Source of the DNA: Luteolibacter yonseiensis | GTDB taxonomy: Bacteria > Verrucomicrobiota > Verrucomicrobiia > Verrucomicrobiales > Akkermansiaceae | Length of the DNA: 64,000 bases | Reading direction: 5' to 3' | NCBI RefSeq assembly: GCF_016595465.1 | Contig: NZ_JAENIK010000012.1 | Span: 744,001-808,000, forward strand | In this document: in pieces, positions 1-64,000 of the stretch | Layout: every line of letters begins with the position of its first letter | How positions within the stretch are numbered: the stretch's first letter is position 1 | Notes under the pieces: model-generated | What the model was told of the DNA's origin: nothing | Databases searched by the model: none | Seen by the model: the letters and a program-made list of their open reading frames with translations, nothing else | Translations under genes and position numbers: made by a program

Positions 1-1131
1 GAGCGCCGTCTGGGCGTTGAAATGACCGGAAATCTGCCCCCATACGACCGCTCCCAACGCCGCGGAACCCTGCATCACCACCAGATAGATCGCCGAACTC
101 CGGGCGCGGACCCAGTTGGGAAACGCGCTTTGCGAAGCGACGCTGAAGGTGTTCATCCCCGTCAGCCACGCGCCCCCGGCAAGAACCAGCACCATGCCCA
201 ACAGGATTTTTCCTGGCACGAAGGCGACCAGCATCGCGGCCAGCGCGGATGCCAGACTCCCTCCCAACAGGACCTGGTCGTAGGAAAATCTCGCCCGCAG
301 CCGGTGCATGACAAAGATGGCCGAGAGGATCGCGCCCGAACCATAGCACCCCATCATCAAGCCGAAATCCGACGCGTTCCAACCCCGCGAATGCACGATG
401 ATGGGCAGTAGAACGACCGGAGCCACCGCCGCGAAAATGTGCACGCCTCCCCGCGCCAGCACCGATTGCATGGGAGAGGAATGACTTACGTAGCGGATCG
501 CCGCCGCCATCGCTCCCAGCATCTGCTCGCGCTGTGCGCTTCGCGGGGTGGCGATGTAGTTGCCGGTGTTCATCACCACGATCACCGCCACGAACGACAA
601 CGCGTTCAATGCGAAAACCGGTGCCGGGCCAAACGACGCCAGCAACAGTCCACCCGCGATGGGCCCCAGCGCCCGCGCGATGTTGTAGCCCACGCCGTTC
701 AAGGCAATGGCCGGAGCGAGTTGTGGCCTGCCGACGATTTCCGGGATGAGAGCCTGCCATGCCGGGGTGGTGAACGCCGCCGCCACCCCGAGCAGGAACG
801 TCGCCAGCAACAGCAGGGACTGGTTCAACATTGCGATCCATACCATGACCGCCATGCCCAGGGCTGTGAGCAGGGCCCCCGCCTGTGCGAAAAGAATGAG
901 CCGCCTCCGGTTCACCAGATCCGCGAGAGCACCCGCCGGCAGGGCGAAGAGAAACAGCGGCAGACTCGACATCGCCTGCATCAGCGAGACCATCGTCGGA
1001 GATCCGGTCAGTGTCGTCATCGTCCACACCGCCGCCGTGTCATTCATCGTGGTGCCGATGTTCGAGACGATGCTCCCCAGCCAAAGCGCCCTGAACAATG
1101 GCAATCGCAGCGGTGACTGAACCTCGGGCAT
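1..1131 (-). CDS. MFS efflux transporter, C-terminus cut by window edge
   Basis: The minus strand is open from an ATG at 1131 to the window start (377 codons, no stop). The translation begins MPEVQSPLRLPLFRALWLGS and has repeated hydrophobic segments. Signature stretches include SLPLFLFALPAGALADLVNR (the conserved loop between TM2 and TM3 of the major facilitator superfamily) and ALNGVGYNIARALGPIAGGL. This layout matches the EntS/MFS_3 group of drug or siderophore exporters. The substrate cannot be told. The plus-strand ORFs here are rich in His, Arg and Pro, as expected for the antisense of a membrane protein. The gene lies downstream of rplT on the same strand but behind a terminator, so it is probably separately expressed. 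No strong ribosome binding site is seen close to the ATG, so the start is moderately certain. Confidence 0.85.
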   Translation of the reverse strand, partial: MPEVQSPLRLPLFRALWLGSIVSNIGTTMNDTAAVWTMTTLTGSPTMVSLMQAMSSLPLFLFALPAGALADLVNRRRLILFAQAGALLTALGMAVMVWIAMLNQSLLLLATFLLGVAAAFTTPAWQALIPEIVGRPQLAPAIALNGVGYNIARALGPIAGGLLLASFGPAPVFALNALSFVAVIVVMNTGNYIATPRSAQREQMLGAMAAAIRYVSHSSPMQSVLARGGVHIFAAVAPVVLLPIIVHSRGWNASDFGLMMGCYGSGAILSAIFVMHRLRARFSYDQVLLGGSLASALAAMLVAFVPGKILLGMVLVLAGGAWLTGMNTFSVASQSAFPNWVRARSSAIYLVVMQGSAALGAVVWGQISGHFNAQTAL

Positions 1132-1236
1132 CCGATCAATCTGGAAGCAATCTCCCGCCCTGTCCAGACGTAGCACCGGCGTTCCGGACGGATTGGCAGG
1201 CGAAGACCGGCTCCCGCCGACGCCTCAAATTTCCAC

Positions 1237-1271
1237 AAAAAAACGCCGCCCGGAACAAGTCCGGACGGCGT
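1237..1271 (-). terminator. Intrinsic terminator of rpmI-rplT
   Basis: On the minus strand a 12-bp stem (arms 1260-1271 and 1243-1254, loop about 5 nt) is followed by a run of seven T (1237-1243). The single mismatch is a G-U pair in minus-strand RNA but C-A in plus-strand RNA, so the structure is directional and ends rplT transcription. Confidence 0.9.
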
Positions 1272-1299
1272 GATGATGTTTCGTGATATCGCTTCAGGA

Positions 1300-1677
1300 T
1301 CAGGCAGCCTTGGAAGCTTTTGCTTCGAGGGCTTTCTTGGCCTGCGCGATGATGGCGGAGAAGGCTGCGGCATCGTTGACGGCGAGATCCGAGAGGATCT
1401 TGCGGTCGGCTTCGATACCGGCGGCTTTCAGGCCTTCGATGAAGCGCGAGTAGGTCAGATCCTCGTTGCGGCAGGCAGCGTTGATACGCTGGGTCCACAG
1501 ACGGCGGAACTGGCCCTTGCGGCGCTTCCGGTCGCGATATTCATACGTCATCGCCTTGCGGACTGCGTCCTTGGCGTAACGGAAGAGTTTCGAGCGGAAA
1601 CCGCGGAAACCCTTGGCACGGAGCAACGTCCGCTTGCGGCGGGCGCGGCTGGCCGGTGAGTTGGTGGCACGTGGCAT
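1300..1677 (-). CDS. rplT: 50S ribosomal protein L20
   Basis: The 125-residue basic protein begins [20 protein letters not shown] and contains the L20 signature [18 protein letters not shown] followed by [21 protein letters not shown]20 binds 23S rRNA early in large-subunit assembly. Length and sequence are typical. It lies 140 bp downstream of rpmI on the same strand, the usual rpmI-rplT order, and is followed by a strong terminator. infC, usually the first gene of this operon, is not present upstream; a secreted protein gene takes its place. In several bacteria L20 represses its own operon, but no leader could be assigned here. Confidence 0.98.
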
Positions 1678-1771
1678 TTAGTTTATTTCAGTTTGAACAG
1701 ACCGTTGTTTTCATTTCCTTCCACAGTCTCGACTGTTCTTGTCTCCCTCGCGGGATCAGGCTGTGTAAAGG

Positions 1772-1790
1772 CCGTCCGATTCGCGGACGG
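1772..1790 (-). other. Perfect hairpin between rpmI and rplT
   Basis: A 7-bp perfect inverted repeat (CCGTCCG 1772-1778, CGGACGG 1784-1790) with a 5-nt loop lies in the rpmI-rplT spacer. It has no T-run and could be a processing or attenuation structure. Confidence 0.4.
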
Positions 1791-1817
1791 GGGCGTATTT
1801 CGTTGCTACGATCTCGA

Positions 1818-2030
1818 TCAATGGGAGAAAGGAAGATTCTCTCTGACGTTACGAAGGTCAGCGTCAGAGACGAGAGCAGCTTGCCCAAGACGACGCTTGC
1901 GCTTGCTGTTCTTGCCTTGCAACAAGTGGCGGGCCCCTTGTTTGCGACGTAGAATTTTCCCTGTTCCAGTGACTTTGAAACGCTTGGCAACGGCTTTCCG
2001 TGTTTTTGCTTTTCCTCCGACTCTTGGCAT
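1818..2030 (-). CDS. rpmI: 50S ribosomal protein L35
   Basis: The 70-residue basic protein reads [20 protein letters not shown] then [20 protein letters not shown], the L35 signature. It is a large-subunit structural protein. The gene precedes rplT on the minus strand. Length is close to the family norm (about 65 residues). Upstream of the start (2031-2216) there is a short non-coding stretch with no recognised signal and no infC gene. Confidence 0.96.
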
Positions 2031-2216
2031 GGGACGGGCAAGCTAGGGATCGGCGCCGCCTTGGCAAGGGAAAAGTGGGGAATTCTCCTCATTCTCGAAC
2101 CAAAGGATTGGAGCCACCTTCATTCATTACAATTGCGGACCTCAAACAGGGGCGAAAAGCAGCGCGTTTCCATCTGGCCATCGTTCTGCATTTCTTCCGC
2201 CAAGTGGTCGGGTTCC

Positions 2217-2864
2217 TCAATACAAAGAATACCTGATGACGGCTTTGGCGAAATCGTCAATTTCCTTGCCATTGATTCCACTGTTGTCAGCCGCAGTCGG
2301 AGCGGGAATCCTGATCTTCCTCTCGAACAACGCCTCAATCTTTCCTTTTTGGGAATCGCTGATGTCGAAATTGACGACAGTGTTGTCTCTCCTCGCCAGA
2401 ATAGCGGTGGCCAGTTTGCTCAGCAACCCATAGGCCTGAAGCTCATCCATTTTTTCGAAACCACTGCGCGTGAGCAACTCCGATATTTTTTCCTGCGAGT
2501 CTACCGCCACATTCAGCACGTGCTGGTCGGGCAGGGATTGCTTTGGAAGGATCGACTTGATCGCGATGATTTCGCCGCTTTCCTTCACCACAAAAACAAC
2601 TCCGCGGAAATTCTGTTTCGAATCGGCCTCAAATCCTTGGGGGCCGACTTCATACTTCCAGAATACAACCCCCGTCAGATCCGTTTCAATATCGGACATC
2701 GTAAAGCCTTTAAAACCTTTGTTGATCATGCCTCTGGTCAAATCAACCGCCTCGGCTCCGGCCAAACCCGAAAGATCAGGAACCACTTCGGCAACCGGAT
2801 CGGCAAACAAAAGGGAATTCAAAACAAGGCAGAGAAGGCAACTCGATTTGAGGGAGCTTTTCAT
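2217..2864 (-). CDS. Hypothetical secreted protein
   Basis: The start is placed at the ATG at 2864, because the translation MKSSLKSSCLLCLVLNSLLF is a clear signal peptide ending near FADP; the longer in-frame ORF adds 24 residues in front of it. The mature part (about 195 residues) is acidic and mixed alpha/beta, with a stretch FRGVVFVVKESGEIIAIKSI that looks like a beta hairpin. No family is recognised. It sits upstream of rpmI-rplT on the same strand with a 186-bp gap. Confidence 0.7.
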   Translation of the reverse strand: MKSSLKSSCLLCLVLNSLLFADPVAEVVPDLSGLAGAEAVDLTRGMINKGFKGFTMSDIETDLTGVVFWKYEVGPQGFEADSKQNFRGVVFVVKESGEIIAIKSILPKQSLPDQHVLNVAVDSQEKISELLTRSGFEKMDELQAYGLLSKLATAILARRDNTVVNFDISDSQKGKIEALFERKIRIPAPTAADNSGINGKEIDDFAKAVIRYSLY

Positions 2865-3063
2865 AAATTCTGTGCCCGGTATAGTATGCCCGGGTTTCGG
2901 GGCTTGGTCAACAGATCCCGCCATATCAACAAACATAAAGCCGGTTCAAGTGCGGATGAGAGCCATACCCCGCCATTATCACCATCGGCTAGCCAACTCC
3001 GCGATTGGAACCAGCGGCGTAATTTGTAATTCATTTCCCGCGGGAGACCTCTAGCCTGCGGTC

Positions 3064-4746
3064 ATGACAAGCCGGACGGATGCCCTGACTCCCACGCCCC
3101 GCAGCCGCTGGGCGCTGGGATTGCTGATGTTCCTGCTCGGCGGCTGCGGACTGGCCTACGAATACACCCTGAGCAAGATCGCATCGGATCTGTTGGGAAA
3201 TTCCGTGCAACAGTGGGCGACGATGATCGCCACGATGCTCTTCGCGATGGGCATGGGGGCGGATTTCCAAAAACACACGCCGGCGGACCGGTTGGCGGAC
3301 CGCCTCATCAGCTCGCAGATCGCCCTGGCGGTGCTGGGAGGATTCGGCCCGCTGATCATGATCCACGGCTTCGCGCTGCTGCCGCAGCTTTACATCATCA
3401 TCCAGTACGCGCTGGCCTTCACCGTCGGCTTGCTCATCGGTTACGAAATCCCTCTGGTCATGCGGATCAACGAGGAGTCCGAACCGGACATGCGGTTCAA
3501 TCTCGCCCAGGTCCTGAAAATGGACTACGTCGGCGCGCTGGTGGGAGCCCTGCTGTGGACCTTCCTGCTGGTGCGTTACCTGAGCATCGAGCGCATCAGC
3601 TTCATCGTCGCACTGGCGACCATCGCCTCCTCGGTGCTGTGTTATTTCCTCTATCGAAGACGGCTATCCGGGCCACGCGCCCGGGTATGCGAAATCGCCG
3701 GTGCCACGGTGCTGGTCACGCTGGGCTTTGTTTTCGGACGCGGTCTCACGCTCCGGGCGGAACAATTCCTCTACCGCGATCCCATCGTCACCTCGCTGAC
3801 AACCCCGTTCCAACACGTCGTCCTCACCCAGAACCGCAGCGGAAACCTGCGCTGCTACATCAACGGCCACCTCCAGTTCAACGAGGCGGACGAGCAGATC
3901 TACCATGAAAACCTCGTCCATCCCGCCATGCACATCGCCCCGAGGCGGGAAAAAATCCTCATCCTCGGCGGCGGGGATGGCCTCGCCTTGCGTGAGGTCC
4001 TGAAATACCCGGAGGTCCGCGAGGTCACCCTGGTGGATCTGGACCCGATGATGACCGATCTGGCCACGAACGATCCGCACCTCGTGCGGATGAACGGCGG
4101 CAGCTTGTCCGATCCACGGGTCACGCGGAGGGCGGCGACCGGGATCAATCCGGGAGTGGAGTACCGGGCGGCGCAAACCAGCCAATACGAGCTGTTTCCC
4201 ACCGAGACCCATGAGATCGCGACACTCCACGTCATCAATCTGGACGCCGCCGAGTTCGTGAAGACCATGGATTCCGGGCATGACGTCGTGTTCATGGATT
4301 TTCCCGATCCAAACTCGCCGGACCTTGCCAAGCTTTATGGCCGCCCGTTCTACGACCATCTGAGGAACCGGCTCAATCCCGGAGCCGTGATCGTCCAGCA
4401 ATCCGGCGGCTGCTTCCAAGCCCGCGAGGCGTTCCTCTGCATCGGCCGCACCCTCCAGGCCGCCGGATTCAACGCGGTGCCCTACCACGACAATGTCCCC
4501 TCATTCGGAGAATGGGGCTGGTGGATCGCCACCATGGGAAGATCCGCGGAGCAAACCCGGAACGCACTCGGCGGTCTCGGGAAATTGCAGGTGCCCACCC
4601 GCTACCTCACGCCCGAACTGGTATCGGCATCCCTTGCGTTTGGAAAAAACGACCTCTTTTCCAATCATCAGGATTTTACTTCTCTGACAGAACCACGCGT
4701 CTATCACTATCACCTCCAAGGTTGGAACATCGAAGAAACCCCATGA
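3064..4746 (+). CDS. Membrane-embedded spermidine-synthase-like protein
   Basis: The 560-residue protein has two parts. Residues about 15-225 hold six or seven hydrophobic segments. Residues about 235-555 are an aminopropyltransferase-like Rossmann domain with GGGDG at 302-306, VDLDP at 324-328, and the substrate-side motif FNEADEQIYHENLVHPAM (272-289). The FMDFPDP motif corresponds to the catalytic Asp region. Soluble SpeE moves an aminopropyl group from decarboxylated SAM to putrescine; membrane-fused forms are known but their product is not settled. It is the first gene of a nine-gene operon that also encodes SpeD, which would supply decarboxylated SAM. The next gene starts inside its stop codon (ATGA). 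The acceptor may be a polyamine or something at the membrane. Confidence 0.88.
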   Translation: MTSRTDALTPTPRSRWALGLLMFLLGGCGLAYEYTLSKIASDLLGNSVQQWATMIATMLFAMGMGADFQKHTPADRLADRLISSQIALAVLGGFGPLIMIHGFALLPQLYIIIQYALAFTVGLLIGYEIPLVMRINEESEPDMRFNLAQVLKMDYVGALVGALLWTFLLVRYLSIERISFIVALATIASSVLCYFLYRRRLSGPRARVCEIAGATVLVTLGFVFGRGLTLRAEQFLYRDPIVTSLTTPFQHVVLTQNRSGNLRCYINGHLQFNEADEQIYHENLVHPAMHIAPRREKILILGGGDGLALREVLKYPEVREVTLVDLDPMMTDLATNDPHLVRMNGGSLSDPRVTRRAATGINPGVEYRAAQTSQYELFPTETHEIATLHVINLDAAEFVKTMDSGHDVVFMDFPDPNSPDLAKLYGRPFYDHLRNRLNPGAVIVQQSGGCFQAREAFLCIGRTLQAAGFNAVPYHDNVPSFGEWGWWIATMGRSAEQTRNALGGLGKLQVPTRYLTPELVSASLAFGKNDLFSNHQDFTSLTEPRVYHYHLQGWNIEETP

Positions 4747-5726
4747 ACTCCCTGACAAAAATCGGCGTCGGCATTTTCGCCATCATCATCGCGTTTTCGA
4801 TGATGTCACAGTGCGGCAGGAAAAATCCGGCCCAGGAGGCCCGTGTCACCCAATCCAATCCGGCCGCGGTTGAGAAAACAACCGAAGTGGTCCTCAAGGA
4901 ATACTCAAAAGGCCTCAATCTCGATGCCGTCACGCTTCTCGCGAAGAAAGCGAAGGACGCCGCCGACTTCGAACTCCTGCTCAACACCCAGTCGGAAGGC
5001 GTCAACAACCTCGACCTCAATGACGACAAGAAGGTCGATTACATCAAGGTCAGCGAATATGGCAGCGGAGACCAGCGTGGATTCTCCCTCACCACCGAAC
5101 TCGAACCCGGCAAGGTCCAGGAGATCGCCACCATCGAGATCAAGCGCGAGGCCGACAAGGCCACCGTGCAAACCACCGGAAATCCTTCCCTCTACGGCCC
5201 CGCTCAATACCATCACTCCAGCTTCGGACTCACCGACATGCTGCTCATGGGCTGGTTGTTTTCCTCCAACCGGCCTTCATACAGCTCGCCTTATGGCTAT
5301 GGAAACTACCCGCCGTCCTATGGCGGCGGTTGGAACCGCCAGGCACCGGACAGTTACGAGGGCACCATGAAATCGCGCACGGCCGGATCCACCATCCGAA
5401 CATCGAAGCAGTCAGTCATCCAGCAGCCCGCCGTTTCGCCGAACGCGGAAAAGATCGCGGCGAAGTCACGCGCCCTCGCGAATCCGACCCAATCGCAGCG
5501 CTCGTTCGGAAGCCCTTCGGGCAGCACGTCCGGCAGCCAGCGCACCAGCGGCACTGCCTCCAACAGCAGACCCGGCACTTCATCAAACACTTCTACCGCT
5601 CCGAGCAGACCCACCTCCTCCTTCAAGCCTGCCGCTCCCAGCCGTCCCAGTTCTTCCGGTGGCTTCGGGCGTTCCAGCAGTTCCGGCTCCTCCCGCAGCG
5701 GCGGATTCTCCCGTGGTGGCAAATAA
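4743..5726 (+). CDS. Exported protein with Ser/Gly/Arg-rich tail
   Basis: The start ATG at 4743 overlaps the upstream stop. The N-terminus MNSLTKIGVGIFAIIIAFSM ends in SQC-GRKN, so it may be a lipoprotein, although the lipobox is imperfect. Residues about 35-140 form a globular domain with an NLDLNDDKKVDYIKV strand (an EF-hand-like or dockerin-like Asp pattern) and an EIATIEIKR segment. After a Tyr/Pro/Gly stretch (about 170-205) the last 120 residues are low complexity, Ser/Gly/Thr/Arg rich, ending SRSGGFSRGGK. This architecture recalls DUF1190 proteins (E. coli YjfM/YgiB) that sit beside PspA or glutathionylspermidine-synthase genes, but sequence homology cannot be claimed. Confidence 0.82.
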   Translation: MNSLTKIGVGIFAIIIAFSMMSQCGRKNPAQEARVTQSNPAAVEKTTEVVLKEYSKGLNLDAVTLLAKKAKDAADFELLLNTQSEGVNNLDLNDDKKVDYIKVSEYGSGDQRGFSLTTELEPGKVQEIATIEIKREADKATVQTTGNPSLYGPAQYHHSSFGLTDMLLMGWLFSSNRPSYSSPYGYGNYPPSYGGGWNRQAPDSYEGTMKSRTAGSTIRTSKQSVIQQPAVSPNAEKIAAKSRALANPTQSQRSFGSPSGSTSGSQRTSGTASNSRPGTSSNTSTAPSRPTSSFKPAAPSRPSSSGGFGRSSSSGSSRSGGFSRGGK

Positions 5727-5744
5727 ACCCAAATCCCATATCCC

Positions 5745-6632
5745 GTGAACGAACATTTCCAAGTCTGGTTCGACACCTCCTCCGTTGTCGGAATCTTCAC
5801 ATCTCCCGCCATCCTTTACTTCGCCGTGGGATTGCTGCTCGTCCTGCTGGCCAAGCCGGTCAAGGGCCTGACCACCCGTTATCACCTCAGTGACGAACTG
5901 ACAAAACACGACAACAAGGCTGTCGGAGTCGCAACCGCTGGTTATATCTTCGGCGTGCTCACCCTCATCCGTGGCGTGCTGATTTCGGGAGGAAATCCTG
6001 CCAGCTCACTCGGGCGGGATTTGTTATCTGTCGCGCTCTGGACCGTTATCTCCCTTTCCCTGCTGCTCGCATCGGCATGGATCAACCGGAAGTTCTTGCT
6101 TAACCAGTTCGAGGTTCACAAGGAGCTCATCACGGACCGCAACGTCGGCACCGGTGCGGTTCTGGCAGGCACCTACATCGGCACCGCCTTCATGATCTCG
6201 GCCTCCATCAGCGGCACCACCGGCGGCGGACTTGGCATGGAAATCCTCGATACCCTCGTTTACTTCGTCATCGGCCAGCTCGGGTTCATCCTGCTCGGAG
6301 CCATCTACCAACGCACCTGCGGTTATGACATCCACGGGGAGATCGAACGCGACAACGAAGGCGCTGGACTCGCATTCGGAGCCACGCTCATCGCGCTCGC
6401 CATCCTCATTTCCGGGCAGATCCGCCGTGACGACTCGCTCGTCGCGCTCGCGGTGTGGATTCCCATCTCCCTTTTCGTCCTGCTCGGCAGCCGCTGGCTG
6501 GTGGATCTCGTGGTCCTGCCGGACGCACGCATCCATGATGAAATCGCACGCGACAGGAACTGGGGTGTGGCTCTCATCGAGGGAGCCGCCGCCATCGGAG
6601 TCGCACTGTTGCTGGACGCATCGTTTTCCTGA
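5745..6632 (+). CDS. Duplicated DUF350 membrane protein
   Basis: GTG start at 5745, 18 bp after the previous gene; 295 residues with about eight hydrophobic segments. A motif of the type acidic-x-x-D-(N/R)-N-x-G recurs four times, each at the start of a membrane helix: KHDNKAVGVA, TDRNVGTGAV, RDNEGAGLAF and RDRNWGVALI. E. coli YjfL (DUF350, about 130 residues) carries half as much sequence, so this is a tandem duplication. DUF350 proteins are inner-membrane proteins of unknown function, often near PspA and YjfI homologues, as here. Confidence 0.88.
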   Translation: MNEHFQVWFDTSSVVGIFTSPAILYFAVGLLLVLLAKPVKGLTTRYHLSDELTKHDNKAVGVATAGYIFGVLTLIRGVLISGGNPASSLGRDLLSVALWTVISLSLLLASAWINRKFLLNQFEVHKELITDRNVGTGAVLAGTYIGTAFMISASISGTTGGGLGMEILDTLVYFVIGQLGFILLGAIYQRTCGYDIHGEIERDNEGAGLAFGATLIALAILISGQIRRDDSLVALAVWIPISLFVLLGSRWLVDLVVLPDARIHDEIARDRNWGVALIEGAAAIGVALLLDASFS

Positions 6633-6643
6633 ACACCAAGACC

Positions 6644-7480
6644 ATGTCCGACGATTACGTAGACGAACCCTGGACCGCTTCCGACGAGCAGAGACTCCGC
6701 TTCGCCGGTTTGTTCCTGTTGGAATACATGATCAACCATCCCCAGATCTTCCAGGTCTGGCTGGAGCGGGATGACGCGGACCTGGAGCCCATCCTCGAAT
6801 GGCTGCTGGTGAAGGAGTGGATCCTCATCCGCGAGGGCAAGGACTACGTGCCATCCGAGGAGGGAAGGAATGTCATCAAGCGTTTCATGGAACGCTACGC
6901 CCGCTTCGTCTATTTTTTCGATGTCTTCTCCGGAGTCGATCTGGGTGCCGGGGAATTCGCGTTCGCCAAATATTTTGAAATCCTCGATGAACAGGAATGG
7001 CTGGACCACCTGCACGACGAACGTTTCCAGGATGTCCGCATCGCCATCGCCGAACACCTCGGCATCGATGCGGTGGAAATCGTCTTCATGAGCTTCATCC
7101 GCGAGGACCGCTTCGGCCGCGACGCCGCGGGCTGGCAGTTCGACCTGCTGCTGGGCAGCGTGTGGGACGAGATCCTCGGCGTCTGCAATGAAGCCATCGA
7201 CCTCCACGAACTCGGCTACCAGGACGGAGACCGCTGGATCGAAGGCCCGGTCGTGGCCGAGGACATCCTCCAGCAAGGCGGTGCGCTGCTGGGAAAACTG
7301 CTGGCCCGCGCCGAAGGCGAGCTCCAGGGCAAAGGCCCCTCCCCCTCCGGTGGAAACGAAGCGGACCGCGTCGTCGCGCCCGTCACCTTCCCACCCGCAT
7401 CTGACTTTGATTTCGCCAACTACATCGAACCCGCAAACCGTGACCGCTTCTGGGAAGACAATTGGGACTCCGACAGATGA
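6644..7480 (+). CDS. Unknown acidic protein of the Psp operon
   Basis: The 278-residue protein starts MSDDYVDEPWTASDEQRLRF. It is strongly acidic and mainly helical, with no membrane segment or signal peptide. An N-terminal part (about 15-90) with FLLEYMINHPQIFQVWLERD and LLVKEWILIREGKDYVPSEE looks like a winged-helix-type fold. The middle (about 95-225) has VEIVFMSFIREDRFGRDAAG. The last 50 residues are a Pro/Ser linker and tail. I do not recognise a family. It lies 11 bp after the DUF350 gene, and the ion-channel gene starts inside its stop codon, so it is translated with them. Confidence 0.82.
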   Translation: MSDDYVDEPWTASDEQRLRFAGLFLLEYMINHPQIFQVWLERDDADLEPILEWLLVKEWILIREGKDYVPSEEGRNVIKRFMERYARFVYFFDVFSGVDLGAGEFAFAKYFEILDEQEWLDHLHDERFQDVRIAIAEHLGIDAVEIVFMSFIREDRFGRDAAGWQFDLLLGSVWDEILGVCNEAIDLHELGYQDGDRWIEGPVVAEDILQQGGALLGKLLARAEGELQGKGPSPSGGNEADRVVAPVTFPPASDFDFANYIEPANRDRFWEDNWDSDR

Positions 7481-8586
7481 TCCTGCTGCTCATCCGCCGC
7501 TGGTCCTGCCAACGCCACAAGCCGGTCGTGCGCGTGGGCACGGCGTTGCTCATCGCGCTGGCCCTCAATCTCATCTTCGGCGCGGCCTTCCTGACCGCCG
7601 AATCCGGCAGGCAGCCGGAGCTGGGGTTCTGGGACTCGGTGTGGTGGTCCATGGTCACCATGACCACGGTCGGCTATGGCGACTTCTTCCCGAAAACCTT
7701 CTTCGGCCGGTTCTTCGTCGCCTACCCCTGCATGCTGCTGGGGATCGGCCTCATCGGCTACTCGCTCGGCGTCATCGTCGAAACCCTGATGGAAAGATTC
7801 AACAAACGCCGGAAGGGCACCGCGACCATGCACTTTGAAAACCATCTCGTCATCTGCCAGTGCCCGTCCGTTTCGCGGGTCATCCAGCTCGTCGAGCAGT
7901 TCCGCACCGCCCATGCCGACCCACAGCGTCCGGCGGTCTGTGTCACCAACCAGCTCGACGAACTGCCCTTGGAATTCCGCGAGAAATCCATCCACTTCGT
8001 CAAGGGACTGCCGACATCCGAAGAAACCCTGCTTCGGGCCGGAGTCGCCAACGCCACAGGGGTCATCATCCTCGCCCGCGACATCAGCGACGAAGGCAGC
8101 GATGCAGAAAGCTTCACGGCGGGCACCCTGGTAAGACTCATCGAAGAAAGCGGGACACGCTCCATCTCCGTCGTGATCGAACTCGCCCGCCGGCAGAACC
8201 TGCGCATGATGGAGCGCGCTGGTGCCGACGGCATCGTGCCGGCGGAGGGCATCACCGACATGCTGCTTACCCAGGAGATGTTCAACCCGGGCCTCCGTCA
8301 CGTCGTCGAAAACCTGGCGACCCACGACACTGGTTGCGAATTCTACATCGTCCCCCACCGCTTCGGCGGGCGCGCCCTGCGGGAAATCCAGAGGGCTGCC
8401 CTGGACCATCCGTCGAATCTGCAGATCGTCGGGGTGCTTCGGGATGGAGCCGCCCTGATGACTCCCGACAAATCCTTCCGCCTCGGAGCCACCGACAAAC
8501 TCATCCTCCTCGCGGAAAAGCGCGCCGACTACGACGCGTTCGAAACCACCCATCTCAACAACCACCCACAACCTCCAACCGAATGA
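7477..8586 (+). CDS. Ion channel with TrkA-like regulatory domain
   Basis: The ATG at 7477 overlaps the upstream TGA (ATGA); an in-frame TTG at 7462 is less likely. The 369-residue protein has a hydrophobic helix (about 20-40), a pore loop with the potassium-type selectivity filter TVGYGD (64-69), a second helix (about 78-98), then a cytosolic RCK/TrkA-N-like region starting HFENHLVICQ and a C-terminal TrkA-C-like part ending LGATDKLILLAEKRADYDAF. This is the two-helix Kch/MthK-type layout. In this operon it may adjust membrane potential during envelope stress (inference). The next gene also overlaps its stop by ATGA. Confidence 0.9.
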   Translation: MILLLIRRWSCQRHKPVVRVGTALLIALALNLIFGAAFLTAESGRQPELGFWDSVWWSMVTMTTVGYGDFFPKTFFGRFFVAYPCMLLGIGLIGYSLGVIVETLMERFNKRRKGTATMHFENHLVICQCPSVSRVIQLVEQFRTAHADPQRPAVCVTNQLDELPLEFREKSIHFVKGLPTSEETLLRAGVANATGVIILARDISDEGSDAESFTAGTLVRLIEESGTRSISVVIELARRQNLRMMERAGADGIVPAEGITDMLLTQEMFNPGLRHVVENLATHDTGCEFYIVPHRFGGRALREIQRAALDHPSNLQIVGVLRDGAALMTPDKSFRLGATDKLILLAEKRADYDAFETTHLNNHPQPPTE

Positions 8587-8996
8587 AACCAATCCAGATC
8601 AAGCTCCAGCGCGACGAAGAACTCCCGCGCTTCCTCGAAGCGAACGGCTTCACCGTCGAAGCGCTTTCAAACGATGTCTACCGCGTCGACCGCGAGAACG
8701 AACTCCCCGTCTTCCTCAAGGTGGACGAGAAGCAGATCTACTTCGAGGTGGACCTCGGAAACATCGACGCCATCATCACCCAGGAACTCTTGCTGTCCCT
8801 TCTCGCTCTTAACACCGAGATCCTTCCTGTCAGCGCGGGACTGGACACCAGCAACCCCGCCGACCGCCGCCTCGTCCTCGTGGAAAGCCGCGAGACCGGC
8901 GACCTGAACGACCAGGAACTCCTCGCCGTGTTCGACGCGCTCGAACTCGCCGTGGACCGCGTCACCGAACTCCTCAGCCCATCCATCAACTCCTAA
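8583..8996 (+). CDS. YjfI family protein (DUF2170)
   Basis: The start ATG at 8583 overlaps the channel stop. The 137-residue soluble acidic protein has ANGFTVEALSNDVYRVDREN and a LLSLLALNTEILPVSAGLD segment typical of the YjfI/DUF2170 family, which is encoded next to the PspA paralogue YjfJ in E. coli. Its function is unknown; genomic context ties it to PspA. Here it lies directly before pspA (12-bp gap). Confidence 0.87.
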   Translation: MKPIQIKLQRDEELPRFLEANGFTVEALSNDVYRVDRENELPVFLKVDEKQIYFEVDLGNIDAIITQELLLSLLALNTEILPVSAGLDTSNPADRRLVLVESRETGDLNDQELLAVFDALELAVDRVTELLSPSINS

Positions 8997-9008
8997 CATC
9001 CCTTCATC

Positions 9009-9704
9009 ATGAGCATTTTCTCACGCATCTTCAAGATCGGCCAGGCCTCCGCGAACAAGGTGGTCGAAAAATTTGAAAAACCCGAGCTCATGCTCGAACA
9101 GGCGATCGCCGACAAGGAAAAGCAGATCCGCGAGGTGAAGCAATCCGTCCAGCAGGTCATCGCCACCGAGCGTCAGAGCAAGGCCCAGCTTGAAAAGGAA
9201 AAGGCCGAGAAATTCCAGTGGGAACAGAAGGCGGAAGCCGCCATGCGCGCGGGCCGCGAGGATCTCGCGGTGAAGGCCCTCGAACGGGCCAGCGAGCACG
9301 AGTCCCGCGCGGCTTCCCTGGAACCCGTCTGGCAGGGGCAGCAATCCTCCGTCGCCGAACTGAAGCAGGAGGTCATCAAGATGGAGGCCGAGGTCGCCGA
9401 ATACCGCCGGAACAAGGACTTCATCATCGCCCAGAGCAAGGCCGCGCAGGTCAAGAAGGACATCTACGAGGCCAAGGCCCGCATGACGACCAACCGCAGC
9501 CCGGACGACCTGATGGCACGCATGAAGGCCAAGGCCGAGCGCCAGGGCTACGAAGCCGACGCCGCCAAGGAAATGGCCGACAATTCCGGTTCCACCCGCC
9601 TCGAGGATGAATTCAAGTCCCTCGGTTCCAGCGCGGCGAATCCCGACGTCCAGTCCAAATTGGACGCTCTCAAGGCCAAGCTCGGCACTACCACGCCAGG
9701 CTGA
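9009..9704 (+). CDS. pspA: PspA/IM30 family membrane-stress protein
   Basis: The 231-residue protein starts MSIFSRIFKIGQASANKVVE, the amphipathic N-terminal helix of PspA/IM30, followed by EKPELMLEQAIADKEKQIRE and long charged coiled coils to about residue 170. PspA/Vipp1 proteins are ESCRT-III relatives that coat and stabilise the inner membrane. Sequence and length match the YjfJ type. It is the seventh gene of the operon, between YjfI and a small anchored protein. No PspF or PspBC homologue is nearby, so regulation differs from the classic psp operon. Confidence 0.95.
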   Translation: MSIFSRIFKIGQASANKVVEKFEKPELMLEQAIADKEKQIREVKQSVQQVIATERQSKAQLEKEKAEKFQWEQKAEAAMRAGREDLAVKALERASEHESRAASLEPVWQGQQSSVAELKQEVIKMEAEVAEYRRNKDFIIAQSKAAQVKKDIYEAKARMTTNRSPDDLMARMKAKAERQGYEADAAKEMADNSGSTRLEDEFKSLGSSAANPDVQSKLDALKAKLGTTTPG

Positions 9705-9724
9705 TGTTCGCTTGAAAAGTGATC

Positions 9725-10117
9725 ATGGGCAAAACAACCAAAATAGCGATTTTCACCGCCTTGACGTTGTCGGTTATTCCGATAATACGGTTTCAGGCTC
9801 GCTATGATGTTGAGGTGAACTGGTCATTTCGGGAAGCCACGCCGACCAATCACACCATTTCGCTTCAAGGCAGAACCTTCACAGTTCCTGCTGGCCAATC
9901 CGTTCGGCAGATTCACCAGTTAAAGGGTGGAGGCTGGGCGGCATTGACCTACTTTGTCGTCGGATGGAGATTTCCGGATCAACAACTTGTTGTTGATGGC
10001 AGAGAGACGCCTCTCAACCGCATGCACATATCCAACAAAAAGGGAACCCTGCGCATCCTTGGAATGGGACTTTCACCCGCGATGAATTCACAGATCACGC
10101 TGGAAAATCAAAATTAA
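9725..10117 (+). CDS. Small membrane-anchored protein
   Basis: About 130 residues from the ATG at 9725 (an in-frame GTG at 9719 is the alternative). It has a single N-terminal hydrophobic segment ([17 protein letters not shown]) and a beta-rich exported part with [20 protein letters not shown] and a [10 protein letters not shown] segment. No family is recognised. Its GC content is visibly lower than its neighbours, which may mean a later arrival in the operon. It lies between pspA and speD with gaps of 20 and 14 bp. Confidence 0.75.
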
Positions 10118-10131
10118 GCCGCATTGCCATC

Positions 10132-10566
10132 ATGATCAAATATCATCCCGAATCCTGCCCTCCGCCAGTCTTGGATACAAGGTTGGCGGAGCCCGGCCCC
10201 ACCCCACCCGCAGGGCGGCACGTCCTGGCAGAACTCACAGGCTGCCCGCCGGAGGTGCTCAACGACGTCCGTGCCTTGGAAACCTGCTTCCGCGACTGCG
10301 CGGAAAAGGGCGGGGCCACGCTCGTTTCCTCACACTTCCACCACTTCACCCCGCAAGGGGTGAGTGGCGTGGTGGTGATCGCGGAAAGCCATCTCACCGT
10401 CCACACTTGGCCGGAACACGGCTACGCGGCGGTGGATGTCTTCACCTGCGGCCGCCCGGAAATCGCGGAAGCCGTCATGTCCCTGCTCATCGCCTCCCTC
10501 TCCGCCGGAACCGTCAACCGCACCTCCTTCCACCGGGGCCCTCACGCCGTCCCGACCGCGGTTTGA
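10132..10566 (+). CDS. speD: S-adenosylmethionine decarboxylase proenzyme
   Basis: The 144-residue protein is a bacterial class 1b AdoMetDC. The self-cleavage pair is Glu85-Ser86 in [12 protein letters not shown], so Ser86 would become the pyruvoyl group; His91 and Cys106 (in VFTCG) match the processing and catalytic residues. Length (usually 120-140) fits. It makes decarboxylated SAM, the aminopropyl donor for spermidine synthases, and closes the operon whose first gene encodes the membrane SpeE-like protein. This supports a real aminopropyl-transfer role for the cluster. Confidence 0.95.
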
Positions 10567-10584
10567 TTCGTTTGATCGCAGATG

Positions 10585-10677
10585 GGTGCGGATGGACGCA
10601 GATGAAGGGGGCAATGATGAAAGTTTCGTTGGTTTTGAACTTATCAGCATCCTCTTCAACTGCGTCCATCCGCGTCC
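10585..10677. repeat. Near-perfect inverted repeat after speD
   Basis: Two ~23-bp arms (10585-10607 and 10654-10677) sharing GCGGATGGACGCAG face each other across 46 bp, and weaker similarity extends several bases beyond each. It lies between speD and the AAA+ gene and may be a REP-like element or act as a bidirectional terminator. No open frame was found in it. Confidence 0.7.
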
Positions 10678-10755
10678 TTCGATGATTGAAAATCCAAAAC
10701 CAAAGAAAGACGTTCCCTACCATCCGGCACGGCATTCCCACCATCGATTTCCCAC

Positions 10756-12051
10756 ATGTCAGAAATTCTAGCAGATCGCGCCAGCCGCGGAGTTCCCCCG
10801 GTCCGAAAATCCCTCATCGCGGAACACGGCTGCGAGGCGCTCGAACTCGATTACGAACTCAAGCTGGTTCTTTTCCTCACCGCCCGTATCGATGGTGAGA
10901 CGAACCATGCCGAGAAACAATACACCGCCGCCGTAGGCAGGAAGTTGGACTGGTCCGCCGCACAGGACCGGATGCTGGAAGCCCGTGTGCTCGCACAGCC
11001 CGGCTACGATCTCTCCGCACTTCGCTTCGGCAGCCAACACCCGGCATGGGGAGAACAGTTGTTCCGCATCGCCGCCGGGACCGTCCTCGCGGACGGTGTG
11101 GTGAATCACGACGAACGTCTGTTCTTGGGCAACCTCGCCTTCCAGCTCCTCGGCGGCGACATGTCGCGCATGGAGCGGATCCTCGCATGGCTGGAATCCG
11201 GCGGGGAGGAACCCGCCGAGCCGGCCCCGGTCGAGGTGCCGAAGGAAGACCTCGAAACCTGCCTCGCCGAGCTGAACGCCCTTGCCGGACTCGCGAACGT
11301 CAAACAGGAGATCGAAAGCCTCGTCCGCTTTCTGGAAATCAACAAGGCCCGTGCCGCCCACGATCTGAAGGGGGCGGCGATGTCCCTGCACATGGTCTTT
11401 TCCGGAAACCCCGGCACAGGAAAAACCACCGTCGCACGCATCGTCTCGCGTATCTTCGCCGCGCTCGAGGTGCTGAAGAAGGGGCACCTCGTCGAAACCG
11501 ACCGCCTCGGACTCGTCGGTCAATACGTGGGCCACACCGCGAAAAAAACCGACGACATCGTCCGCCAGGCGCTCGATGGAGTGTTGTTCGTGGATGAAGC
11601 CTACGCCCTCGTCTCCGGTGGCGAGAACGACTTCGGACGCGAAGCCATCGACACCCTCGTCAAGCGCATGGAAGACCACCGCGAACGGCTCATCGTCATC
11701 GCCGCCGGCTATCCGGACGACATGAAGCAGTTCATCGACACCAACCCCGGCCTTCAGTCCCGCTTCACCATCCACCTGAATTTCGAAGACTACACGGCCC
11801 CGGAGCTGGTCAACATCTTCAAGGGATTCTGCGAGAAAAACCAATACACCCTCGAAGCTTCCGCCGAAGCCGCGCTCGAAACCCGTATTGAGGAAGAACT
11901 CAAAACCGCGGGACGAGGATTCGGCAACGGCCGCCACATGCGCAACCTCTTCGAAAAGGCCATCCGCCGCCACGCCGTCCGCCTCACCCTCCGCAAGCGC
12001 GAGTGGACGAAGGAGGAACTCGCACAACTCACCTCCGAGGATCTCGGATGA
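10756..12051 (+). CDS. CbbX/SpoVK-like AAA+ ATPase with TerB-like N-domain
   Basis: 431 residues. Residues about 30-145 are helical and resemble TerB-like domains, with paired acidic segments (FLTARIDGE and ADGVVNHDERLF). Residues about 165-430 are a CbxX/CfqX-type AAA+ module with Walker A GNPGTGKT (217-224), Walker B LFVDEA (277-282), and a sensor/arginine region GLQSRF. Such ATPases remodel protein complexes, as in Rubisco activase CbbX. TerB domains occur in membrane-linked stress systems. The gene follows the Psp operon in the same direction after 190 bp containing an inverted repeat, so a functional link is plausible but unproven. The stop is followed at once by a REP element. Confidence 0.9.
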   Translation: MSEILADRASRGVPPVRKSLIAEHGCEALELDYELKLVLFLTARIDGETNHAEKQYTAAVGRKLDWSAAQDRMLEARVLAQPGYDLSALRFGSQHPAWGEQLFRIAAGTVLADGVVNHDERLFLGNLAFQLLGGDMSRMERILAWLESGGEEPAEPAPVEVPKEDLETCLAELNALAGLANVKQEIESLVRFLEINKARAAHDLKGAAMSLHMVFSGNPGTGKTTVARIVSRIFAALEVLKKGHLVETDRLGLVGQYVGHTAKKTDDIVRQALDGVLFVDEAYALVSGGENDFGREAIDTLVKRMEDHRERLIVIAAGYPDDMKQFIDTNPGLQSRFTIHLNFEDYTAPELVNIFKGFCEKNQYTLEASAEAALETRIEEELKTAGRGFGNGRHMRNLFEKAIRRHAVRLTLRKREWTKEELAQLTSEDLG

Positions 12052-12053
12052 GG

Positions 12054-12188
12054 CCGGAGGGTAGCACTACGGGCTACCCGGAAAACACACATCGCTTGCG
12101 AACAAAATATGCCGTGTTGCATACAAACGTCGGTTCCCCCATCCAATACGCCATTCCACTACGGGTAGCCCGTAGTGCTACCCTCCGG
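12054..12188 (+). repeat. REP-spacer-REP module A
   Basis: Two copies of a ~27-bp REP face each other: 12054-12081 (plus) and 12162-12188 (minus). Each carries the hairpin GGGTAGC-loop-GCTACCC. The 80-bp spacer contains TCGCTTGCGAAC, TGTTGCAT and TACGCC, which reappear in the same order in the reverse complement of module B, so the two modules are inverted copies. Confidence 0.92.
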
Positions 12189-12797
12189 AAGACACGTTCG
12201 CAGCCCGCTCGCCTTCCCATAGGGAAAACTCCCCCTCCGTCAATTTAGCCTTAAAGGGATTGTTCCGGATATATCGGACCACATTGATGAAATGATCCGT
12301 ATCGCGAATCATCGTATCCCTGTAATTCCGCTGCCAAATCGGCCCGCGGCGGATATATCTGGCGGAAACACTTTCCACGCCTCAATCAAATCCGGCAGCG
12401 GGACCAAGGGCATGAAAAGCAAGTGCACATGATTCGGCATGATCACCCACGCCTCGTGCCGCACGCGTTCGCCTTGGAAACGCATCAGCGACTCCGCCAG
12501 AGCATTCCTCGCGGCAAGGTCCTTCAGCAAACAGGAACCGCTCCCCTCGTCCAGCCACTTCTCGATCCGCCACGTGAACCGTTTCTCATACTCCCGCGCG
12601 ACCTCCGCCGTCCATGGTTTGGGATGGGCGAGAATCCAGTCAGATCGTTGCTCTTTCCACATCCTCACCTTTTTCAAGGGCAGCGCGTCGCCCAATCTGA
12701 AAGTAACAAACTGCATGGCCTCGTTCTGCTGCCAGTGCGGAAGCTTGTCCCCGTGCTTTTGGATAAGACGTTCCGTTTTCAGATAATCGGAAGGCAT
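12178..12797 (-). pseudogene. REP-associated tyrosine transposase (RAYT), frameshifted
   Basis: The N-terminal frame (12797 to about 12375) gives MPSDYLKTERLIQKHGDKLP and then the HUH motif MPNHVHLLF of Y1 transposases. After LPDLIEAWK the family continues in another frame: SVSARYIRRGPIWQRNYRDT with the catalytic Tyr, then VVRYIRNNPFKAKL, ending at 12178. Restoring one A in the run at about 12375 rejoins both parts to about 205 residues, the usual RAYT length. So a 1-nt deletion splits the gene; a sequencing error or frameshifting cannot be excluded. The C-terminus runs into the REP at 12162-12188. RAYTs move or spread REP elements, and this gene is bracketed by two REP modules. Confidence 0.9.
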
Positions 12798-12889
12798 CCG
12801 CGCATGATGAAAGGGAAGGAGGTTCCGTCAATACAGCCTTTCGGAAAACACGCGTCGCTTCCCCGCCAGCTCAAACGCCCCGCCCAAGT

Positions 12890-13023
12890 CGGAGGGTAGC
12901 ACTACGGGCTACCCGTAATGGCAGGGCGTAAGGAGTGGGGTAACAGACGTTAGCATGCAACAGGACGTATTCCGTTCGCAAGCGACTTGTATTTTCCTGG
13001 TAGCCCGTAGTGCTACCCTCCGA
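12890..13023 (-). repeat. REP-spacer-REP module B
   Basis: REP copies at 12890-12916 (plus) and 12997-13023 (minus) with an 80-bp spacer. The whole module is the reverse complement of module A at the other side of the RAYT gene. The distal REP ends two bases before the stop codon of the GH127 gene and may end its transcript. Confidence 0.92.
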
Positions 13024-13025
13024 CT

Positions 13026-14903
13026 TCACCGCGAAACCGGAAAATACACCGAATAACGTTCCAGCCCGATCTTGTAGAACGGCACAAGTTCCTTTGATCC
13101 CAGCGTGGTCCGGATGGGATAACGGATTTCGTTCGCCGGAGATTTCCCCACAAGCGACAGCACGTCTGATTTCCCCGCATCCAGCGAAGGCACCTTCTCC
13201 ACCGCCAGTTCCTCGCGTCCCAGTTGGATGAATGGCTGGCTGCCATCCGCATGGAAATCCGCGGGCTGCAACCCCTCCTTGCCCATTGCCGTCGCAAGCA
13301 GGATGGGTCCATGGAAAAATGACACATACTTTCCGCCAGGGGTGGACTCGGCTGTGAGACGTGGAGGAAGGTTGATCTTGAAAACATCGCCGTCATTCCA
13401 GGTCCGCCTGACGTCGATGAAGCCATCTCCGCCGACGTTCGGAACGGCGGACCTGTCATTCAGCTGCATCGCAAGCTTCGTCTTATCCGCCCAACCCGGA
13501 CAGCGGATGGACAGGGTGAAGGACGTTGGATTCGAGACCTTGATCGAGAACCGGATGATTCCCTCGTTCGGAAAATCCGTCGTTTGACGGATCTCGACCG
13601 ATTTTTCCCGCCACCGCACCTCGGACGGAATGAAGAGATTCACCAGCAACCTGTCCTTCTGCTCCGCATAGAGATAGGAACCGTATCGGGCATGGTTCTC
13701 CATGCCGCTGCCGACGCAGCACCAGAACGCGTCGAACGGAGTGGAGTACCGTTTGTAATGCCCGGGCCGTGTCGGTGTATAGTAGGCGAATCCTTTTTCC
13801 GGTGCCGGACCGATGGAGGTGAGGATGTGGTTGAAGAGCGCGCGCTCGATATAATCCAGGTATTTCCCTTGCGGCTTGTCCTCCTGAAGTTGTCGGGTTA
13901 GCTTGAGGAGATTGTAGGTGTTGCAGGTCTCCGGACCGCAGGGTTCCGTGAGTTTTTTCTCGTAGTCCTTGGGTGCGATGAAGGCTTCCCAGATGCTGTT
14001 CCCGCCGAACGCGAAAGTCTGATCCTGAATGACGGCGTCCCAAAAATTCACCGCCGCCCGATGCCACCGCTCTTCTCCAGTAGCTTCGTAGGTCCGTTGA
14101 TATCCAACGAACATCGGAATCTCGGTATTCGCATGGTGCCCGTGGATCGCGGATCTTTCACCGCGTTCAAGGGCATCGAACATGGGGCGCCGGGTGAATT
14201 TTTCGGCAAGCGCGAGATAACGCGGCTCCTTGGTCACGGCGTGGAGATCGGCGAAGACTTCATTCGGCGCGCCGATCTCCTTCGCCGTCATGTCCCGCCA
14301 CTGCTTCTCGTCCAACTTGGACGTGATGGTGGCGCACCAGTCGGCATAACGGATGAGCACGTCCCTGGCCTGGGTATTTCCACCGGTAAGCCACGCGTCG
14401 CGCAGTCCGGCCAACGTCTTGTGACCCACATACCATGGCAGCACATTGCTCAGGCGCAGCTCACCCCGGCCCAGCCGGGCGTACCAATCATCCGCCTCCC
14501 ACTGCGAGGCGTAGAGCCCCCCATCCCCCCTGCTCTTCTGATACTCCGCCATCTCGTCCACGATATAGTCCACACGCCGCTTGATCCGCTCGTCCCCCGT
14601 GGCGGCGGACATCCACGCACAGGCGCTCAGATAATGCCCCACGATGCCGGAGCCGTTTTTCTCCCAGCCTCCGTAAAGCGGTCCCTTCGGCTTCAACCCC
14701 GCCGCCGCCCGCATCCCGGAAAGCAGGCGGTCCGGATCCAGCGAGAGCATGTAGTCCAGATCCCGTCCCTGGGCATCCAGAAACGGCCCATCCAGCAGGC
14801 GCACGTCGTCCACCGGTATCCCTGTCACCACCTTCACAGGCGGTTCCGCCGCAAAAGCCCAGGAAAACGATCCCGCCAACACCAATGTCCAGCCTCTCGC
14901 CAT
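13026..14903 (-). CDS. GH127 beta-L-arabinofuranosidase-like secreted enzyme
   Basis: The start is taken at 14903, where MARGWTLVLAGSFSWAFAAE is a signal peptide; the 89 extra in-frame codons upstream are Arg/Pro-rich and lie in the intergenic gap. The 625-residue protein is a DUF1680/GH127 enzyme. The zinc-thiolate site is visible: GPETC gives Glu325 and Cys327, and FWCC gives Cys395 and Cys396, matching the Glu/Cys ligands and cysteine nucleophile of Bifidobacterium HypBA1. HANTEIP (257-263) is also conserved. These enzymes release beta-L-arabinofuranose or related sugars from plant glycans. The gene is divergent from mgtE and alone in its unit. Confidence 0.93.
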   Translation of the reverse strand: MARGWTLVLAGSFSWAFAAEPPVKVVTGIPVDDVRLLDGPFLDAQGRDLDYMLSLDPDRLLSGMRAAAGLKPKGPLYGGWEKNGSGIVGHYLSACAWMSAATGDERIKRRVDYIVDEMAEYQKSRGDGGLYASQWEADDWYARLGRGELRLSNVLPWYVGHKTLAGLRDAWLTGGNTQARDVLIRYADWCATITSKLDEKQWRDMTAKEIGAPNEVFADLHAVTKEPRYLALAEKFTRRPMFDALERGERSAIHGHHANTEIPMFVGYQRTYEATGEERWHRAAVNFWDAVIQDQTFAFGGNSIWEAFIAPKDYEKKLTEPCGPETCNTYNLLKLTRQLQEDKPQGKYLDYIERALFNHILTSIGPAPEKGFAYYTPTRPGHYKRYSTPFDAFWCCVGSGMENHARYGSYLYAEQKDRLLVNLFIPSEVRWREKSVEIRQTTDFPNEGIIRFSIKVSNPTSFTLSIRCPGWADKTKLAMQLNDRSAVPNVGGDGFIDVRRTWNDGDVFKINLPPRLTAESTPGGKYVSFFHGPILLATAMGKEGLQPADFHADGSQPFIQLGREELAVEKVPSLDAGKSDVLSLVGKSPANEIRYPIRTTLGSKELVPFYKIGLERYSVYFPVSR

Positions 14904-15070
14904 TTGTGCCCGGATCTTGGAAATACCGGCCCGCCCCGACAACGCCCCCAATCGGGTCGCATCGGAAGGGCTGCATCGAGGCGGTCGCTCCACTTCCCCA
15001 ATCATTTCACCTCCTTTTCCTTGCCCGCATGGAGCCCGCCCCCCAACCTCCGCGCGTGGCGGAAGAATAT

Positions 15071-16453
15071 ATGGAAACTCCGATGAACGAACTGCTCCGG
15101 GCGCTCGACGCATCGGACGGCTCCGCCCTGCTTGCCGCCGCCGAGGACATCCACTACGCGGACCTCGCACATCTCTACGAAAACCTCGACGACGAGAAAC
15201 GCGACCTCCTCCTCAAGACCATCGGTCCGGAACTCGCCACCGACGTCGTGGCGGAACTCCCTTACCCTCTCATCGAGGGCGCGCTGAACCATTTCAAACC
15301 CGCCCAGCTCCGGGTGCTCTTGGGAAATCTCTCGGACGACGACCGCGTGGACGTCTTCCAGGTCGTCAGCGAGGAAGCCCAGGTGCGGTTCTTCAGCCTG
15401 CTCGGTCCGCGCGACAAGGAACTGACGCGGAACCTTCTCAAATACGAGGAAGACACCGCGGGTGGCCGGATGACCACCCATGTCGGCCGCATCACCGCGG
15501 ACATGACGGTGAAACAAGCCATCACGGTGCTGCGCCGCGACCGCGAGGACGCGGAAACGCTGGCCCGCATCTTCGTGGTGGACGCACAAGGCCGCCTCGT
15601 CGGAAAAGTGAGACTGCGCGACCTCGCCTTCAGCACCTGGGACACCCCCATCCATGACATCATGGAAGAGGCGGACGAGACCATCCTCGCCTCCGCGGAC
15701 CAGGAAGAAGCGGCGCGCATCCTTTCGAAATACGACCTCATCGTGCTCCCGGTGGTGGACGAATTCCACCACCTCCTGGGTGTCCTCACCTACGATGACG
15801 CGTTGGAAATTCTCCAGGAAGAGTCCACGGAGGACATCGAAAAACTCTCCGGTATCGGCGGTGAGCAGTCCGAGGTTTCCTACCTGAACACCAGCGTGGT
15901 GGAACAATACCAACGCCGCGTTTCATGGCTCATCGGCCTCGCGTTTCTGTCGGTGGTTTCGGGATATGTGATGTTCCGCTTCAGCGCGGTGTTGGAAAAG
16001 GCTTTCGTCCTCTCGCTCTTCCTGCCGATGGTCGTCGCGGCGGGCGGAAACTCCGGAGGCCAGGCCGCGACCATGGTGATCCGCGCGATGACCCTCGGTG
16101 AAATCAAGACGGGAAACGCCCTGCGCATCGCATGGAAAGAAGCCCGCACCGGAATCCTGCTGGGACTTACCTTGGGCGTGACAATGGCGGTTTTCATCAG
16201 TTTCATCCTTCCTCACATCCAGCGGGGAACGGGGGCGGATTTCGACTTCCTCCACCTCGCCTTCGCCGTGTCCAGCGCGCTGATCGTGCAGGTCTTGTCC
16301 GCCACCGTTCTCGGTGCGCTGCTCCCCATCTGTGCCCGGGCCATCAAGCTCGACCCCGCCGTGGTTTCAGCCCCCTCGCTTGCTTCCACGGTGGATATCT
16401 CGGGGATGATGATCTATTTCACCACCGTCGGCGCGATCCTGCATCTGCATTGA
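15071..16453 (+). CDS. mgtE: Magnesium transporter MgtE
   Basis: The start at 15071 is preceded by GGAAGAA at good spacing; an upstream ATG at 15029 lacks a ribosome binding site. About 460 residues: an N-terminal acidic superhelical domain, a CBS pair (about 120-245; HVGRITADMTVKQAI and DLIVLPVVDEFHHLLGVLTY), and five membrane helices. The family signature GGNSGGQAATMVIRAMTLGE and the pore-side segment DPAVVSAPSLASTVDISGM are intact. MgtE is a Mg2+ channel gated by cytosolic Mg2+ through the CBS domain. No M-box riboswitch was seen in the 168 bp upstream. It converges on rarA. Confidence 0.96.
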   Translation: METPMNELLRALDASDGSALLAAAEDIHYADLAHLYENLDDEKRDLLLKTIGPELATDVVAELPYPLIEGALNHFKPAQLRVLLGNLSDDDRVDVFQVVSEEAQVRFFSLLGPRDKELTRNLLKYEEDTAGGRMTTHVGRITADMTVKQAITVLRRDREDAETLARIFVVDAQGRLVGKVRLRDLAFSTWDTPIHDIMEEADETILASADQEEAARILSKYDLIVLPVVDEFHHLLGVLTYDDALEILQEESTEDIEKLSGIGGEQSEVSYLNTSVVEQYQRRVSWLIGLAFLSVVSGYVMFRFSAVLEKAFVLSLFLPMVVAAGGNSGGQAATMVIRAMTLGEIKTGNALRIAWKEARTGILLGLTLGVTMAVFISFILPHIQRGTGADFDFLHLAFAVSSALIVQVLSATVLGALLPICARAIKLDPAVVSAPSLASTVDISGMMIYFTTVGAILHLH

Positions 16454-16500
16454 GTAGTCTCTAGAAGCCTCGATGGTCAGCCTCCGATCCCTAGGCCGAT

Positions 16501-17859
16501 TCAGGCCTGCATCAGGCTCCGCCAGTAATCCAGCCGCTCCTTGATGCGCTTTTCCATGCCCTGATCCCCCGGGTGATAATAGATCCGCCCCTCGGGCAGA
16601 TATGCCTGCGGCACATAGGCGCCCTCGTAGTCGTGCGCGTAGCGATAGACCATCGCTGCATCGTTCTCGCCTGAAGCGGCGGCGAGCTTCTTGCGGGTCT
16701 TGGTCCGCAGATGCACCGGAACCGCCAGCGTGCGCCCCTTTTCCACATCCTCCATCGCCTGCCCAAGAGCGGCGTAGGCGGTGTTGGATTTCGGAGCGGT
16801 GGCCAGGTAAACCGCCGCATGCGCCAGCGGGATCCGTCCTTCCGGCATGCCGATGAATTCGAACGCCTGATGCGCGTCCATCGCCACCCTCAACGCGTTG
16901 GAATCCGCCAGGCCGATGTCCTCCGAGGCGGAAATGACCAGCCGTCGCGAAATGAAACGCGGGTCCTCACCCGCGTGCAGCATCTTCGCCAACCAATACA
17001 GCGCCGCGTCCGGATCCGAACCACGGATGGATTTGATGAATGCGGAAATCGTGTCGTGATGGGCATCGCCATGCGCGTCATAAACCACCGCCTTGCGCTG
17101 GATGGATTCCTCCGCCACCGCCAGTGTAAGACGCACTTCGCCACCTTCCGGAGGGGTGGTGAGGATGGCGAGTTCCAGCGCGCTCAAGGCCCTCCTCACG
17201 TCGCCATCGGATTTCTCCGAGAGGTGTAGCAGCGCCTCCGGATCGGCTTTCACCAGATGCTCGCCCAGACCTCGTTCGGTGTCCGAAAGCGCCCTCTCCA
17301 GCACCCTCACCACGTCCTCCACCGGCACCGGTTCGAGCTGGAAAATCTGCGACCGCGAGACCAGCGGCGAGTTCACGTGGAAATAAGGATTGTGCGTCGT
17401 CGCGCCGATGAATCGGACCACGCCCCGCTCGATGTGCGGCAGCAGCACATCCTGCTGCGCCTTGTTGAAACGATGGATCTCATCAATGAACAGGATCGTC
17501 GTTTCTCCACGAAGATCGCGCCATGTCCTCGCCTGGTCGATCTTCGCACGGATTTCCGCCACATTCGATTCCACCCCGTTCAGCGACTCGAAACGCGAGC
17601 CGGTGGTCCGGGCGATCACGCTTGCCAGGGTCGTCTTGCCCGTGCCCGGCGGTCCGTAAAAAATCAGCGAGGTAAAGCGGTCCGATTCGATGGCCCGGCG
17701 CAGCAATTTACCCTCCGCCAAGATATGCCGCTGCCCCGCCACCTCATCAAGAGAACGCGGCCGCATGCGTGCGGCAAGCGGTTCTGCGGGATTCGGCTTG
17801 TCCGCACGGGCGGCGGGAGTGGTGAAAAGATCGGACACGGTGGAGTCGCGAGCAATCAT
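16501..17859 (-). CDS. rarA: Replication-associated recombination protein A
   Basis: 452 residues with the AAA+ clamp-loader-like module: YGPPGTGKTTLA (Walker A), LFIDEIHRFNKAQQD (Walker B plus family signature), FIGATTHNPYFHVNSPLVSR (sensor 1 and arginine finger), and the C-terminal MgsA domain ending RLDYWRSLMQA. RarA/MgsA acts at stalled forks with SSB. Length and motifs are typical. The start ATG at 17859 precedes a short linker before PLAARMRPRSLDEVAGQ. Only 47 bp separate it from the convergent mgtE. Confidence 0.96.
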   Translation of the reverse strand: MIARDSTVSDLFTTPAARADKPNPAEPLAARMRPRSLDEVAGQRHILAEGKLLRRAIESDRFTSLIFYGPPGTGKTTLASVIARTTGSRFESLNGVESNVAEIRAKIDQARTWRDLRGETTILFIDEIHRFNKAQQDVLLPHIERGVVRFIGATTHNPYFHVNSPLVSRSQIFQLEPVPVEDVVRVLERALSDTERGLGEHLVKADPEALLHLSEKSDGDVRRALSALELAILTTPPEGGEVRLTLAVAEESIQRKAVVYDAHGDAHHDTISAFIKSIRGSDPDAALYWLAKMLHAGEDPRFISRRLVISASEDIGLADSNALRVAMDAHQAFEFIGMPEGRIPLAHAAVYLATAPKSNTAYAALGQAMEDVEKGRTLAVPVHLRTKTRKKLAAASGENDAAMVYRYAHDYEGAYVPQAYLPEGRIYYHPGDQGMEKRIKERLDYWRSLMQA

Positions 17860-17916
17860 CGACGCGATATCCGCCCCGTGCGAGCGGATATTTCACCGAG
17901 TCTCGGGCGGCAGGCA

Positions 17917-18067
17917 GGAGGGTAGCACTACGGGATATCCGTAATACCCGCACCAAACCGCAAAGTTCCCCTCCTCCCGACGTCCCTCTCACCCCCCCAA
18001 AGTTATGGCTCAACCGCCATCGCCCCGCTCCAAACCCGATTCGGAGAGTCCGTAGTGCTACCCTCCG
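17917..18067. repeat. Third REP pair, diverged
   Basis: A plus-strand REP (17917-17945, starting GGAGGGTAGCACTACGGG) faces a minus-strand copy (about 18046-18067, ending TAGTGCTACCCTCCGA). The ~100-bp spacer is not visibly like those of modules A and B. The pair lies between rarA and the DUF6807 gene. Confidence 0.85.
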
Positions 18068-18123
18068 ATACGCCAACCTTCCTTGCTTGAAATCCTTCGA
18101 AAAACCTGTGCGTATCCGGGCAG

Positions 18124-19059
18124 ATGAAATCCCTCACGCTCCTCACGTCCCTTGCCTGTGCTTCCACTCTCACTGCGGCGGACACGCTCACGGCGAAACG
18201 CGAGGGCAGCCAGGTGGTCATTCGCACCGGGGAAAAAGAAATCCTCCGCTATCAGGCCGAACCCGGCCCACTCCCGCGTCCCGAAATTCCAAAAAAATTC
18301 GAACGCGGCGGTTACATCCAGTCCATCCACACCCCGTCGGGACAGCTCGTCACGGACGATTTCCCCGCCGACCACTTCCACCACCACGGCGTCTGGAATC
18401 CATGGACGAAAACCGAATTCGAAGGCCGTCACCCGGACTTCTGGAACATGGGTGCTGAGACCGGAAAGGTCGAGTTTGTCGCTCTGGACGATGTTTGGCA
18501 GAAGGACGGCAAGGCTGGATTCACCGCCCGCCACCAGTTCGTGGACATGACCGCCAAACCATCCAAGGTCGCCCTGGCCGACACCTGGCGGATCACAGTT
18601 TCGCTCTCGGGCGGCAACCCTGTCATCGACTTCACCTCCACCCAAACCTGCGCCACCGGGTCCCCCCTCAAGCTTCCGGAATACCACTACGGCGGATTCG
18701 GATTCCGGGGGAACAAGGCATGGATCGACAAAAAGAACTGTGAGGTCCTCTCCTCCACAGGAATCAGCGATCGCCAGAAGCTCAATTCCTCCCGCGAGAA
18801 ATGGTGCTGGATCGGCGGCAAGGTCGATGACAAGACCTGCGGCGTCACCATCCTCTGCCATCCGGAGAATTTCCGTTTCCCACAACCCGTCCGGATGAAC
18901 CCTGACCAGCCTTTCTTCTGCTACGCTCCGCAGCAGATGGGCGGGATGGAGATCAAGCCGGGGGAAAAACACATCTCCCGCTACCGCCTTGTCATCGCGG
19001 ATGGCAGGCCGGACGCGAAGGATGCGGAAAAGTGGTGGAAGGAGTATGCCAAGGACTGA
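18124..19059 (+). CDS. Secreted DUF6807 (PmoA-like) protein
   Basis: 311 residues with the signal peptide MKSLTLLTSLACASTLTAAD. The motif DHFHHHGVWNPWT and the YGGFGFRGNKAW segment are typical of DUF6807 proteins, which Pfam once named methane-oxygenase PmoA-like. Members are common and secreted in Verrucomicrobiota and Planctomycetota and are often encoded near glycoside hydrolases and oxidoreductases, so a sugar-related role is likely, but the reaction is not known. The clustered His residues may bind metal. It is co-directional with the propeller gene 66 bp downstream. Confidence 0.85.
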   Translation: MKSLTLLTSLACASTLTAADTLTAKREGSQVVIRTGEKEILRYQAEPGPLPRPEIPKKFERGGYIQSIHTPSGQLVTDDFPADHFHHHGVWNPWTKTEFEGRHPDFWNMGAETGKVEFVALDDVWQKDGKAGFTARHQFVDMTAKPSKVALADTWRITVSLSGGNPVIDFTSTQTCATGSPLKLPEYHYGGFGFRGNKAWIDKKNCEVLSSTGISDRQKLNSSREKWCWIGGKVDDKTCGVTILCHPENFRFPQPVRMNPDQPFFCYAPQQMGGMEIKPGEKHISRYRLVIADGRPDAKDAEKWWKEYAKD

Positions 19060-19125
19060 TCCTTCTTCACACATCCATTGATACATTTCCCCCACCATGG
19101 TTCGTAACGGGCATCCCTTACCCAG

Positions 19126-20448
19126 ATGCTCAGATCCGCACTATTCATCATCCTCTCCTGCACCGCCTTCGCCGCGGAGCCATGCCGCATCGAGATCGTT
19201 GACAAACAAAACGGCTGGCCGGTCCCCTTGGTCGAGCTGCGCAGCGTGCATGATACCATCCACGTCAGCGACAATCTCGGTCTCATCGCCATCGATGAGC
19301 CGGAGCTGTTGAACCAGGAAGTCTATTTCGCCGTGAGAGGCCACGGCTACGGCGTGCCGAAGGATGGCTTCGGCTATCAGGGCGTCCGCACCACTCTCAA
19401 GTCCGGAGGAAAATTCCGCATCGAGGTCGAGCGGCAGAACCTCGCCAAACGCCTCGGACGTCTCACCGGAGCCGGCCTGTTCGCCGAAGGGGAGAAACTC
19501 GGCATCCCGCCGCTGTTGCCGGAAACGGGGGTGTTCGGCTGCGACTCCGTGCTCACCGCCCCCATCGGCGACAAGATCTTCCATCTGTGGGGCGACACCA
19601 TGATCCCCGGCTATCCGCTCGGCATCTACACCTCCAGCGCCGCCACCACGCCACGGCAGCCCTTGAAAAAATTCGAGCCACCCATCGCCATGCCCTACAC
19701 CCATTTCCGCGATGACAAGGGCAGGCCACGCGGCGTGGCCCCCATCCCCGGCTCCGGCCCGACATGGCTGGGCGCGATGGTTTCCTTCCCTGACAACCAG
19801 CTCGGCGCCACCTATTCGAAGATCAGCAACCATCTCGACGAATACGAGGTGGGCACCTGCATCTGGGACCCCGCCACGCGGAACTTCACCACCCACAAGA
19901 CCCTCTGGAAATCCGCCGATGGTGCGAAGCCGCTCATCCTCCGGGGGCACCCTGTCCGTTGGAAGGATCCGGCGGGGAAAAACTGGCTTCTCTTCGGGGA
20001 CCCCTTCCCCACCGCCCGCTGCCCGGACGATTTCGAGTCGTGGAAAAACCCAGGCACGTGGGAAAAACTCGACGCCCCCGACAACCCGCGCGCCTCTGAC
20101 GGCGCGGAAATCGAGCCCCACCGTGGCTCCATCGCCTGGAACGCCTATCGGAAGCGCTGGGTCACCATCTTCACCCAGAACCACGGCAAGCCCTCCTTCA
20201 TCGGGGAAATCTGGTATGCCGAATCCGAATCCCCCCTCGGCCCATGGGAAAAGGCGACCAAGGTGCTCACCCACGACAACTACACCTTCTACAACCCCCG
20301 CATCCAAACCGACCTCACCCCGGCTGACGCCCCCTTCATCCTCTTCGAAGGCACCTATACCGCCGAGTTCGCCAACAAGCCGCCCCCCACCCCCCGCTAC
20401 AACTACAACCAGATCCTCTACCGGCTGGATCTCGATGAGGTGAAGTGA
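19126..20448 (+). CDS. Secreted five-bladed-propeller (GH43/GH32-like) protein
   Basis: 440 residues with the signal peptide MLRSALFIILSCTAFAAE. After an N-terminal beta domain (about 20-105, IEIVDKQNGWPVPLVELRSV) the rest shows repeated strands with Trp/Asp motifs: KIFHLWGDTMI, GPTWLGAMVS, NWLLFGDPFPTARC, WVTIFTQN, IGEIWYAESESPLGPWEKA and APFILFEGTYT. The IWYAESESPLGPW pattern is typical of GH43/GH32/DUF4185-like propellers. The enzyme activity cannot be assigned because the catalytic acids were not mapped with certainty. It follows the DUF6807 gene and may share its transcript. Confidence 0.82.
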   Translation: MLRSALFIILSCTAFAAEPCRIEIVDKQNGWPVPLVELRSVHDTIHVSDNLGLIAIDEPELLNQEVYFAVRGHGYGVPKDGFGYQGVRTTLKSGGKFRIEVERQNLAKRLGRLTGAGLFAEGEKLGIPPLLPETGVFGCDSVLTAPIGDKIFHLWGDTMIPGYPLGIYTSSAATTPRQPLKKFEPPIAMPYTHFRDDKGRPRGVAPIPGSGPTWLGAMVSFPDNQLGATYSKISNHLDEYEVGTCIWDPATRNFTTHKTLWKSADGAKPLILRGHPVRWKDPAGKNWLLFGDPFPTARCPDDFESWKNPGTWEKLDAPDNPRASDGAEIEPHRGSIAWNAYRKRWVTIFTQNHGKPSFIGEIWYAESESPLGPWEKATKVLTHDNYTFYNPRIQTDLTPADAPFILFEGTYTAEFANKPPPTPRYNYNQILYRLDLDEVK

Positions 20449-20785
20449 ACCCCAACTGGAGCGCGGGATTCATCTCGCGCGAAAACAGCGAAGCCACATC
20501 CATCTCACGGACCACTGATTTGCTCCTGAACAGGAGAGAGACAGACATTGATCGCCCTTTCGCCAAGTTTTCATCCACAAATCGAAAGGAGGAGACGCAA
20601 GCCCCGACTCAAGATGTTCTCCGCATGGATTCCGTTGTTGTCGCGAGGCGGGGCGGATCTGCTGATCACAGGACACCCGGACATCCCCACTCGGATTCTT
20701 CGCTCCACTTGGCACAACAATGCCATCACTCCACTGTTGATTCCTGCGGATAGTGTTCGCATGATGCCCGTGTTCCGTCACGCGC
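20449..20785. other. Intergenic region before recN
   Basis: 337 bp without a convincing gene. It holds a GCGCG hairpin after the propeller gene (20461-20480) and a perfect palindrome CTCCTGAACAGGAG (20523-20536). I looked for a LexA-type site for recN and found only half-site-like TGTTC at about 20753 and 20769, so none is claimed. Confidence 0.5.
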
Positions 20786-22435
20786 ATGCTCACTCTTTTA
20801 AAAATCCGCAATCTGGCATTGGTCGATGAATTGGTCTGGGAACTCGGTTCGGGTCTCATCGGCGTGACCGGGGAAACTGGGGCTGGAAAGTCCGTAATCG
20901 TCGGGGCGCTGAAGCTGGTGCTGGGCGAACGGGCGGAGAAATCGCTGATCCGCACGGGCGAGGAAACCTGCTCGGTGGAGGCGGTTTTCGAGCTGAAAGA
21001 CGCGTCGGAGGTGAATGCCGTGCTGGAGGACGGCGGGCTGGAGGCTTGCGATGGCGAACAACTCATCATCCGCCGGGTGATCGGACAATCGGCGAACCGC
21101 CAGTTCGTCAATGATTCACCGGTGACGCTGGCCCTGTTGAAACGGCTCGGCGAACACCTGGTGGACCTCCATGGGCCGCACGACCACCAGTCGCTGCTCT
21201 CGGTGGAGCGACAGCTTTCCATGTTGGACGCCTATGCCGGAGCGGATGCTCCGGTCTCCAGCTACCGCGAGGCTTACCGGGCGTGGCGGGAGAAAGCCGC
21301 GGAGCTTGAGGAAATCCGCCACGCGGAAAACGCGAGCGAGCAGGAACTCGACCTGCTGCGCTACCAACTTGAGGAAATCGACCGGGCACAGTTGAAACCT
21401 GAGGACGAACACGATCTGGAAGACCGCTGGCGCAGGGCGTCGAACGCGAGCAGGCTGGTGGAAACCGCCGCCGCCGCGACCGCCGCGCTGAATGGAGATG
21501 ATGGGATTCTGGAGCGGCTCACCGAAGTCCAGCGGTTGGTGCGGGATCTGGAAAAACTGGATCCATCCATCCGCGAACGCACCGCATCTCTGGAAACCGC
21601 CTGCCTGGAATTGCAGGATCTTGAAAGCAATCTCGCGGACTACGCCGGCGAACTGGACATCGATCCCGAAGAAGCCGCGACTCTCGAGGAACGGGTAAAT
21701 GTCATCGAAACGCTGAAGCGGAAATATGGACCGTCGCTCGCGGACGTGCTGGCGCGCCGTGAGACGGCGGCGGCGCGGTTGGATACGATCGAGAACCGCG
21801 GTGAAAAACTGGAGACATTGGAGCGGGAGCTGTCCGTTTGCCGGGAAACCCTTGATGCGGCGGGCAAAACCCTCGGCACGGTGCGGAAAAAAGCCGCGCC
21901 GAAGCTGGCGAAGGAGATTTCCTCGCAGTTGAAGGATCTCGGATTCAAGCAGTCTTCGTTTGAAGTTCCTTTGAAACCACTGCCGGAGCCGGGACCACAT
22001 GGTCTGGAAGGCGTCGAGTTCCAGTTCGGGCCGAATCCGGGAGAACCGCTGCTGCCGCTCCGCCAGATCGCCTCGTCCGGGGAGATCAGCCGGGTGATGC
22101 TCGCGGTGAAGTCCGCGCTGGCGGATCAAGATGCGACACCGTTGATGGTTTTCGACGAAATCGACGCAAACGTCGGCGGCGAGGTGGCGAAGGCGGTGGG
22201 TCGCAAAATGGCAGCCCTCGGTACTCGTCACCAGGTGGTGGCAATCACCCACTTCCCACAGGTGGCGGCGATGTCCGCGCATCATTTCGTGGTGGAGAAG
22301 GAAGTCTCCGGCGGCCGGACCCGTTCACGGCTTTACCCGGTGGGAGGCGAGACACGCATTCAGGAACTCGTGCGGATGCTCGGCGGCGGAGGCGAACAGG
22401 CACGGGCGATGGCCGCATCACTACTGAATCCCTAG
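20786..22435 (+). CDS. recN: DNA repair protein RecN
   Basis: 549 residues of the SMC-like family. Walker A is GVTGETGAGKSVIVGALKLV (about 27-46) and the C-terminal part has the ABC signature ISSGEISR-like ASSGEISRVMLAVKSAL, Walker B PLMVFDEIDANVGGEVAKAV and the H-loop VVAITHFPQVAAMSAHHFVV. The middle (about 165-370) is coiled coil. RecN works in double-strand-break repair with RecA. The next gene begins one base after its stop. Confidence 0.96.
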   Translation: MLTLLKIRNLALVDELVWELGSGLIGVTGETGAGKSVIVGALKLVLGERAEKSLIRTGEETCSVEAVFELKDASEVNAVLEDGGLEACDGEQLIIRRVIGQSANRQFVNDSPVTLALLKRLGEHLVDLHGPHDHQSLLSVERQLSMLDAYAGADAPVSSYREAYRAWREKAAELEEIRHAENASEQELDLLRYQLEEIDRAQLKPEDEHDLEDRWRRASNASRLVETAAAATAALNGDDGILERLTEVQRLVRDLEKLDPSIRERTASLETACLELQDLESNLADYAGELDIDPEEAATLEERVNVIETLKRKYGPSLADVLARRETAAARLDTIENRGEKLETLERELSVCRETLDAAGKTLGTVRKKAAPKLAKEISSQLKDLGFKQSSFEVPLKPLPEPGPHGLEGVEFQFGPNPGEPLLPLRQIASSGEISRVMLAVKSALADQDATPLMVFDEIDANVGGEVAKAVGRKMAALGTRHQVVAITHFPQVAAMSAHHFVVEKEVSGGRTRSRLYPVGGETRIQELVRMLGGGGEQARAMAASLLNP

Positions 22436-23005
22436 ATGCCACGAACCTTCAAATGCATCCCCGAACTGGTCGAGTCGCCCTCCAAGGAGCTGGCGGCGGC
22501 GCTCGGACTGCCATGGAAAGGCGCGGGCATGCCACGGCTGGTGATCGGGCGGCGCGAGTGGATCTCGCTGCCGGAACTGGGGGTCTTTCCGCTGAATGCG
22601 AAGACAGACAGCGGCGCGCGGAGCTCCAGCATTCATGCGGAAAACGTCATCCTCTCCCCTGACGAGAAGAGCGTGAGGTTCACGACGAGGAACCATTACA
22701 GCGAGGTGATTTCCTGCGAGGCGGCGGTGGTGCGGACCGCCTCGGTGAGAAGTTCGTCCGGGGTGGCGAAAAAGCGGATTTTCATCCGGACGACGGCGGT
22801 TCTGCCGGGCGGATTCAGCTGGTCCATCATGGTCAGTCTGGCAAACAGGTCGGAAATGCGGTGTCCCATGCTGTTGGGCAGGCGCGCGTTGTCCGGGTAT
22901 TTCCTGATCGATCCCCAAGGCGCGCACCTGTTGGGTCCGAGAAGGGAATTGGAAAATTCTTCGACCACGGAATCCGCCGCAAGACCGGGGTTGGAACCGA
23001 GGTAG
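22436..23005 (+). CDS. Retropepsin-like ATP-dependent zinc protease family protein
   Basis: 189 residues, start ATG directly after the recN stop. The sequence VIGRREWISLPELGVFPLNA then KTDSGARSSSIHAENV is the hallmark of the RimB/SlapB-like family (annotated as putative ATP-dependent zinc protease), where the Asp of KTDSGA is the catalytic aspartate of the retropepsin fold. The end motif PMLLGRRALSGYFLIDP is also present. Members often sit beside RimK-type ligases; none is here. It is likely co-transcribed with recN and converges on the CYTH gene. Confidence 0.85.
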   Translation: MPRTFKCIPELVESPSKELAAALGLPWKGAGMPRLVIGRREWISLPELGVFPLNAKTDSGARSSSIHAENVILSPDEKSVRFTTRNHYSEVISCEAAVVRTASVRSSSGVAKKRIFIRTTAVLPGGFSWSIMVSLANRSEMRCPMLLGRRALSGYFLIDPQGAHLLGPRRELENSSTTESAARPGLEPR

Positions 23006-23031
23006 AAAAACTCCTCATCACGAAGCCCGTA

Positions 23032-23493
23032 TCACCATGTGGTGAACGGTTCGGCCGCCAGGCAGGAATTGAAATAGCGGGAATCGTCGGAAACCTCGGC
23101 CCCCACCCACGGTGGAAGGATCGGGGAGATGGACGCATCCGCCAGCTCGACCTCGGCGACGATGAGTCCTTCATTGGCGCCGTGGAAGACATCGATCTCC
23201 CAAATGTGGTCGGCATGGGGAACCTTGTGGCGTGTCTTGTCGATCACGGAGGGCAGGCACATCTCCAGCAGTTCCCGCGCCTCCGCCACCGGTATGGCAT
23301 ATTCGTATTCCGCCCGGGTGATCCCCTGCGTCTGCCCCTTGATGGTCAGCCAGGCGTTTTTCCCGCCGATACGGACCCGGACGGTGCGCTCCGGATCCTG
23401 CGAAAGATAGCCTTGGGAAATCCTGACGCCGGGCGAGCCGTCACGCCAGGTGTCTGCGGTGACGAGGAATTTGCGTTCGATTTCCGAGGGCAT
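23032..23493 (-). CDS. CYTH domain protein (triphosphate tunnel metalloenzyme)
   Basis: 153 residues. The N-terminal ExExK motif is EIERK (residues 4-8), followed by the tunnel strands RTVRVRIGGKNAWLTIKG, RAEYEYAIPVAEA, and DHIWEIDVFHGANEGLIVAE with alternating charged residues. This is the short stand-alone CYTH form (like NeuTTM or ygiF N-domain) that hydrolyses tripolyphosphate or related triphosphates. Full set of basic and acidic tunnel residues suggests activity. It lies downstream of the toxin-antitoxin pair on the same strand. Confidence 0.93.
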   Translation of the reverse strand: MPSEIERKFLVTADTWRDGSPGVRISQGYLSQDPERTVRVRIGGKNAWLTIKGQTQGITRAEYEYAIPVAEARELLEMCLPSVIDKTRHKVPHADHIWEIDVFHGANEGLIVAEVELADASISPILPPWVGAEVSDDSRYFNSCLAAEPFTTW

Positions 23494-23511
23494 GGCGGAT
23501 GATTCAAACCG

Positions 23512-23778
23512 CTACCGGGAAAATTGCAATTCTCCTCGCGCGCCATGCCAGATTCGGAGTACAGCGATGGTTGCCCGACCATCATCAATCTCATAAACGA
23601 TGCGGTAAGGCGAAACGATGATTTCACGAAGCAGGTCATCATGAAATTCGGGAACTGTGCGACCAATGCGGGGAAATAAGACGAGCTTGTCTACTTTTGA
23701 GATGAGATGATCGCCGAAACGCTTGGCCGAAACATGATCATCCTGAGCGATGTAGCGCACCAACGCCCTCAAATCCAT
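23512..23778 (-). CDS. ParE/RelE-family toxin
   Basis: 88 residues: MDLRALVRYIAQDDHVSAKR, then FPRIGRTVPEFHDDLLREII and YRIVYEIDDGRATIAVLRIW, the beta-sheet core and C-terminal HGAR of ParE-type toxins. ParE toxins poison gyrase; RelE toxins cut mRNA. The sequence is closer to ParE. It follows its putative antitoxin by 20 bp, the usual antitoxin-toxin order. Confidence 0.92.
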   Translation of the reverse strand: MDLRALVRYIAQDDHVSAKRFGDHLISKVDKLVLFPRIGRTVPEFHDDLLREIIVSPYRIVYEIDDGRATIAVLRIWHGARGELQFSR

Positions 23779-23798
23779 AAGAGCACGCTGGGTCTAGA

Positions 23799-23984
23799 CT
23801 ACTTGGAAATCCATGTCTCGATAAGTCCGCGAATTTCCTCATGAGGCACAACATCTCCCCGCCGGACATCTTCTCTCGCAGCTTCTATGGCTGCGAGAAA
23901 ATGGATACGCTCTTCGATCTCGGACCAGGATGCATCGTCAGGAAGATCCCTGATGGTTTCCATCGCCAATTGCTTCGTTGACAT
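23799..23984 (-). CDS. Antitoxin of the ParE-type module
   Basis: 61 residues, MSTKQLAMETIRDLPDDASW then SEIEERIHFLAAIEAAREDV. This short helical acidic protein matches the common partner of ParE/RelE toxins (annotated as addiction module or prevent-host-death-like components). Its position 20 bp before the toxin supports the call. These antitoxins usually bind the promoter and autoregulate the pair; no operator was identified. Confidence 0.85.
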   Translation of the reverse strand: MSTKQLAMETIRDLPDDASWSEIEERIHFLAAIEAAREDVRRGDVVPHEEIRGLIETWISK

Positions 23985-24061
23985 GAATCACTTATGCCTC
24001 AAACCGGCTGTTGATCAATCCTCCAATTTCCAAACCCGGTCAACAATCCACGGAATATCCA

Positions 24062-24628
24062 TCACTGCCCCTTCGCAGCCGCCGCTCCCGTCACCGCCGT
24101 CCAGTCGACGGTGCCGTGGTCGAGGCGCTGCACCTCGCTGGAATAGACGGCGTCCTCGTTTTTCGGATCGAGATCGGCTGCGAGCTGGATGAAGTAACGG
24201 GCGAGCTTCTGATCTTCCAATCCCCCTTGTTTGGCGAGGAGCAGTCCGCGGGTCAGGATGAGCCGGGAGAACGCCTGAGGGCTGTAGTTGCTCTCGGAGG
24301 CTTCCGGAAGGATACCCTTGGCCAGTTGGAAGTTCAGCACCACGGCACGCTTGTTCCGCGGAGACAACTGGAGTGCCAGGCCGATCATGTGGCGTGCTTC
24401 CGTGAGCGATGCCGGGGAGGCCTTGGCGGCGATGAGATGGTTCGAGGCCACGGCGGACAGGTTCGTGGCGTAGTCCTCGCGCTCGGAGTCGAGCATGCCC
24501 AAAGCCTGTGAAAAGATGCTTTTCTCCACCTTCGGAGCGTTCCAGACGAAAGTCTTCGCAATCTCCTGAGCCCCGAGAACCGATACCGTGGCGCATATCG
24601 CCGCCGTTGCTTGCCAAAAACGCATCAT
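24062..24628 (-). CDS. Secreted TPR-like protein
   Basis: The start is placed at the tandem ATG at 24628/24625, where MMRFWQATAAICATVSVLGA is a signal peptide; 37 upstream in-frame codons are Cys/His-rich and unlikely. About 188 residues with helical hairpins resembling tetratricopeptide repeats: ARHMIGLALQLSPRNKRAVV, AFSRLILTRGLLLAKQG and ARYFIQLAADLDPKNEDAVY. No family name. It is divergent from the folate cyclo-ligase gene. Confidence 0.75.
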   Translation of the reverse strand: MMRFWQATAAICATVSVLGAQEIAKTFVWNAPKVEKSIFSQALGMLDSEREDYATNLSAVASNHLIAAKASPASLTEARHMIGLALQLSPRNKRAVVLNFQLAKGILPEASESNYSPQAFSRLILTRGLLLAKQGGLEDQKLARYFIQLAADLDPKNEDAVYSSEVQRLDHGTVDWTAVTGAAAAKGQ

Positions 24629-24682
24629 CTGCGCTAAGGATGGGAAAAGAACGTTCTTTGGCAAGTGGCAATCAGCTTCCTG

Positions 24683-25222
24683 ATGACAATCCCCGACCCC
24701 GCACCGACAAAACATGAGCTCCGCAGCCGGATGCGGCAATTGCTGCGCGCGAGAGCTCCAAGCGCGCCCGGGGTGTTCACCGAACTCCGGGAATGGCTTT
24801 CCGTCCGCCCGGAACTACAAACCATCGCGGTATATTCGCCGCTCCCGGGTGAGGTCGACCTGTCGGCAACCATCGCCGCGCTGCCGGAAGTCCGTTGGGT
24901 CTATCCACGGGTCGCCGGCGAACACCTGAGTTTCCACATGGGAGGCGATCTGGTCCCCGGCAGCTTCGGTATCCTCGAGCCGGCGGAAAATGCCGGGGAG
25001 ATCCCCGTTCTTGAGATAGACGCCTTCCTCTGCCCCGGTCTTGCCTTTGACAAACGAGGCGGCCGCCTCGGACGTGGCCGGGGTTTCTACGACCGCGTGC
25101 TGGCCAATGCGCGGCCCGACTCGCTCAACATCGGAGTCTGCCACGATTTCCAAATGGTGGATGACACTTTTTCCGAGCCACACGATGTTTTCATGGACAA
25201 GGTGTTCGAATACCGGACATAG
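24683..25222 (+). CDS. 5-formyltetrahydrofolate cyclo-ligase
   Basis: About 179 residues from the ATG at 24683 (a GTG at 24665 is the alternative). KHELRSRMRQLL at the N-terminus, YSPLPGEVDLS, and the ATP/folate-binding signature CPGLAFDKRGGRLGRGRGFYDRVL define the family. The enzyme converts 5-formyl-THF to 5,10-methenyl-THF with ATP. Length is near the usual 180-200. Gene context gives no further hint. Confidence 0.94.
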   Translation: MTIPDPAPTKHELRSRMRQLLRARAPSAPGVFTELREWLSVRPELQTIAVYSPLPGEVDLSATIAALPEVRWVYPRVAGEHLSFHMGGDLVPGSFGILEPAENAGEIPVLEIDAFLCPGLAFDKRGGRLGRGRGFYDRVLANARPDSLNIGVCHDFQMVDDTFSEPHDVFMDKVFEYRT

Positions 25223-25337
25223 GACGCGCGTCATTGAAAGCCGGAACGCGAGGGGGCTGAAATGTTCTGCAGGAGGTTGATCGGAGCGCCGGAGGTCACC
25301 TGTTGGGATCAGATCCCGGGCGAGTGGCCGTATTAAC

Positions 25338-25367
25338 TTGAAAAATCCCGCAAAACGATTTTTTCAA
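25338..25367. promoter_or_regulatory. AT-rich dyad upstream of the ABC operon
   Basis: Arms TTGAAAAATC (25338-25347) and GATTTTTTCAA (25357-25367) pair with one bulged base across a 9-nt gap. It lies 75 bp before the ABC ATPase start, the only AT-rich spot in this gap. It could be an operator or, less likely, a terminator for the folate gene. Confidence 0.4.
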
Positions 25368-25441
25368 ACAAGAATCCTCTCCGGCGGCGCTTAAAGCGGT
25401 ATCGCAGAGATAGTTGCTATTTCCAATTTTTTCCAAATCCC

Positions 25442-26173
25442 ATGATCGAAGTTGAAAGTCTGACCAAACAGTTCGGAAGCAAACGTGCGGTGAACGACCT
25501 CACGTTCACCGTGAAAAAAGGCGAGGTGCTCGGATTTCTCGGGCCGAACGGCGCCGGAAAGTCCACCACCATGCGCATGATCACCGGATTCATCCCGCCA
25601 ACCGCGGGGAATGCGAAGGTCTGCGGCATCTCGATCGTGGACCGCCCGAACGAGGCGAAGACGAAGATCGGCTACCTGCCGGAATCCGCCCCCCTTTACA
25701 ACGACATGACGGTGCTCGGCTTCCTGAAATTCTGCGCCGCCATCCGCGGGCTCAAGGGGGTGGCGAAAAATGACGCCATTGAGCGTGCGATCGAGACATG
25801 CTTCCTGACCACCGTCGCGAAGCAGTCGATCGACACCCTGTCCAAGGGCTACCGCCACCGGACCTGCCTCGCCCAGGCCCTTCTGCACGACCCCGAGGTC
25901 CTCATCCTCGACGAGCCCACCGACGGTCTCGATCCGAACCAGAAGTTCGAAGTCCGCCAGCTCATCAAGCGGCTCGGCAAGACAAAGGCCATCCTTTTTT
26001 CAACCCACATCCTTGAGGAGGTGGAAGCCTCATGCAGCCGCGCCGTCATCGTGGACCGCGGAAAAATTGTCGCGGATGGCACACCCGCCGAGTTGGTGGC
26101 GCAGTCCGGAACAGGCTCGCTCACCGACCTCTTCCGCAAGGTCACCTCGCGCGATACCGAAGCCGCCGCCTGA
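25442..26173 (+). CDS. ABC transporter ATP-binding protein (GldA-like)
   Basis: 243 residues with Walker A FLGPNGAGKSTTMRMITGFI, Q-loop GYLPESAPLYNDMTVLGFL, signature LSKGYRHRTCLAQALLHDPE, Walker B VLILDEPTDGLDPNQ and the switch His in LFSTHILEEVEASC. This is the ABC-2/Gld class. The following genes for the permease, a GldG-like subunit and a DUF4340 protein form the layout seen for gliding-type or polymer-export ABC systems. In Bacteroidetes GldA/F/G support gliding; outside that phylum the role is unknown. Confidence 0.95.
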   Translation: MIEVESLTKQFGSKRAVNDLTFTVKKGEVLGFLGPNGAGKSTTMRMITGFIPPTAGNAKVCGISIVDRPNEAKTKIGYLPESAPLYNDMTVLGFLKFCAAIRGLKGVAKNDAIERAIETCFLTTVAKQSIDTLSKGYRHRTCLAQALLHDPEVLILDEPTDGLDPNQKFEVRQLIKRLGKTKAILFSTHILEEVEASCSRAVIVDRGKIVADGTPAELVAQSGTGSLTDLFRKVTSRDTEAAA

Positions 26174-26198
26174 AAACCTCCAACCCGCAATTTCCACC

Positions 26199-26930
26199 AT
26201 GTCTTCCTGCACCATCTACAAACGCGAGCTGTCCAGCTACTTCTCGCAACCGACGGCATACGCCATCATCGTCATCTTCCTGTTGTTCTCACTCGGACTC
26301 ACCTTCACCTTCGGCCAGTTCATGCGTGTCGGCGACTCCTCCCTGGAGTGGACCTTCCTCTTCTGGCACCCGTGGGTCTACATGCTGCTGGCACCGGCCG
26401 TCGGCATGAAACTCTGGTCGGACGAGCAGCGCACCGGAACCATCGAACTGCTGGGCACGTTTCCGGTCTCCACCTGGAGCGCCATCGTCGGGAAATTCCT
26501 CGCGGCCGCCACGGTATGGTTCATCGCTCTGGCGCTCACCTTCCCGATCGTCATCACGGTCAACTACCTGGGAAGCCCGGACAACGGGGCCATCCTCTCC
26601 GGCTACATCGGAAGCTTCCTCGTCTGCTGCACCTTCCTCGCAATCACCATGCTGGTATCCGCCTGCACGCGCGACCAGGTGGTCTGCCTCATCGTTTCCG
26701 TCTCGGTCTGCGTGCTGCTCCTGCTCTGCGGTTATGACCCGGTCACTCAGGAATTGTCGAAGATCGTTTCCCCCGGCGTTCTCCAGGGCATCGTCTCGTT
26801 CGGCGTGTGGGACCACTTCCAGTCCCCGAACAGCGGCCTGTTCCGGTTGAAGGACCTGGTCTGGTTCGGCTCGATCATCTTCGTCTGCCTTCTCGGCACC
26901 AGCGCGATCCTCTCTTCCAAGCGCGCGTAA
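26199..26930 (+). CDS. ABC-2 permease (GldF-like)
   Basis: Start ATG at 26199, 25 bp after the ATPase gene; 243 residues and six hydrophobic segments. TIYKRELSSYFSQPTAYAII at the N-terminus and WSDEQRTGTIELLGTFPVST are the typical ABC-2 permease elbow and coupling motifs. It pairs with the ATPase upstream and the GldG-like subunit downstream. Confidence 0.93.
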   Translation: MSSCTIYKRELSSYFSQPTAYAIIVIFLLFSLGLTFTFGQFMRVGDSSLEWTFLFWHPWVYMLLAPAVGMKLWSDEQRTGTIELLGTFPVSTWSAIVGKFLAAATVWFIALALTFPIVITVNYLGSPDNGAILSGYIGSFLVCCTFLAITMLVSACTRDQVVCLIVSVSVCVLLLLCGYDPVTQELSKIVSPGVLQGIVSFGVWDHFQSPNSGLFRLKDLVWFGSIIFVCLLGTSAILSSKRA

Positions 26931-26963
26931 CATTCAAAAGCACCTCCTCTCAAACAGCATACC

Positions 26964-28856
26964 ATGTCTGCAAAAACCAACCACCCGGTCACCCGCTCGG
27001 CCCTCGGCGTCGCCGCGCTCGTCACCATCGCCCTGCTGGCGAACTGGCTCGTATCCCTCACCCCGGCCGGAAACCGCGGGGCCGACTTCACGGAAAACAA
27101 GATCCACACCCTGTCGGACGGCACCCGCTCGCTCCTCACCGAACTGGACACCCCCGTGGTCATCCGCTACTATGCATCCCGTAGCACCGACTACATGCCG
27201 GAGGAGCTGAAGCTCCACATGCGCCGTGTGGACGACCTGCTCAAGGAATATGCCAACATCTCCAAGGGGAAGATCCGCATCGAGAACCTCGACCCGCAGC
27301 CCGATACCGACGCCGAGGACTCCGCGAATCTCGACGGCATCAACGGCCAGCGCATGAACGACCAGAACCTGTTCTTCGGCGTCGCCATTTCCTGCCTCGG
27401 TAAAACCAAGCCGCTCCCCTTCCTCGACCCGCGCGAGGAAACGATGCTGGAGTACCAGCTCTCCAAGGCGATCGCCGAGGTGAGCACCGCGGTAAAGCCG
27501 AAGATCGGCATCATGTCCGCGCTCAATCTCCGCGGCGGTCCGGCCATGATGCCGGGACAACCCAGGACTCCCGGCTGGGTCATCCATGAACAGTTGAAAC
27601 AATCCTTCGACGTGGTCGACATCTCCATGGAGGGCGTCACCCTCGATCCGAAACAAATCAAGGTCCTCCTGCTCTTCCACCCAGCCGGCATCACTCCGGA
27701 GGTCGAATACTCCGTGGACCAGTACCTGCTCAATGGCGGCACGGTCGTCGCCTGCCTCGACCCCTACTCCGTGGCGGCCCAGATGACCAGCCCGCAGGGA
27801 AACCCGATGATGGGCCAGATGCCGCCAAACCCCACGAGCTCCACATTGCCGACCCTGCTTGGTACCTGGGGCATGAAATTCGAGTCGGCCCAAGTGCTGG
27901 CGGATCCTACGCTCGCCACCAAATTCGGTGATCGCAACGGTCTGGCGATCCTGACCCTTGGCAAGGATTCCATGCCGCAGAAGGACAATGTCATCACCAA
28001 GAATCTCGGTTCCGTCACCCTGTTCCTTCCGGGAGCTTTCACCGCGAACGGCAACTCCGGACTCACGGTGAACAGCATCATCCATTCGACCACCCAGGCC
28101 GGATTCGTCGACCCCACGAAGGCGGCACAGCTCGATCCCTCTCTCGCCCGTACCCTGAAGTCCAACGGAACGGCATATGATCTCGTCACCCACCTGTCCG
28201 GCAAGTTCAAAACCGCCTTCCCCGAAGGCAAGCCCAAGCCCACCACCGAAGGAACGGAAAACAAGGATGCCCCCAAACCCCAGAATCTGAAGGAGAGCGT
28301 CGCCCCCGGAAATGTGTTCCTCATCGCAGACGTGGATGCCTTCTACGACCGTTTCGCTTACAGCGTGCAGAACTTCGGTGGCACACAAATGGTGTCCCAG
28401 ATGAACGGAAATGCCCCGCTTCTTTTCAACCTGCTCGACCAGGCGACCGGTTCCAAGCATCTCATCGGCTCCCGCTCGCGCTCGGCCATCCTCCGCCCGT
28501 TCACCGTGGTGCAGCAGATGGAGGCGGATTTCAACAAGACCGTCGGTGCCAAGATCGAGGAATTCCAGGCCAAGCAAAACGCGGCTCAGGAAAAACTCAA
28601 CGACCTGCAGTCGCAGAAATCACAAGGAGCGGAACTCTACCTTTCGCCCGAACAGGAAGCGGAAATCAAGAAACTGCGCGAGGAACAGGTCGAGTATTCC
28701 AAACTCATCCGTGAACAGGAGAAAGAGCTCCGCCGCCAGAAGGACAAGCTGGCCGGGAACATCACCCTGCTCAATGTCGCCGCGATGCCGGCCCTCGTCG
28801 TCATCGTCGGCCTGGCCCTCTTCATCAAACGCCGCTCCTCAACGCGGGCCAGATAA
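26964..28856 (+). CDS. GldG-like extracytoplasmic ABC subunit
   Basis: 630 residues with an N-terminal anchor helix (about 12-30), a large exported domain and a second helix near the C-terminus (LLNVAAMPALVVIVGLALFI). Family motifs: KIHTLSDGTRSLLTELDTPV then VIRYYASR, and KIRIENLDPQPDTD; the GIMSALNLRG and LLFHPAGITPEVEYSVDQYL segments match the GldG/IflT-like domain. About residues 530-600 form a charged coiled coil with many Gln/Glu/Lys. Spacing of 33 bp to the permease gene supports one operon. Confidence 0.9.
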   Translation: MSAKTNHPVTRSALGVAALVTIALLANWLVSLTPAGNRGADFTENKIHTLSDGTRSLLTELDTPVVIRYYASRSTDYMPEELKLHMRRVDDLLKEYANISKGKIRIENLDPQPDTDAEDSANLDGINGQRMNDQNLFFGVAISCLGKTKPLPFLDPREETMLEYQLSKAIAEVSTAVKPKIGIMSALNLRGGPAMMPGQPRTPGWVIHEQLKQSFDVVDISMEGVTLDPKQIKVLLLFHPAGITPEVEYSVDQYLLNGGTVVACLDPYSVAAQMTSPQGNPMMGQMPPNPTSSTLPTLLGTWGMKFESAQVLADPTLATKFGDRNGLAILTLGKDSMPQKDNVITKNLGSVTLFLPGAFTANGNSGLTVNSIIHSTTQAGFVDPTKAAQLDPSLARTLKSNGTAYDLVTHLSGKFKTAFPEGKPKPTTEGTENKDAPKPQNLKESVAPGNVFLIADVDAFYDRFAYSVQNFGGTQMVSQMNGNAPLLFNLLDQATGSKHLIGSRSRSAILRPFTVVQQMEADFNKTVGAKIEEFQAKQNAAQEKLNDLQSQKSQGAELYLSPEQEAEIKKLREEQVEYSKLIREQEKELRRQKDKLAGNITLLNVAAMPALVVIVGLALFIKRRSSTRAR

Positions 28857-28905
28857 ACATCCGGGCCATTCCGACAATCCATTTCAATCCTCAACATCTT
28901 CCAAC

Positions 28906-30312
28906 ATGAACAAACGCCAGGTCATCATCCTCTGGGGCATCGCACTCGCGCTCGGCGTCGCGGTGGCCGCAGTGAAATTCAGCCAGAACGAATCCACCCG
29001 CAGCGCGACGAAACGCACCGCCGGCCAGACATTGTTCGAATCCTTCCCCGCCGCCGAAACCGCCACCATCGACATCCAGGGATCGGACGGCACCGTCACC
29101 CTCACCAAGAAGGATGGTAAATGGGTGGTGGCGCAGCGGGACAATTTCCCCGCCAACACCACTTACGTGAACGACTTCATCCGCACGCTCAACGACCTGA
29201 AGGTCACCCAGGGGATGGAGGCAGGCCCCTCGCTGGCCCCCCGTTTCGGAATGGATGAAAGCGCCACCGTCGCCGCCGAGCGGGGACTGACCGCCGGTTT
29301 CAAGGACGCCGCCGGCAAGGAGATCGCAAAGGTCGCGCTTGGCAAGAACATCGGCGCGGACTCCGAATCCGACATGATGGATATGGAGATGGGATCCGGC
29401 GCGGTCGGCCGTTACGTCCGCAATTATGCCGACGAGAGCGGCTTCTACGCGGTGGGCGAGATGTTCCCGTCGGTCAGTGATGAGGTGAAACGCTGGCTCG
29501 CCGACGGATTCATCAATCCTGAGAAAATCAAGTCCATCACCATGAGCCTTCCGGACAAGACCGATCCGGATTGGAAACTCGTCCGCGACAACGAAGAAGC
29601 CGAATTCAAGCTCGACGCCGCCGCCGCGACGGAAGTGCTCGACTCCACAGCCGCCACCGCCCTCAGGAGCGTGCTGTCCTACGCCCGCTTCGATGACGTC
29701 GTTCCCGCGGCGAAGGTCGCGGAGCGCGCCGCCGCCGGAAAACTCACCGCCACCCTCGAAACTTTCGAAGGCTTCATTTACAACATCACCCTGACCCCCA
29801 CCAAGGCATCCGCGGCCCCATCCGAACCAGCCGTTCCCGGTGCGGAGCCTCCCGCGACCGACAACTACCTGATGACTGTCGCCGTGAACGCCGAACTTCC
29901 GAAGGAGCGGAAGAAGGAGGAAGGAGAGAAACCTGAAGACGCAAAGACCAAGGACACCGCTTTTACCGAACGGCAGAAAGTTCTCACCGAGAAACTCGCC
30001 AAGGAAAAAGCCTTCGCGGGCATCACCTTCGAGGTGGCGAAGTCCACGGTGGAGCCGTTGTTGAAGGACAGGAAAACCCTTACGACCAAGCCGGATCCGG
30101 CCCTCAGTCCCGATGACTCCCAAGGCTCCGTCCAGCAGCTTCCCGGCGGATTGATCGCACGTCCGCCGGGCGTCGGCTCCCGTCCTCCCGTTTCCGCCAC
30201 CACTCCGCCGATTTCCATTCCGACCGTTTATGAGGATGAGAATGGCAATGAAATCAATCCCGGTGAGGAAGGTGCCGCGGATGGTGAAAGTAGTGGCGAA
30301 GAAGGAGAGTAA
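28906..30312 (+). CDS. DUF4340 membrane-anchored protein
   Basis: 468 residues from the ATG at 28906. It has an N-terminal helix (VIILWGIALALGVAVAAVKF), then DUF4340 features: DIQGSDGTVTLTKKDGKWVV, and YAVGEMFPSVSDEVKRWLAD. The C-terminal 130 residues are Pro/Glu/Lys rich, ending with a highly acidic tail. DUF4340 proteins regularly follow GldG-like genes, as here (49 bp). Function unknown; probably a periplasmic part of the ABC system. Confidence 0.88.
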   Translation: MNKRQVIILWGIALALGVAVAAVKFSQNESTRSATKRTAGQTLFESFPAAETATIDIQGSDGTVTLTKKDGKWVVAQRDNFPANTTYVNDFIRTLNDLKVTQGMEAGPSLAPRFGMDESATVAAERGLTAGFKDAAGKEIAKVALGKNIGADSESDMMDMEMGSGAVGRYVRNYADESGFYAVGEMFPSVSDEVKRWLADGFINPEKIKSITMSLPDKTDPDWKLVRDNEEAEFKLDAAAATEVLDSTAATALRSVLSYARFDDVVPAAKVAERAAAGKLTATLETFEGFIYNITLTPTKASAAPSEPAVPGAEPPATDNYLMTVAVNAELPKERKKEEGEKPEDAKTKDTAFTERQKVLTEKLAKEKAFAGITFEVAKSTVEPLLKDRKTLTTKPDPALSPDDSQGSVQQLPGGLIARPPGVGSRPPVSATTPPISIPTVYEDENGNEINPGEEGAADGESSGEEGE

Positions 30313-30337
30313 GTCCTGACACACCCGACAAACCCAA

Positions 30338-31378
30338 ATGCGACACCTGCTTTTCCTCATCCTCGCGAGTTCCCTGACGGCTCATGCCCAAGACGATCCG
30401 TTCACCACATTCGACTCCGATAAGGACGGCAGGGTCTCCCTGGCGGAGGTGCCGGAAGCCTTGCGCGGCCATTTCAAGCTCCTTGATGCGGACGGCGACG
30501 GATTCATCAGCCTTGAGGAGAAAAACCGCTTCACGAAGGCAGCCTTCGCCACGGACCATCTGAAGGATGTGGACTACGTCGGAAACGGTAATCCCCGCCA
30601 AACCCTGGATCTGCTCGTCCCGAAAGATCATGCCACCAACAAACGGCCGCTCGTGATCTTCATCCACGGCGGGGCATGGCATTCCGGCGAGAAGGAGAAT
30701 GGATTGGGGGTCATCCGGGCTCTTTCGTCCACCGGTGACTACGTCACCGCCACGATCAACTACCGCCTCAGCCAGCAAGCTCCCTGGCCGGCCCAGATCC
30801 ATGACTGCAAGGCCGCCATCCGCTTCCTGCGGGGGAAGGCGGAGGAGTATGGCATTGATCCGACAAAAATCGGCGTCATGGGAATCTCCGCCGGCGGCCA
30901 CCTTGTGTCGATGCTCGGCACCAGTGCCGGGGTCGCGGAATTGGAAGGAGACATCGGGCCGTTTCCCAAGGAAAACAGCGGGGTGCAGTGCGTGGTGAAC
31001 TTCTTCGGTCCCACGGATTTCCTGACCATGTCGGGTGATTCCATGAAACCCAATCCCGTGATCCAACTTCTGGGTGGCGAGGGCCCCGAACTGAAGACCA
31101 AGGCAAAACAGGCATCACCTGTCACTTGGATCGATAAAAGCGACGCGCCGTTTTTCACCGCCCACGGGACAAAGGATCCGCTGGTTCCTTACAGCCAGGC
31201 GGAGGAAATCAACACCGCGCTCAAGACCGCCGGAGTCGAATCCCACCTCATCACCATGGTGGGTGGCGGTCATGGCTTCCTCAGCGACGATCTGAACGGA
31301 CGCATCCGCCAGTTCCTCGACAATCATCTCAGGATGCAGGCCGGAAAATTTTCCGAAGAGGCGATCACCGTGCAATGA
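30338..31378 (+). CDS. Secreted EF-hand alpha/beta-hydrolase (esterase)
   Basis: 346 residues with the signal peptide MRHLLFLILASSLTAHAQ. Two EF-hand loops, DSDKDGRVSLAE (about 27-38) and DADGDGFISLEE (about 50-61), precede an alpha/beta-hydrolase of the HSL/BD-FAE type: oxyanion HGGAW, nucleophile elbow GISAGGH, acid in GTKDPLVPYS, and base in GGGHGF. Ca2+ binding by the N-terminal pair is likely. Substrate is probably an ester on a glycan or a small compound (inference). It lies 25 bp after the DUF4340 gene. Confidence 0.9.
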   Translation: MRHLLFLILASSLTAHAQDDPFTTFDSDKDGRVSLAEVPEALRGHFKLLDADGDGFISLEEKNRFTKAAFATDHLKDVDYVGNGNPRQTLDLLVPKDHATNKRPLVIFIHGGAWHSGEKENGLGVIRALSSTGDYVTATINYRLSQQAPWPAQIHDCKAAIRFLRGKAEEYGIDPTKIGVMGISAGGHLVSMLGTSAGVAELEGDIGPFPKENSGVQCVVNFFGPTDFLTMSGDSMKPNPVIQLLGGEGPELKTKAKQASPVTWIDKSDAPFFTAHGTKDPLVPYSQAEEINTALKTAGVESHLITMVGGGHGFLSDDLNGRIRQFLDNHLRMQAGKFSEEAITVQ

Positions 31379-31401
31379 ATTGCCTGTCCCGCCCCGCGCG
31401 G

Positions 31402-32070
31402 TCAGCGATTCTCCTGATCATCCATGACGATCAGCGCGTCGAACCGCGTGAGGGGCATGCCCGCGTAACTCGCGGAGTACCCCCGCAGGTTTTGTAGATC
31501 CATCATCTCGCCATTGATGAAGCGCGCCGTGATTTCCGTGAAGTCGGGCGCTTGGCAGGTGAAGCCGGTGAGACGGCCGTTCGGTTCGTCCGGCACGTCG
31601 ATCTGGATCACCCGCCTTCCCTCATATCCGTAGGGATCATACTCTTGGATCAACTTCGCAAGCCGGGCCTCAGCCAAGGTGTGATTCCCGGGAGCGACCT
31701 CGCTCAACAAACGCTCCACCTGCTGCCGGATATTCCGGACTTCATCAGGTGCGGGCGGCTCGACACCCAACAAATGGAGCTCCGAGTCCACCGTTTCCTT
31801 CCGGCTGAGCAGATGAGCCCGCCCCGCCTCATGCCTGCCGAAAAGGGTCTCCACATCGCGTAGGAAATCACCGGTGGAGCGGTATCCGCGTGGTGGGGCA
31901 TCTGAAACCATCGCCCTCGTATCGCTCCGGTTTGGTTTTTCATCAGCTGCCGGTTCCTTTTCCGTCCTGTCACCGATTTTGAAAAGCATGCTCAAGGCGA
32001 TCGACAACAAGAGCATCACCAGCCACCAGCCCTGCCTGTTACGGGGAAACATGACCTTGGGAAAAGACAT
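31402..32070 (-). CDS. Hypothetical single-pass membrane protein
   Basis: 222 residues. An N-terminal helix (WWLVMLLLSIALSMLF) follows a short basic cytosolic tail. The exported part has a helical segment rich in Arg/Glu (FLRDVETLFGRHEAGRAHLL) and ends with a beta-like MDLQNLRGYSASYAGMPLTR segment. No family recognised. It is 3 bp downstream of the YtkA-like gene on the same strand, so the two are likely co-transcribed. Confidence 0.75.
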   Translation of the reverse strand: MSFPKVMFPRNRQGWWLVMLLLSIALSMLFKIGDRTEKEPAADEKPNRSDTRAMVSDAPPRGYRSTGDFLRDVETLFGRHEAGRAHLLSRKETVDSELHLLGVEPPAPDEVRNIRQQVERLLSEVAPGNHTLAEARLAKLIQEYDPYGYEGRRVIQIDVPDEPNGRLTGFTCQAPDFTEITARFINGEMMDLQNLRGYSASYAGMPLTRFDALIVMDDQENR

Positions 32071-32073
32071 GAT

Positions 32074-33354
32074 TCATTTCACCGTGACCGGCACCACAAA
32101 CGCGGCGAGACGCACCCCGCCGTCCACCTGATATTGGAAATACAACCTCAGCCAGCCCGGCTGGAGCGGGCGGAGTTGGAAATCCACCTGCGGCCCGCCC
32201 AATTGGCCCGCCACCGGCATCGTCCCGGTCGGATGAATATGAAGGATGGATTGAAAATCATCGGCGAAGCCCACGACGTGCGCGAAGGCCCCCATCAGCG
32301 GCTCGAGCCGGGACAACGGTTTCCCGTTTTCTTCCAGTACCACCCGGATGCTGCCCACGTTCCCGAAGCTCAGTTCTCCTCCGGGCAGTTCGAGCCTCGC
32401 CCGGTATTTGCCGCTCGTTGCAACCGTGACCGCGGCTCCGGGCGCGGGTGCCTTTGCGATAGGTCTCGGAATTTTTTCCAGATCCGCAATAGGAAATTCC
32501 CCTCTTCCAGTAGCGACCGGCATCACGTCCAGCCACATCCGGTACGGCCCGGCGACATTCGGTATGAATGTGAAGGCATACTCGCCCGGCACCTCCGTCG
32601 GTTGGGGGTGCGCGTGGTGGTAGTCAGCGAACGAGGGATCCAGCAGAAGCGCGTGCAGCTTTTCGGTATGGGTGGTATGCAACTGGTCTGGAACGACCGG
32701 AATTTTACCCGGTCCGATCAACCGGAAACGAACCTCAGAGGGCTTTCCCACCTCCAGCTTGGGAGGATGAACAAACTTCACCTGCAGGGTCGGTACCACC
32801 GGAGGCAGGACGAAGCTGGCCTCGCTCGATGACACCAGCGCTTCCGGCGGAAACTGCCTGCCGATGTCTGAGATGGTTTCGACCAACGACGGCCATTCGC
32901 CAAGCAGCGCGTCGCGGCGATCTTCAAGCGCCAGCGCATTCCACCGGGAAGTTGAATCATTCGTTTTCTTGATCAAGGCCAGAAGCGTTTCCCTGCGCTC
33001 ACCGAAAACCATCACGGCCCGATTTTGCATGAACGCGAGGTGGGAGATCAGCGCCGCCAGTTTCTGGGGCACCTTGACCAGATCACCGCTCTTGGAAATT
33101 TCCAGCAACGCATCCCTCTCAAGCTGCACATGCTCCCACGCGTCGCCCAATAGAACGATTTCCGGTCCGCAAAGGGCCTCCGCACGCGTGGTTGCGGCAG
33201 GGGCGTCCATAGCACCGCCTGTTTGAAAAGCAGTGGCAGGAAGCAGTGCGGCGGCTTGGATGATGATGAAAACCAGTTTGATGGGAAAATGTTTGAAACA
33301 ATTCTTGACCAATCTCAAGACAAAACATACTAAGTTGCCAACTTTAGTAATCAT
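32074..33354 (-). CDS. Secreted protein with HxHP motifs, metal-associated (tentative)
   Basis: The open frame extends to 33687 but the plus-strand thioredoxin gene occupies that part, so the true start is at or below 33354 (ATG) or possibly a TTG at 33312. The start of the signal-like segment KHFPIKLVFIIIQAAALLPA supports either. The mature part has a helical region (about 50-170) and two beta-sandwich-like domains with LDPSFADYHHAHPQPTEVPG and QSILHIHPTGTMPVAGQLGG. Paired His-x-His-Pro sites suggest metal binding, and the second half resembles YtkA-like/copper-associated Ig folds. Neighbouring SCO and thioredoxin-like genes fit. Function inferred only. Confidence 0.68.
   Translation of the reverse strand: MITKVGNLVCFVLRLVKNCFKHFPIKLVFIIIQAAALLPATAFQTGGAMDAPAATTRAEALCGPEIVLLGDAWEHVQLERDALLEISKSGDLVKVPQKLAALISHLAFMQNRAVMVFGERRETLLALIKKTNDSTSRWNALALEDRRDALLGEWPSLVETISDIGRQFPPEALVSSSEASFVLPPVVPTLQVKFVHPPKLEVGKPSEVRFRLIGPGKIPVVPDQLHTTHTEKLHALLLDPSFADYHHAHPQPTEVPGEYAFTFIPNVAGPYRMWLDVMPVATGRGEFPIADLEKIPRPIAKAPAPGAAVTVATSGKYRARLELPGGELSFGNVGSIRVVLEENGKPLSRLEPLMGAFAHVVGFADDFQSILHIHPTGTMPVAGQLGGPQVDFQLRPLQPGWLRLYFQYQVDGGVRLAAFVVPVTVK
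33328..33349. promoter_or_regulatory. Palindromic operator candidate between divergent genes
   Basis: TACTAAGTTG (33328-33337), one C, then CAACTTTAGTA (33339-33349): ten paired bases with a single-base offset. It sits between the two divergent starts, just downstream of a TTGACC box at 33305-33310. BlaI/MecI-type repressors bind operators of this general kind; the regulator is not in the window. Confidence 0.5.
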
Positions 33355-33841
33355 GCCTTTTCGCAGCCGGTCCATCGTTGCCTCCGTCCTCTTGCTCGCC
33401 TCTGTCGGACAAGCCTGCGCCTGCGGCCTCGCGTGGTCCCCCAATCCGGCGGATGCCCTGCTTTCCGCCAAACTCACCAACCGTCTGGCGATAGTCGTTT
33501 TCACAGGATCCGATTGGAGCCGCAGCACTGCACAACTCGACCAGGAAGTGTTGATGAATGTGGAGTTCACCGATTTCGCCACCCGCCATTTCGCCTTGGC
33601 CAATGCGGATTTCCCGCAACGCAATCTCCCGGCCAAGGAACTGCTGGCGGAAAACACCGAATTCGCCAGCCGCCACAAGATCACCAAATGGCCGACGCTG
33701 CTTGCGATCCGTCCTGATGGCTCCGAGTTCGGCAGAATCGAATACGGTGGCGAGAATGCCTTCGATCTGTTGAAACGGCTGGAAGAATGGCAGGCGCGGT
33801 ATCAGACGGAATCGAGCTCCGTCAGAATTTTCGTCGAGTGA
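33353..33841 (+). CDS. Secreted thioredoxin-fold protein lacking the CxxC motif
   Basis: 162 residues with a signal peptide (IVASVLLLASVGQACACG). The fold signature IVVFTGSDWSRSTAQLDQEV matches the thioredoxin_7 family, whose members read FTGSDWCxWC; here the cysteine positions are Ser56 and Thr59, so it cannot be a thiol oxidoreductase by the usual mechanism. The cis-Pro region KITKWPTLLAIRPDGSEFG is present. It is divergent from the HxHP protein. The ATG is only three bases after the operator candidate and no ribosome binding site is visible. Confidence 0.82.
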   Translation: MPFRSRSIVASVLLLASVGQACACGLAWSPNPADALLSAKLTNRLAIVVFTGSDWSRSTAQLDQEVLMNVEFTDFATRHFALANADFPQRNLPAKELLAENTEFASRHKITKWPTLLAIRPDGSEFGRIEYGGENAFDLLKRLEEWQARYQTESSSVRIFVE

Positions 33842-33850
33842 TCCGTACAC

Positions 33851-33873
33851 GGCGGATGGACAAGCCATCCGCC
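33851..33873 (+). other. Perfect 9-bp stem-loop after thioredoxin-like gene
   Basis: GGCGGATGG and CCATCCGCC pair perfectly around a 5-nt loop, 10 bp after the stop codon. It has no T-run, so it may protect the 3' end of the mRNA or help Rho-dependent termination rather than act as an intrinsic terminator. Confidence 0.5.
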
Positions 33874-34088
33874 CCCGCTTCGTTCTCCACATTTTTATTC
33901 CACCGGCATTCGTCCGGAGAATCCCCCTCCCCAGCCGACCGCCCGTTCGCGGAGGCTGCCCGAACCAAGGAGAGATCCAGCCCACCTGCGGCAGATCCCA
34001 GCTCCCTTCTTCCTTCGCGCCCACCCCGTGACAAGGCGGCGTATCCAGGCCCCACCGTGGCCATATCCATCAAGAAACCTGATACCTT

Positions 34089-35465
34089 ATGAAATTCAAA
34101 TCACCCGATCCCCGCCTGCTCACAGCAGCTCTCAGCTATCTTCTTCTCACCGGTGCCCAAGCGGTGCAGAAACATGAAATCTGGTTGCTCGACCAGACCA
34201 ACACCTACGACTCCGACGGAAACGGCACCCTCGACAGCGGCGGTCATCTCTACCTTTACAATGGCGACGATTTCGCCGGCACAGGCGTGCCGAATCCCGT
34301 GCCGCAGAAAATCGATCTGGGCGGCACCATCGCCACCAATGTGAAAACCACCACCGGCGAGGCTCCGGTGCGCCCGCACTACATCAGCTTCAATCCCACC
34401 GGCACCCACGCGGTCATCACCTTCGTCGCGACCGGACATGTCCTCATCATCGAGGCCGCCACCCGCAACGTGGTTTACAGCGTGGATGTGGGAGTCCAGG
34501 CACACGCGGCGAATGTATCACCGACGAACGACTACATCCTCGTAGCCAACCAGAATGGCAAGCTGGTGCAGCGCATCGATGCCAATTTCGGCACCAACAC
34601 CTTCGCCCTCGACAGCACCGCCACGCTGGATCTCGCGAACGGCGTCACTCCCACAGGAGCACCACGCCAGGGCACCGAACGTCCGGACAACGCCGCGGTC
34701 ATCACCTATCCGGACCAACGTGATGGCAACCTCGCCTTCATCACCCTCCGCGGCGGCGGTGGCTTCGTGGTCAATCCCCGCTCCACTCCCATCGAGATCG
34801 TGGGTGAATTCTCCAAGGACACCATCGAGCCTGCCGGTCTCATCGCCGTGCAGAAAGGCCCGAAACTCTACTTCAACTCCGGCGGTGGAGGCGCTTCCAC
34901 GCTTGGCCACCAAGGGGTGCTCTACACGCTCGATTGGGACGCGTTTTCACCCGCTCCGGCAACGCCGAAGCCGGCCGACACTCCCACTCCCACCGTCGTT
35001 TTCGATTTCGGAGCACTTCCTCCGGGTGCGGCCACGGAAACGCGCTCCAGCCCGGTCACGGATTCCCACGGCATCCAGTTCAGCAAGCCGAACGCGGACT
35101 ATCTCTGGGCGGTCGATCGGGCGGACAACAAGATCATCGTGGTGAATCCCACCACCGACCAGATCGTCAACCGCATCAATCTAGTGAGCCGCGCCACCGG
35201 AGATCCGACTCCCGACCTCGTGCGCTTCTCTCCTGATGGAACCCGCGCCTATGCCTCCCTGCGGGGTCCCGTGCCTCTCAGCGGAAACAACGCGACGGTG
35301 AACAACGCGAAGGGCTCCACTCCCGGTCTCGGCATCTTCCACGTCACCGACAACGGCCTGAACGCGAAACTCCAACACGTGATCCGCACCTCGTTCCGGA
35401 ATGCCGCAGGCGCGGAAGTGTCCGATCCGCACGGCATCCATGTCCGCACCTTCGAAGTCCCGTAA
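34089..35465 (+). CDS. Secreted beta-propeller protein
   Basis: 458 residues with a signal peptide (LLTAALSYLLLTGAQA). Repeated propeller strands occur: HYISFNPTGTHAVITFVATG, VLIIEAATRNVVYSVDVGVQ, YLWAVDRADNKIIVVNPTTD and LVRFSPDGTRAYASLRGPVP, a YVTN/lactonase-like pattern. An Asp/Gly-rich DSDGNGTLDSGG loop near residue 40 may bind Ca2+. It precedes a PEP-CTERM gene by 35 bp and probably shares its transcript. Confidence 0.82.
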   Translation: MKFKSPDPRLLTAALSYLLLTGAQAVQKHEIWLLDQTNTYDSDGNGTLDSGGHLYLYNGDDFAGTGVPNPVPQKIDLGGTIATNVKTTTGEAPVRPHYISFNPTGTHAVITFVATGHVLIIEAATRNVVYSVDVGVQAHAANVSPTNDYILVANQNGKLVQRIDANFGTNTFALDSTATLDLANGVTPTGAPRQGTERPDNAAVITYPDQRDGNLAFITLRGGGGFVVNPRSTPIEIVGEFSKDTIEPAGLIAVQKGPKLYFNSGGGGASTLGHQGVLYTLDWDAFSPAPATPKPADTPTPTVVFDFGALPPGAATETRSSPVTDSHGIQFSKPNADYLWAVDRADNKIIVVNPTTDQIVNRINLVSRATGDPTPDLVRFSPDGTRAYASLRGPVPLSGNNATVNNAKGSTPGLGIFHVTDNGLNAKLQHVIRTSFRNAAGAEVSDPHGIHVRTFEVP

Positions 35466-35500
35466 GCGGATACCTGATCAAAACTCCACACCCCACCCAC

Positions 35501-36145
35501 ATGAAATTCCATCCAATCATCTCCGCCCTGGCCCTTGTCTCCGTCACGCAGGTGCATGGAGCGATCGTCCAATACACGGATCGCCCCAGCTTCCTCGCCG
35601 CGCTCACCCATGCGCCCGTTTCCACGGACTTTTCAACACTCGTTCCGGGTGATCTCACCAGCACTTCCCTCACCTTGTTTGGCGACAACGCGGCCGCCAC
35701 CCTGCTCATCGAAACGCGCGACGTCGCCAATACTTTCGCAGGGAACAATCTGTGGCTGTCTGATACCGGCGATCTGAACACCGCCCTCGGAGCGTCCACC
35801 ACCTACAGCGACCAGCTCCGCATCAGCAAGGTCGGCGGATTTTACACCATCGGTGCCGACTGGTTCCTCGGGGACATCGAGGACAATTACCTCCCCGGCT
35901 CGGTCGTCCTGACATTCAGCGACAACAGCACCTACACTGTCACCAGTGGTTCACAGGCGGGTTCGTTCCGAGGATTCATCTCGGATTCGCCTCTCGCGTC
36001 CGTGCTCGTCTCATCGTCGGATCCGACGAATGTGGCGGGCTGGGCGACCATCGACAATCTCGTCACCATCCCCGAACCCTCCGCCTTCATCCTGGGCGGC
36101 ATCGCGGCGCTCGGTACGATGGCCCGCCGGCGCAGGGCATTCTGA
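35501..36145 (+). CDS. PEP-CTERM sorted extracellular protein
   Basis: 214 residues. Signal peptide MKFHPIISALALVSVTQVHG at the N-terminus and a PEP-CTERM tail at the end: IPEPSAFILGGIAALGTMAR followed by RRRAF, i.e. PEP motif, membrane helix and basic cluster. Such proteins are cut and anchored by exosortase, which is not encoded in this window. The middle is a beta-rich domain. A strong terminator follows 11 bp after the stop. Confidence 0.93.
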   Translation: MKFHPIISALALVSVTQVHGAIVQYTDRPSFLAALTHAPVSTDFSTLVPGDLTSTSLTLFGDNAAATLLIETRDVANTFAGNNLWLSDTGDLNTALGASTTYSDQLRISKVGGFYTIGADWFLGDIEDNYLPGSVVLTFSDNSTYTVTSGSQAGSFRGFISDSPLASVLVSSSDPTNVAGWATIDNLVTIPEPSAFILGGIAALGTMARRRRAF

Positions 36146-36156
36146 ATTTGAAACGG

Positions 36157-36189
36157 GCACCGCCAGGCAATCCGTCTGGCGGTGCTTTT
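36157..36189 (+). terminator. Terminator of the propeller/PEP-CTERM unit
   Basis: A perfect 10-bp stem, GCACCGCCAG (36157-36166) with CTGGCGGTGC (36176-36185), is followed by TTTT. It separates the PEP-CTERM gene from the SCO gene. Confidence 0.92.
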
Positions 36190-36207
36190 CTCCCCACCAT
36201 TTCCATC

Positions 36208-37089
36208 ATGAAATTTTTCCTGCCATGGGTGCTTGCTGTCGGCATCATCTCGCAGATCAGCGACGCGAAAGATGAGACCGCTCGCACGTTCCAAGTGCTG
36301 GGCGTGGTGAAGAAACTCAAGCCGGAGATCCGCACCGCCGTCATCGATCACGAGGAGATACCCGGCTACATGGACGCCATGACGATGTCCCTCGAAGTGC
36401 GCGACATCGCCGAGTTCAACGGTATCAAGGCGGGAGACAAGATCGCTTTCCGCATGAATGTCACGGAAGACGACGGCTGGATCGATCAACTCAAACTGGT
36501 ATCCGCCGCTCGAACTTCCGACGAACCCGCAGCGGCCCCCTCTCCTCTCATCCCCATCGCCGCTGGTGAGAACCTGCCAGACGCTGAACTCGTCGACGAA
36601 CAGGGCCAACCATTCAAACTTTCCGACCATCAGGGCCAGGCCATCGCCGTCACCTTCATCTACACCCGCTGCCCCTTTCCCACCTTCTGCCCGCGCATCA
36701 ACACTCATTTCCGGGAAGCCCAGACATTCCTCAAAAACGACCCTGCGGCGCCGAAGAACTGGCGGCTCCTTTCCATCACCATCGATCCCGGACACGACAC
36801 TCCGGAGGTTCTATCCAGCTTCGCCAAAACTCAAGGGGCCGATCCCTCGCACTGGAAATTCGCCACAGGCACACTCCGGAACATCACCCGGCTCACCGTC
36901 CAAAGCGGGCTCAATTTCTGGGATGACCGTGGCCTCATCCAGCACAATCTGCGCACCCTCGTTGCCGATCCCTCCGGGCGTGTGACCAAGGTTTTCGCGG
37001 AAGACGAACTTTCTTCAAAAGCGCTTTCAGAAGAATTGATCAAGGCGGCGAAGAAGGAAACGTGTGCGTGCTCGGAAAAGATACCATGA
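36208..37089 (+). CDS. SCO1/SenC protein with N-terminal CusF-like domain
   Basis: The start ATG at 36208 begins a signal peptide (MKFFLPWVLAVGIISQISDA); the longer frame would run through the terminator. Residues about 25-105 resemble the CusF copper-binding fold with VIDHEEIPGYMDAMTMSLEV, including His48, Met58 and Met60. Residues about 125-290 are an SCO domain with FIYTRCPFPTFCPRIN (CxxxxC instead of the classic CxxxC) and the copper-ligand His in LIQHNLRTLVADPSG. SCO proteins deliver copper to cytochrome c oxidase CuA. The two copper domains in one chain point to metal transfer within the protein. A CAC-S tail (KKETCACSEKIP) adds a further thiol pair. Confidence 0.92.
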   Translation: MKFFLPWVLAVGIISQISDAKDETARTFQVLGVVKKLKPEIRTAVIDHEEIPGYMDAMTMSLEVRDIAEFNGIKAGDKIAFRMNVTEDDGWIDQLKLVSAARTSDEPAAAPSPLIPIAAGENLPDAELVDEQGQPFKLSDHQGQAIAVTFIYTRCPFPTFCPRINTHFREAQTFLKNDPAAPKNWRLLSITIDPGHDTPEVLSSFAKTQGADPSHWKFATGTLRNITRLTVQSGLNFWDDRGLIQHNLRTLVADPSGRVTKVFAEDELSSKALSEELIKAAKKETCACSEKIP

Positions 37090-37218
37090 TGCACCGTTTT
37101 GGATAAGTCGAAGCTCCGGACGAGCCCCTCGACGACGATTAGACATCCCAAGCGGTGTGACGCCAACGTTTCCCACCGCACTCAATGAGCGGATCAACTC
37201 ATCGCCCGCCGTCGGACC

Positions 37219-37806
37219 TTACTTTTCTTCAGGCTTCGCAGCAGACTTTTCGTCCTTCACTGGTTTCTCTTCCTTGGCTGCTTCCTTTGCCGGGACGTAG
37301 ATCAATCCACCGCCGTTGATGCAGAAACGCTTGTCAGTCGGAGTGTCGAAACCTTCTCCCTCGAAGACATGCCCGAGGTGTCCCTCGCATTTCGCGCAGA
37401 TTACTTCGATGCGTGTCATGCCCAGCGTGGTATCCCTTTTGAGCGTGACGTTCTCGGCTTTGGCCGGATCGTAAAAGGAAGGCCACCCGCAGCCCGAATC
37501 GAATTTCTGATCGGAAGAGAAAAGCAGCGCGTTGCAACCGGCGCAGTGGTAGGTCCCCTTCCCCTGATGTTTGAACTCCTTGTAAACCTCGCCGTTGGCG
37601 CGCTCGGTGCCGGCCTCGCGCAGGATGCGGTATTGCTCGGGGGTGAGTTCTTTTTTCCACTCCTCGTCGGTCTTGACGACCTTTCCACCCGGCTCGGCCG
37701 GAATCTCGGTTTTGGTTTCCATGACTGGGGTCTTGTTGTCCTCCGCCGAACAGGCGGTGAGCGTGATTGAAAACAGGAGGGCGGTGAGCGAACGGATGGG
37801 GTTCAT
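37219..37806 (-). CDS. msrB: Peptide-methionine (R)-S-oxide reductase, lipoprotein
   Basis: 195 residues from the ATG at 37806. The N-terminus [20 protein letters not shown] is a lipoprotein signal with Cys19. The MsrB domain has both zinc pairs, CAGC and CAKC (in [17 protein letters not shown]), and the catalytic cysteine in RFCINGGGL. The last three Gly replace the usual SAS, a small change after the active site. MsrB repairs methionine sulfoxide; the lipid anchor places it at the envelope. A Lys/Glu-rich tail follows. It lies 50 bp after sdhB. Confidence 0.94.
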
Positions 37807-37856
37807 GACGGTTGGAACACTGAAACGTAAACCTGTTCCGTTCTTTCGCAACAATA

Positions 37857-38609
37857 TCAGGCAAACTGTTCCACCAGCACCGCCTTCGTGTAGTCGCGGT
37901 TCATGCGTGCGATGTGATCCACGCTGATTTCCTTCGGGCAGGCGGCCTCGCACTCGTATTGGTTGGTACAGTTGCCGAAGCCTTCGGAATCCATCTGGCG
38001 CACCATGGCGAGCACCCGTTTGTTGCGCTCCGGCTGGCCTTGCGGCAGATGACCGAGGTGGGAGACCTTCGCCGCCACGAAAAGCATCGCGGAACCGTTC
38101 TTGCATGAGGCCACACAGGCGCCGCAACCGATGCAGGCTGCTGCGTCGAACGCCGTGTCCGCATCCTTTTTCGGGATCGGAGTGGCGTTCGCATCCACCG
38201 CGGAACCTGTCCGCACGTCGATGTAGCCGCCCGAGGCGACGATGCGGTCGAACGAGGTGCGATCCACGATGAGGTCGCGGATGACCGGAAAAGGATTGGC
38301 GCGGAACGGTTCGATCCAGATGGTGTCACCTTCGGAAAACTTGCGCATGTGGACCTGGCAGGTGGTGATGCCACGCTCCTTGCCGTGCGGTATTCCATTG
38401 ATGGTCAACGAACACATGCCACAGATTCCCTCACGGCAGTCGTGGTCGAAGTGGATCGGCTCGTCGCCCTTTTCAATGATCCGCTCGTTGACGATGTCGA
38501 GCATTTCAAGGAACGAGGCTTCGGACGGGATGTCCTTCGCATCGTAGGTCTCGATCTTGCCCTGAGCCTTGGGCCCGGACTGCCGCCAAACTTTGAGTGT
38601 CAGATTCAT
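37857..38609 (-). CDS. sdhB: Succinate dehydrogenase/fumarate reductase iron-sulfur subunit
   Basis: 250 residues. Three cluster motifs are complete: CREGICGMC plus a distal Cys for [2Fe-2S], [11 protein letters not shown] for [4Fe-4S], and [12 protein letters not shown] for [3Fe-4S]. The sequence is like the SdhB of Bacteroidetes and Verrucomicrobia-type complex II. sdhC and sdhA, usually directly upstream, are absent: the 357 bp before the start hold no gene on this strand. It is followed by msrB. Confidence 0.95.
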
Positions 38610-38966
38610 GGGAATTTGCTACGATTTGCAGTGAAACCGACGGATGCCACCGCGTTCACTTCGCGACGAGAGTAAATGGCTTTGCGTGACGGGCTAGGAG
38701 AAAAATCAAGTTTCGCGAGGCAGGCGGCCAATTCCATTCACGTGGGACATGAAAATGTCGCTCGAAATTTTTTTGTCATATAATTAAAAAATCAGTTGAC
38801 CACAAATCCAGATCGTGCTTATTTTCCCGCGTCGCGACACAAGGCGGTCCGATTGAGTTTCCCTTTGGGTTTTGGGTTTTTCCCGGGGATTATCGATCGG
38901 GCCGCTTCTTTTTTGCCCGGAGCAGGTTGCTCTTGGATATCCGGACCATTCCGGTAAGCAAGCAGG
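38610..38966. other. Intergenic region between sdhB and potC
   Basis: 357 bp with no gene. It has an AT-rich stretch (38765-38795), a TTGACC box (38796-38801) and a terminator-like stem-loop (38844-38914, listed separately). Both flanking genes point away, so it should contain promoters for both. Confidence 0.6.
38844..38914 (+). terminator. Terminator-like element before potC, possible sRNA or attenuator
   Basis: Arms GCGGTCCGAT (38844-38853) and ATCGGGCCGC (38896-38905), with one U-G pair, close a 42-nt loop holding smaller CCC/GGG stems, and TTCTTTTTT follows. No plus-strand gene lies upstream, so it would end a short transcript from a promoter near 38796 (TTGACC), or attenuate potC. Confidence 0.6.
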
Positions 38967-39734
38967 ATGAAATCCAGCCGTGTCCCCGCATTCACCACCT
39001 GGCTGGTGCTGGCGTTTTTTTATCTGCCCATCGGGGTGTTGATCCTGAATTCGTTCAATGCCTCACGGTTTGGAACCACATGGCAGGGATTCACCCTGAA
39101 GTGGTATGAACGGCTGCTGGAACGCCAGGACCTGTGGACCGCCTTGGGGAATTCCCTGAAGATCGCGGCTTTCGCGAGCATCGGCTCGATGATCCTGGGA
39201 ACGTGCGCGGCCTTCGCCCTGCATCGTTTCCGCTCGCGATTGCAGATCGCACACCAGGCTCTCGTGACCGTTCCGCTGGTGCTGCCCGAAATACTGATGG
39301 GAATGAGCCTGCTGCTGCTGTTCGTGTCCGTCGGCCAACCGCTCGGCCTGTTGACCGTGGGAGTGGCGCACATCACGTTTTGCGTCAGCTACGTGGCGTT
39401 GGTCGTCCAGGCGCGGCTGCAGGATTTTGATTTCCAGATCGTCGATGCGGCTCGGGATCTCGGGGCGTCGCGCTTCCAAGCCTTCCTGAAGATCGTTCTT
39501 CCCCTGCTGGCACCGGGAATCCTCGCAGGCGGTCTGCTGGCATTCACGCTTTCCATCGACGATTTCGTGGTGACTTTTTTCGTCAAGGGTCCCGGCTCCG
39601 ACACACTGCCGGTGGTGATCTACAGCATGATCAAGAAAAGCCGCGAGTTCCCGGTCATCAACGCGCTGAGCTCGCTGCTGCTGGTGGTGACATTCCTCAC
39701 CGTATGGGGGTCGCAACGTCTGACCCGGAAGTAA
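38967..39734 (+). CDS. potC: Spermidine/putrescine ABC transporter permease
   Basis: 255 residues and six hydrophobic segments. The N-terminus FTTWLVLAFFYLPIGVLILN and NSFNASRFGTTWQGFTLKWY are typical of PotC, and the cytosolic EAA-type loop is VDAARDLGASRFQAFLKIVL-P. LAFTLSIDDFVVTFFVKGPG is the PotC C-terminal signature. PotC pairs with PotB, the ATPase PotA and the binding protein PotD; none is in the window, so this may be a dispersed subunit. The start ATG follows an AGCAGG box. Confidence 0.93.
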   Translation: MKSSRVPAFTTWLVLAFFYLPIGVLILNSFNASRFGTTWQGFTLKWYERLLERQDLWTALGNSLKIAAFASIGSMILGTCAAFALHRFRSRLQIAHQALVTVPLVLPEILMGMSLLLLFVSVGQPLGLLTVGVAHITFCVSYVALVVQARLQDFDFQIVDAARDLGASRFQAFLKIVLPLLAPGILAGGLLAFTLSIDDFVVTFFVKGPGSDTLPVVIYSMIKKSREFPVINALSSLLLVVTFLTVWGSQRLTRK

Positions 39735-39944
39735 TTTGGAGCCGGGAATACATCATCCCACATGCGTGGGGAAGAGCGACTAAGGCAGCCTCACCACCCC
39801 CAGATCAATTTTCCCTGCTCCAGCCTGCTGGCTGGGATGCCGACCCGGATTCACATCGGACGTGATCCCATTTGCGGAAACCAGCGGGGACCTGGTTGGC
39901 CGGCAAGACCCTTCGTGAGGAATGAATTCCGCGCTCCAATTGTT

Positions 39945-41930
39945 TCAGCGCTGCTTTACCTTGTTCTGCGCCTCCAGCGCCCGGGCGATGGCACCGAACA
40001 CCAGGATGGCCGCGATGATGCCATAGAAGACGAAGATCATCACCTTTTTATCGGCGGTGAAGCCATAGGTGTGCAGTCCGGTGTTGAGGAAATTCACGTG
40101 CCACCACGAGAAGGCCACCACCGCACCGGTGAAGACGGAGGCGAAGTGCAGGCCCCAATCCCTGATGTAGCCGCCGAGACGGGCGTGCAGGATGGCAAGC
40201 GTCCACAGCACGATCATGAGCGCGCCGTTTTCCTTTGGATCCCAGCCCCAGAAGCGGCCCCACGAGTCGTTCGCCCAGATGCCGCCCAGTACCGTGCCGA
40301 CGAGCGAGAGGAACAACGTCAGGCAGATCATGCCATATACCGCACGGGTGAACGAGCGGCGGATGTCGCGGTCGCCATTGTCCAGGTCCAGCCCGCGCAT
40401 CAGCAGGTAGCAGAATGACAGGAACGCGCTGAGCAGTCCCGCCGCGTAGCCGAGGGTGATGGTGAGCACGTGGATGGTCAGCCAGTAGTTGGAATCGAGC
40501 ACCGCCACGAGCGGGTCCATGTTGTCCTTCGCATCCCCCACCTCGTAGCGGCGGGCGAGGATGATGAGCAATGTCCCGAGAATCGGCGCGATGCCGAGCG
40601 CGAAACGGCGGCGGGTCAACCACTCGATGAGCAGGGCGATGAAAACGGTGGTGGCGGCGATGAAGATGATGGTGTCATACAGATTTCCCACCGGCGGACG
40701 CTGCATGATGATGCAGCGTTTCACGATGGGAATGATGCAGTAGACAAGACCCGTGACCGTGGCCGCGAGAGTGCCCCAATAGAGGACTTTTCCAGCCTTG
40801 CCGTTCCCCACCGTCCACATCGCCAACGACACCACGGTCCCCAGGATGAAATAGATCATCGCGTAGAGGAACCAGTTCATGCGGTAATACTCCGCCTCCA
40901 ATTTGACATGTTCATGTTCCCCGCGTGCCGTCGCACGCTTTTCAAGGGTGTCCCGGAACGTGGTGAGTTCCTTTCGGAAGCTCGCCTCATCAACCGCGAG
41001 GGAGCGGACGGTTCCTTCCAGCAACTGGATGTCGGCGATGGCCTGCTGCGGATCGGCCTTCGGATCCGCGATAGCGCTCATGATCGTGTTCCCGGCGCTC
41101 AGCCAGATGGCTTCCTTCGGATCGGCGGGAGGCAGGATGAAAAGGCCGTATTTCGCGAAATTCGCGGCGTCGATGACCTGTTGCAACAGCGACTGGAGGC
41201 GGGGCTCCATCTGGTGGCCGTGAGCCTGGGACTGGGAAATTTCCTGGCGGATCTGCGGGAGTCCCGCCATCACGGTGCTGATATTCGCATGCTGGTCCGG
41301 CGCGCCGTCCTTGCCGGAGCCTTTCAAGACCAAGCCATAGCGGGCGAAACCGAAATATCCCAACAGGCTTTCGTAGTTCCGGATCTGGTAGGCAAGGGCG
41401 ATGGTCTGCTTGTGCACGCTGTCGCGCTTGTCATCGGCGATCATCTCGTATTTTTTCGCCAGCTCGATGAGTTTCTCACGGCCCGGTTCGATGTCGTCGT
41501 AACTGTAGCGGTCGCGCTTGTCGCCCGTCTTGAGACCCACCGCTTCGAGGATGGAGGAATTGTCGATGCGGAAGGTCGGCAGCTTGACGGCGAACTGCGG
41601 GCGGAACAGCGTGTCCATCATCCATGCCGTGGGTGTGATCGAATGCTTCTTCCCCTTCTCATCCTGAACCACCATCGAGCGGGCGCCGTGCAGGCTGAGC
41701 ATGGAGAATCCCGCGTAGGTGGAAAGAGGCTTGATACGGCCGCCATCCTGCAACGGGATGCTTTCCGCTACCTCGATCGTCTGCGGGTCCCATGAGGTGT
41801 AGCCCTCGATCTTGCGGGCCTCCGCCTGGGGCATGTTGTCCTTCACGACGTTGTAAAACACCGCGGATAACAAAAGCAACGCGAGTCCGGCGGCGATCCA
41901 GCGGCCGATTTTGGATGGAGGATTAGACAT
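39945..41930 (-). CDS. ccsA: Cytochrome c assembly protein CcsA
   Basis: About 661 residues from the ATG at 41930, which overlaps the resB stop by 8 bp. The first 380 residues carry an anchor helix and a large exported domain with ISQSQAHGHQMEPRLQSLLQ-type helices; the last 280 are the multi-pass CcsA core with the haem-handling tryptophan-rich motif WGRFWGWDPKENGALMIVLW and conserved His (TIHVLTITLGYAAG and WHVNFLNTGLH). System II CcsA/ResB delivers haem to apocytochrome c. The protein is about twice the usual CcsA length because of the N-terminal extension. Confidence 0.95.
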   Translation of the reverse strand: MSNPPSKIGRWIAAGLALLLLSAVFYNVVKDNMPQAEARKIEGYTSWDPQTIEVAESIPLQDGGRIKPLSTYAGFSMLSLHGARSMVVQDEKGKKHSITPTAWMMDTLFRPQFAVKLPTFRIDNSSILEAVGLKTGDKRDRYSYDDIEPGREKLIELAKKYEMIADDKRDSVHKQTIALAYQIRNYESLLGYFGFARYGLVLKGSGKDGAPDQHANISTVMAGLPQIRQEISQSQAHGHQMEPRLQSLLQQVIDAANFAKYGLFILPPADPKEAIWLSAGNTIMSAIADPKADPQQAIADIQLLEGTVRSLAVDEASFRKELTTFRDTLEKRATARGEHEHVKLEAEYYRMNWFLYAMIYFILGTVVSLAMWTVGNGKAGKVLYWGTLAATVTGLVYCIIPIVKRCIIMQRPPVGNLYDTIIFIAATTVFIALLIEWLTRRRFALGIAPILGTLLIILARRYEVGDAKDNMDPLVAVLDSNYWLTIHVLTITLGYAAGLLSAFLSFCYLLMRGLDLDNGDRDIRRSFTRAVYGMICLTLFLSLVGTVLGGIWANDSWGRFWGWDPKENGALMIVLWTLAILHARLGGYIRDWGLHFASVFTGAVVAFSWWHVNFLNTGLHTYGFTADKKVMIFVFYGIIAAILVFGAIARALEAQNKVKQR

Positions 41931-43158
41931 GGCTTTTCTTGCGTGAACCACCGGAGAGGAAAGAGACGAATTTCATGACAAAAGTGACCGCCATGCCGAT
42001 GGCGACGATCCAGAGACTGTAGACCGGCCACTGGTCGGCGGGGTTTCTGACGACTTCGAAACTCGAATACATCTTGTCGCCCGGCTTGGCGTCGCGGGGG
42101 CCGTAGCCGGCTTGGAAAAACGTGAGACCTTCGTAGCGCATCGGCTCGTTCATCTGGATGGTGACCTTCGCCTCGCCACCGTTTTCCAGGCGGGTGACCT
42201 TGCTGATGAACTTGGAAGCCATCATGGTGCCGGGGTGGAAGTCCGCGGTGAACTCGTCCAGCCTCAGAGTGAACGGCATGGGCCACAGCCGCTTGTGGAT
42301 GTCGATCGTGAAGATCCTCCCCTCCCGCTGGTAGGTGAACGGCTTGTAGCTCGCGGCGGCCAGGATGAAAGGTGGCACCTTCGTGCCATCACGGTTGACG
42401 ATGTTCGCCAGGACACCGGGAGTATAGTTTTCAGCCTCTTCCGGTTTTGCGAGTTTCGGTTTCTCCGCCAGGTAATAGCCGTCGAAAACCTGCTGGTTCC
42501 GGTCCGGGGCACGCTCTCCCGCGGAAATGGGAACCACGTTCGCCTGATAACCGCCGAGCTCGATATCGAACGGCAGCTCCGGCAGACGGAAGAGACGCTT
42601 GTCCTGCTCAAGATCCGTAAGGTCCTTGCCACGGATGACGTGGATCTTGGCGGCCCCGCCGTCCTTGATCTCCGTGATCTCGACGACATGCTCGTAATAG
42701 TCCTCCGCCACGCTGTTCTGGCCCTCCTGCCAGATCACCATGTTTCCTCGTTCCGAGAAATGATAGGTGACGCCAGCGCCAATGAGCATGAAGATGATGC
42801 CGAAGTGGGCGATGAGATTTCCCACGTGTTTCCAACCCTTGCGGATGCGGACGACGCCGCCGAGAATAAGATTCACCAGGAGAACCGCACACATCCAGTA
42901 GCCGCCGGGCAGCGGCAGCGGGACCATTTTCCCGTTCAGCTCGGGCAGGATGAAAATCGATTTCCAATCCGTGGCGAAGTATTTGTTCAGCGTGACGTAA
43001 AGCCCGTGCTCCACCTGTTCCAGCGTGGCGAACCACGTGAGCAGCGCGAGCAGGAGCAGGGTGATGGTGGCGAGGCCGAAGCCGGAGAGCACATCGAAAA
43101 TTTTCCCCGGAAGGGATCTGGATGCCTTGTTCGGCGGCGGCGTTTCGGTGATTTCCAT
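41923..43158 (-). CDS. resB: ResB-like cytochrome c biogenesis protein
   Basis: 411 residues with hydrophobic segments at about 22-45, 83-100, 110-130 and 370-395. The N-terminal pattern FGLATITLLLLALLTWFATL-EQVEHGLYVTLNKYFATDW and HVGNLIAHFGIIFMLIGAGV with a conserved His is typical of ResB-like proteins next to CcsA. A large periplasmic domain lies between helices 3 and 4. It forms the haem export/ligation complex with CcsA, whose gene overlaps its 3' end. Confidence 0.92.
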   Translation of the reverse strand: MEITETPPPNKASRSLPGKIFDVLSGFGLATITLLLLALLTWFATLEQVEHGLYVTLNKYFATDWKSIFILPELNGKMVPLPLPGGYWMCAVLLVNLILGGVVRIRKGWKHVGNLIAHFGIIFMLIGAGVTYHFSERGNMVIWQEGQNSVAEDYYEHVVEITEIKDGGAAKIHVIRGKDLTDLEQDKRLFRLPELPFDIELGGYQANVVPISAGERAPDRNQQVFDGYYLAEKPKLAKPEEAENYTPGVLANIVNRDGTKVPPFILAAASYKPFTYQREGRIFTIDIHKRLWPMPFTLRLDEFTADFHPGTMMASKFISKVTRLENGGEAKVTIQMNEPMRYEGLTFFQAGYGPRDAKPGDKMYSSFEVVRNPADQWPVYSLWIVAIGMAVTFVMKFVSFLSGGSRKKSHV

Positions 43159-43197
43159 GATAAAAAGCGGATCGAAATACGGAATTCCAAGGGCGGA

Positions 43198-43785
43198 TCA
43201 TTCAGCCATGCGCAGGCTCCTGGCGAAAGCTTCCAGCACGGGTTTGGCGGCCTCCACCTCCGCCTTGGGCCCGACCATCTTCACCGTGAGGATCTGGCCG
43301 TTCACCGTCGCGATGGCTCCGGCGAGGCCATACCCGCTTTTCGGTGGAGCACCCATGCCACCCGCATATTCTCCCGAGGCGGTGATCCAGACTCCCGTCC
43401 CGCCGGCGAGGGTCACTGCGGGCAGTTGCTTCACACCCTCCTCGTCCAGCGGCTTCTCGCCGAACTGGGCGAGCCAGCGGTTCGCATTGTCCAGCACGCT
43501 GCCGGACGACAGGGACACCCAGGTCTCACCCGTGCCGCTCTCGCCGAAACGATAGTTCAGGATCCGGAACTGGGTGCCGGGCAGCGCGAGCCAACCGGCA
43601 GGGGTGTCTGCCTTGACCGGGCTGGGCTTGGTATCGCGGAAACGCTCGTCACTGGTGGCGAAGAGTTTCGGATTCGCGTCGCGAGCCACGGGTTCGCGGG
43701 TTTCCGTGACGGTGACTTCCGTCTTCTTTTCGCATCCGGAGAACATCACGACACTGGCAAGCAGGCAGGCGACACGGTGTTTCAT
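43198..43785 (-). CDS. Hypothetical lipoprotein upstream of resB
   Basis: 195 residues from the ATG at 43785. MKHRVACLLASVVMFSGCEK gives a lipobox (FSGC). The mature part begins with charged linker residues then a domain with TPAGWLALPGTQFRILNYRF and NANRWLAQFG, ending GQILTVKMVGPKAEVEAAKP. The ability of the domain to bind anything is unknown. It lies 39 bp before resB, so it may belong to the cytochrome c assembly operon. Confidence 0.82.
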   Translation of the reverse strand: MKHRVACLLASVVMFSGCEKKTEVTVTETREPVARDANPKLFATSDERFRDTKPSPVKADTPAGWLALPGTQFRILNYRFGESGTGETWVSLSSGSVLDNANRWLAQFGEKPLDEEGVKQLPAVTLAGGTGVWITASGEYAGGMGAPPKSGYGLAGAIATVNGQILTVKMVGPKAEVEAAKPVLEAFARSLRMAE

Positions 43786-43990
43786 GCCGAAGGGGCGTAA
43801 GGCCGCCCACGGGCCCGTGCAAGGCGGAAGTGACGATGGAAATGGAAGTTTCCGCTTAAAAATCAAAGTATGTGGCCGGGATGAAAAATATGGAATATTC
43901 CATCATCCACCTCCTCGAACACACAATTTCCATCCCGGTTTTGGATTTCCACGAGCCGCCACACTTGCGGCGGACCCACATCGCGGTTAC

Positions 43991-44893
43991 ATGCGCTGTG
44001 TGGAAGCCATCCGCTATTATAACCGTCATTCAGGAAATATAGAGACCGAACAAGTTTACGGGGAGGGATTCCTGCGCTGGTCTTATGGAAACCCGCTGGG
44101 CGCCATCTCCCTGAACGCTTTCGTCAAACGTCCTTTCTTCTCGAAATGGTACGGACAACGGATGAGCGCTCCGGAGTCCTCCGCCCGGGTGCTGCCATTC
44201 ATCAAACAATACGGACTGGATCCGGCGGATTTCGCCGACGCTCCGGAGAGCTACCGCAGCTTCAACGAATTTTTCTTCCGCAAGCTCAAGCCCGAGGCGC
44301 GCCCGATTGATGCCGACGAGAACAGTGTCGTCTTTCCGGCGGACGGGCGGCATCTGGGATTCCAGAAGGCATCCGGGATCTCGGGGGTGTTCGTGAAGGG
44401 CCAGAAATTCGACCTCCCGTCGTTGCTGGGCGACGCGAAGCTGGCGGCGAAATACGCGGAAGGCGCGCTGGTGCTCTCGCGGCTCTGTCCGGTGGACTAC
44501 CACCGGTTCCACTTCCCTGTGGCCGGAATTCCTGGCGAGACACGGTTGATCGAAGGGCCTCTTTTTTCAGTCAACCCCATCGCACTGAGACAGAAACTTT
44601 CCTATCTCTGGACCAACAAGCGCACGGTCACGGAACTGCGGACGGAAAAGTTTGGAACCGTCATCTGCATGGAGATCGGCGCGACCTGCGTGGGCAGCAT
44701 CCATCAAACCTACACCCCTGGACGCCCTGTCCGAAAGGGCGGGGAAAAAGGCTATTTCGCTTTCGGCGGATCATCCACCATCACGCTTTTCGAACCCGGA
44801 TCGGTGGTTCTGGAGGAGGATCTGGTGGAGAATTCCGCAAAACAGACGGAACTCTACGCGCGTATCGGCACCCGGATGGGCCGCTTCGCTTGA
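43991..44893 (+). CDS. psd: Phosphatidylserine decarboxylase proenzyme
   Basis: About 300 residues from the ATG at 43991 (the frame is open further upstream but runs antisense to the lipoprotein gene). SYRSFNEFFFRKLKPEARPI and CPVDYHRFHFPVAGIPGETR are family motifs, and the C-terminal self-cleavage region is YFAFGGSSTITLFEPGSVVL, where the GGSS site would yield the pyruvoyl group. It resembles the longer Chlamydia/eukaryote-like PSD. It converts phosphatidylserine to phosphatidylethanolamine at the membrane. glnD follows after 37 bp. Confidence 0.94.
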   Translation: MRCVEAIRYYNRHSGNIETEQVYGEGFLRWSYGNPLGAISLNAFVKRPFFSKWYGQRMSAPESSARVLPFIKQYGLDPADFADAPESYRSFNEFFFRKLKPEARPIDADENSVVFPADGRHLGFQKASGISGVFVKGQKFDLPSLLGDAKLAAKYAEGALVLSRLCPVDYHRFHFPVAGIPGETRLIEGPLFSVNPIALRQKLSYLWTNKRTVTELRTEKFGTVICMEIGATCVGSIHQTYTPGRPVRKGGEKGYFAFGGSSTITLFEPGSVVLEEDLVENSAKQTELYARIGTRMGRFA

Positions 44894-44930
44894 CCTCCGG
44901 GGAAAAGCACCCACCATCCGGTTCTCCCCA

Positions 44931-47690
44931 ATGCAGCACCACTTGAAGAATCTCGAAGAGCACGCCCGCGAAGCCCTCAAGCCCGCTCTGGAAGGCCACC
45001 TCTCGCCTGCCGAGAAAATCGCTCTCTACAAGCGCTTCATCAAGACCGAGGAACACCGCATCCTGTTGCTTCACCGTTCCGGTGCGGGTGGTTTGGAAGT
45101 CGCGCGGGCCCGGGCCGAACTCATCGACACCTTCATCCGCTCGACGATGCTGGCGTCCCTCAACAGCCGCCAATCCGGCGACATGCTGCCGATCTCGCTC
45201 GTCGCCACCGGTGGATACGGCCGCGGCACGCTGAACCCCGGATCGGACATCGACATCCTGTTTCTCCTGCCCCGCGCATCGACCAAGCTGCCAGAGGCAC
45301 CACGCGAACTGGTGCAGGAAATCCTCTACCTGCTCTGGGATGTGGGCTTCAAGGTCGGCCACGCCTGCCGGTCCATCACCGAGTGCGTCGAACAGGCGCG
45401 GGCGGACCAGGAAAACAAAACAGCCCTGATGGACGCACGGCTGATCGCGGGTGATGTCGAGCTTTTCGAGCAATTCCAGAGCCGCTTCGAGAAGGAATGC
45501 ATCCGCAAGGGTCAGGCGGAGTTTTTCGAGATCCGCCGCCAGGACCTCCGGGAAAGGCACAAGAAATACTCCCACACGGTTTTCCTCCAGGAGCCGAACG
45601 TGAAGGAAAGCTGCGGCGGGCTGCGCGATTTCCACAACATCCTGTGGGTCGCCCGGGTGAAACGTGGCAGCACCGACCTGTCCACGCTCGTCGAGGACCG
45701 CATCATCACGGCGAACACGCGCAACGAACTGGAAGCCGCTCACGATTTCCTCCACCGCGTCCGCAACGAACTGCATTACCATAACAAAAAAGCGACGGAC
45801 CAGCTCACCCTCCAGCTCCAGGGCGTGGTCGCCACCGCCTTCCAATACCCGCAGAAGGACATCCTGCGGCGCGTCGAGGCCTTCATGCGCGACTACTACC
45901 GCCACACGCGCCACCTCTACCAGCACACGAACTCGCTGATGGAGACCTTCCAGATCGAACAGGAAACCCGCGCGGAGTCCGGGTTCCGGTCGTTCCTCAC
46001 CTTCCGGCAGAAAAACCGCGAGGAATTCGACGGCTTCATCGCAAGGGACGGCCGCCTGTTCCCCTCCAGCCAGGACATTTTCAGCGACGATCCGCACCGC
46101 CTGATGCGGCTTTTCCAACATTGCCAGTTGCGGAATCTCGAACTCAGCCCGCAGATCCGCCGGCTGATCGCGAACCACTGGAGCGACATCGACCGGCCCT
46201 TCCGCTACTCGAAGACGAACCGCCAGATTTTCCAAGGAATCCTGGAACGCAAGGGCGAGGTCGCCCGCATCCTGCGGCTCATGCACCGCGTGGGCATTCT
46301 GGGGAGATATCTGCCGGAGTTCGGAGCGCTGGACTGCCTCGTGCAGCACGAATTCTTCCACCGCTACACCGCGGACGAACACACGCTGCGCTGCGTGGAC
46401 CAGCTCGACCAACTGGTCGCCGAGACGGAACCACGCCGGGAGATCTACCGCCGGCTTTTCCACGAAATCCAGGATCCCTACGCGCTCTACCTTGCTGTCA
46501 TCCTGCATGACACGGGCCGCGCGGAGAACGTCCGCGAACACATCGATGGTTCCGCGATGCTGGCGTCCCGCTTGTGCAACCGGTTGCAGATCCAAGGGGA
46601 GCGCCGCACCCTCATCATGTTCCTGGTGGACAACCACCTCACCTTCTGGCGCACGGCGACGACCCGGAATCTCGACGACCCGGAAGTCATCGGCGAGTTC
46701 GCGAAAATCGTCAAGACCCCTGCCAACCTCGACGCGTTGTTCCTTTTCACCTTCGCCGACTCGAACGGCACCTCGCCCGACGGCTGGAACGGATGGAAAG
46801 AGAGCCTCATGCTCCAACTCCACACCGCCACCCATCACTACCTCAAGGCGGGTCACGAAAATTACTCGCTCAAGCTGCTGGCCGACCGCACCGCACTCCA
46901 GGACGAGGTCATTTCCATGATGCGGGAGGACTATCACCCGGACGTCAGACGCCATTTCGAGCTAATGCCGCCCGCCGCCTTCCACTACCGCCAGGCGGCG
47001 CACATCGTCACCCAGGTCCGCACCGTCCGTCACTTCCTCCACCGGGAGACCGAAAAATCCGATCCCCTCGCCTCCTGCATCAAGTGGATCGACCACACGG
47101 ACAAGGGCTACACCGAACTGGTGCTCGCCACCCGTGACAAGCCGCTGCTTCTGGAAAAAGTCTGCTGCGCGCTGGCCTCCGAGCAGATCAACATCCTCTC
47201 CGCCGATCTCTTCACCCGTGAGGACGGCATCGTCGTGAACATCTTCCGCGTCTGCACCACGAACTTCGAACCGGTCTCCGCGAACTCCACGCGCAAGCGC
47301 TTCCTCGACACCTTCGAGGCCATCCTCGTCGCCGACAGCTACGACCCGGAAAAATTCCTCCGGCGCAAGGTGAACTTCCTCAAGCCCCGCTCCGACCACG
47401 GCATCAAGGTGCCCGTCCGAGCCTACGTCACGAACTCGCTGCACCCCACCTGTACCGCCGTGGAAATCCAGGGCCTCGACCGCATCGGCCTGCTGCACGA
47501 CCTCTTCCACACCATCAACCACCACGGTCTCAACACCGCGCACGCCCGCATCTGCACGGAAAAAGGCGTGGCGATGGACACGCTCTACATCACGACAGCC
47601 GATGGACGGAAGATCGAGGACCCGGAACTGTTGAAGCAACTGGAGACGGAGTTTTCCGCACTTGTTTCCCGACCTGAGACATCGGGCTGA
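44931..47690 (+). CDS. glnD: [Protein-PII] uridylyltransferase/uridylyl-removing enzyme
   Basis: 919 residues in the order: nucleotidyltransferase domain with GGYGRGTLNPGSDIDILFLL (about 95-115), a linker with KESCGGLRDFHNILWVARV, an HD hydrolase domain (HEFFHRYTADEHTLRCVDQL and LAVILHDTGR), and two C-terminal ACT domains (LVLATRDKPLLLEKVCCALA and VEIQGLDRIGLLHDLFHTIN). This is the full GlnD layout that modifies PII according to glutamine level. The start ATG at 44931 was chosen because the upstream extension is antisense-like to psd's 3' end. Confidence 0.96.
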   Translation: MQHHLKNLEEHAREALKPALEGHLSPAEKIALYKRFIKTEEHRILLLHRSGAGGLEVARARAELIDTFIRSTMLASLNSRQSGDMLPISLVATGGYGRGTLNPGSDIDILFLLPRASTKLPEAPRELVQEILYLLWDVGFKVGHACRSITECVEQARADQENKTALMDARLIAGDVELFEQFQSRFEKECIRKGQAEFFEIRRQDLRERHKKYSHTVFLQEPNVKESCGGLRDFHNILWVARVKRGSTDLSTLVEDRIITANTRNELEAAHDFLHRVRNELHYHNKKATDQLTLQLQGVVATAFQYPQKDILRRVEAFMRDYYRHTRHLYQHTNSLMETFQIEQETRAESGFRSFLTFRQKNREEFDGFIARDGRLFPSSQDIFSDDPHRLMRLFQHCQLRNLELSPQIRRLIANHWSDIDRPFRYSKTNRQIFQGILERKGEVARILRLMHRVGILGRYLPEFGALDCLVQHEFFHRYTADEHTLRCVDQLDQLVAETEPRREIYRRLFHEIQDPYALYLAVILHDTGRAENVREHIDGSAMLASRLCNRLQIQGERRTLIMFLVDNHLTFWRTATTRNLDDPEVIGEFAKIVKTPANLDALFLFTFADSNGTSPDGWNGWKESLMLQLHTATHHYLKAGHENYSLKLLADRTALQDEVISMMREDYHPDVRRHFELMPPAAFHYRQAAHIVTQVRTVRHFLHRETEKSDPLASCIKWIDHTDKGYTELVLATRDKPLLLEKVCCALASEQINILSADLFTREDGIVVNIFRVCTTNFEPVSANSTRKRFLDTFEAILVADSYDPEKFLRRKVNFLKPRSDHGIKVPVRAYVTNSLHPTCTAVEIQGLDRIGLLHDLFHTINHHGLNTAHARICTEKGVAMDTLYITTADGRKIEDPELLKQLETEFSALVSRPETSG

Positions 47691-47816
47691 AGCAATAAAA
47701 CTTAACAAAACTGAAATAATTTCCAAATTCCGCAAGATTCTGCTTGGCAAGTGGCCGTGGTTCTTGCAATTTCCGCGCCCGCCCGTCTCCGGGCAACGTA
47801 AAAGAGCTTCAATATC

Positions 47817-48074
47817 ATGGCCGTATCTCTCCGTCTCAACCGCAAGGGCACCAAAGACCGCCCTTACTATAAAATCGTTGCCGTTGACAGCCGCAAGCGC
47901 CGCGATGGCCGCTTCATCGAGCAAATCGGCACCTACGATCCGCTTCTCGAAGGTGTCAACTACACCATCGACCTCGCGATCGCCGACAAGTGGCTCGCCG
48001 TTGGTGCCAAGCCTTCCGAAACCGTCAACAGCATGATCCGCAAGGCTCGCACCGCTGCTGCCGCTTCCGCTTGA
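47817..48074 (+). CDS. rpsP: 30S ribosomal protein S16
   Basis: 85 residues: [20 protein letters not shown] then [20 protein letters not shown], the S16 signature. It is a small-subunit assembly protein. It stands 126 bp after glnD and is followed by a strong terminator, so it is a single-gene unit here; rimM, trmD and rplS, which often follow rpsP, are absent. Confidence 0.97.
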
Positions 48075-48095
48075 TCTGACTTTCAGAACTTTTCC

Positions 48096-48131
48096 AACAA
48101 CCGCGTCTCAGGAGAGACGCGGTTGTTTTTT
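48096..48131 (+). terminator. Intrinsic terminator of rpsP
   Basis: A perfect 14-bp stem (48096-48109 with 48114-48127), loop AGGA, followed by T to 48131. One of the strongest terminators in the window. Confidence 0.96.
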
Positions 48132-48158
48132 CGTGTCCGGATCCGGACTCCTCAAGTA

Positions 48159-48261
48159 GTGGCGATCTCCGAATCGCCCCCGTCCATGGAAAAGCCAATG
48201 AACCGTGCGGAAGCTCTTCCCATTGCCACCCCATGGGCTGCGGCGGATCGGAGTCCGCAAC
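48159..48261. repeat. Second REP-like inverted pair
   Basis: GTGGCGATCTCCGAATCGCC (48159-48178) and the reverse-complement relative at 48242-48261 (as GTTGCGGACTCCGATCCGCC) share about 75% identity. Each is itself a small hairpin (GGCGAT/ATCGCC and GCGGA/TCCGC). The family differs from the REP at 12 kb. It lies just after the rpsP terminator. Confidence 0.6.
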
Positions 48262-48338
48262 TCCTTGTTCCCCCGAAATCCGGTGAACCGCTTGAAAACA
48301 GAATCAACTTCTGGCAAACGATCCAGCATCCGACGTTG

Positions 48339-48515
48339 ATGAGCCAGAACGACTATCTCTCCCGCATCGCGGCCGTCCGCGCCACGAAGTCGTCACGGAC
48401 CTCTCAGGAAGCCTACGATCAAGTGGACCGGATGGCGAAATCGACCGTTGGCGGGTTTGTGACGAAAGCTGCCGACACCCCGCCAGATGGCCGCAAGCAA
48501 CAGAAAAAAACGTGA
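48339..48515 (+). CDS. Possible small basic protein
   Basis: 58 residues from the ATG at 48339: MSQNDYLSRIAAVRATKSSR, ending PPDGRKQQKKT. The composition (Ser, Ala, Lys, Arg) is plausible for a small real protein and codon use looks normal, but the frame continues upstream into the REP-like region and there is no clear ribosome binding site. No family recognised. Confidence 0.4.
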   Translation: MSQNDYLSRIAAVRATKSSRTSQEAYDQVDRMAKSTVGGFVTKAADTPPDGRKQQKKT

Positions 48516-48617
48516 ACGGACGTTGAAAATTCCAAGCATGACCGGGCACAAACTACCCGTATGTCAGCTTGGCATGGGGTTTGATAAGGACATCATGCGC
48601 ACACCATCACCCGATCC

Positions 48618-49568
48618 ATGAAAACCCGACTCATTCTCGTTTCCCTCTTCGCCGCGATTTCCCACAGCTTCGCCGCCGATGCCAATCCGCTCGCCGGGCA
48701 TGACTTTTTCTACGCCGGTGAGGCGAAGACCCAGGACATGTATCTCGTCAAAAAAGGCGAGATCGTCTGGAGTTTCCACAACCCCGGCAGCCGTGGCGAG
48801 ATCAGCGACGCGGTGCTGATGTCGAACGGCAGCGTGCTTTTCGCCCACCAATACGGCATCACCCTCATCAACTCGGAGAAAAAGGTCCTCTGGAAATATG
48901 AGGCCCCGGAGGGATGCGAAACCCACACCGCCCAGCCGATCGGCAAGGAGCGTGTCGTATTCATCCAGAACGGCCCGGAGCCCAAGTGCGTCGTCGTCAA
49001 CATCGTGACGGGAAAAACCGAGCGCGAGTTCCCACTCCCTGTCGGCAATCCGAAGGGCACGCACGGGCAGTTCCGCCACGCCAGCCTCACGGCCGCGGGG
49101 ACGTTGCTCGTCGCCCACATGGACAATGGCAAGGTGTCCGAGTATGATGACCACGGCAAGGAAGTGTGGACGGCGAAGTTCCCCACCGGCCCCTGGGCGG
49201 CGAAACGCCTGGCGAACGGCAACACCCTCATCACCTCCACCAAGCTGGTGCGCGAGATCACCACCACGGGCGAGACGGTGTGGGAATGCACCGCCGAGGA
49301 CTTCCCGGGGCACGACATCAAGGGCTTCCAGATCGCCAACCGCCTGCCGAACGGCAACACCCTCGTGAACAACTGGGTGAACTCGTGGGACGGCCCCATC
49401 GACTTCGCCACCGCTCCGGCGCAGGCGTTCGAACTCACTCCGGACAAGAAAATCGTGTGGACGTTGAAGTCATGGAACGGGGACAAGAACCTCGGCCCCT
49501 CCACGACGATCCAACTGCTCGACAAGCCCGGCGCGCCGGAAGACGCTCACTTCGGCGAATTCCGCTGA
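48618..49568 (+). CDS. Secreted PQQ-like beta-propeller protein
   Basis: 316 residues with a signal peptide (MKTRLILVSLFAAISHSFAA). Repeated strands ending in a Trp motif, VWSFHNPGS, VLWKYEAPEG, VWTAKFPTGPW, VWECTAEDF and VWTLKSW, form an arylsulfotransferase/PQQ-like propeller of six or seven blades. The RHASLTAAGTLLVAHMDNGK segment fits. No catalytic residues can be named. It is followed after 8 bp by the MidA-like methyltransferase gene, though the two functions do not obviously connect. Confidence 0.85.
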   Translation: MKTRLILVSLFAAISHSFAADANPLAGHDFFYAGEAKTQDMYLVKKGEIVWSFHNPGSRGEISDAVLMSNGSVLFAHQYGITLINSEKKVLWKYEAPEGCETHTAQPIGKERVVFIQNGPEPKCVVVNIVTGKTEREFPLPVGNPKGTHGQFRHASLTAAGTLLVAHMDNGKVSEYDDHGKEVWTAKFPTGPWAAKRLANGNTLITSTKLVREITTTGETVWECTAEDFPGHDIKGFQIANRLPNGNTLVNNWVNSWDGPIDFATAPAQAFELTPDKKIVWTLKSWNGDKNLGPSTTIQLLDKPGAPEDAHFGEFR

Positions 49569-49576
49569 AAGTGAAC

Positions 49577-50533
49577 ATGCAGCCCGTTTCCTTCGAACAA
49601 TTCATGGCGCGTGCGCTGCACGATCCACAGCACGGCTACTACGCACGCCGTATCTCCGGCGTGGGACGGCGCGGGGATTTCACCACCGCGCCGATGCTCT
49701 CGGACGCCCCCGCCCGCGCCATCGCCACGTGGGCGGTGCGGGCGATGAAGGAAACCGGCTGCCGTGATCTCATCGAGGTCGGCCCGGGAGAAGGCAGGCT
49801 TGCGGCGGACGTTCTCCGGCATCTGCCTTGGCAGGTGCGCTGGAAAACCCGCTTCCACCTCGTGGAGACGTCAGTCCCCCTCGCCGCCCGCCAGCAGGAA
49901 TTGCTGGGAAGCCGGGTCAGACATCATCGGACGATTCAAGAAGCGCTCGCCGTTTGCGGAGGAAACGCGGTCATTTACTCGAACGAGCTAGTGGACGCGT
50001 TTCCTGTCCGCCGGTTTCAGAAAAACGGACCAGACTGGCAGGAAATGGCCGTCGCGTTCGACGAGCGGAAGCGTCCCGTCGAATCCCTGCTTCCCCCTTC
50101 CCCGCTGCCGGATTCTTCGGGCTTCCGGGAAAACCACCCGCCCGGCCAGCAGATCGAGGTTCATGACTCCTACCACCGCCATCTCGCGGAGTGGATGCCC
50201 GGGTGGAAATCCGGGCGATTGCTGACCATCGACTACGGAGATATTTCCCGCACGCTTTACCACCGCCGTCCGCGTGGCAGCGTCCGGGCCTACCTGCACC
50301 ACCAGCTCATCCAGGGCACGGGAGTCTATGAAAACGCGGGACACCAGGATCTGACTGCGGACGTGAATTTCACCGATCTCATCGAGTGGTCGCGGCCATG
50401 GGTCGATGACCACCAGCTCCTGACATTCCATGAATTTTTGAAAAGCGCGGACTGCGGCGATTCACAGTTGATCGATCCGGACGGTGCGGGAAATGCCTTC
50501 CTCGTGCTGGACCAGAAACGTGCGGAGGGTTGA
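49577..50533 (+). CDS. MidA/NDUFAF7-like SAM-dependent methyltransferase
   Basis: About 318 residues from the ATG at 49577 (GTG at 49571 possible). MQPVSFEQFMARALHDPQHG then YYARRISGVGRRGDFTTAP is the DUF185/SAM_MT (MidA) N-terminal signature; the SAM loop is LIEVGPGEGRLAADVLRHLP, and VIYSNELVDAFPVRRF and LLTIDYG follow. Eukaryotic NDUFAF7 methylates an Arg of complex I subunit NDUFS2; bacterial members are uncharacterised. The ORF is close to the usual 350 residues. Confidence 0.92.
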   Translation: MQPVSFEQFMARALHDPQHGYYARRISGVGRRGDFTTAPMLSDAPARAIATWAVRAMKETGCRDLIEVGPGEGRLAADVLRHLPWQVRWKTRFHLVETSVPLAARQQELLGSRVRHHRTIQEALAVCGGNAVIYSNELVDAFPVRRFQKNGPDWQEMAVAFDERKRPVESLLPPSPLPDSSGFRENHPPGQQIEVHDSYHRHLAEWMPGWKSGRLLTIDYGDISRTLYHRRPRGSVRAYLHHQLIQGTGVYENAGHQDLTADVNFTDLIEWSRPWVDDHQLLTFHEFLKSADCGDSQLIDPDGAGNAFLVLDQKRAEG

Positions 50534-50541
50534 TTCGCTGA

Positions 50542-51741
50542 TCAACCGGGATGGACCGGAGCACCGCCCTCCTTCTGGCGGAAAAGTGATTTCAACCAGC
50601 CCTTGAACGCGGCGAATCCACGTGCGACCGCGTGATCGCGCACTCCGTGGAGTTTCAAATGCTCCACCACACGCTCCTCATGTCCGCGATAACGCGGCAG
50701 GAAAAGCAGCAGCTTCTGCTCCTCTGGCTCGTCGGTGCGATGGATCAGTGATGGGGAAAACAAGCCTTTCTCCACATGGCGGCGTCCGTCCGGGAGTGGC
50801 ACGGTCCGCTCGTCCAGCACGCACCACCGGCGGTAACGGAACACCATCGAACCATCACCCAGCAGCACCACACGTCCTCCGGTCCGCGGTGGCAGACCCG
50901 CCACGCGGCCGAGCGTGAACGCGTGTGGCTGCTCGGGAGTGGCGGATTTCCGCGCCCGCCACGGCAGGAGAATGTCCGTCGCATAACGCGCGCCGAAGAT
51001 CGCGAAACGCATCGCCGCCGGAGCCAGCCATGCCGCCAGCAGGATGATCCCGACACACAGCGCCGCCGCGAGCCAGGGCGCGATGAAATACATCACGCCC
51101 ACCAACGCCAGCACGGCGGTCCTCGCCAGTTTCAGCAACGCATCCAGCGTCGAGAAGGGAGACAGGATGATCAGCACGTTGATCGCGTGGCTGCACACCC
51201 ACACCACGAGAAAGGCCACCACCGCCGCCGGAATCATCAGCCAGGAGACATCCAGCATGGCAAAGCCCGGGCCAGCCACCCATGCCGCCGGCACAGCCAC
51301 CCGTCCGGCCTCCATGTGCTTCGCCATTTCGTGGGCCACCAGCGGCACGAAGGCGCTGCTCGCGACCAAGGCGCTCAGCTTGTTTTCAAAAAGCTCCACC
51401 ATGTCGAACGGCTTCTTCAGCAATCCGGGAACCGCGGTGCCCAGCGAATCCTTGAGAAAACACAGGGAGAGCAGCGCGAAACCGGTTCCCCAAGCCCAGG
51501 GTTGGGCATACCACGGCAGCTTCGCCCTGTGTTCCGCCGGTGTATGCCAGTAACGCCACACCCCCACCGAACTCACGCCGAGCAACGGGGAAATCGCCAC
51601 ACCCGTGATTTCCGTGATACCCTGGCTGAGCGCCACGCCCGGCACGAGCTCGGCTTTCGGCACCGTCGGCACGGGTTCTTCCGCGGCCCGGACACCGGAT
51701 GCGAAAAGCAGCAGACAGATCAAAGCACGGAAAAAATTCAT
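50542..51741 (-). CDS. Polytopic membrane protein of unknown function
   Basis: 399 residues from the ATG at 51741. Signal-like N-terminus MNFFRALICLLLFASGVRA, then about seven membrane segments (for example VGVWRYWHTPAEHR followed by WAWGTGFALLSLCFLKDS, and LAAALCVGIILLAAWLAPAA), and a cytosolic C-terminal domain of about 130 residues with GLPPRTGGRVVLLGDGSMVF and HVEKGLFSPSLIHRTDEPEE. No family recognised. It converges on the MidA-like gene with 8 bp between stops. Confidence 0.82.
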   Translation of the reverse strand: MNFFRALICLLLFASGVRAAEEPVPTVPKAELVPGVALSQGITEITGVAISPLLGVSSVGVWRYWHTPAEHRAKLPWYAQPWAWGTGFALLSLCFLKDSLGTAVPGLLKKPFDMVELFENKLSALVASSAFVPLVAHEMAKHMEAGRVAVPAAWVAGPGFAMLDVSWLMIPAAVVAFLVVWVCSHAINVLIILSPFSTLDALLKLARTAVLALVGVMYFIAPWLAAALCVGIILLAAWLAPAAMRFAIFGARYATDILLPWRARKSATPEQPHAFTLGRVAGLPPRTGGRVVLLGDGSMVFRYRRWCVLDERTVPLPDGRRHVEKGLFSPSLIHRTDEPEEQKLLLFLPRYRGHEERVVEHLKLHGVRDHAVARGFAAFKGWLKSLFRQKEGGAPVHPG

Positions 51742-51981
51742 GCGGCACCCGTAACAGCTGCCGTTGCTTCTGTCCACATTCCAAGAGGCGGCCCCCGCGC
51801 CACAGTGACCGGGTCAAGGAGTCACAAGTGCGACGTCTTCGCGCGCTTTTTCGATCCTGGCAGACAATGATTCACCCGGCACCAACTGTCATTTTTCATT
51901 CATTTCAAACGAATTATATCCATCAAAAACCATCTCGCACGCTTCCTGCGACAAGAGATGACGTAACAACGAACTCAACAC

Positions 51982-52365
51982 ATGAACTTCACCCAACGCT
52001 ATCAGCCCACCCGCACCTGGTTCAACGAATTCGACCGTCTGTTCGACCGCAGCGCCTTCAACGCGCCGCGTGAAACCTTTCACGAAACCGAGAATGCCTG
52101 GGTGCTCCGCATCGATCTTCCGGGCTATGCCAAGGAAGACATCCAACTCTCGCTTACCGACGACATCCTCGAACTCACCGCCGAGACATCGCCCGAAACG
52201 GCCTTCGGTGGAAAACTCGTCCGCCGGTGGAAACTCGGCGGGGATGTGGACGGAGCCAACACCAACGCCCGCCTCGATAACGGCGTGCTGGAACTGACAC
52301 TTCCGAAAAAGCCGAAGGCGGTCCCCCAGCCCACCAACATCGAGATCCAATCTTCCAACAACTGA
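51982..52365 (+). CDS. Small heat shock protein, Hsp20 family
   Basis: 127 residues. The alpha-crystallin core is FHETENAWVLRIDLPGYAKE-DIQLSL, and the conserved end motif NGVLELTLPKKPKA is intact. Holdase chaperone. It is the first of two adjacent Hsp20 genes (14 bp apart). The 240-bp upstream gap is AT-rich near 51900-51925, but no clear CIRCE or other heat-shock operator was found. Confidence 0.95.
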   Translation: MNFTQRYQPTRTWFNEFDRLFDRSAFNAPRETFHETENAWVLRIDLPGYAKEDIQLSLTDDILELTAETSPETAFGGKLVRRWKLGGDVDGANTNARLDNGVLELTLPKKPKAVPQPTNIEIQSSNN

Positions 52366-52379
52366 ACCAATCCATCATC

Positions 52380-52733
52380 ATGAGCAACTGCCAATGCCCC
52401 ACCGAAACCGCCGCCGTCCGTCCGCAATTCCGCACCCGCGAGGATGAGAACGGAGCCACCCTGCAAATCGCCCTTCCCGGCGTGCGCAAGGAAGACATCA
52501 ACCTCACCTTACATGAATCCAGTCTCCGCATCGACGCCACCCGTGGCGACACGGTGCCGGAAGATTGGAAAACACACCGCGACACCGGAGCCGTCCAACG
52601 CTACGGCCTCGACATCCGCCTGACCAACCGGCTCGACGGGACCAAGACCACGGCCACCATCGATGCGGGAGTCCTCACGCTGCAAGTCCCGCTGCGCGAG
52701 GAATCCAAGCCTCGTCAGATCGCGGTAAACTGA
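52380..52733 (+). CDS. Second Hsp20 protein
   Basis: 117 residues with LQIALPGVRKEDINLTLHES, and AGVLTLQVPLREESKPRQIA. It is more divergent than its neighbour and has an N-terminal NCQCP cysteine pair that might bind metal or form a disulfide. The two genes probably make a hetero-oligomeric holdase (inference). Confidence 0.92.
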   Translation: MSNCQCPTETAAVRPQFRTREDENGATLQIALPGVRKEDINLTLHESSLRIDATRGDTVPEDWKTHRDTGAVQRYGLDIRLTNRLDGTKTTATIDAGVLTLQVPLREESKPRQIAVN

Positions 52734-52758
52734 TTTTCCTGGGTGGTTAATTGATGGG

Positions 52759-52807
52759 AACCGGCTTGCAGGTCAGCGCGTGCGCGCTCTCCGGCAGGCC
52801 GGTTTTT
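52759..52807 (+). terminator. Nested-hairpin terminator 1 after hsp20 genes
   Basis: AACCGGC and TGC (52759-52769) pair with GCA and GCCGGTT (52794-52804) with a single unpaired base on each side, enclosing a perfect AGCGCG-TG-CGCGCT hairpin (52775-52788), then TTT. It would end the hsp20 transcript. Confidence 0.8.
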
Positions 52808-52841
52808 CCGTGCCGGAACTGAGGATCACCGTTCCAACAAG

Positions 52842-52890
52842 AAACCGGCGGAATCGAAGCGGGGGGAGCTTGCGATTCACGCCGGTTTTT
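52842..52890 (+). terminator. Long-stem terminator 2 with G6 loop
   Basis: A 19-bp stem with two single-base bulges (arms 52842-52860 and 52868-52888) closes on the loop GGGGGGA and is followed by T. Its outer arms AACCGGC/GCCGGTT match those of terminator 1, so the two may be related elements. Confidence 0.75.
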
Positions 52891-53053
52891 CTCAGCGGGG
52901 GGAGTTGGGGGGATCGTTACTTGCTTGCTTGGGGGGAAGGTTGCCCGCGGCGACGGAAGTAGATTTATCTGATTCCCGGCCATTCCACCAGCGCGTGATC
53001 GCGTATACGTGATCACGGAAACCGCTTTCCTCAAATCGACGCAGAAAGACATA

Positions 53054-53068
53054 TGCAAGTTTCTTGCA
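53054..53068. promoter_or_regulatory. Perfect palindrome upstream of the metal ABC operon
   Basis: TGCAAG-TTT-CTTGCA, 30 bp before the GTG start at 53099. A likely binding site for a metal-responsive repressor given the operon content; the regulator is unknown. Confidence 0.45.
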
Positions 53069-53098
53069 AATTGATGATGGCAGTTCCAAGTTCGCGGC

Positions 53099-53536
53099 GT
53101 GCGCGGCTCACCACTCATCCGTTTTTTTCTTCTCGCTCTCGCCCTGGCGGCGACAGCGGCGGGACTTGCCCGGGTGACTTCTTCCCGAAGTGGTCCGGTT
53201 CCGACGGAATCCTCCGCTCCGGTAGCTAAACCGGAGAAGACCAAAAATGCGGCTCCGTTCCGCTTGGTTCTTTCCGCTCCCGCGACGGAGGTGGTGTTGA
53301 GCGCTACCAACGAGATCCGCACCGGTGCGGCAGGCGGCGGCGTTTCCGGGACTCTGGAAATCGATCCAGCCAATCCAGCCGTTTCCCTCTCCGTCCGATG
53401 GAAAAATCCTCCCGCGCCGGGTGAACACCGCTTTGCGAAACTCACGCTTGAAGCCGCAGGACAGGACACCTTCAACCACGTGTTCGATGCCGGTGGCGAT
53501 ATTGATGATTTCCTGGAACTCCCGATCGCAAAATGA
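53099..53536 (+). CDS. Small exported protein of metal ABC operon
   Basis: 145 residues, GTG start. N-terminal helix LIRFFLLALALAATAAGLA, then Pro/Ala-rich linker and a beta-rich domain (FRLVLSAPATEVVLSATNEI, KLTLEAAGQDTFNHVFDAGG). Its stop overlaps the start of the ABC ATPase gene (ATGA), which strongly supports translation. No family recognised; it could be an auxiliary periplasmic component. It is not a ZnuA/TroA-type binding protein. Confidence 0.75.
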   Translation: MRGSPLIRFFLLALALAATAAGLARVTSSRSGPVPTESSAPVAKPEKTKNAAPFRLVLSAPATEVVLSATNEIRTGAAGGGVSGTLEIDPANPAVSLSVRWKNPPAPGEHRFAKLTLEAAGQDTFNHVFDAGGDIDDFLELPIAK

Positions 53537-54294
53537 GTGATACCCACCACGATTGCTGCGCCCACCACGGCCAACATCATGAGTTGGTCATCGACCGGCT
53601 CACGGTGAGCTATCGCCGCGTCCTGGCTTTGGAAAAAGTCTCGCTTGCCACCTCATGCGGAAACCGCGTGGCGCTGATCGGACCAAACGGTGCCGGCAAG
53701 AGCACGCTGCTCAAGGCCATCGCCGGGCTGGTCCCGCGCGAGAGCGGTACGATCCGCTGGCGGGGTACGGCGGTGAAAAAGTGGTCCCGGGAATTCGCCT
53801 ACCTGCCCCAGCGTGAGGAGGTTGACTGGTCGTTCCCGATCACCGTCCGGGGTCTGGTGGAAATGGGCCGCTATCCCCAGACCGGATGGTGGAGAAAATT
53901 TTCCTCGGAAGATACCGCAGCCGTGGACAGGGCCCTGGAATCCCTCGCCCTGACAGGACTCCAGCACCGCCAGATCCGCGAGCTTTCCGGTGGCCAGCAG
54001 CAGCGGGCGTTCCTCGCGAGGGCGCTGGCGCAGGAAGCGCACGTGCTCTTGCTGGACGAGCCTTTCACCGGACTCGACCGAAATGCCTCGCAGCTTCTCG
54101 GTGATCTCTTGAACAAGCTCGCGCACGAAGGCCGTCTCGTCATCGCCTCGCATCACGACCTGAACACGGTACCTCGCCTGTTTGACGAAGCCCTGGTGCT
54201 CGCCACCCGGCCGCTGGCATTCGGCCCGGTTGGAGAAGTCCTGACACCGGAACTCATCGAGCACACGTTCCATCAACCCGCCCCCGGCGCCTGA
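53533..54294 (+). CDS. Metal (Zn/Mn) ABC transporter ATP-binding protein
   Basis: 253 residues. The His/Cys-rich N-terminus MSDTHHDCCAHHGQHHELVI may bind metal. Walker A is ALIGPNGAGKSTLLKAIAGL, the Q-loop FAYLPQREEVDWSFPITVRG is the ZnuC/MntB/TroB signature, ABC signature LSGGQQQRAFLARALAQEA, Walker B VLLLDEPFTGLD. It energises the permease encoded next to it. Whether the metal is zinc or manganese cannot be told from sequence. Confidence 0.94.
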   Translation: MSDTHHDCCAHHGQHHELVIDRLTVSYRRVLALEKVSLATSCGNRVALIGPNGAGKSTLLKAIAGLVPRESGTIRWRGTAVKKWSREFAYLPQREEVDWSFPITVRGLVEMGRYPQTGWWRKFSSEDTAAVDRALESLALTGLQHRQIRELSGGQQQRAFLARALAQEAHVLLLDEPFTGLDRNASQLLGDLLNKLAHEGRLVIASHHDLNTVPRLFDEALVLATRPLAFGPVGEVLTPELIEHTFHQPAPGA

Positions 54295-54298
54295 AATC

Positions 54299-55138
54299 AT
54301 GGATTTCGAACTGCTGACCAATCCATTCTATCAACGCGCGCTCGCTACGGCGGGGTTCATCGGCTTCGCCAACGGCTTCTTCAGCGGCTTTGTGGTGCTG
54401 CGTCGGGACGCTCTCTCCGTCTCCGCTCTCTCGCACACCATGCTGCCGGGCATCGCGCTGGGGATTTTTCTCACAGGAGCGCTCAGCCAATGGAACGCGT
54501 TTCTCGGAGCCATGTTCGCGGCCCTGCTCGTCGGCCTCGGTTCGGTGGCGGTCGCGCGTGGGAAACGTGTCCAGCAGGGCACCGCGCTCGCCGTGCTCTA
54601 CACCGCAGCCTTCGCGGCGGGCATCGCCCTTCTGCCCAAGCTCGACACCCGACAGGAGTTGGAACACTGGCTCTTCGGAGACATCATCGCCGTGGGAAAT
54701 GCGGACATCTGGATCGCATTCGGCATCGGAGCCTTCACCCTGCTCATCACGAATCTGCTGATGCGCCCCATCTTGCTGACACTCTTCGAGCCGAATGTGG
54801 CGGCGGCACAGGGCGTGCCGGTCCGGTTCATCCAGTATCTGGTTTTCGGACTGCTGGTCCTGGCGCTGGTCTCCTCCCTGCAGGCCGTTGGCTGTGTGCT
54901 TTCCGTCGGGCTTCTGGTGACCCCCGCCGCGACGGTTTCGCTGCTCACCGACCGCACGTCCTCGCTGTTCTGGGGTGGCGGACTCATCGGCGGGTTCGGT
55001 TCGGTGGCGGCGGTGTTATTTTCAGGCAACTTCGGAATCGCCCCGGGACCGGCGATCGTGATCGTGCTGGGACTGCTTTTCGTCGCGGCCTATTTGTTCA
55101 GTCCGAAGTACGGGCTCTTCGCTCCGAAGCGGCACTGA
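54299..55138 (+). CDS. Metal ABC transporter permease
   Basis: 279 residues, eight or nine hydrophobic segments. NPFYQRALATAGFIGFANGF, SALSHTMLPGIALGIFL, and GVPVRFIQYLVFGLLVLALV-SSLQAVGCVLSVGLLVTPAA are the ABC-3 (ZnuB/MntC) signature. It starts 4 bp after the ATPase gene. The usual solute-binding protein gene (znuA/mntA) is missing from this operon. Confidence 0.94.
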   Translation: MDFELLTNPFYQRALATAGFIGFANGFFSGFVVLRRDALSVSALSHTMLPGIALGIFLTGALSQWNAFLGAMFAALLVGLGSVAVARGKRVQQGTALAVLYTAAFAAGIALLPKLDTRQELEHWLFGDIIAVGNADIWIAFGIGAFTLLITNLLMRPILLTLFEPNVAAAQGVPVRFIQYLVFGLLVLALVSSLQAVGCVLSVGLLVTPAATVSLLTDRTSSLFWGGGLIGGFGSVAAVLFSGNFGIAPGPAIVIVLGLLFVAAYLFSPKYGLFAPKRH

Positions 55139-55294
55139 TTCCCTGTCAGTGGCTTGAAATGGTAAGGACGGAGCGGCTTTCTCCCCAAATACTTCCCGTT
55201 CCCCCGATATGAGGGATTGCAAGGAAGCCCGCCAGTTGGCATTGCAAGGCCGCGCCGCGCGATTTTTTCCCTACCCTGCGGTGATTTGCCTCCC

Positions 55295-56206
55295 ATGAAA
55301 CCTACACTCCTTGTTCTCGCAGCCGGAATGGGCAGCCGATATGGCGGCCTCAAGCAGATGGATCCGATGGGTCCGAATGGTGAAACCGTGCTGGATTACT
55401 CCGTCTATGATGCCATCCGCGCCGGTTTCGGCCGCGTCGTTTTCATCATCCGCGAGGATTTCGCGGACGCGTTCCGCGAGGGCGTGGGTTCCCGTTTCGC
55501 CGACCGCATCCAGGTGGACTACGCGTTTCAAAAACTCACGGACCTGCCGGAGGGCTTCGAGGTTCCTGAGGGACGCACCAAGCCATGGGGCACGTCGCAC
55601 GCCATCCGCGCGGCCCGCGACCTCGTGAAAGAATCCTTCGCCGTCATCAACGCGGACGATTTCTACGGAGCCGACGCTTATGTCTGTGCCGCGAATTTCC
55701 TCACCCACCCGCGCGCCGAACTCGCGCGCGCTCATTACGCGATGGTCGGCTACCCGCTCATCAACACCCTTTCCGACCACGGCGACGTGAACCGGGGCAT
55801 CTGCGCCACCAATGAAGACGCTCTCCTCACCACGGTGGAGGAATACGTGAACATCGAGCGCGAGGCCGATGGCGTGGTCCGTGGAAACGCGCTGGACGGC
55901 ACCCGCCGCGAGGTCAGCGAGACCTCCCCCGTGTCCATGAACTTCTGGGCGTTCAGCCATTGCTTCTTTGATTTCCTTGAACACGAGTTCACCGAATTCC
56001 TGAAGATCAACGGCAAGTTGGAGAAATCAGAGTGCTACATCCCCACCGTCGTCGACGCGCTGATCCGCGCTGGCAAGGCCGATTGCACCGTGCTTGAAAC
56101 GAGCAGCCACTGGTTCGGCGTCACCTACCCGGATGACAAGCAGCATGTCGTGGCATCCATCGCACGCCTCATCGAGGCCGGAGAATACCCTGCGAATCTC
56201 TCGTAA
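55295..56206 (+). CDS. Sugar nucleotidyltransferase
   Basis: 303 residues from the ATG at 55295. MKPTLLVLAAGMGSRYGGLK-QMDPMGPNGETVLDYSVYDA is the NTP-transferase (GT-A) signature with the LAAGxGSR loop, INADDFYGADAY the metal-binding Asp, and HWFGVTYPDDK near the end. It is probably a UDP/GDP-sugar pyrophosphorylase partner of the kinase encoded 8 bp downstream, giving a sugar-1-phosphate salvage pair (kinase then nucleotidylation). Confidence 0.9.
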   Translation: MKPTLLVLAAGMGSRYGGLKQMDPMGPNGETVLDYSVYDAIRAGFGRVVFIIREDFADAFREGVGSRFADRIQVDYAFQKLTDLPEGFEVPEGRTKPWGTSHAIRAARDLVKESFAVINADDFYGADAYVCAANFLTHPRAELARAHYAMVGYPLINTLSDHGDVNRGICATNEDALLTTVEEYVNIEREADGVVRGNALDGTRREVSETSPVSMNFWAFSHCFFDFLEHEFTEFLKINGKLEKSECYIPTVVDALIRAGKADCTVLETSSHWFGVTYPDDKQHVVASIARLIEAGEYPANLS

Positions 56207-56214
56207 GCATCGCC

Positions 56215-57306
56215 ATGCACGACATCCGCGCGATTTCCGCACTGTTCGACATGCGCGCCGATTTCCTCGACGCGCAGGCATTCGGCTCGGGCCATATCAA
56301 CGACACGTATTCCGCCTGGTATGACCAGGCCGGAAGGCGTGTCAGGTACATCCACCAACGGGTGAACCACCTTGTTTTCAAGGAGCCGGTGAAGGTCATG
56401 GAAAATGTCGCGCGTGTGACCCGGCATGCGTTGGACGAGTTGTTGGCGAGCGGCAATCCGGACTCCCACCGCCGGACGCTCACTTGCATTCCCGCGAAAG
56501 ATGGCAAGCCGTATGCCTTCGATGCGGAAGGAAGCCTCTGGCGCACCTATCCGTTCATCGAGCGGGCGATCGGATATGATGAAATCCAGAACAACGAGCA
56601 GGCCTACGAGGCGGCGAGAGCGTTCGGGGCCTTTCAAAACCTGACCGCCGGTCTCGCGGGCGAGCGTCTGCATGAGACGATCCCGGATTTCCACCACACC
56701 CCCAGGCGTCTGGAAGCACTGGAGGCGGCCGTTCTGAATGACGCCGCGGGCCGCGCTTCTGGAGTGGCGGAGGAAATCGCCTTCGCCCGCGCCCGTGCGG
56801 CGGATTGCTCGCGTATCACGGATCTCATCGCCAGCGGCGAGATCCCCGAGCGTGTCACCCACAACGACACGAAGCTCAACAATGTCCTGCTGGACGAAAC
56901 CACCGCCGAAGGCATCTGCGTCATCGATCTGGACACCACGATGCCAGGTTCCGCGCTTTATGATTTCGGCGATATGGTGCGCACCGCCGCCCCGACCACG
57001 CGGGAAGACGATCCGGATGTCACCCACATCGGCCTCCGGCTGGACCGCTTCGAGGCGCTGGTCCGGGGCTATCTTTCCACCGCCACATTCCTGAATCCGG
57101 CGGAACGGGCCAACCTGGCGTTCTCGGGCAAACTTCTCACCTTGGAATGCGGCATCCGTTTCCTGACGGATTACCTGAACGGCGACACCTATTTCAAAAT
57201 CAAAAGGCCGAGGCACAACCTTGATCGTTGCCGGAACCAGTTCGCCTTCGTCCGCACGCTTGAGGAAAACATGCCAGCCATGGAAGAGATCGTTGCGAAC
57301 GCCTGA
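56215..57306 (+). CDS. Aminoglycoside-phosphotransferase-fold sugar kinase
   Basis: 363 residues. FGSGHINDTYSAWYDQAGRR is the phosphate-loop region; the catalytic loop is VTHNDTKLNNVLLDE and the metal-binding motif is VIDLDTTMPGSALYDFGDMV. This matches the N-acetylhexosamine 1-kinase (NahK)-like clade of the APH family, and pairs with the nucleotidyltransferase gene 8 bp upstream. A terminator follows. Confidence 0.9.
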   Translation: MHDIRAISALFDMRADFLDAQAFGSGHINDTYSAWYDQAGRRVRYIHQRVNHLVFKEPVKVMENVARVTRHALDELLASGNPDSHRRTLTCIPAKDGKPYAFDAEGSLWRTYPFIERAIGYDEIQNNEQAYEAARAFGAFQNLTAGLAGERLHETIPDFHHTPRRLEALEAAVLNDAAGRASGVAEEIAFARARAADCSRITDLIASGEIPERVTHNDTKLNNVLLDETTAEGICVIDLDTTMPGSALYDFGDMVRTAAPTTREDDPDVTHIGLRLDRFEALVRGYLSTATFLNPAERANLAFSGKLLTLECGIRFLTDYLNGDTYFKIKRPRHNLDRCRNQFAFVRTLEENMPAMEEIVANA

Positions 57307-57325
57307 CAAGCCCTGATCAAATCTC

Positions 57326-57357
57326 ACGCCGCCTCCCCACAGGCGGCGTTTTCATTT
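57326..57357 (+). terminator. Terminator of the kinase operon
   Basis: A 9-bp perfect stem (57326-57334 with 57341-57349), loop CCCCAC, followed by TTTTCATTTT. Confidence 0.92.
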
Positions 57358-57377
57358 TACTCACTTTCAGCGAGATC

Positions 57378-57401
57378 CTGCAAATTTAGCGAAATTTGCA
57401 G
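57378..57401. promoter_or_regulatory. Perfect palindrome, candidate enhancer site
   Basis: CTGCAAATTT, AGCG, AAATTTGCAG: two perfect 10-bp arms. It lies about 106 bp upstream of the sigma-54 -24 element, a normal distance for an activator site of a sigma-54 promoter. Confidence 0.6.
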
Positions 57402-57506
57402 CCATTGATTGCAGATATTACAGCATTCCTAAGCAATTCTTCGTAGCAGAACAAAATAATCATTTTAACAAACTCATAGCCATAAAGTTACGCGATATGT
57501 ATTTGT

Positions 57507-57523
57507 TTGGCACACTCCTTGCG
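57507..57523 (+). promoter_or_regulatory. Sigma-54 promoter of nspC
   Basis: TTGGCAC (57507-57513), 5 bp, TTGC (57519-57522): GG and GC are separated by exactly 10 bp, matching the consensus TTGGCACR-N4-TTGCW. Transcription would begin near 57534, 118 nt before the nspC ATG. Confidence 0.82.
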
Positions 57524-57651
57524 ATATTCCTGATGTTCTCCGGGGGGAGAAAACAGGGACTCCGGTCCCGCTAAAACCAGTGTGTCGATCGGAACAACAT
57601 TCCACCGGCACGCTGGTTTTTAAGTTTACAGGAGAGCACGCCGACCAGCAC

Positions 57652-58932
57652 ATGATTCTGGAGGAGAGAGCCGGAATCCGTTCCAGAACATCGCCTCAAA
57701 TTCTTGCTGGCATCCCACCCGATTTCGCCTCTCAGTCGCGGGCATACGCCATGTTTGTCATTTCCATCCCCGCACTGAAGAGAAACACCGCCATCTTACG
57801 CCAGGTAAAGGAAGCCGCAGGCTGTCATCTGGTACTCGCACTGAAGGGATTTTCCTGTTGGAAGGCGTTTCCCCATCTGCGTGACGATCTCGACGGCTGC
57901 TGCGCTTCCGGCTTGTGGGAAGGGCTTCTTGCGCGGGATCATTTCAAGAAGCACGTCGTCACCTATTCGCCCGCCTACGACGAAAATGACATCGCGGAGC
58001 TGTGCGAATTCACCGACCATCTGGACTTCAACTCTCTCTCTCAATGGTACCGCTTCCGGGAAACCGTGATGGCGCATCCGCGTTTCACCAGTGGCGACTT
58101 GAAATGCGGATTGCGGGTGAACCCGGAATGTTCGACGGGCGAAACTCCGATTTACGATCCCTGCGTACCCGGCTCACGACTCGGCATCACTGCGGAGCAA
58201 CTCGAAGGCGCGGATCTCTCCGGATTGTCAGGCCTGCACTTCCACACCCTCTGTGAGCAGAATTCGGACGATCTCGAAAAAACCCTGGCCGCGGTGGAGG
58301 AGAAATTCGGCCACCTGCTGGGGTCGGACCAGTTCACCTATCTCAACATGGGCGGCGGCCACTGGATCACCAAGCCGTTCTATGATCGCGAGCGGCTCAT
58401 CCGCCTCGTGCGGGAGACCCGGGAAAAGTATGGTGTGGAGGTCTGGCTTGAGCCGGGCGAGGCGGTCGCCATCCACACGGGCGTGCTGCGCGCCACGGTC
58501 ATGGACGTCTTCGAATCCGCAGGACACCGGTTGGCCATCCTCTCCATCTCCGCCACCGCCCACATGCCGGACGTGATGGAAATGCCCTATCGTCCGGATG
58601 TTTTCCTGGTCGATCCCGCACCATCGGATGCGAAGCCTGCGGTGACATTCGCAGGAGAGAACTACCATCCGGCGGGCGAGGCCGGAGAATGGCTCTATCG
58701 ACTGGGTGGCCCGACCTGTCTCGCGGGCGATGTCGTGGGTGACTTTTCCTTCCCGCGCGAACTCAAGACCGGCGACACCCTGGTCTTCGATGACATGGCG
58801 CACTACACGATGGTGAAGACAACCACATTCAACGGAGTGAAACACCCGGCCATCGCGCTGCAGCACGAGGATGGCTCGCTGGAAGTCATCCGTGAGTTCG
58901 GCTATGCGGATTTCCGGGACCGGCTGGCCTGA
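57652..58932 (+). CDS. nspC: Carboxynorspermidine/carboxyspermidine decarboxylase
   Basis: About 426 residues from the ATG at 57652; homology proper starts near FVISIPALKRNTAILRQVKE. The PLP-Lys region is LVLALKGFSCWKAFPHLRDD, and the fold III decarboxylase motifs GCCASGLWEG, LGITAEQLEGADLSGLSGLH-FHTLCEQN, LNMGGGHWI, WLEPGEAVAIHTG and GPTCLAGDVVGDF are present. The enzyme makes spermidine or norspermidine. Typical members are about 375-400 residues, so the real start might be a little downstream. The partner carboxyspermidine dehydrogenase is not in the window. Expression is probably sigma-54 dependent. Confidence 0.94.
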   Translation: MILEERAGIRSRTSPQILAGIPPDFASQSRAYAMFVISIPALKRNTAILRQVKEAAGCHLVLALKGFSCWKAFPHLRDDLDGCCASGLWEGLLARDHFKKHVVTYSPAYDENDIAELCEFTDHLDFNSLSQWYRFRETVMAHPRFTSGDLKCGLRVNPECSTGETPIYDPCVPGSRLGITAEQLEGADLSGLSGLHFHTLCEQNSDDLEKTLAAVEEKFGHLLGSDQFTYLNMGGGHWITKPFYDRERLIRLVRETREKYGVEVWLEPGEAVAIHTGVLRATVMDVFESAGHRLAILSISATAHMPDVMEMPYRPDVFLVDPAPSDAKPAVTFAGENYHPAGEAGEWLYRLGGPTCLAGDVVGDFSFPRELKTGDTLVFDDMAHYTMVKTTTFNGVKHPAIALQHEDGSLEVIREFGYADFRDRLA

Positions 58933-58950
58933 CGGACGACCACGCCACGT

Positions 58951-59337
58951 TCACGCCTCCGGAGTCTCTTCCCGTCTTGCGGACCATTTCAAGAGTGCGT
59001 CGAGAACGGGACAGAGGGATTGCCCCCATACGGTAAGGCTATACTCCACCTTGGGCGGAATCTCAGGATGGACCACCCGTCGGACGATACCGTCCGCCTC
59101 AAGCTGGCGGAGCTGCTGTGCGAGCATCTTTTGGGTCACCTCCGGGATCGCCCGTTCAAGTTCCGAAAAGCGCCGGACGTTTCCGCCGAAAAGCTGGAAA
59201 AGGATCAACAGCTTCCAGCGCCCTTCCAATACACGGAGCGCCTCCCCGACCGCGAGAGCAGCAGTGACGGGTGTCCACCCGGGTTCCTCACCCGCAGGTG
59301 GGTCACTTACTTTTTTGTGGGTTCTTGTCGGTTCCAT
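58951..59337 (-). CDS. HxlR-family transcriptional regulator
   Basis: 128 residues with the winged-helix motif ALRVLEGRWKLLILFQLFGG and FSELERAIPEVTQKMLAQQL then EYSLTVWGQSLCPVLDALLK. The N-terminal Cys that many HxlR proteins use for redox sensing is absent; one Cys is near the end. It is divergent from the SnoaL-like/SDR pair, which it probably controls. The gap to the next start is 65 bp. Confidence 0.92.
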   Translation of the reverse strand: MEPTRTHKKVSDPPAGEEPGWTPVTAALAVGEALRVLEGRWKLLILFQLFGGNVRRFSELERAIPEVTQKMLAQQLRQLEADGIVRRVVHPEIPPKVEYSLTVWGQSLCPVLDALLKWSARREETPEA

Positions 59338-59402
59338 GGTGTTCGTGCATGCTCGTCCGGATCGGCTCGTGCCGCCATCCCAAATTCCACAAGCAATATT
59401 CC

Positions 59403-59723
59403 ATGAATCCGCCCGACATCATCATCCGCTATTTCAACGCCGCGAACGCTGGCAACATCGACGAGGCCTGCGACTGCTTCGCCTCCGATGCGGCCGTCAG
59501 CGACGAAGGACAAACCCACGAGGGAAACCAATCGATCCGTACATGGATCGACTCGACGACGAAGAAGTATCATCCGCAGGTCGAGATGCTCCGCATCGGA
59601 AAAAAAGACACGATCCTCTGTGTGACAGGGCTGGTATCGGGCGACTTTCCGGGCAGTCCGGCAGAGCTTGATTACCAATTCACCCTTCAAAACAACACCA
59701 TTTCCAACCTGTCCATCGGATGA
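59403..59723 (+). CDS. SnoaL-like / NTF2-fold protein
   Basis: 106 residues from the ATG at 59403. The pattern IIRYFNAANAGNIDEACDCF-ASDAAVSDEGQTHEGNQSIR is typical of SnoaL-like nuclear-transport-factor-2 folds. Such small proteins are isomerases, cyclases or binding proteins. It overlaps the SDR gene (ATGA), so the two are translated together. Confidence 0.88.
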   Translation: MNPPDIIIRYFNAANAGNIDEACDCFASDAAVSDEGQTHEGNQSIRTWIDSTTKKYHPQVEMLRIGKKDTILCVTGLVSGDFPGSPAELDYQFTLQNNTISNLSIG

Positions 59724-60523
59724 AAACAGCCCCACAATTTTCATGTGATCCCCGTGAATTCGCAGGCAAGCGCGTTCTGGTGACGGGAGGGACCAAAGGA
59801 GCCGGGGAGGCCATCGTGCGGCGGTTCATCGCCGCTGGTGCGCGGGTGGCGACGGCGGCACGGTCCACGCTGCCGGAAGGACTGTCTCCTGATCTCTTCA
59901 TCCAAGCCGACATCGGCTCTCCGGATGGAACCGAAAAACTCTCAACCGCGTTGTTGGAGGCATATGGGGGAATCGACATCATCGTTCACAATGTCGGTGG
60001 CTCGAGCACCCCGGGTGGCGGTTTCGCCGCGATCACGGATGAGCTGTGGTCGCAGGAACTGAACCTCAACCTGCTGGCCGCGGTGCGGTTGGACCGCGCG
60101 TTGTTGCCAACGATGATCCGCCAGGGCGCGGGTGTGGTGGTCCATATTTCATCCATCCAGCGGACGCTGCCCTTGCACGAATCGACCACCGCCTATGCCG
60201 CGGCGAAGGCGGCGCTGTCCGCTTACAGCAAGGCTTTGTCGAAAGAACTCGGTCCGCAAGGGGTTCGGGTGAATTCCATCGCTCCCGGGTGGATCAATAC
60301 CACCGCCGCCCAAAAGCTGGTGAAGCGCATGGCGGAACATGCCGGGACGGATGAGGAAACCGCCAGACAGGGCATCGTCGATTCTCTCGGAGGCATTCCG
60401 ATCGGTCGTGCGGCCTGGCCCGAAGAGGTTGCGGAACTCGCCGCGTTTCTCGCTTCCGACCGCGCGGCATCCATCCACGGCGCGGAACTGGTGATCGACG
60501 GGGGAACGATCCCTACGCTTTGA
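59720..60523 (+). CDS. Short-chain dehydrogenase/reductase
   Basis: 267 residues. NAD(P) loop RVLVTGGTKGAGEAIVRRFI (TGGxxGxG), HNVGGS (NAG-like) and the catalytic set Ser/Tyr/Lys in VVVHISSIQR and STTAYAAAKAALSAYSKALS. The end GAELVIDGGTIPTL is standard. Substrate unknown. The stop overlaps the convergent AraC gene's last codons by 11 bp. Confidence 0.94.
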   Translation: MKTAPQFSCDPREFAGKRVLVTGGTKGAGEAIVRRFIAAGARVATAARSTLPEGLSPDLFIQADIGSPDGTEKLSTALLEAYGGIDIIVHNVGGSSTPGGGFAAITDELWSQELNLNLLAAVRLDRALLPTMIRQGAGVVVHISSIQRTLPLHESTTAYAAAKAALSAYSKALSKELGPQGVRVNSIAPGWINTTAAQKLVKRMAEHAGTDEETARQGIVDSLGGIPIGRAAWPEEVAELAAFLASDRAASIHGAELVIDGGTIPTL

Positions 60524-61316
60524 GCGAAGCCAGCGCGCGACTGAGATCATTCGGATGACGATAACCCAGATGGTAGGCCACCGCCTTCACCTGCCAGCCT
60601 TCCTCACGGATCAGCCGCCGTGCCTCCTCGGATTTGATCCTGCGGAAATAAGCGCCGGGAGACAACCCCGTCTGCGCCCGGAAGAAACGGTGCAGGGTGC
60701 TGGGGGACATCCGGAGGTAATCGCACAACGCGGGCACCGGTGCGTGGATGGCGAGGTTTCCAGCCATCCACGCATGGGCGAGCTTCCAGCGCATCTCGTC
60801 CACCGCCGGAGCGGTCTGGCTGGATCTGGAAATCTCGATCTCCAACAACTCCCGCAAGGCGGCCAAGGCACGCGGCAATTGTCCATCGGCCAGGGCGACC
60901 TCATTCCTGCAGCGGCTGTGCAACTCTGTCAGCGCCGCCACGGAGCCTGGCCGTAGTTCCAACGCGAGATAGCCTCCCTCCTCCGGACGCAATTCAGGGA
61001 GCACCGGCCGACCCTGCCAGATCCAAACGAGGATCTCAACCGCCGTCCGCTTCAACTGCGATATGCCGAACGCGCAGTCCGGATCGAACAACATCGCCAC
61101 CGGCCCCTTCACCGTATGGCTTTCGTTCCCCGTCGTGACAATTACCTCCCCCCGCAGCACCAGATAATAATTCGTCCCGAGATCATAATGGAACGCGAGC
61201 GGATCCTTCTCGAAATCGCGCTGTCCCCAGCCGAGATAGAGGAGCGGCAGTTCCTCTCCCCCACCCCAGCTCGGGCGGCCCGGCGGCGGGCTGAGGGTAC
61301 CTTTCGGAATCATCAT
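60513..61316 (-). CDS. AraC-family transcriptional regulator
   Basis: 267 residues. N-terminal cupin-like sensing half (DLGTNYYLVLRGEVIVTTGN) and a C-terminal double helix-turn-helix: LRMSPSTLHRFFRAQTGLSP then GAYFRRIKSEEARRLIREEG and VKAVAYHLGYRHPNDLSRAL. It is divergent from the isomerase-AKR-dehydrogenase cluster (121-bp gap) and is likely its sugar-responsive activator. Confidence 0.93.
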   Translation of the reverse strand: MMIPKGTLSPPPGRPSWGGGEELPLLYLGWGQRDFEKDPLAFHYDLGTNYYLVLRGEVIVTTGNESHTVKGPVAMLFDPDCAFGISQLKRTAVEILVWIWQGRPVLPELRPEEGGYLALELRPGSVAALTELHSRCRNEVALADGQLPRALAALRELLEIEISRSSQTAPAVDEMRWKLAHAWMAGNLAIHAPVPALCDYLRMSPSTLHRFFRAQTGLSPGAYFRRIKSEEARRLIREEGWQVKAVAYHLGYRHPNDLSRALASLKA

Positions 61317-61437
61317 GGACGTAATAGCATTTTATGTCACCGCGCCGCGATGAGCTAGCTTTTTTCCGTATGAAAAACCGAGGGACACGAGTAATGGTAT
61401 GACATCTTGAAACCCACCCGCCGTGGAAACGGCACGC

Positions 61438-62241
61438 ATGAAAACCGCCATCACCCTCTGCCAAGTCCCGGAAGCGGCCTCCGGTCCCTTCGTCCTGCGC
61501 ACTCACCTGCCGGAAGCATTCGCCACCGCCGCCGCACTCGGATTCGATGCGGTGGAACTGTTTCTGCCCGGACCCGATTTCGTTTCGGTGGATGAGGTGA
61601 AATCCCTGGCGGAAAAACACGACCTCTCGATCGCCGCCATCGGCACGGGGGCCGGCTGGCTGCGACACGGACTTTCCATCACCGATCCCTCGGCCGAAAA
61701 ACGCGGAGCTGCGCTGGAGTTCATCCTTTCCATGATCCACTTCGGCGGGCAGCTCGGAGCGCCCGCCATCCTAGGGTCCATGCAGGGAAAAAAGGTGGAT
61801 GATGAATCGATGGACCATTTCCTGTCCGGTCTGCACGCATGCTCGCAAGCCGCCGCCGCGCATGTGGTCCCGTTCGTCTACGAACCACTGAACCGCTATG
61901 AGACGAATCTCTTCAACCGCCTTTCGGACGCCGCGCTTTTCATTGAAACCAACGACCTGAAAAACGTGCTGCTGCTCGCCGACCTATTCCACATGAGCAT
62001 CGAGGAATCAGACATCGCGGCGGCATTGTCGGATGCGGGCAGACACATCGGGCACGTTCATTTCGCGGACTCCAACAGGCAGGCGATGGGCTTCGGCCAT
62101 ACGAACGCGGCGGCGGTGATCTCCGCGCTGCGTGAGATCGGCTACCCCGGCTACCTGTCCGCGGAGATCCTTCCCCTGCCCGATCCGGAAACCGCCGCCC
62201 GCCAGACGATCTCCATCATCCGCGAACTGTCGGCATCATGA
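61438..62241 (+). CDS. Sugar phosphate isomerase/epimerase-like TIM barrel
   Basis: 267 residues from the ATG at 61438 (GTG 61423 possible). Xylose-isomerase-like barrel with metal-binding motifs VYEPLNRYETN (Glu), LADLFHMSIEES (Asp/His), HVHFADSNR (His) and AEILPLPDPE (Glu). Members are isomerases, epimerases or lyases of sugar acids. First gene of a cluster with overlapping AKR and dehydrogenase genes. Confidence 0.9.
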   Translation: MKTAITLCQVPEAASGPFVLRTHLPEAFATAAALGFDAVELFLPGPDFVSVDEVKSLAEKHDLSIAAIGTGAGWLRHGLSITDPSAEKRGAALEFILSMIHFGGQLGAPAILGSMQGKKVDDESMDHFLSGLHACSQAAAAHVVPFVYEPLNRYETNLFNRLSDAALFIETNDLKNVLLLADLFHMSIEESDIAAALSDAGRHIGHVHFADSNRQAMGFGHTNAAAVISALREIGYPGYLSAEILPLPDPETAARQTISIIRELSAS

Positions 62242-63176
62242 AAACCCGCACGCTTGGCAAGACGGGCATCGAGCTGCCGATCCTCTCCTTCGGAGCGTCG
62301 TCGCTCGGGGCGGAGTTCCGTTCCATCACTCTGGAGGAAGCCATGCTTTCGACGAAGACAGCCATCGATCTCGGCATGAACTTCATCGACACCTCGCCAT
62401 TTTACGGGCGCGGCATGTCGGAAATCATGCTTGGCCTGGGCCTCAAGGGAATTCCACGCGGGAGCTATCTGTTAGGCACCAAACTGGGACGTTACTCGGA
62501 CATCCACTTTGATTTCTCGGCAAGGCGTGTGGAGGAATCCGTACACGTCTCGCTGCAAAGGCTCGGCACGGATCATCTGGATATCCTTTTGCTGCATGAT
62601 GTGGAATTCGTGCCCCTCGCACAAATCTGGGAGGAAACCCTGCCCGCCGTCCTGAAACTGAAGCGGCAGGGAAAGGTCCGCGCGGTGGGATTTTCCTGTT
62701 ATCCGCTCAAGACCTTTCATTCGGTGCTGGATCACGTGGAGGATGAGATCGACTGCGTGCTTTCCTATAATCGACACACCTTGCAGAACACGTCATTTGC
62801 GGAAGATCTGCTCCCGCGCCTGGAGGCGAAATCCATCGGCGCGATGAATGCCGGTCCGTTCTCGGCGAGGCTTCTGACGAATGCCGAGTTGCCCGCATGG
62901 CTGAAGGAGCCGGAGGAAGTGAAGGCCGCCGCACGGGCCGCCGCGAAGCTCTGCGCCGGCCGCGGTGTGGATCTCGCGCAACTGGCGCTCCAGTTTTCCT
63001 GCGAGCATCCTGGTCTGGCGACCACCATCGCCGGTTCCGCGAATCCGGCCAACATCCGCAAGTGGGCGGAATGGCTCGAACAACCCATCGACCGCGAACT
63101 GCTGGCCGACGTGCTCGCCATTTTCTCCCCGGTCAGGAACATCGGCCACACCGAGGGCCTTCCGGAAAACAACTGA
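62238..63176 (+). CDS. Aldo/keto reductase
   Basis: 312 residues. MKTRTLGKTGIELPILSFGA, FIDTSPFYGRGMSEIMLGLG (Asp and Tyr of the tetrad), LLGTKLGRYSD (Lys) and LDILLLHDVEFVPLAQIWEE (His). It resembles the L-galactose/D-threo-aldose 1-dehydrogenase clade, which oxidises deoxy- or hexoses such as L-fucose to lactones. It overlaps both neighbours (ATGA and TGATG). Confidence 0.92.
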   Translation: MKTRTLGKTGIELPILSFGASSLGAEFRSITLEEAMLSTKTAIDLGMNFIDTSPFYGRGMSEIMLGLGLKGIPRGSYLLGTKLGRYSDIHFDFSARRVEESVHVSLQRLGTDHLDILLLHDVEFVPLAQIWEETLPAVLKLKRQGKVRAVGFSCYPLKTFHSVLDHVEDEIDCVLSYNRHTLQNTSFAEDLLPRLEAKSIGAMNAGPFSARLLTNAELPAWLKEPEEVKAAARAAAKLCAGRGVDLAQLALQFSCEHPGLATTIAGSANPANIRKWAEWLEQPIDRELLADVLAIFSPVRNIGHTEGLPENN

Positions 63177-64000
63177 TGCAAGCCATCCAATTCACCGCGC
63201 CTCGGGAGATCAATCTGGTCGATCTGGAGGAACCCGCCGTCCCGAAACCGGGCGAGGCTCTCGTCCGCACGCACCGCATGGGCATCTGCGGCACGGACCT
63301 CGCATGTTACCTCGGAAAATTTCCCTTCTTCGCCTATCCCCGCACACCGGGCCATGAACTCGGACTGGAAGTCGTGGCGGTGGCGGAGGACGTGACGAAT
63401 GTGAAACCCGGCGACAAGTGCTCGCTGGAACCTTATGTGAATGATCCGGACTCCGCCACCTCGCTCAAGGGAGCACAGAATTGCTGCCCCGGCGTTCAGG
63501 TCATCGGCGTCCACAACAATGGCGGCCTGCGCAAGGGAGTCTTCGCTGTGCCCGCCCGCAAGCTGCATCCGGGCAACGATCTCACCTACGACCAGCTCGC
63601 GCTCGTGGAAACACTGGCCATCGGCTATCATGCGGTGCAACGCGGGAACCCCGCGGTGGGAGAAACCGTGCTCGTCATCGGGGCGGGCCCCATCGGCCTC
63701 GCTTGCCTGGAGTTTTTAAAACTGATGGAGGTGACGACCATCGTCATGGACATGGTGGAAAGCCGGCTGGATTTCTGTCGGGAAAATCTCGGCATCCGCC
63801 ACGCCATTCCATTCAAGGCGGATGGCTCGCATCTGGCGGAATTGGAAAACCTGACCGATGGCCGGCTCGCCGATGTCATCATCGATGCCACGGGAAACCC
63901 GGTGTCCATGTCCACCTGCTTCAACTATGCCGCCTTCACCGGCCGTGTGGTTTACGTCGGCATCACCACCTCGGAACTCACGTTCCCGCACGCGCCGGTT
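63176..64000 (+). CDS. Zinc-type alcohol dehydrogenase, 3' end cut by window
   Basis: 275 codons, still open at the window end. MDR fold with the catalytic zinc residues in GICGTDLACY and PGHELGLEVVAVAEDV, and nucleotide loop VLVIGAGPIGLACLEFLKLM. The structural zinc lobe, usually four Cys, here reads NDPDSATSLKGAQNCC and keeps only the last Cys pair, so structural zinc is probably missing. Together with the TIM-barrel isomerase and the AKR it probably oxidises a sugar or sugar acid. Confidence 0.92.
   Translation, partial: MQAIQFTAPREINLVDLEEPAVPKPGEALVRTHRMGICGTDLACYLGKFPFFAYPRTPGHELGLEVVAVAEDVTNVKPGDKCSLEPYVNDPDSATSLKGAQNCCPGVQVIGVHNNGGLRKGVFAVPARKLHPGNDLTYDQLALVETLAIGYHAVQRGNPAVGETVLVIGAGPIGLACLEFLKLMEVTTIVMDMVESRLDFCRENLGIRHAIPFKADGSHLAELENLTDGRLADVIIDATGNPVSMSTCFNYAAFTGRVVYVGITTSELTFPHAPV

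What the first reader, a model, noticed from the sequence alone, without database searches (positions are those of the whole stretch)
3064..10566. Psp-polyamine-ion-channel operon with a membrane spermidine-synthase-like protein
Nine genes in one strand with overlaps or gaps of at most 20 bp link a membrane-fused aminopropyltransferase-like protein, a Ser/Gly-rich exported protein, duplicated DUF350, an unknown protein, a TVGYGD channel, YjfI, PspA, a small anchored protein and SpeD. Visible: the motifs and the overlaps. Known: PspA/YjfJ, YjfI, DUF350 and a DUF1190 lipoprotein co-occur with a glutathionylspermidine-synthase-like gene in E. coli yjfIJKLM-yjfC. Inferred: here the polyamine enzyme is SpeE-like plus SpeD, so the module may couple membrane stress to local aminopropyl transfer and K+ flux. 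The acceptor and the sensing step are open.
Basis: partly seen in the sequence, partly recalled or inferred. Interest (0 to 1): 0.78.

Follow-up and report, generated by a model that had tools for sequence, protein, structure and literature searches.

The report
Membrane aminopropyltransferase with lysine-tipped partner
A bacterial operon joins a membrane-stress protein, a potassium channel and a membrane enzyme that looks able to transfer aminopropyl groups; beside most such enzymes examined lies an anchored protein ending in lysine, which makes that lysine a testable candidate for the enzyme's unknown target.

Summary
In detail: nine collinear genes (overlaps or gaps of at most 20 bp), plus a tenth, an AAA+ ATPase 189 bp downstream. 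The order A-G is complete in 14 of 39 related loci from several phyla. The kind of operon is published (Ravi 2024: PspA-CesT/Tir dyad with 7TM-spermidine-synthase and DUF350; another type with K+ channel). The window combines features of both and adds an unannotated protein, SpeD and the AAA+ protein.

New here: a C-terminal-lysine rule. The exported partner B ends in Lys in 31 of 32 complete homologues, against 8 of 170 other operon proteins. Beside 72 more distant membrane SpeE genes, a different, usually short, membrane peptide at the same place also ends in Lys (nearest candidate 56 of 61; same rule at random places 57 of 875). Nine active-site residues are identical in 72 of 72. E. coli's analogous YjfM and YgiB, neighbours of peptide-spermidine ligases, end in Gly-Gly.

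Best reading: the membrane SpeE uses decarboxylated SAM to aminopropylate the C-terminal lysine of its anchored partner, making a polyamine-tipped envelope protein. Lysine conservation is shown; the reaction, the side of the membrane and the link to PspA are inferred.

The parts
3064..4746 (+). A: membrane SpeE (mSpeE), 560 aa: 7 predicted TM helices, then an aminopropyltransferase domain
   Evidence: Pfam Spermine_synth 113.4 bits; NCBIfam NF002956 548.4 bits, cut-off 472; 7 TM
3967..3981 (+). GGGDG dcSAM-binding motif of A (residues 302-306)
   Evidence: D305 in 72 of 72 distant homologues; at least 90% in the 35 aligned near ones, window included
4123..4236 (+). insert of about 37 aa in the SpeE domain of A (about residues 354-391), special to the window's clade
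   Evidence: present in all 35 aligned sequences; 71 of 72 distant mSpeE have 3 residues here, one has 26
4297..4311 (+). DFPDP: two catalytic/acceptor-site Asp of A (D412, D415)
   Evidence: 72 of 72; role of the residues recalled from spermidine synthases
4743..5726 (+). B: exported, membrane-anchored protein, 327 aa; folded domain, then basic Ser/Gly/Arg tail ending SRGGK
   Evidence: no Pfam/NCBIfam family; model pLDDT above 80 for residues 51-240 by blocks of ten, tail below 55
5013..5057 (+). calcium-loop-like motif of B, residues 91-105 (DLNDDKKVDYIKVSE)
   Evidence: L92, D99, E105 invariant and D91, V98, I101, V103 at least 90% in 29 sequences; dockerin model matches 3 of 29 weakly
5721..5723 (+). 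codon of the C-terminal lysine of B, proposed aminopropyl acceptor
   Evidence: Lys is last residue in 31 of 32 complete homologues (window included); control families 8 of 170
5745..6632 (+). C: DUF350 x2 membrane protein
   Evidence: PF03994, two stretches, 181 bits
6644..7480 (+). D: protein with N-terminal winged-helix-like part and a conserved unassigned helical part
   Evidence: no family; model pLDDT 79.9; best VIA Z 6.0 to VanR (residues 14-83) and a PadR-like regulator (10-96), a middling score
7462..8586 (+). E: 2TM K+ channel with RCK domain, TVGYGD filter
8583..8996 (+). F: CesT/Tir-type chaperone-like protein
   Evidence: PF05932 26.7 bits, cut-off 22
9009..9704 (+). G: PspA/IM30 family protein, the only one found in the genome
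9719..10117 (+). H: small protein with N-terminal hydrophobic segment, lineage-specific insertion between G and I
   Evidence: no match in the 39 loci; 1 other of 189 genomes of the order has a match
10132..10566 (+). I: SpeD, S-adenosylmethionine decarboxylase, the only one found in the genome
   Evidence: TIGR03330 132.4 bits, cut-off 75.65
10756..12051 (+). J: AAA+ ATPase of the SpoVK/CbbX/EccA group, conserved next to the operon
   Evidence: present in 9 of 39 loci

Best explanation
The core of the system is a membrane-bound aminopropyltransferase whose acceptor is a protein. SpeD (I) makes decarboxylated SAM. The SpeE domain of A transfers its aminopropyl group to the side-chain amine of the C-terminal lysine of the membrane-anchored partner encoded, as a rule, directly upstream of DUF350 (B here, unrelated short peptides elsewhere). 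The lysine side chain is an aminobutyl chain, so the product, Ne-(3-aminopropyl)lysine, would be a spermidine-like tip on an envelope protein. The window-type operon puts this together with a PspA membrane-stress module (G, chaperone-like F), a K+ channel (E), a winged-helix-like protein (D) and an AAA+ ATPase (J). Shown: gene order, conserved active-site residues, conserved C-terminal lysine. Inferred: the reaction, its side of the membrane, and the link to stress.
For: (1) B ends in Lys in 31 of 32 complete homologues; the exception ends GGGKN. The other eight multi-member operon families end in Lys in 8 of 170. (2) At the same place beside distant mSpeE genes the nearest TM-containing ORF ends in Lys in 56 of 61, one of the ORFs there in 59 of 61 (L072, in both counts, is a doubtful ORF). 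The same rule at random places in the same DNA: 57 of 875 (32 of 561 distinct ORFs); all frames of 60 codons or more: 120 of 2202. (3) Of the 8 genes that fail the rule, 6 have a Lys-ending protein elsewhere in the held DNA. (4) The 97 Lys-ending partners fall into 8 groups without detectable similarity. (5) Y280, H281, E282, D305, D327, D394, D412, D415, Q446 are identical in 72 of 72. (6) The window genome has one SpeD, in this operon, and besides A only a 246-aa SpeE-like protein far below the speE and PRK04457 cut-offs (it just passes the MFS/SpdSyn subfamily cut-off, 40.9 against 40). (7) In E. coli, YjfM and YgiB, neighbours of RefSeq-named peptide-spermidine ligases, end in Gly-Gly, as a ligase acting on a C-terminal carboxylate might need. 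(8) In L066 a Lys-ending peptide takes B's place in an operon with DUF350, mSpeE, K+ channel, CesT-like gene, PspA, SpeD and AAA+ gene. (9) 7 TM in 72 of 72, with the N-terminal side more positive in 67 of 72 (35 of 35 in the near set), predict an SpeE domain outside, where B's domain should be.
Against: No reaction was observed. An external SpeE domain needs dcSAM outside the cytoplasm, and no route is known; if the positive-inside prediction is wrong, the tail must be reached before export or the partner must be C-in. The charge test for the short peptides is undecided (17 against 16). Two mSpeE genes with enough upstream DNA (L149; the + copy in L163) have no Lys-ending partner in the DNA held, nor do three Bacteroidota-labelled loci, which also show no DUF350 (L044, L045, L047). 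L025 and L043 have no B in the DNA held. Eleven of 39 genomes gave no SpeD; all 11 are MAGs by record title. The rescues were found by searching for Lys endings; two of the eight partner groups (L072/L079 and L159) consist only of these. Sequences are related, so counts are not independent.
Confidence: 0.5

Rival explanations
1. A is simply the cell's spermidine (or aminopropylagmatine) synthase, tethered to the membrane; the operon makes polyamine locally to steady the membrane and gate the K+ channel.
For: NCBIfam names the family polyamine aminopropyltransferase. The genome has arginine decarboxylase and agmatine deiminase, one SpeD, no other protein near the speE cut-offs, and no NspC-like decarboxylase (only LysA and SpeA). 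Polyamine block of K+ channels is general knowledge.
Against: Does not explain the conserved C-terminal lysine of unrelated partners. 3 of 39 genomes also hold an ordinary SpeE (G303, G305, G320; my reading). Recalled from the abstract of Li 2019 (not held): fusion proteins of this sort did not replace SpeE in E. coli and spermidine was absent in hosts studied. The channel is missing from some loci.
Confidence: 0.2
2. The C-terminal lysine is a ligand, not a substrate: it plugs or docks in the acceptor site of mSpeE and reports the state of the envelope, so the pair is a sensor.
For: Lysine is conserved at the exact end in unrelated proteins, as for a docking peptide; B has a calcium-loop-like motif suited to sensing.
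Against: The active-site residues and in 28 of 39 genomes SpeD are kept, which a pure sensor would not need.
Confidence: 0.15
3. The C-terminal lysine serves another process (cross-linking, protein stability, sorting) unrelated to mSpeE chemistry.
For: No biochemical link has been shown; E. coli analogues end in Gly-Gly, so C-terminal conservation may have general reasons.
Against: It accompanies mSpeE in samples from several phyla with partners of no detectable similarity.
Confidence: 0.1
4. One reading: one dedicated unit that couples membrane stress to aminopropyl transfer and K+ flux.
For: Genes A-G in one order in 14 of 39 loci; PspA and SpeD within 1 kb in 16 of the 28 genomes with SpeD.
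Against: E is missing in L013 and L014; E, F, G in the L024, L031 and L033 loci, so the parts are separable.
Confidence: 0.05

Closest known systems
PspA-CesT/Tir operon with 7TM-spermidine synthase, DUF350 and lipoprotein (Ravi et al. 2024, second group, e.g. AAN56744-56747)
   Same: PspA, CesT/Tir-type protein, 7TM-SpeE fusion, DUF350 protein, an exported uncharacterised protein
   Different: the window adds K+ channel, SpeD, protein D where that group has DUF4178, AAA+ J and H; a C-terminal lysine is not mentioned in the passages read
E. coli yjfIJKLMC and ygiBC (third group of Ravi 2024; peptide-spermidine ligases YjfC and YgiC)
   Same: yjf cluster: PspA family, DUF350, Ser/Gly-tailed DUF1190 protein, a polyamine-using enzyme; K+ channel in Ravi's third group
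   Different: ATP-grasp ligase instead of SpeE; partner ends Gly-Gly instead of Gly-Gly-Lys; no SpeE or SpeD in the E. coli clusters
MFS- or membrane-SpdSyn fusions with AdoMetDC and DUF350 (Li et al. 2019, not held; recalled)
   Same: membrane domain fused to SpdSyn-like domain, AdoMetDC and DUF350 genes, acceptor unknown
   Different: no acceptor named there as far as recalled; here a conserved C-terminal lysine is proposed
Canonical spermidine synthase SpeE
   Same: dcSAM-binding and catalytic motifs; sequence similarity to solved structures
   Different: 7 TM domain, clade-specific insert, strongly conserved P-S-F-G-x-W-G loop, partner protein
Silaffin polyamine-lysines (recalled)
   Same: protein lysine carrying aminopropyl units
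   Different: diatom proteins, internal lysines, other enzymes

Membership tests
PspA-CesT/Tir-7TM-SpeE operon (Ravi 2024, group 2) | PspA next to a CesT/Tir superfamily gene | tested here: met
   F CesT 26.7 bits over cut-off 22, G PspA 130.6 bits, adjacent
PspA-CesT/Tir-7TM-SpeE operon (Ravi 2024, group 2) | spermidine-synthase-like domain fused to N-terminal 7TM | tested here: met
PspA-CesT/Tir-7TM-SpeE operon (Ravi 2024, group 2) | DUF350 protein (8TM in the paper) | tested here: met
   two DUF350 stretches; the TM number was not counted here
PspA-CesT/Tir-7TM-SpeE operon (Ravi 2024, group 2) | DUF4178 protein | tested here: not met
   no DUF4178 match among the ten proteins up to E = 1
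PspA-CesT/Tir-7TM-SpeE operon (Ravi 2024, group 2) | Ctha_1186-type lipoprotein | tested here: inconclusive
   B is exported with no named family; the Ctha_1186 profile was not available; lipobox pattern in 4 of 34 B-family frames
NCBIfam NF002956 (PRK03612) membrane aminopropyltransferase | score over the curated cut-off 472 | tested here: met
   548.4 bits
canonical spermidine synthase (TIGR00417 speE) | score over cut-off 249.55 | tested here: not met
   113.6 bits
canonical spermidine synthase | dcSAM and catalytic residues | tested here: met
   roles recalled
canonical spermidine synthase | putrescine as acceptor | not testable with these tools
   needs enzyme assay
DUF2170 (YjfI) family | match to the DUF2170 model | tested here: not met
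   F matched only CesT and CesT_Tir_1 up to E = 1
classical PspA (TIGR02977) | score over cut-off 242.95 | tested here: not met
   81.6 bits; it is a PspA/IM30 family member but not the classical equivalog
peptide-spermidine ligase operons (yjfC/ygiC type) | ATP-grasp ligase gene in the operon | tested here: not met
   no ATP-grasp match among genes A-J up to E = 1
S-adenosylmethionine decarboxylase class 1b | TIGR03330 over cut-off, with Ser/His/Cys at T. maritima spacing (S63, H68, C83) | tested here: met
   132.4 bits over 75.65; [24 protein letters not shown]; residues as given in PMC10407285; which Pro its figure marks was not seen

The most novel reading that the evidence does not exclude
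Bacteria of several phyla use a dedicated membrane aminopropyltransferase to modify the C-terminal lysine of small or exported membrane-anchored proteins, giving a polyamine-tipped envelope; E. coli-type operons reach a like product by ligating spermidine to a C-terminal glycine. The SpeE domain works on the outer face of the inner membrane, so decarboxylated SAM must be passed across, perhaps by the 7TM domain or DUF350.
Probability: 0.35. Interest if true: 0.93.

Novelty: new variant of a known kind. Interest (0 to 1): 0.8.

Why it matters
[quoted passage not shown] A C-terminal lysine conserved beside most of the enzymes examined names a candidate acceptor down to one residue and gives a one-peptide, one-mass-shift test. 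If true, it would be a protein modification on which the two targeted paper searches found nothing, and would tie polyamine chemistry, envelope proteins and PspA stress systems into one mechanism, with E. coli's peptide-spermidine ligases as a parallel solution. The five short partners tested fall in no Pfam or NCBIfam family above cut-off.

Tried and rejected
Fold of D: Foldseek gave no PDB match with E up to 0.001; VIA gives Z up to 6.0 to winged-helix regulators over about residues 10-96, in the range the tool warns is common; the C-terminal part is barely tested. No fold is claimed beyond 'winged-helix-like'. Fold of B: no Foldseek match with E up to 0.001 and VIA Z at most 4.5; nothing concluded.

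D as a named family: of 23 members, 4 matched a winged-helix model (HTH_45) and fewer any other, all weakly, best E 0.0057.

SpeD as a converted ornithine or arginine decarboxylase: judged unlikely from the conserved motif; the diagnostic positions were not checked, as the figure is not held.

Further conserved neighbours: clustering of unassigned ORFs (output cut in the middle) showed, in the part I could read, genes shared by close relatives and translations of other frames; J had already been assigned.

Promoters and terminators: 5 promoter-like sites against 2.0 expected and 10 terminator-like against 10.2; not used. Recent transfer from base composition: GC 0.56-0.61 over the operon as in the rest of the window.

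A disulphide between C264 and C459 of A (34 and 31 of 35) was considered and left open. Lipoboxes as proof of an exported C-terminus: 4 of 34 B frames and 1 of 52 short peptides, so not general.

First lists of Lys-ending peptides were selected on Lys and are not used for counts. A first position-based count (nearest 41 of 45) was superseded by the larger one. The 7-TM count gave 5 for L009, 6 for L044 and 1 for the fragment L048.
Full report
WHAT IS THERE. The nine genes are present at the stated coordinates, all on the + strand, with overlaps of 4-19 bp or gaps of 11-18 bp. In order: A membrane SpeE; B exported Ser/Gly-tailed protein; C DUF350 x2; D unassigned; E K+ channel with RCK domain; F CesT/Tir-type protein; G PspA family; H small anchored protein; I SpeD. 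A tenth gene J, an AAA+ ATPase closest to SpoVK, EccA and CbbX (327.6 bits to SpoVK, below its cut-off of 422.95), follows at 189 bp. The window lies in an unnamed 5.73-Mb genome with one PspA gene. I take its phylum to be Verrucomicrobiota, because the nearest relatives of A (67-82% identity) carry Verrucomicrobia labels.

CONSERVATION. One scan of genome contigs with A gave 39 loci, labelled Verrucomicrobia, Lentisphaeria, Calditrichota, Deltaproteobacteria, Chitinivibrionales, Gemmatimonadetes, Bacteroidetes and others. With profiles built from the window proteins the chains are: A-B-C-D-E-F-G complete in 14 of 39 (L010, L011, L012, L016, L018, L019, L020, L023, L026, L027, L032, L034, L040, L042); SpeD in line in 13 of 39; J in 9 of 39; A alone in 7 of 39 (L025, L038, L043-L047), where L038 has B on the other strand and L046 has C, E and G on the other strand. 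Many others end at a contig edge. Absences with DNA in hand: E between D and F in L013 and L014; E, F and G in L024, L031 and L033; genes after D in L036 (2.5 kb held) and after E in L039 (6.4 kb held). H matches nothing in the 39 loci, and in the order sample only 1 other of 189 genomes has a relative. In a phylum sample, A had a match at E up to 1e-60 in 8 of 288 genomes, the window's included, and none of the three other genomes of its genus sampled had one: the gene is patchy.

PspA AND SpeD. Over the 39 genomes SpeD was found in 28 and PspA in 36. Reading both tables together, a PspA gene and a SpeD gene lie within 1 kb in 16 of the 28. In G302 that pair lies about 685 kb from A.

POLYAMINE BACKGROUND OF THE WINDOW GENOME. 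One SpeD, in the operon. Spermine_synth matches are the two halves of A and a 246-aa protein whose scores are far below the speE and PRK04457 cut-offs, though just over that of the fused MFS/SpdSyn subfamily (40.9 against 40). Two PLP decarboxylases only, LysA and SpeA, and an agmatine deiminase. So the cell can probably make putrescine, and A is its only clear aminopropyltransferase. An ordinary full-length SpeE occurs beside mSpeE in 3 of 39 genomes by my reading (G303, G305, G320; G322 has a further partial match that I could not class).

THE ENZYME. The SpeE domain of A matches solved aminopropyltransferases. In 35 aligned sequences, window included, the GGGDG, D-x-D, D394, DFPDP and PSFGEWGW motifs are conserved. 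In 72 more distant mSpeE genes Y280, H281, E282, D305, D327, D394, D412, D415 and Q446 are identical in 72 of 72; their roles are recalled from spermidine synthases. The window's clade carries an insert of about 37 residues, present in all 35; of the 72, 71 have only 3 residues there. A has 7 predicted TM helices, as do 72 of 72 distant ones. Loops on the N-terminal side are more positive in 35 of 35 and 67 of 72. By the positive-inside rule the SpeE domain would lie outside. The bias is partly due to longer loops on that side (mean density of Lys+Arg 0.18 against 0.11), so this is a lead.

THE C-TERMINAL LYSINE. B has a signal-anchor-like N-terminus, a folded domain with a calcium-loop-like motif, and a basic tail, modelled with low confidence, whose length and sequence vary. 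Its last residue is Lys in 31 of 32 complete proteins; the exception, L021, ends GGGKN (two further frames are cut by a contig end). In the same loci the other eight multi-member families end in Lys in 8 of 170 (A 1/39, C 0/30, D 2/24, E 0/18, F 0/18, G 2/18, I 0/14, J 3/9).

I then asked whether more distant mSpeE genes, nearly all without the insert, have such a partner. Sources: NF002956 matches over cut-off in 297 genomes of the phylum of G324, a Vicinamibacteria MAG by its record title and hence, from general knowledge, Acidobacteriota (52 genomes, 53 genes); 10 of the 12 over-cut-off genomes among 387 of the window's phylum (G000 and G046 carry B and were left out); and 9 of 13 plasmid hits (H3, H8 and H11 not fetched, H13 fetched but only a partial match and not used). 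Regions came. Rule, blind to the last residue: take the nearest same-strand ORF of at least 35 aa with a hydrophobic segment that ends just 5' of the DUF350 gene, or of mSpeE if no DUF350 lies just upstream (recounted). Of 72 mSpeE genes, 67 have more than 300 nt upstream; 61 of these have such an ORF; the nearest ends in Lys in 56 of 61, and one of those at the place in 59 of 61. L072 (ADSK), in both counts, is a doubtful ORF. Controls: the same rule at random places of the same DNA, both strands, gives Lys in 57 of 875 (32 of 561 distinct ORFs); all frames of at least 60 codons, 120 of 2202. The commonest tail is GGK; lengths run from 47 to 98 residues.

The eight genes of the 67 that fail: L071 and L164 have a Lys-ending gene directly 5' of a DUF350 gene elsewhere; L159, L161, L162 and L079 have a Lys-ending Gly/Ser-rich protein elsewhere in the held DNA (L079, and likewise L072, on the other strand with DUF350 and SpeD); L149 and the + copy in L163 have none. 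The rescues were found by looking for Lys ends, so they carry less weight. Five genes had too little DNA (L154, L158, the - copy in L163, L165, L166); L158 nonetheless shows one ending RRFGK. Three Bacteroidota-labelled loci (L044, L045, L047) show neither DUF350 nor such a partner. With the last four residues removed, the 97 Lys-ending partners fall into 8 groups at E below 1e-3. The largest holds 56 and B's 31; two groups (L072/L079 and L159) hold only rescued members. Independent evidence is thus far smaller than the counts, but several unrelated partner types share the ending. Five short peptides and three longer partners tested fit no Pfam or NCBIfam family above cut-off. L066 links both types: DUF350, Lys-ending peptide, mSpeE, K+ channel, CesT-like gene, PspA, SpeD, AAA+.

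PARALLEL IN E. COLI. RefSeq annotates yjfIJKLMC as DUF2170, PspA family, DUF2491, DUF350, DUF1190 and 'peptide--spermidine ligase', and ygiC as the same ligase next to ygiB, DUF1190. YjfM ends GHWGG and YgiB ends SMGG. A ligase of the glutathionylspermidine type joins a C-terminal Gly to spermidine (recalled). So in both kinds of operon the enzyme could put a polyamine on the end of a Ser/Gly-rich exported protein: ligation to Gly, or aminopropyl transfer to Lys. This is inference.

WHAT IS KNOWN. Ravi et al. 2024 (PMC11237479; [quoted passage not shown] 'Verrucomicrobi' does not occur in that text. Li et al. 2019 is not held; that membrane-SpdSyn fusions did not complement a speE mutant is recalled from its abstract. 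Pederick et al. 2023 was seen only in reference lists and one citing sentence. 'aminopropyltransferase' with 'C-terminal lysine', and six names of aminopropylated protein or lysine, gave 0 papers each; a broader search listed 20 of 407 papers, none of whose titles or abstract beginnings concern this. This covers only the open library.

VERDICT. The operon is a new variant of a published kind. The C-terminal lysine rule is, as far as these searches show, undescribed and gives a concrete acceptor hypothesis. Reaction, topology and link to PspA remain to be tested.

Noticed in passing
   Followed up: partly
window 6644-7480 (gene D): Conserved protein of no named family with a winged-helix-like N-terminal part; 23 sequences aligned. 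Possibly the operon's regulator.
   Followed up: partly
window 5013-5057 (gene B, residues 91-105): Strongly conserved calcium-loop-like motif in an exported domain; divalent cations may regulate the partner.
   Followed up: no
G302 contig C1, about 1,003,105-1,004,405 (no locus fetched): PspA-SpeD gene pair about 685 kb away from A of the same genome; such pairs within 1 kb occur in 16 of the 28 genomes with SpeD.
   Followed up: partly
L055:1444-2184 (-): 246-aa SpeE/methyltransferase-like protein elsewhere in the window genome, just over the fused MFS/SpdSyn subfamily cut-off (40.9 against 40).
   Followed up: partly
window 12309-12797 (-): ORF that looks like a REP-associated tyrosine transposase just downstream of J (recognised by eye, no search).
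   Followed up: no
L077 and L071: Distant mSpeE operons carry an FAD-dependent oxidoreductase and a SPFH-domain protein (L077), or a toxic-anion-resistance protein (L071), beside DUF4178 and DUF350 genes (annotation).
   Followed up: no
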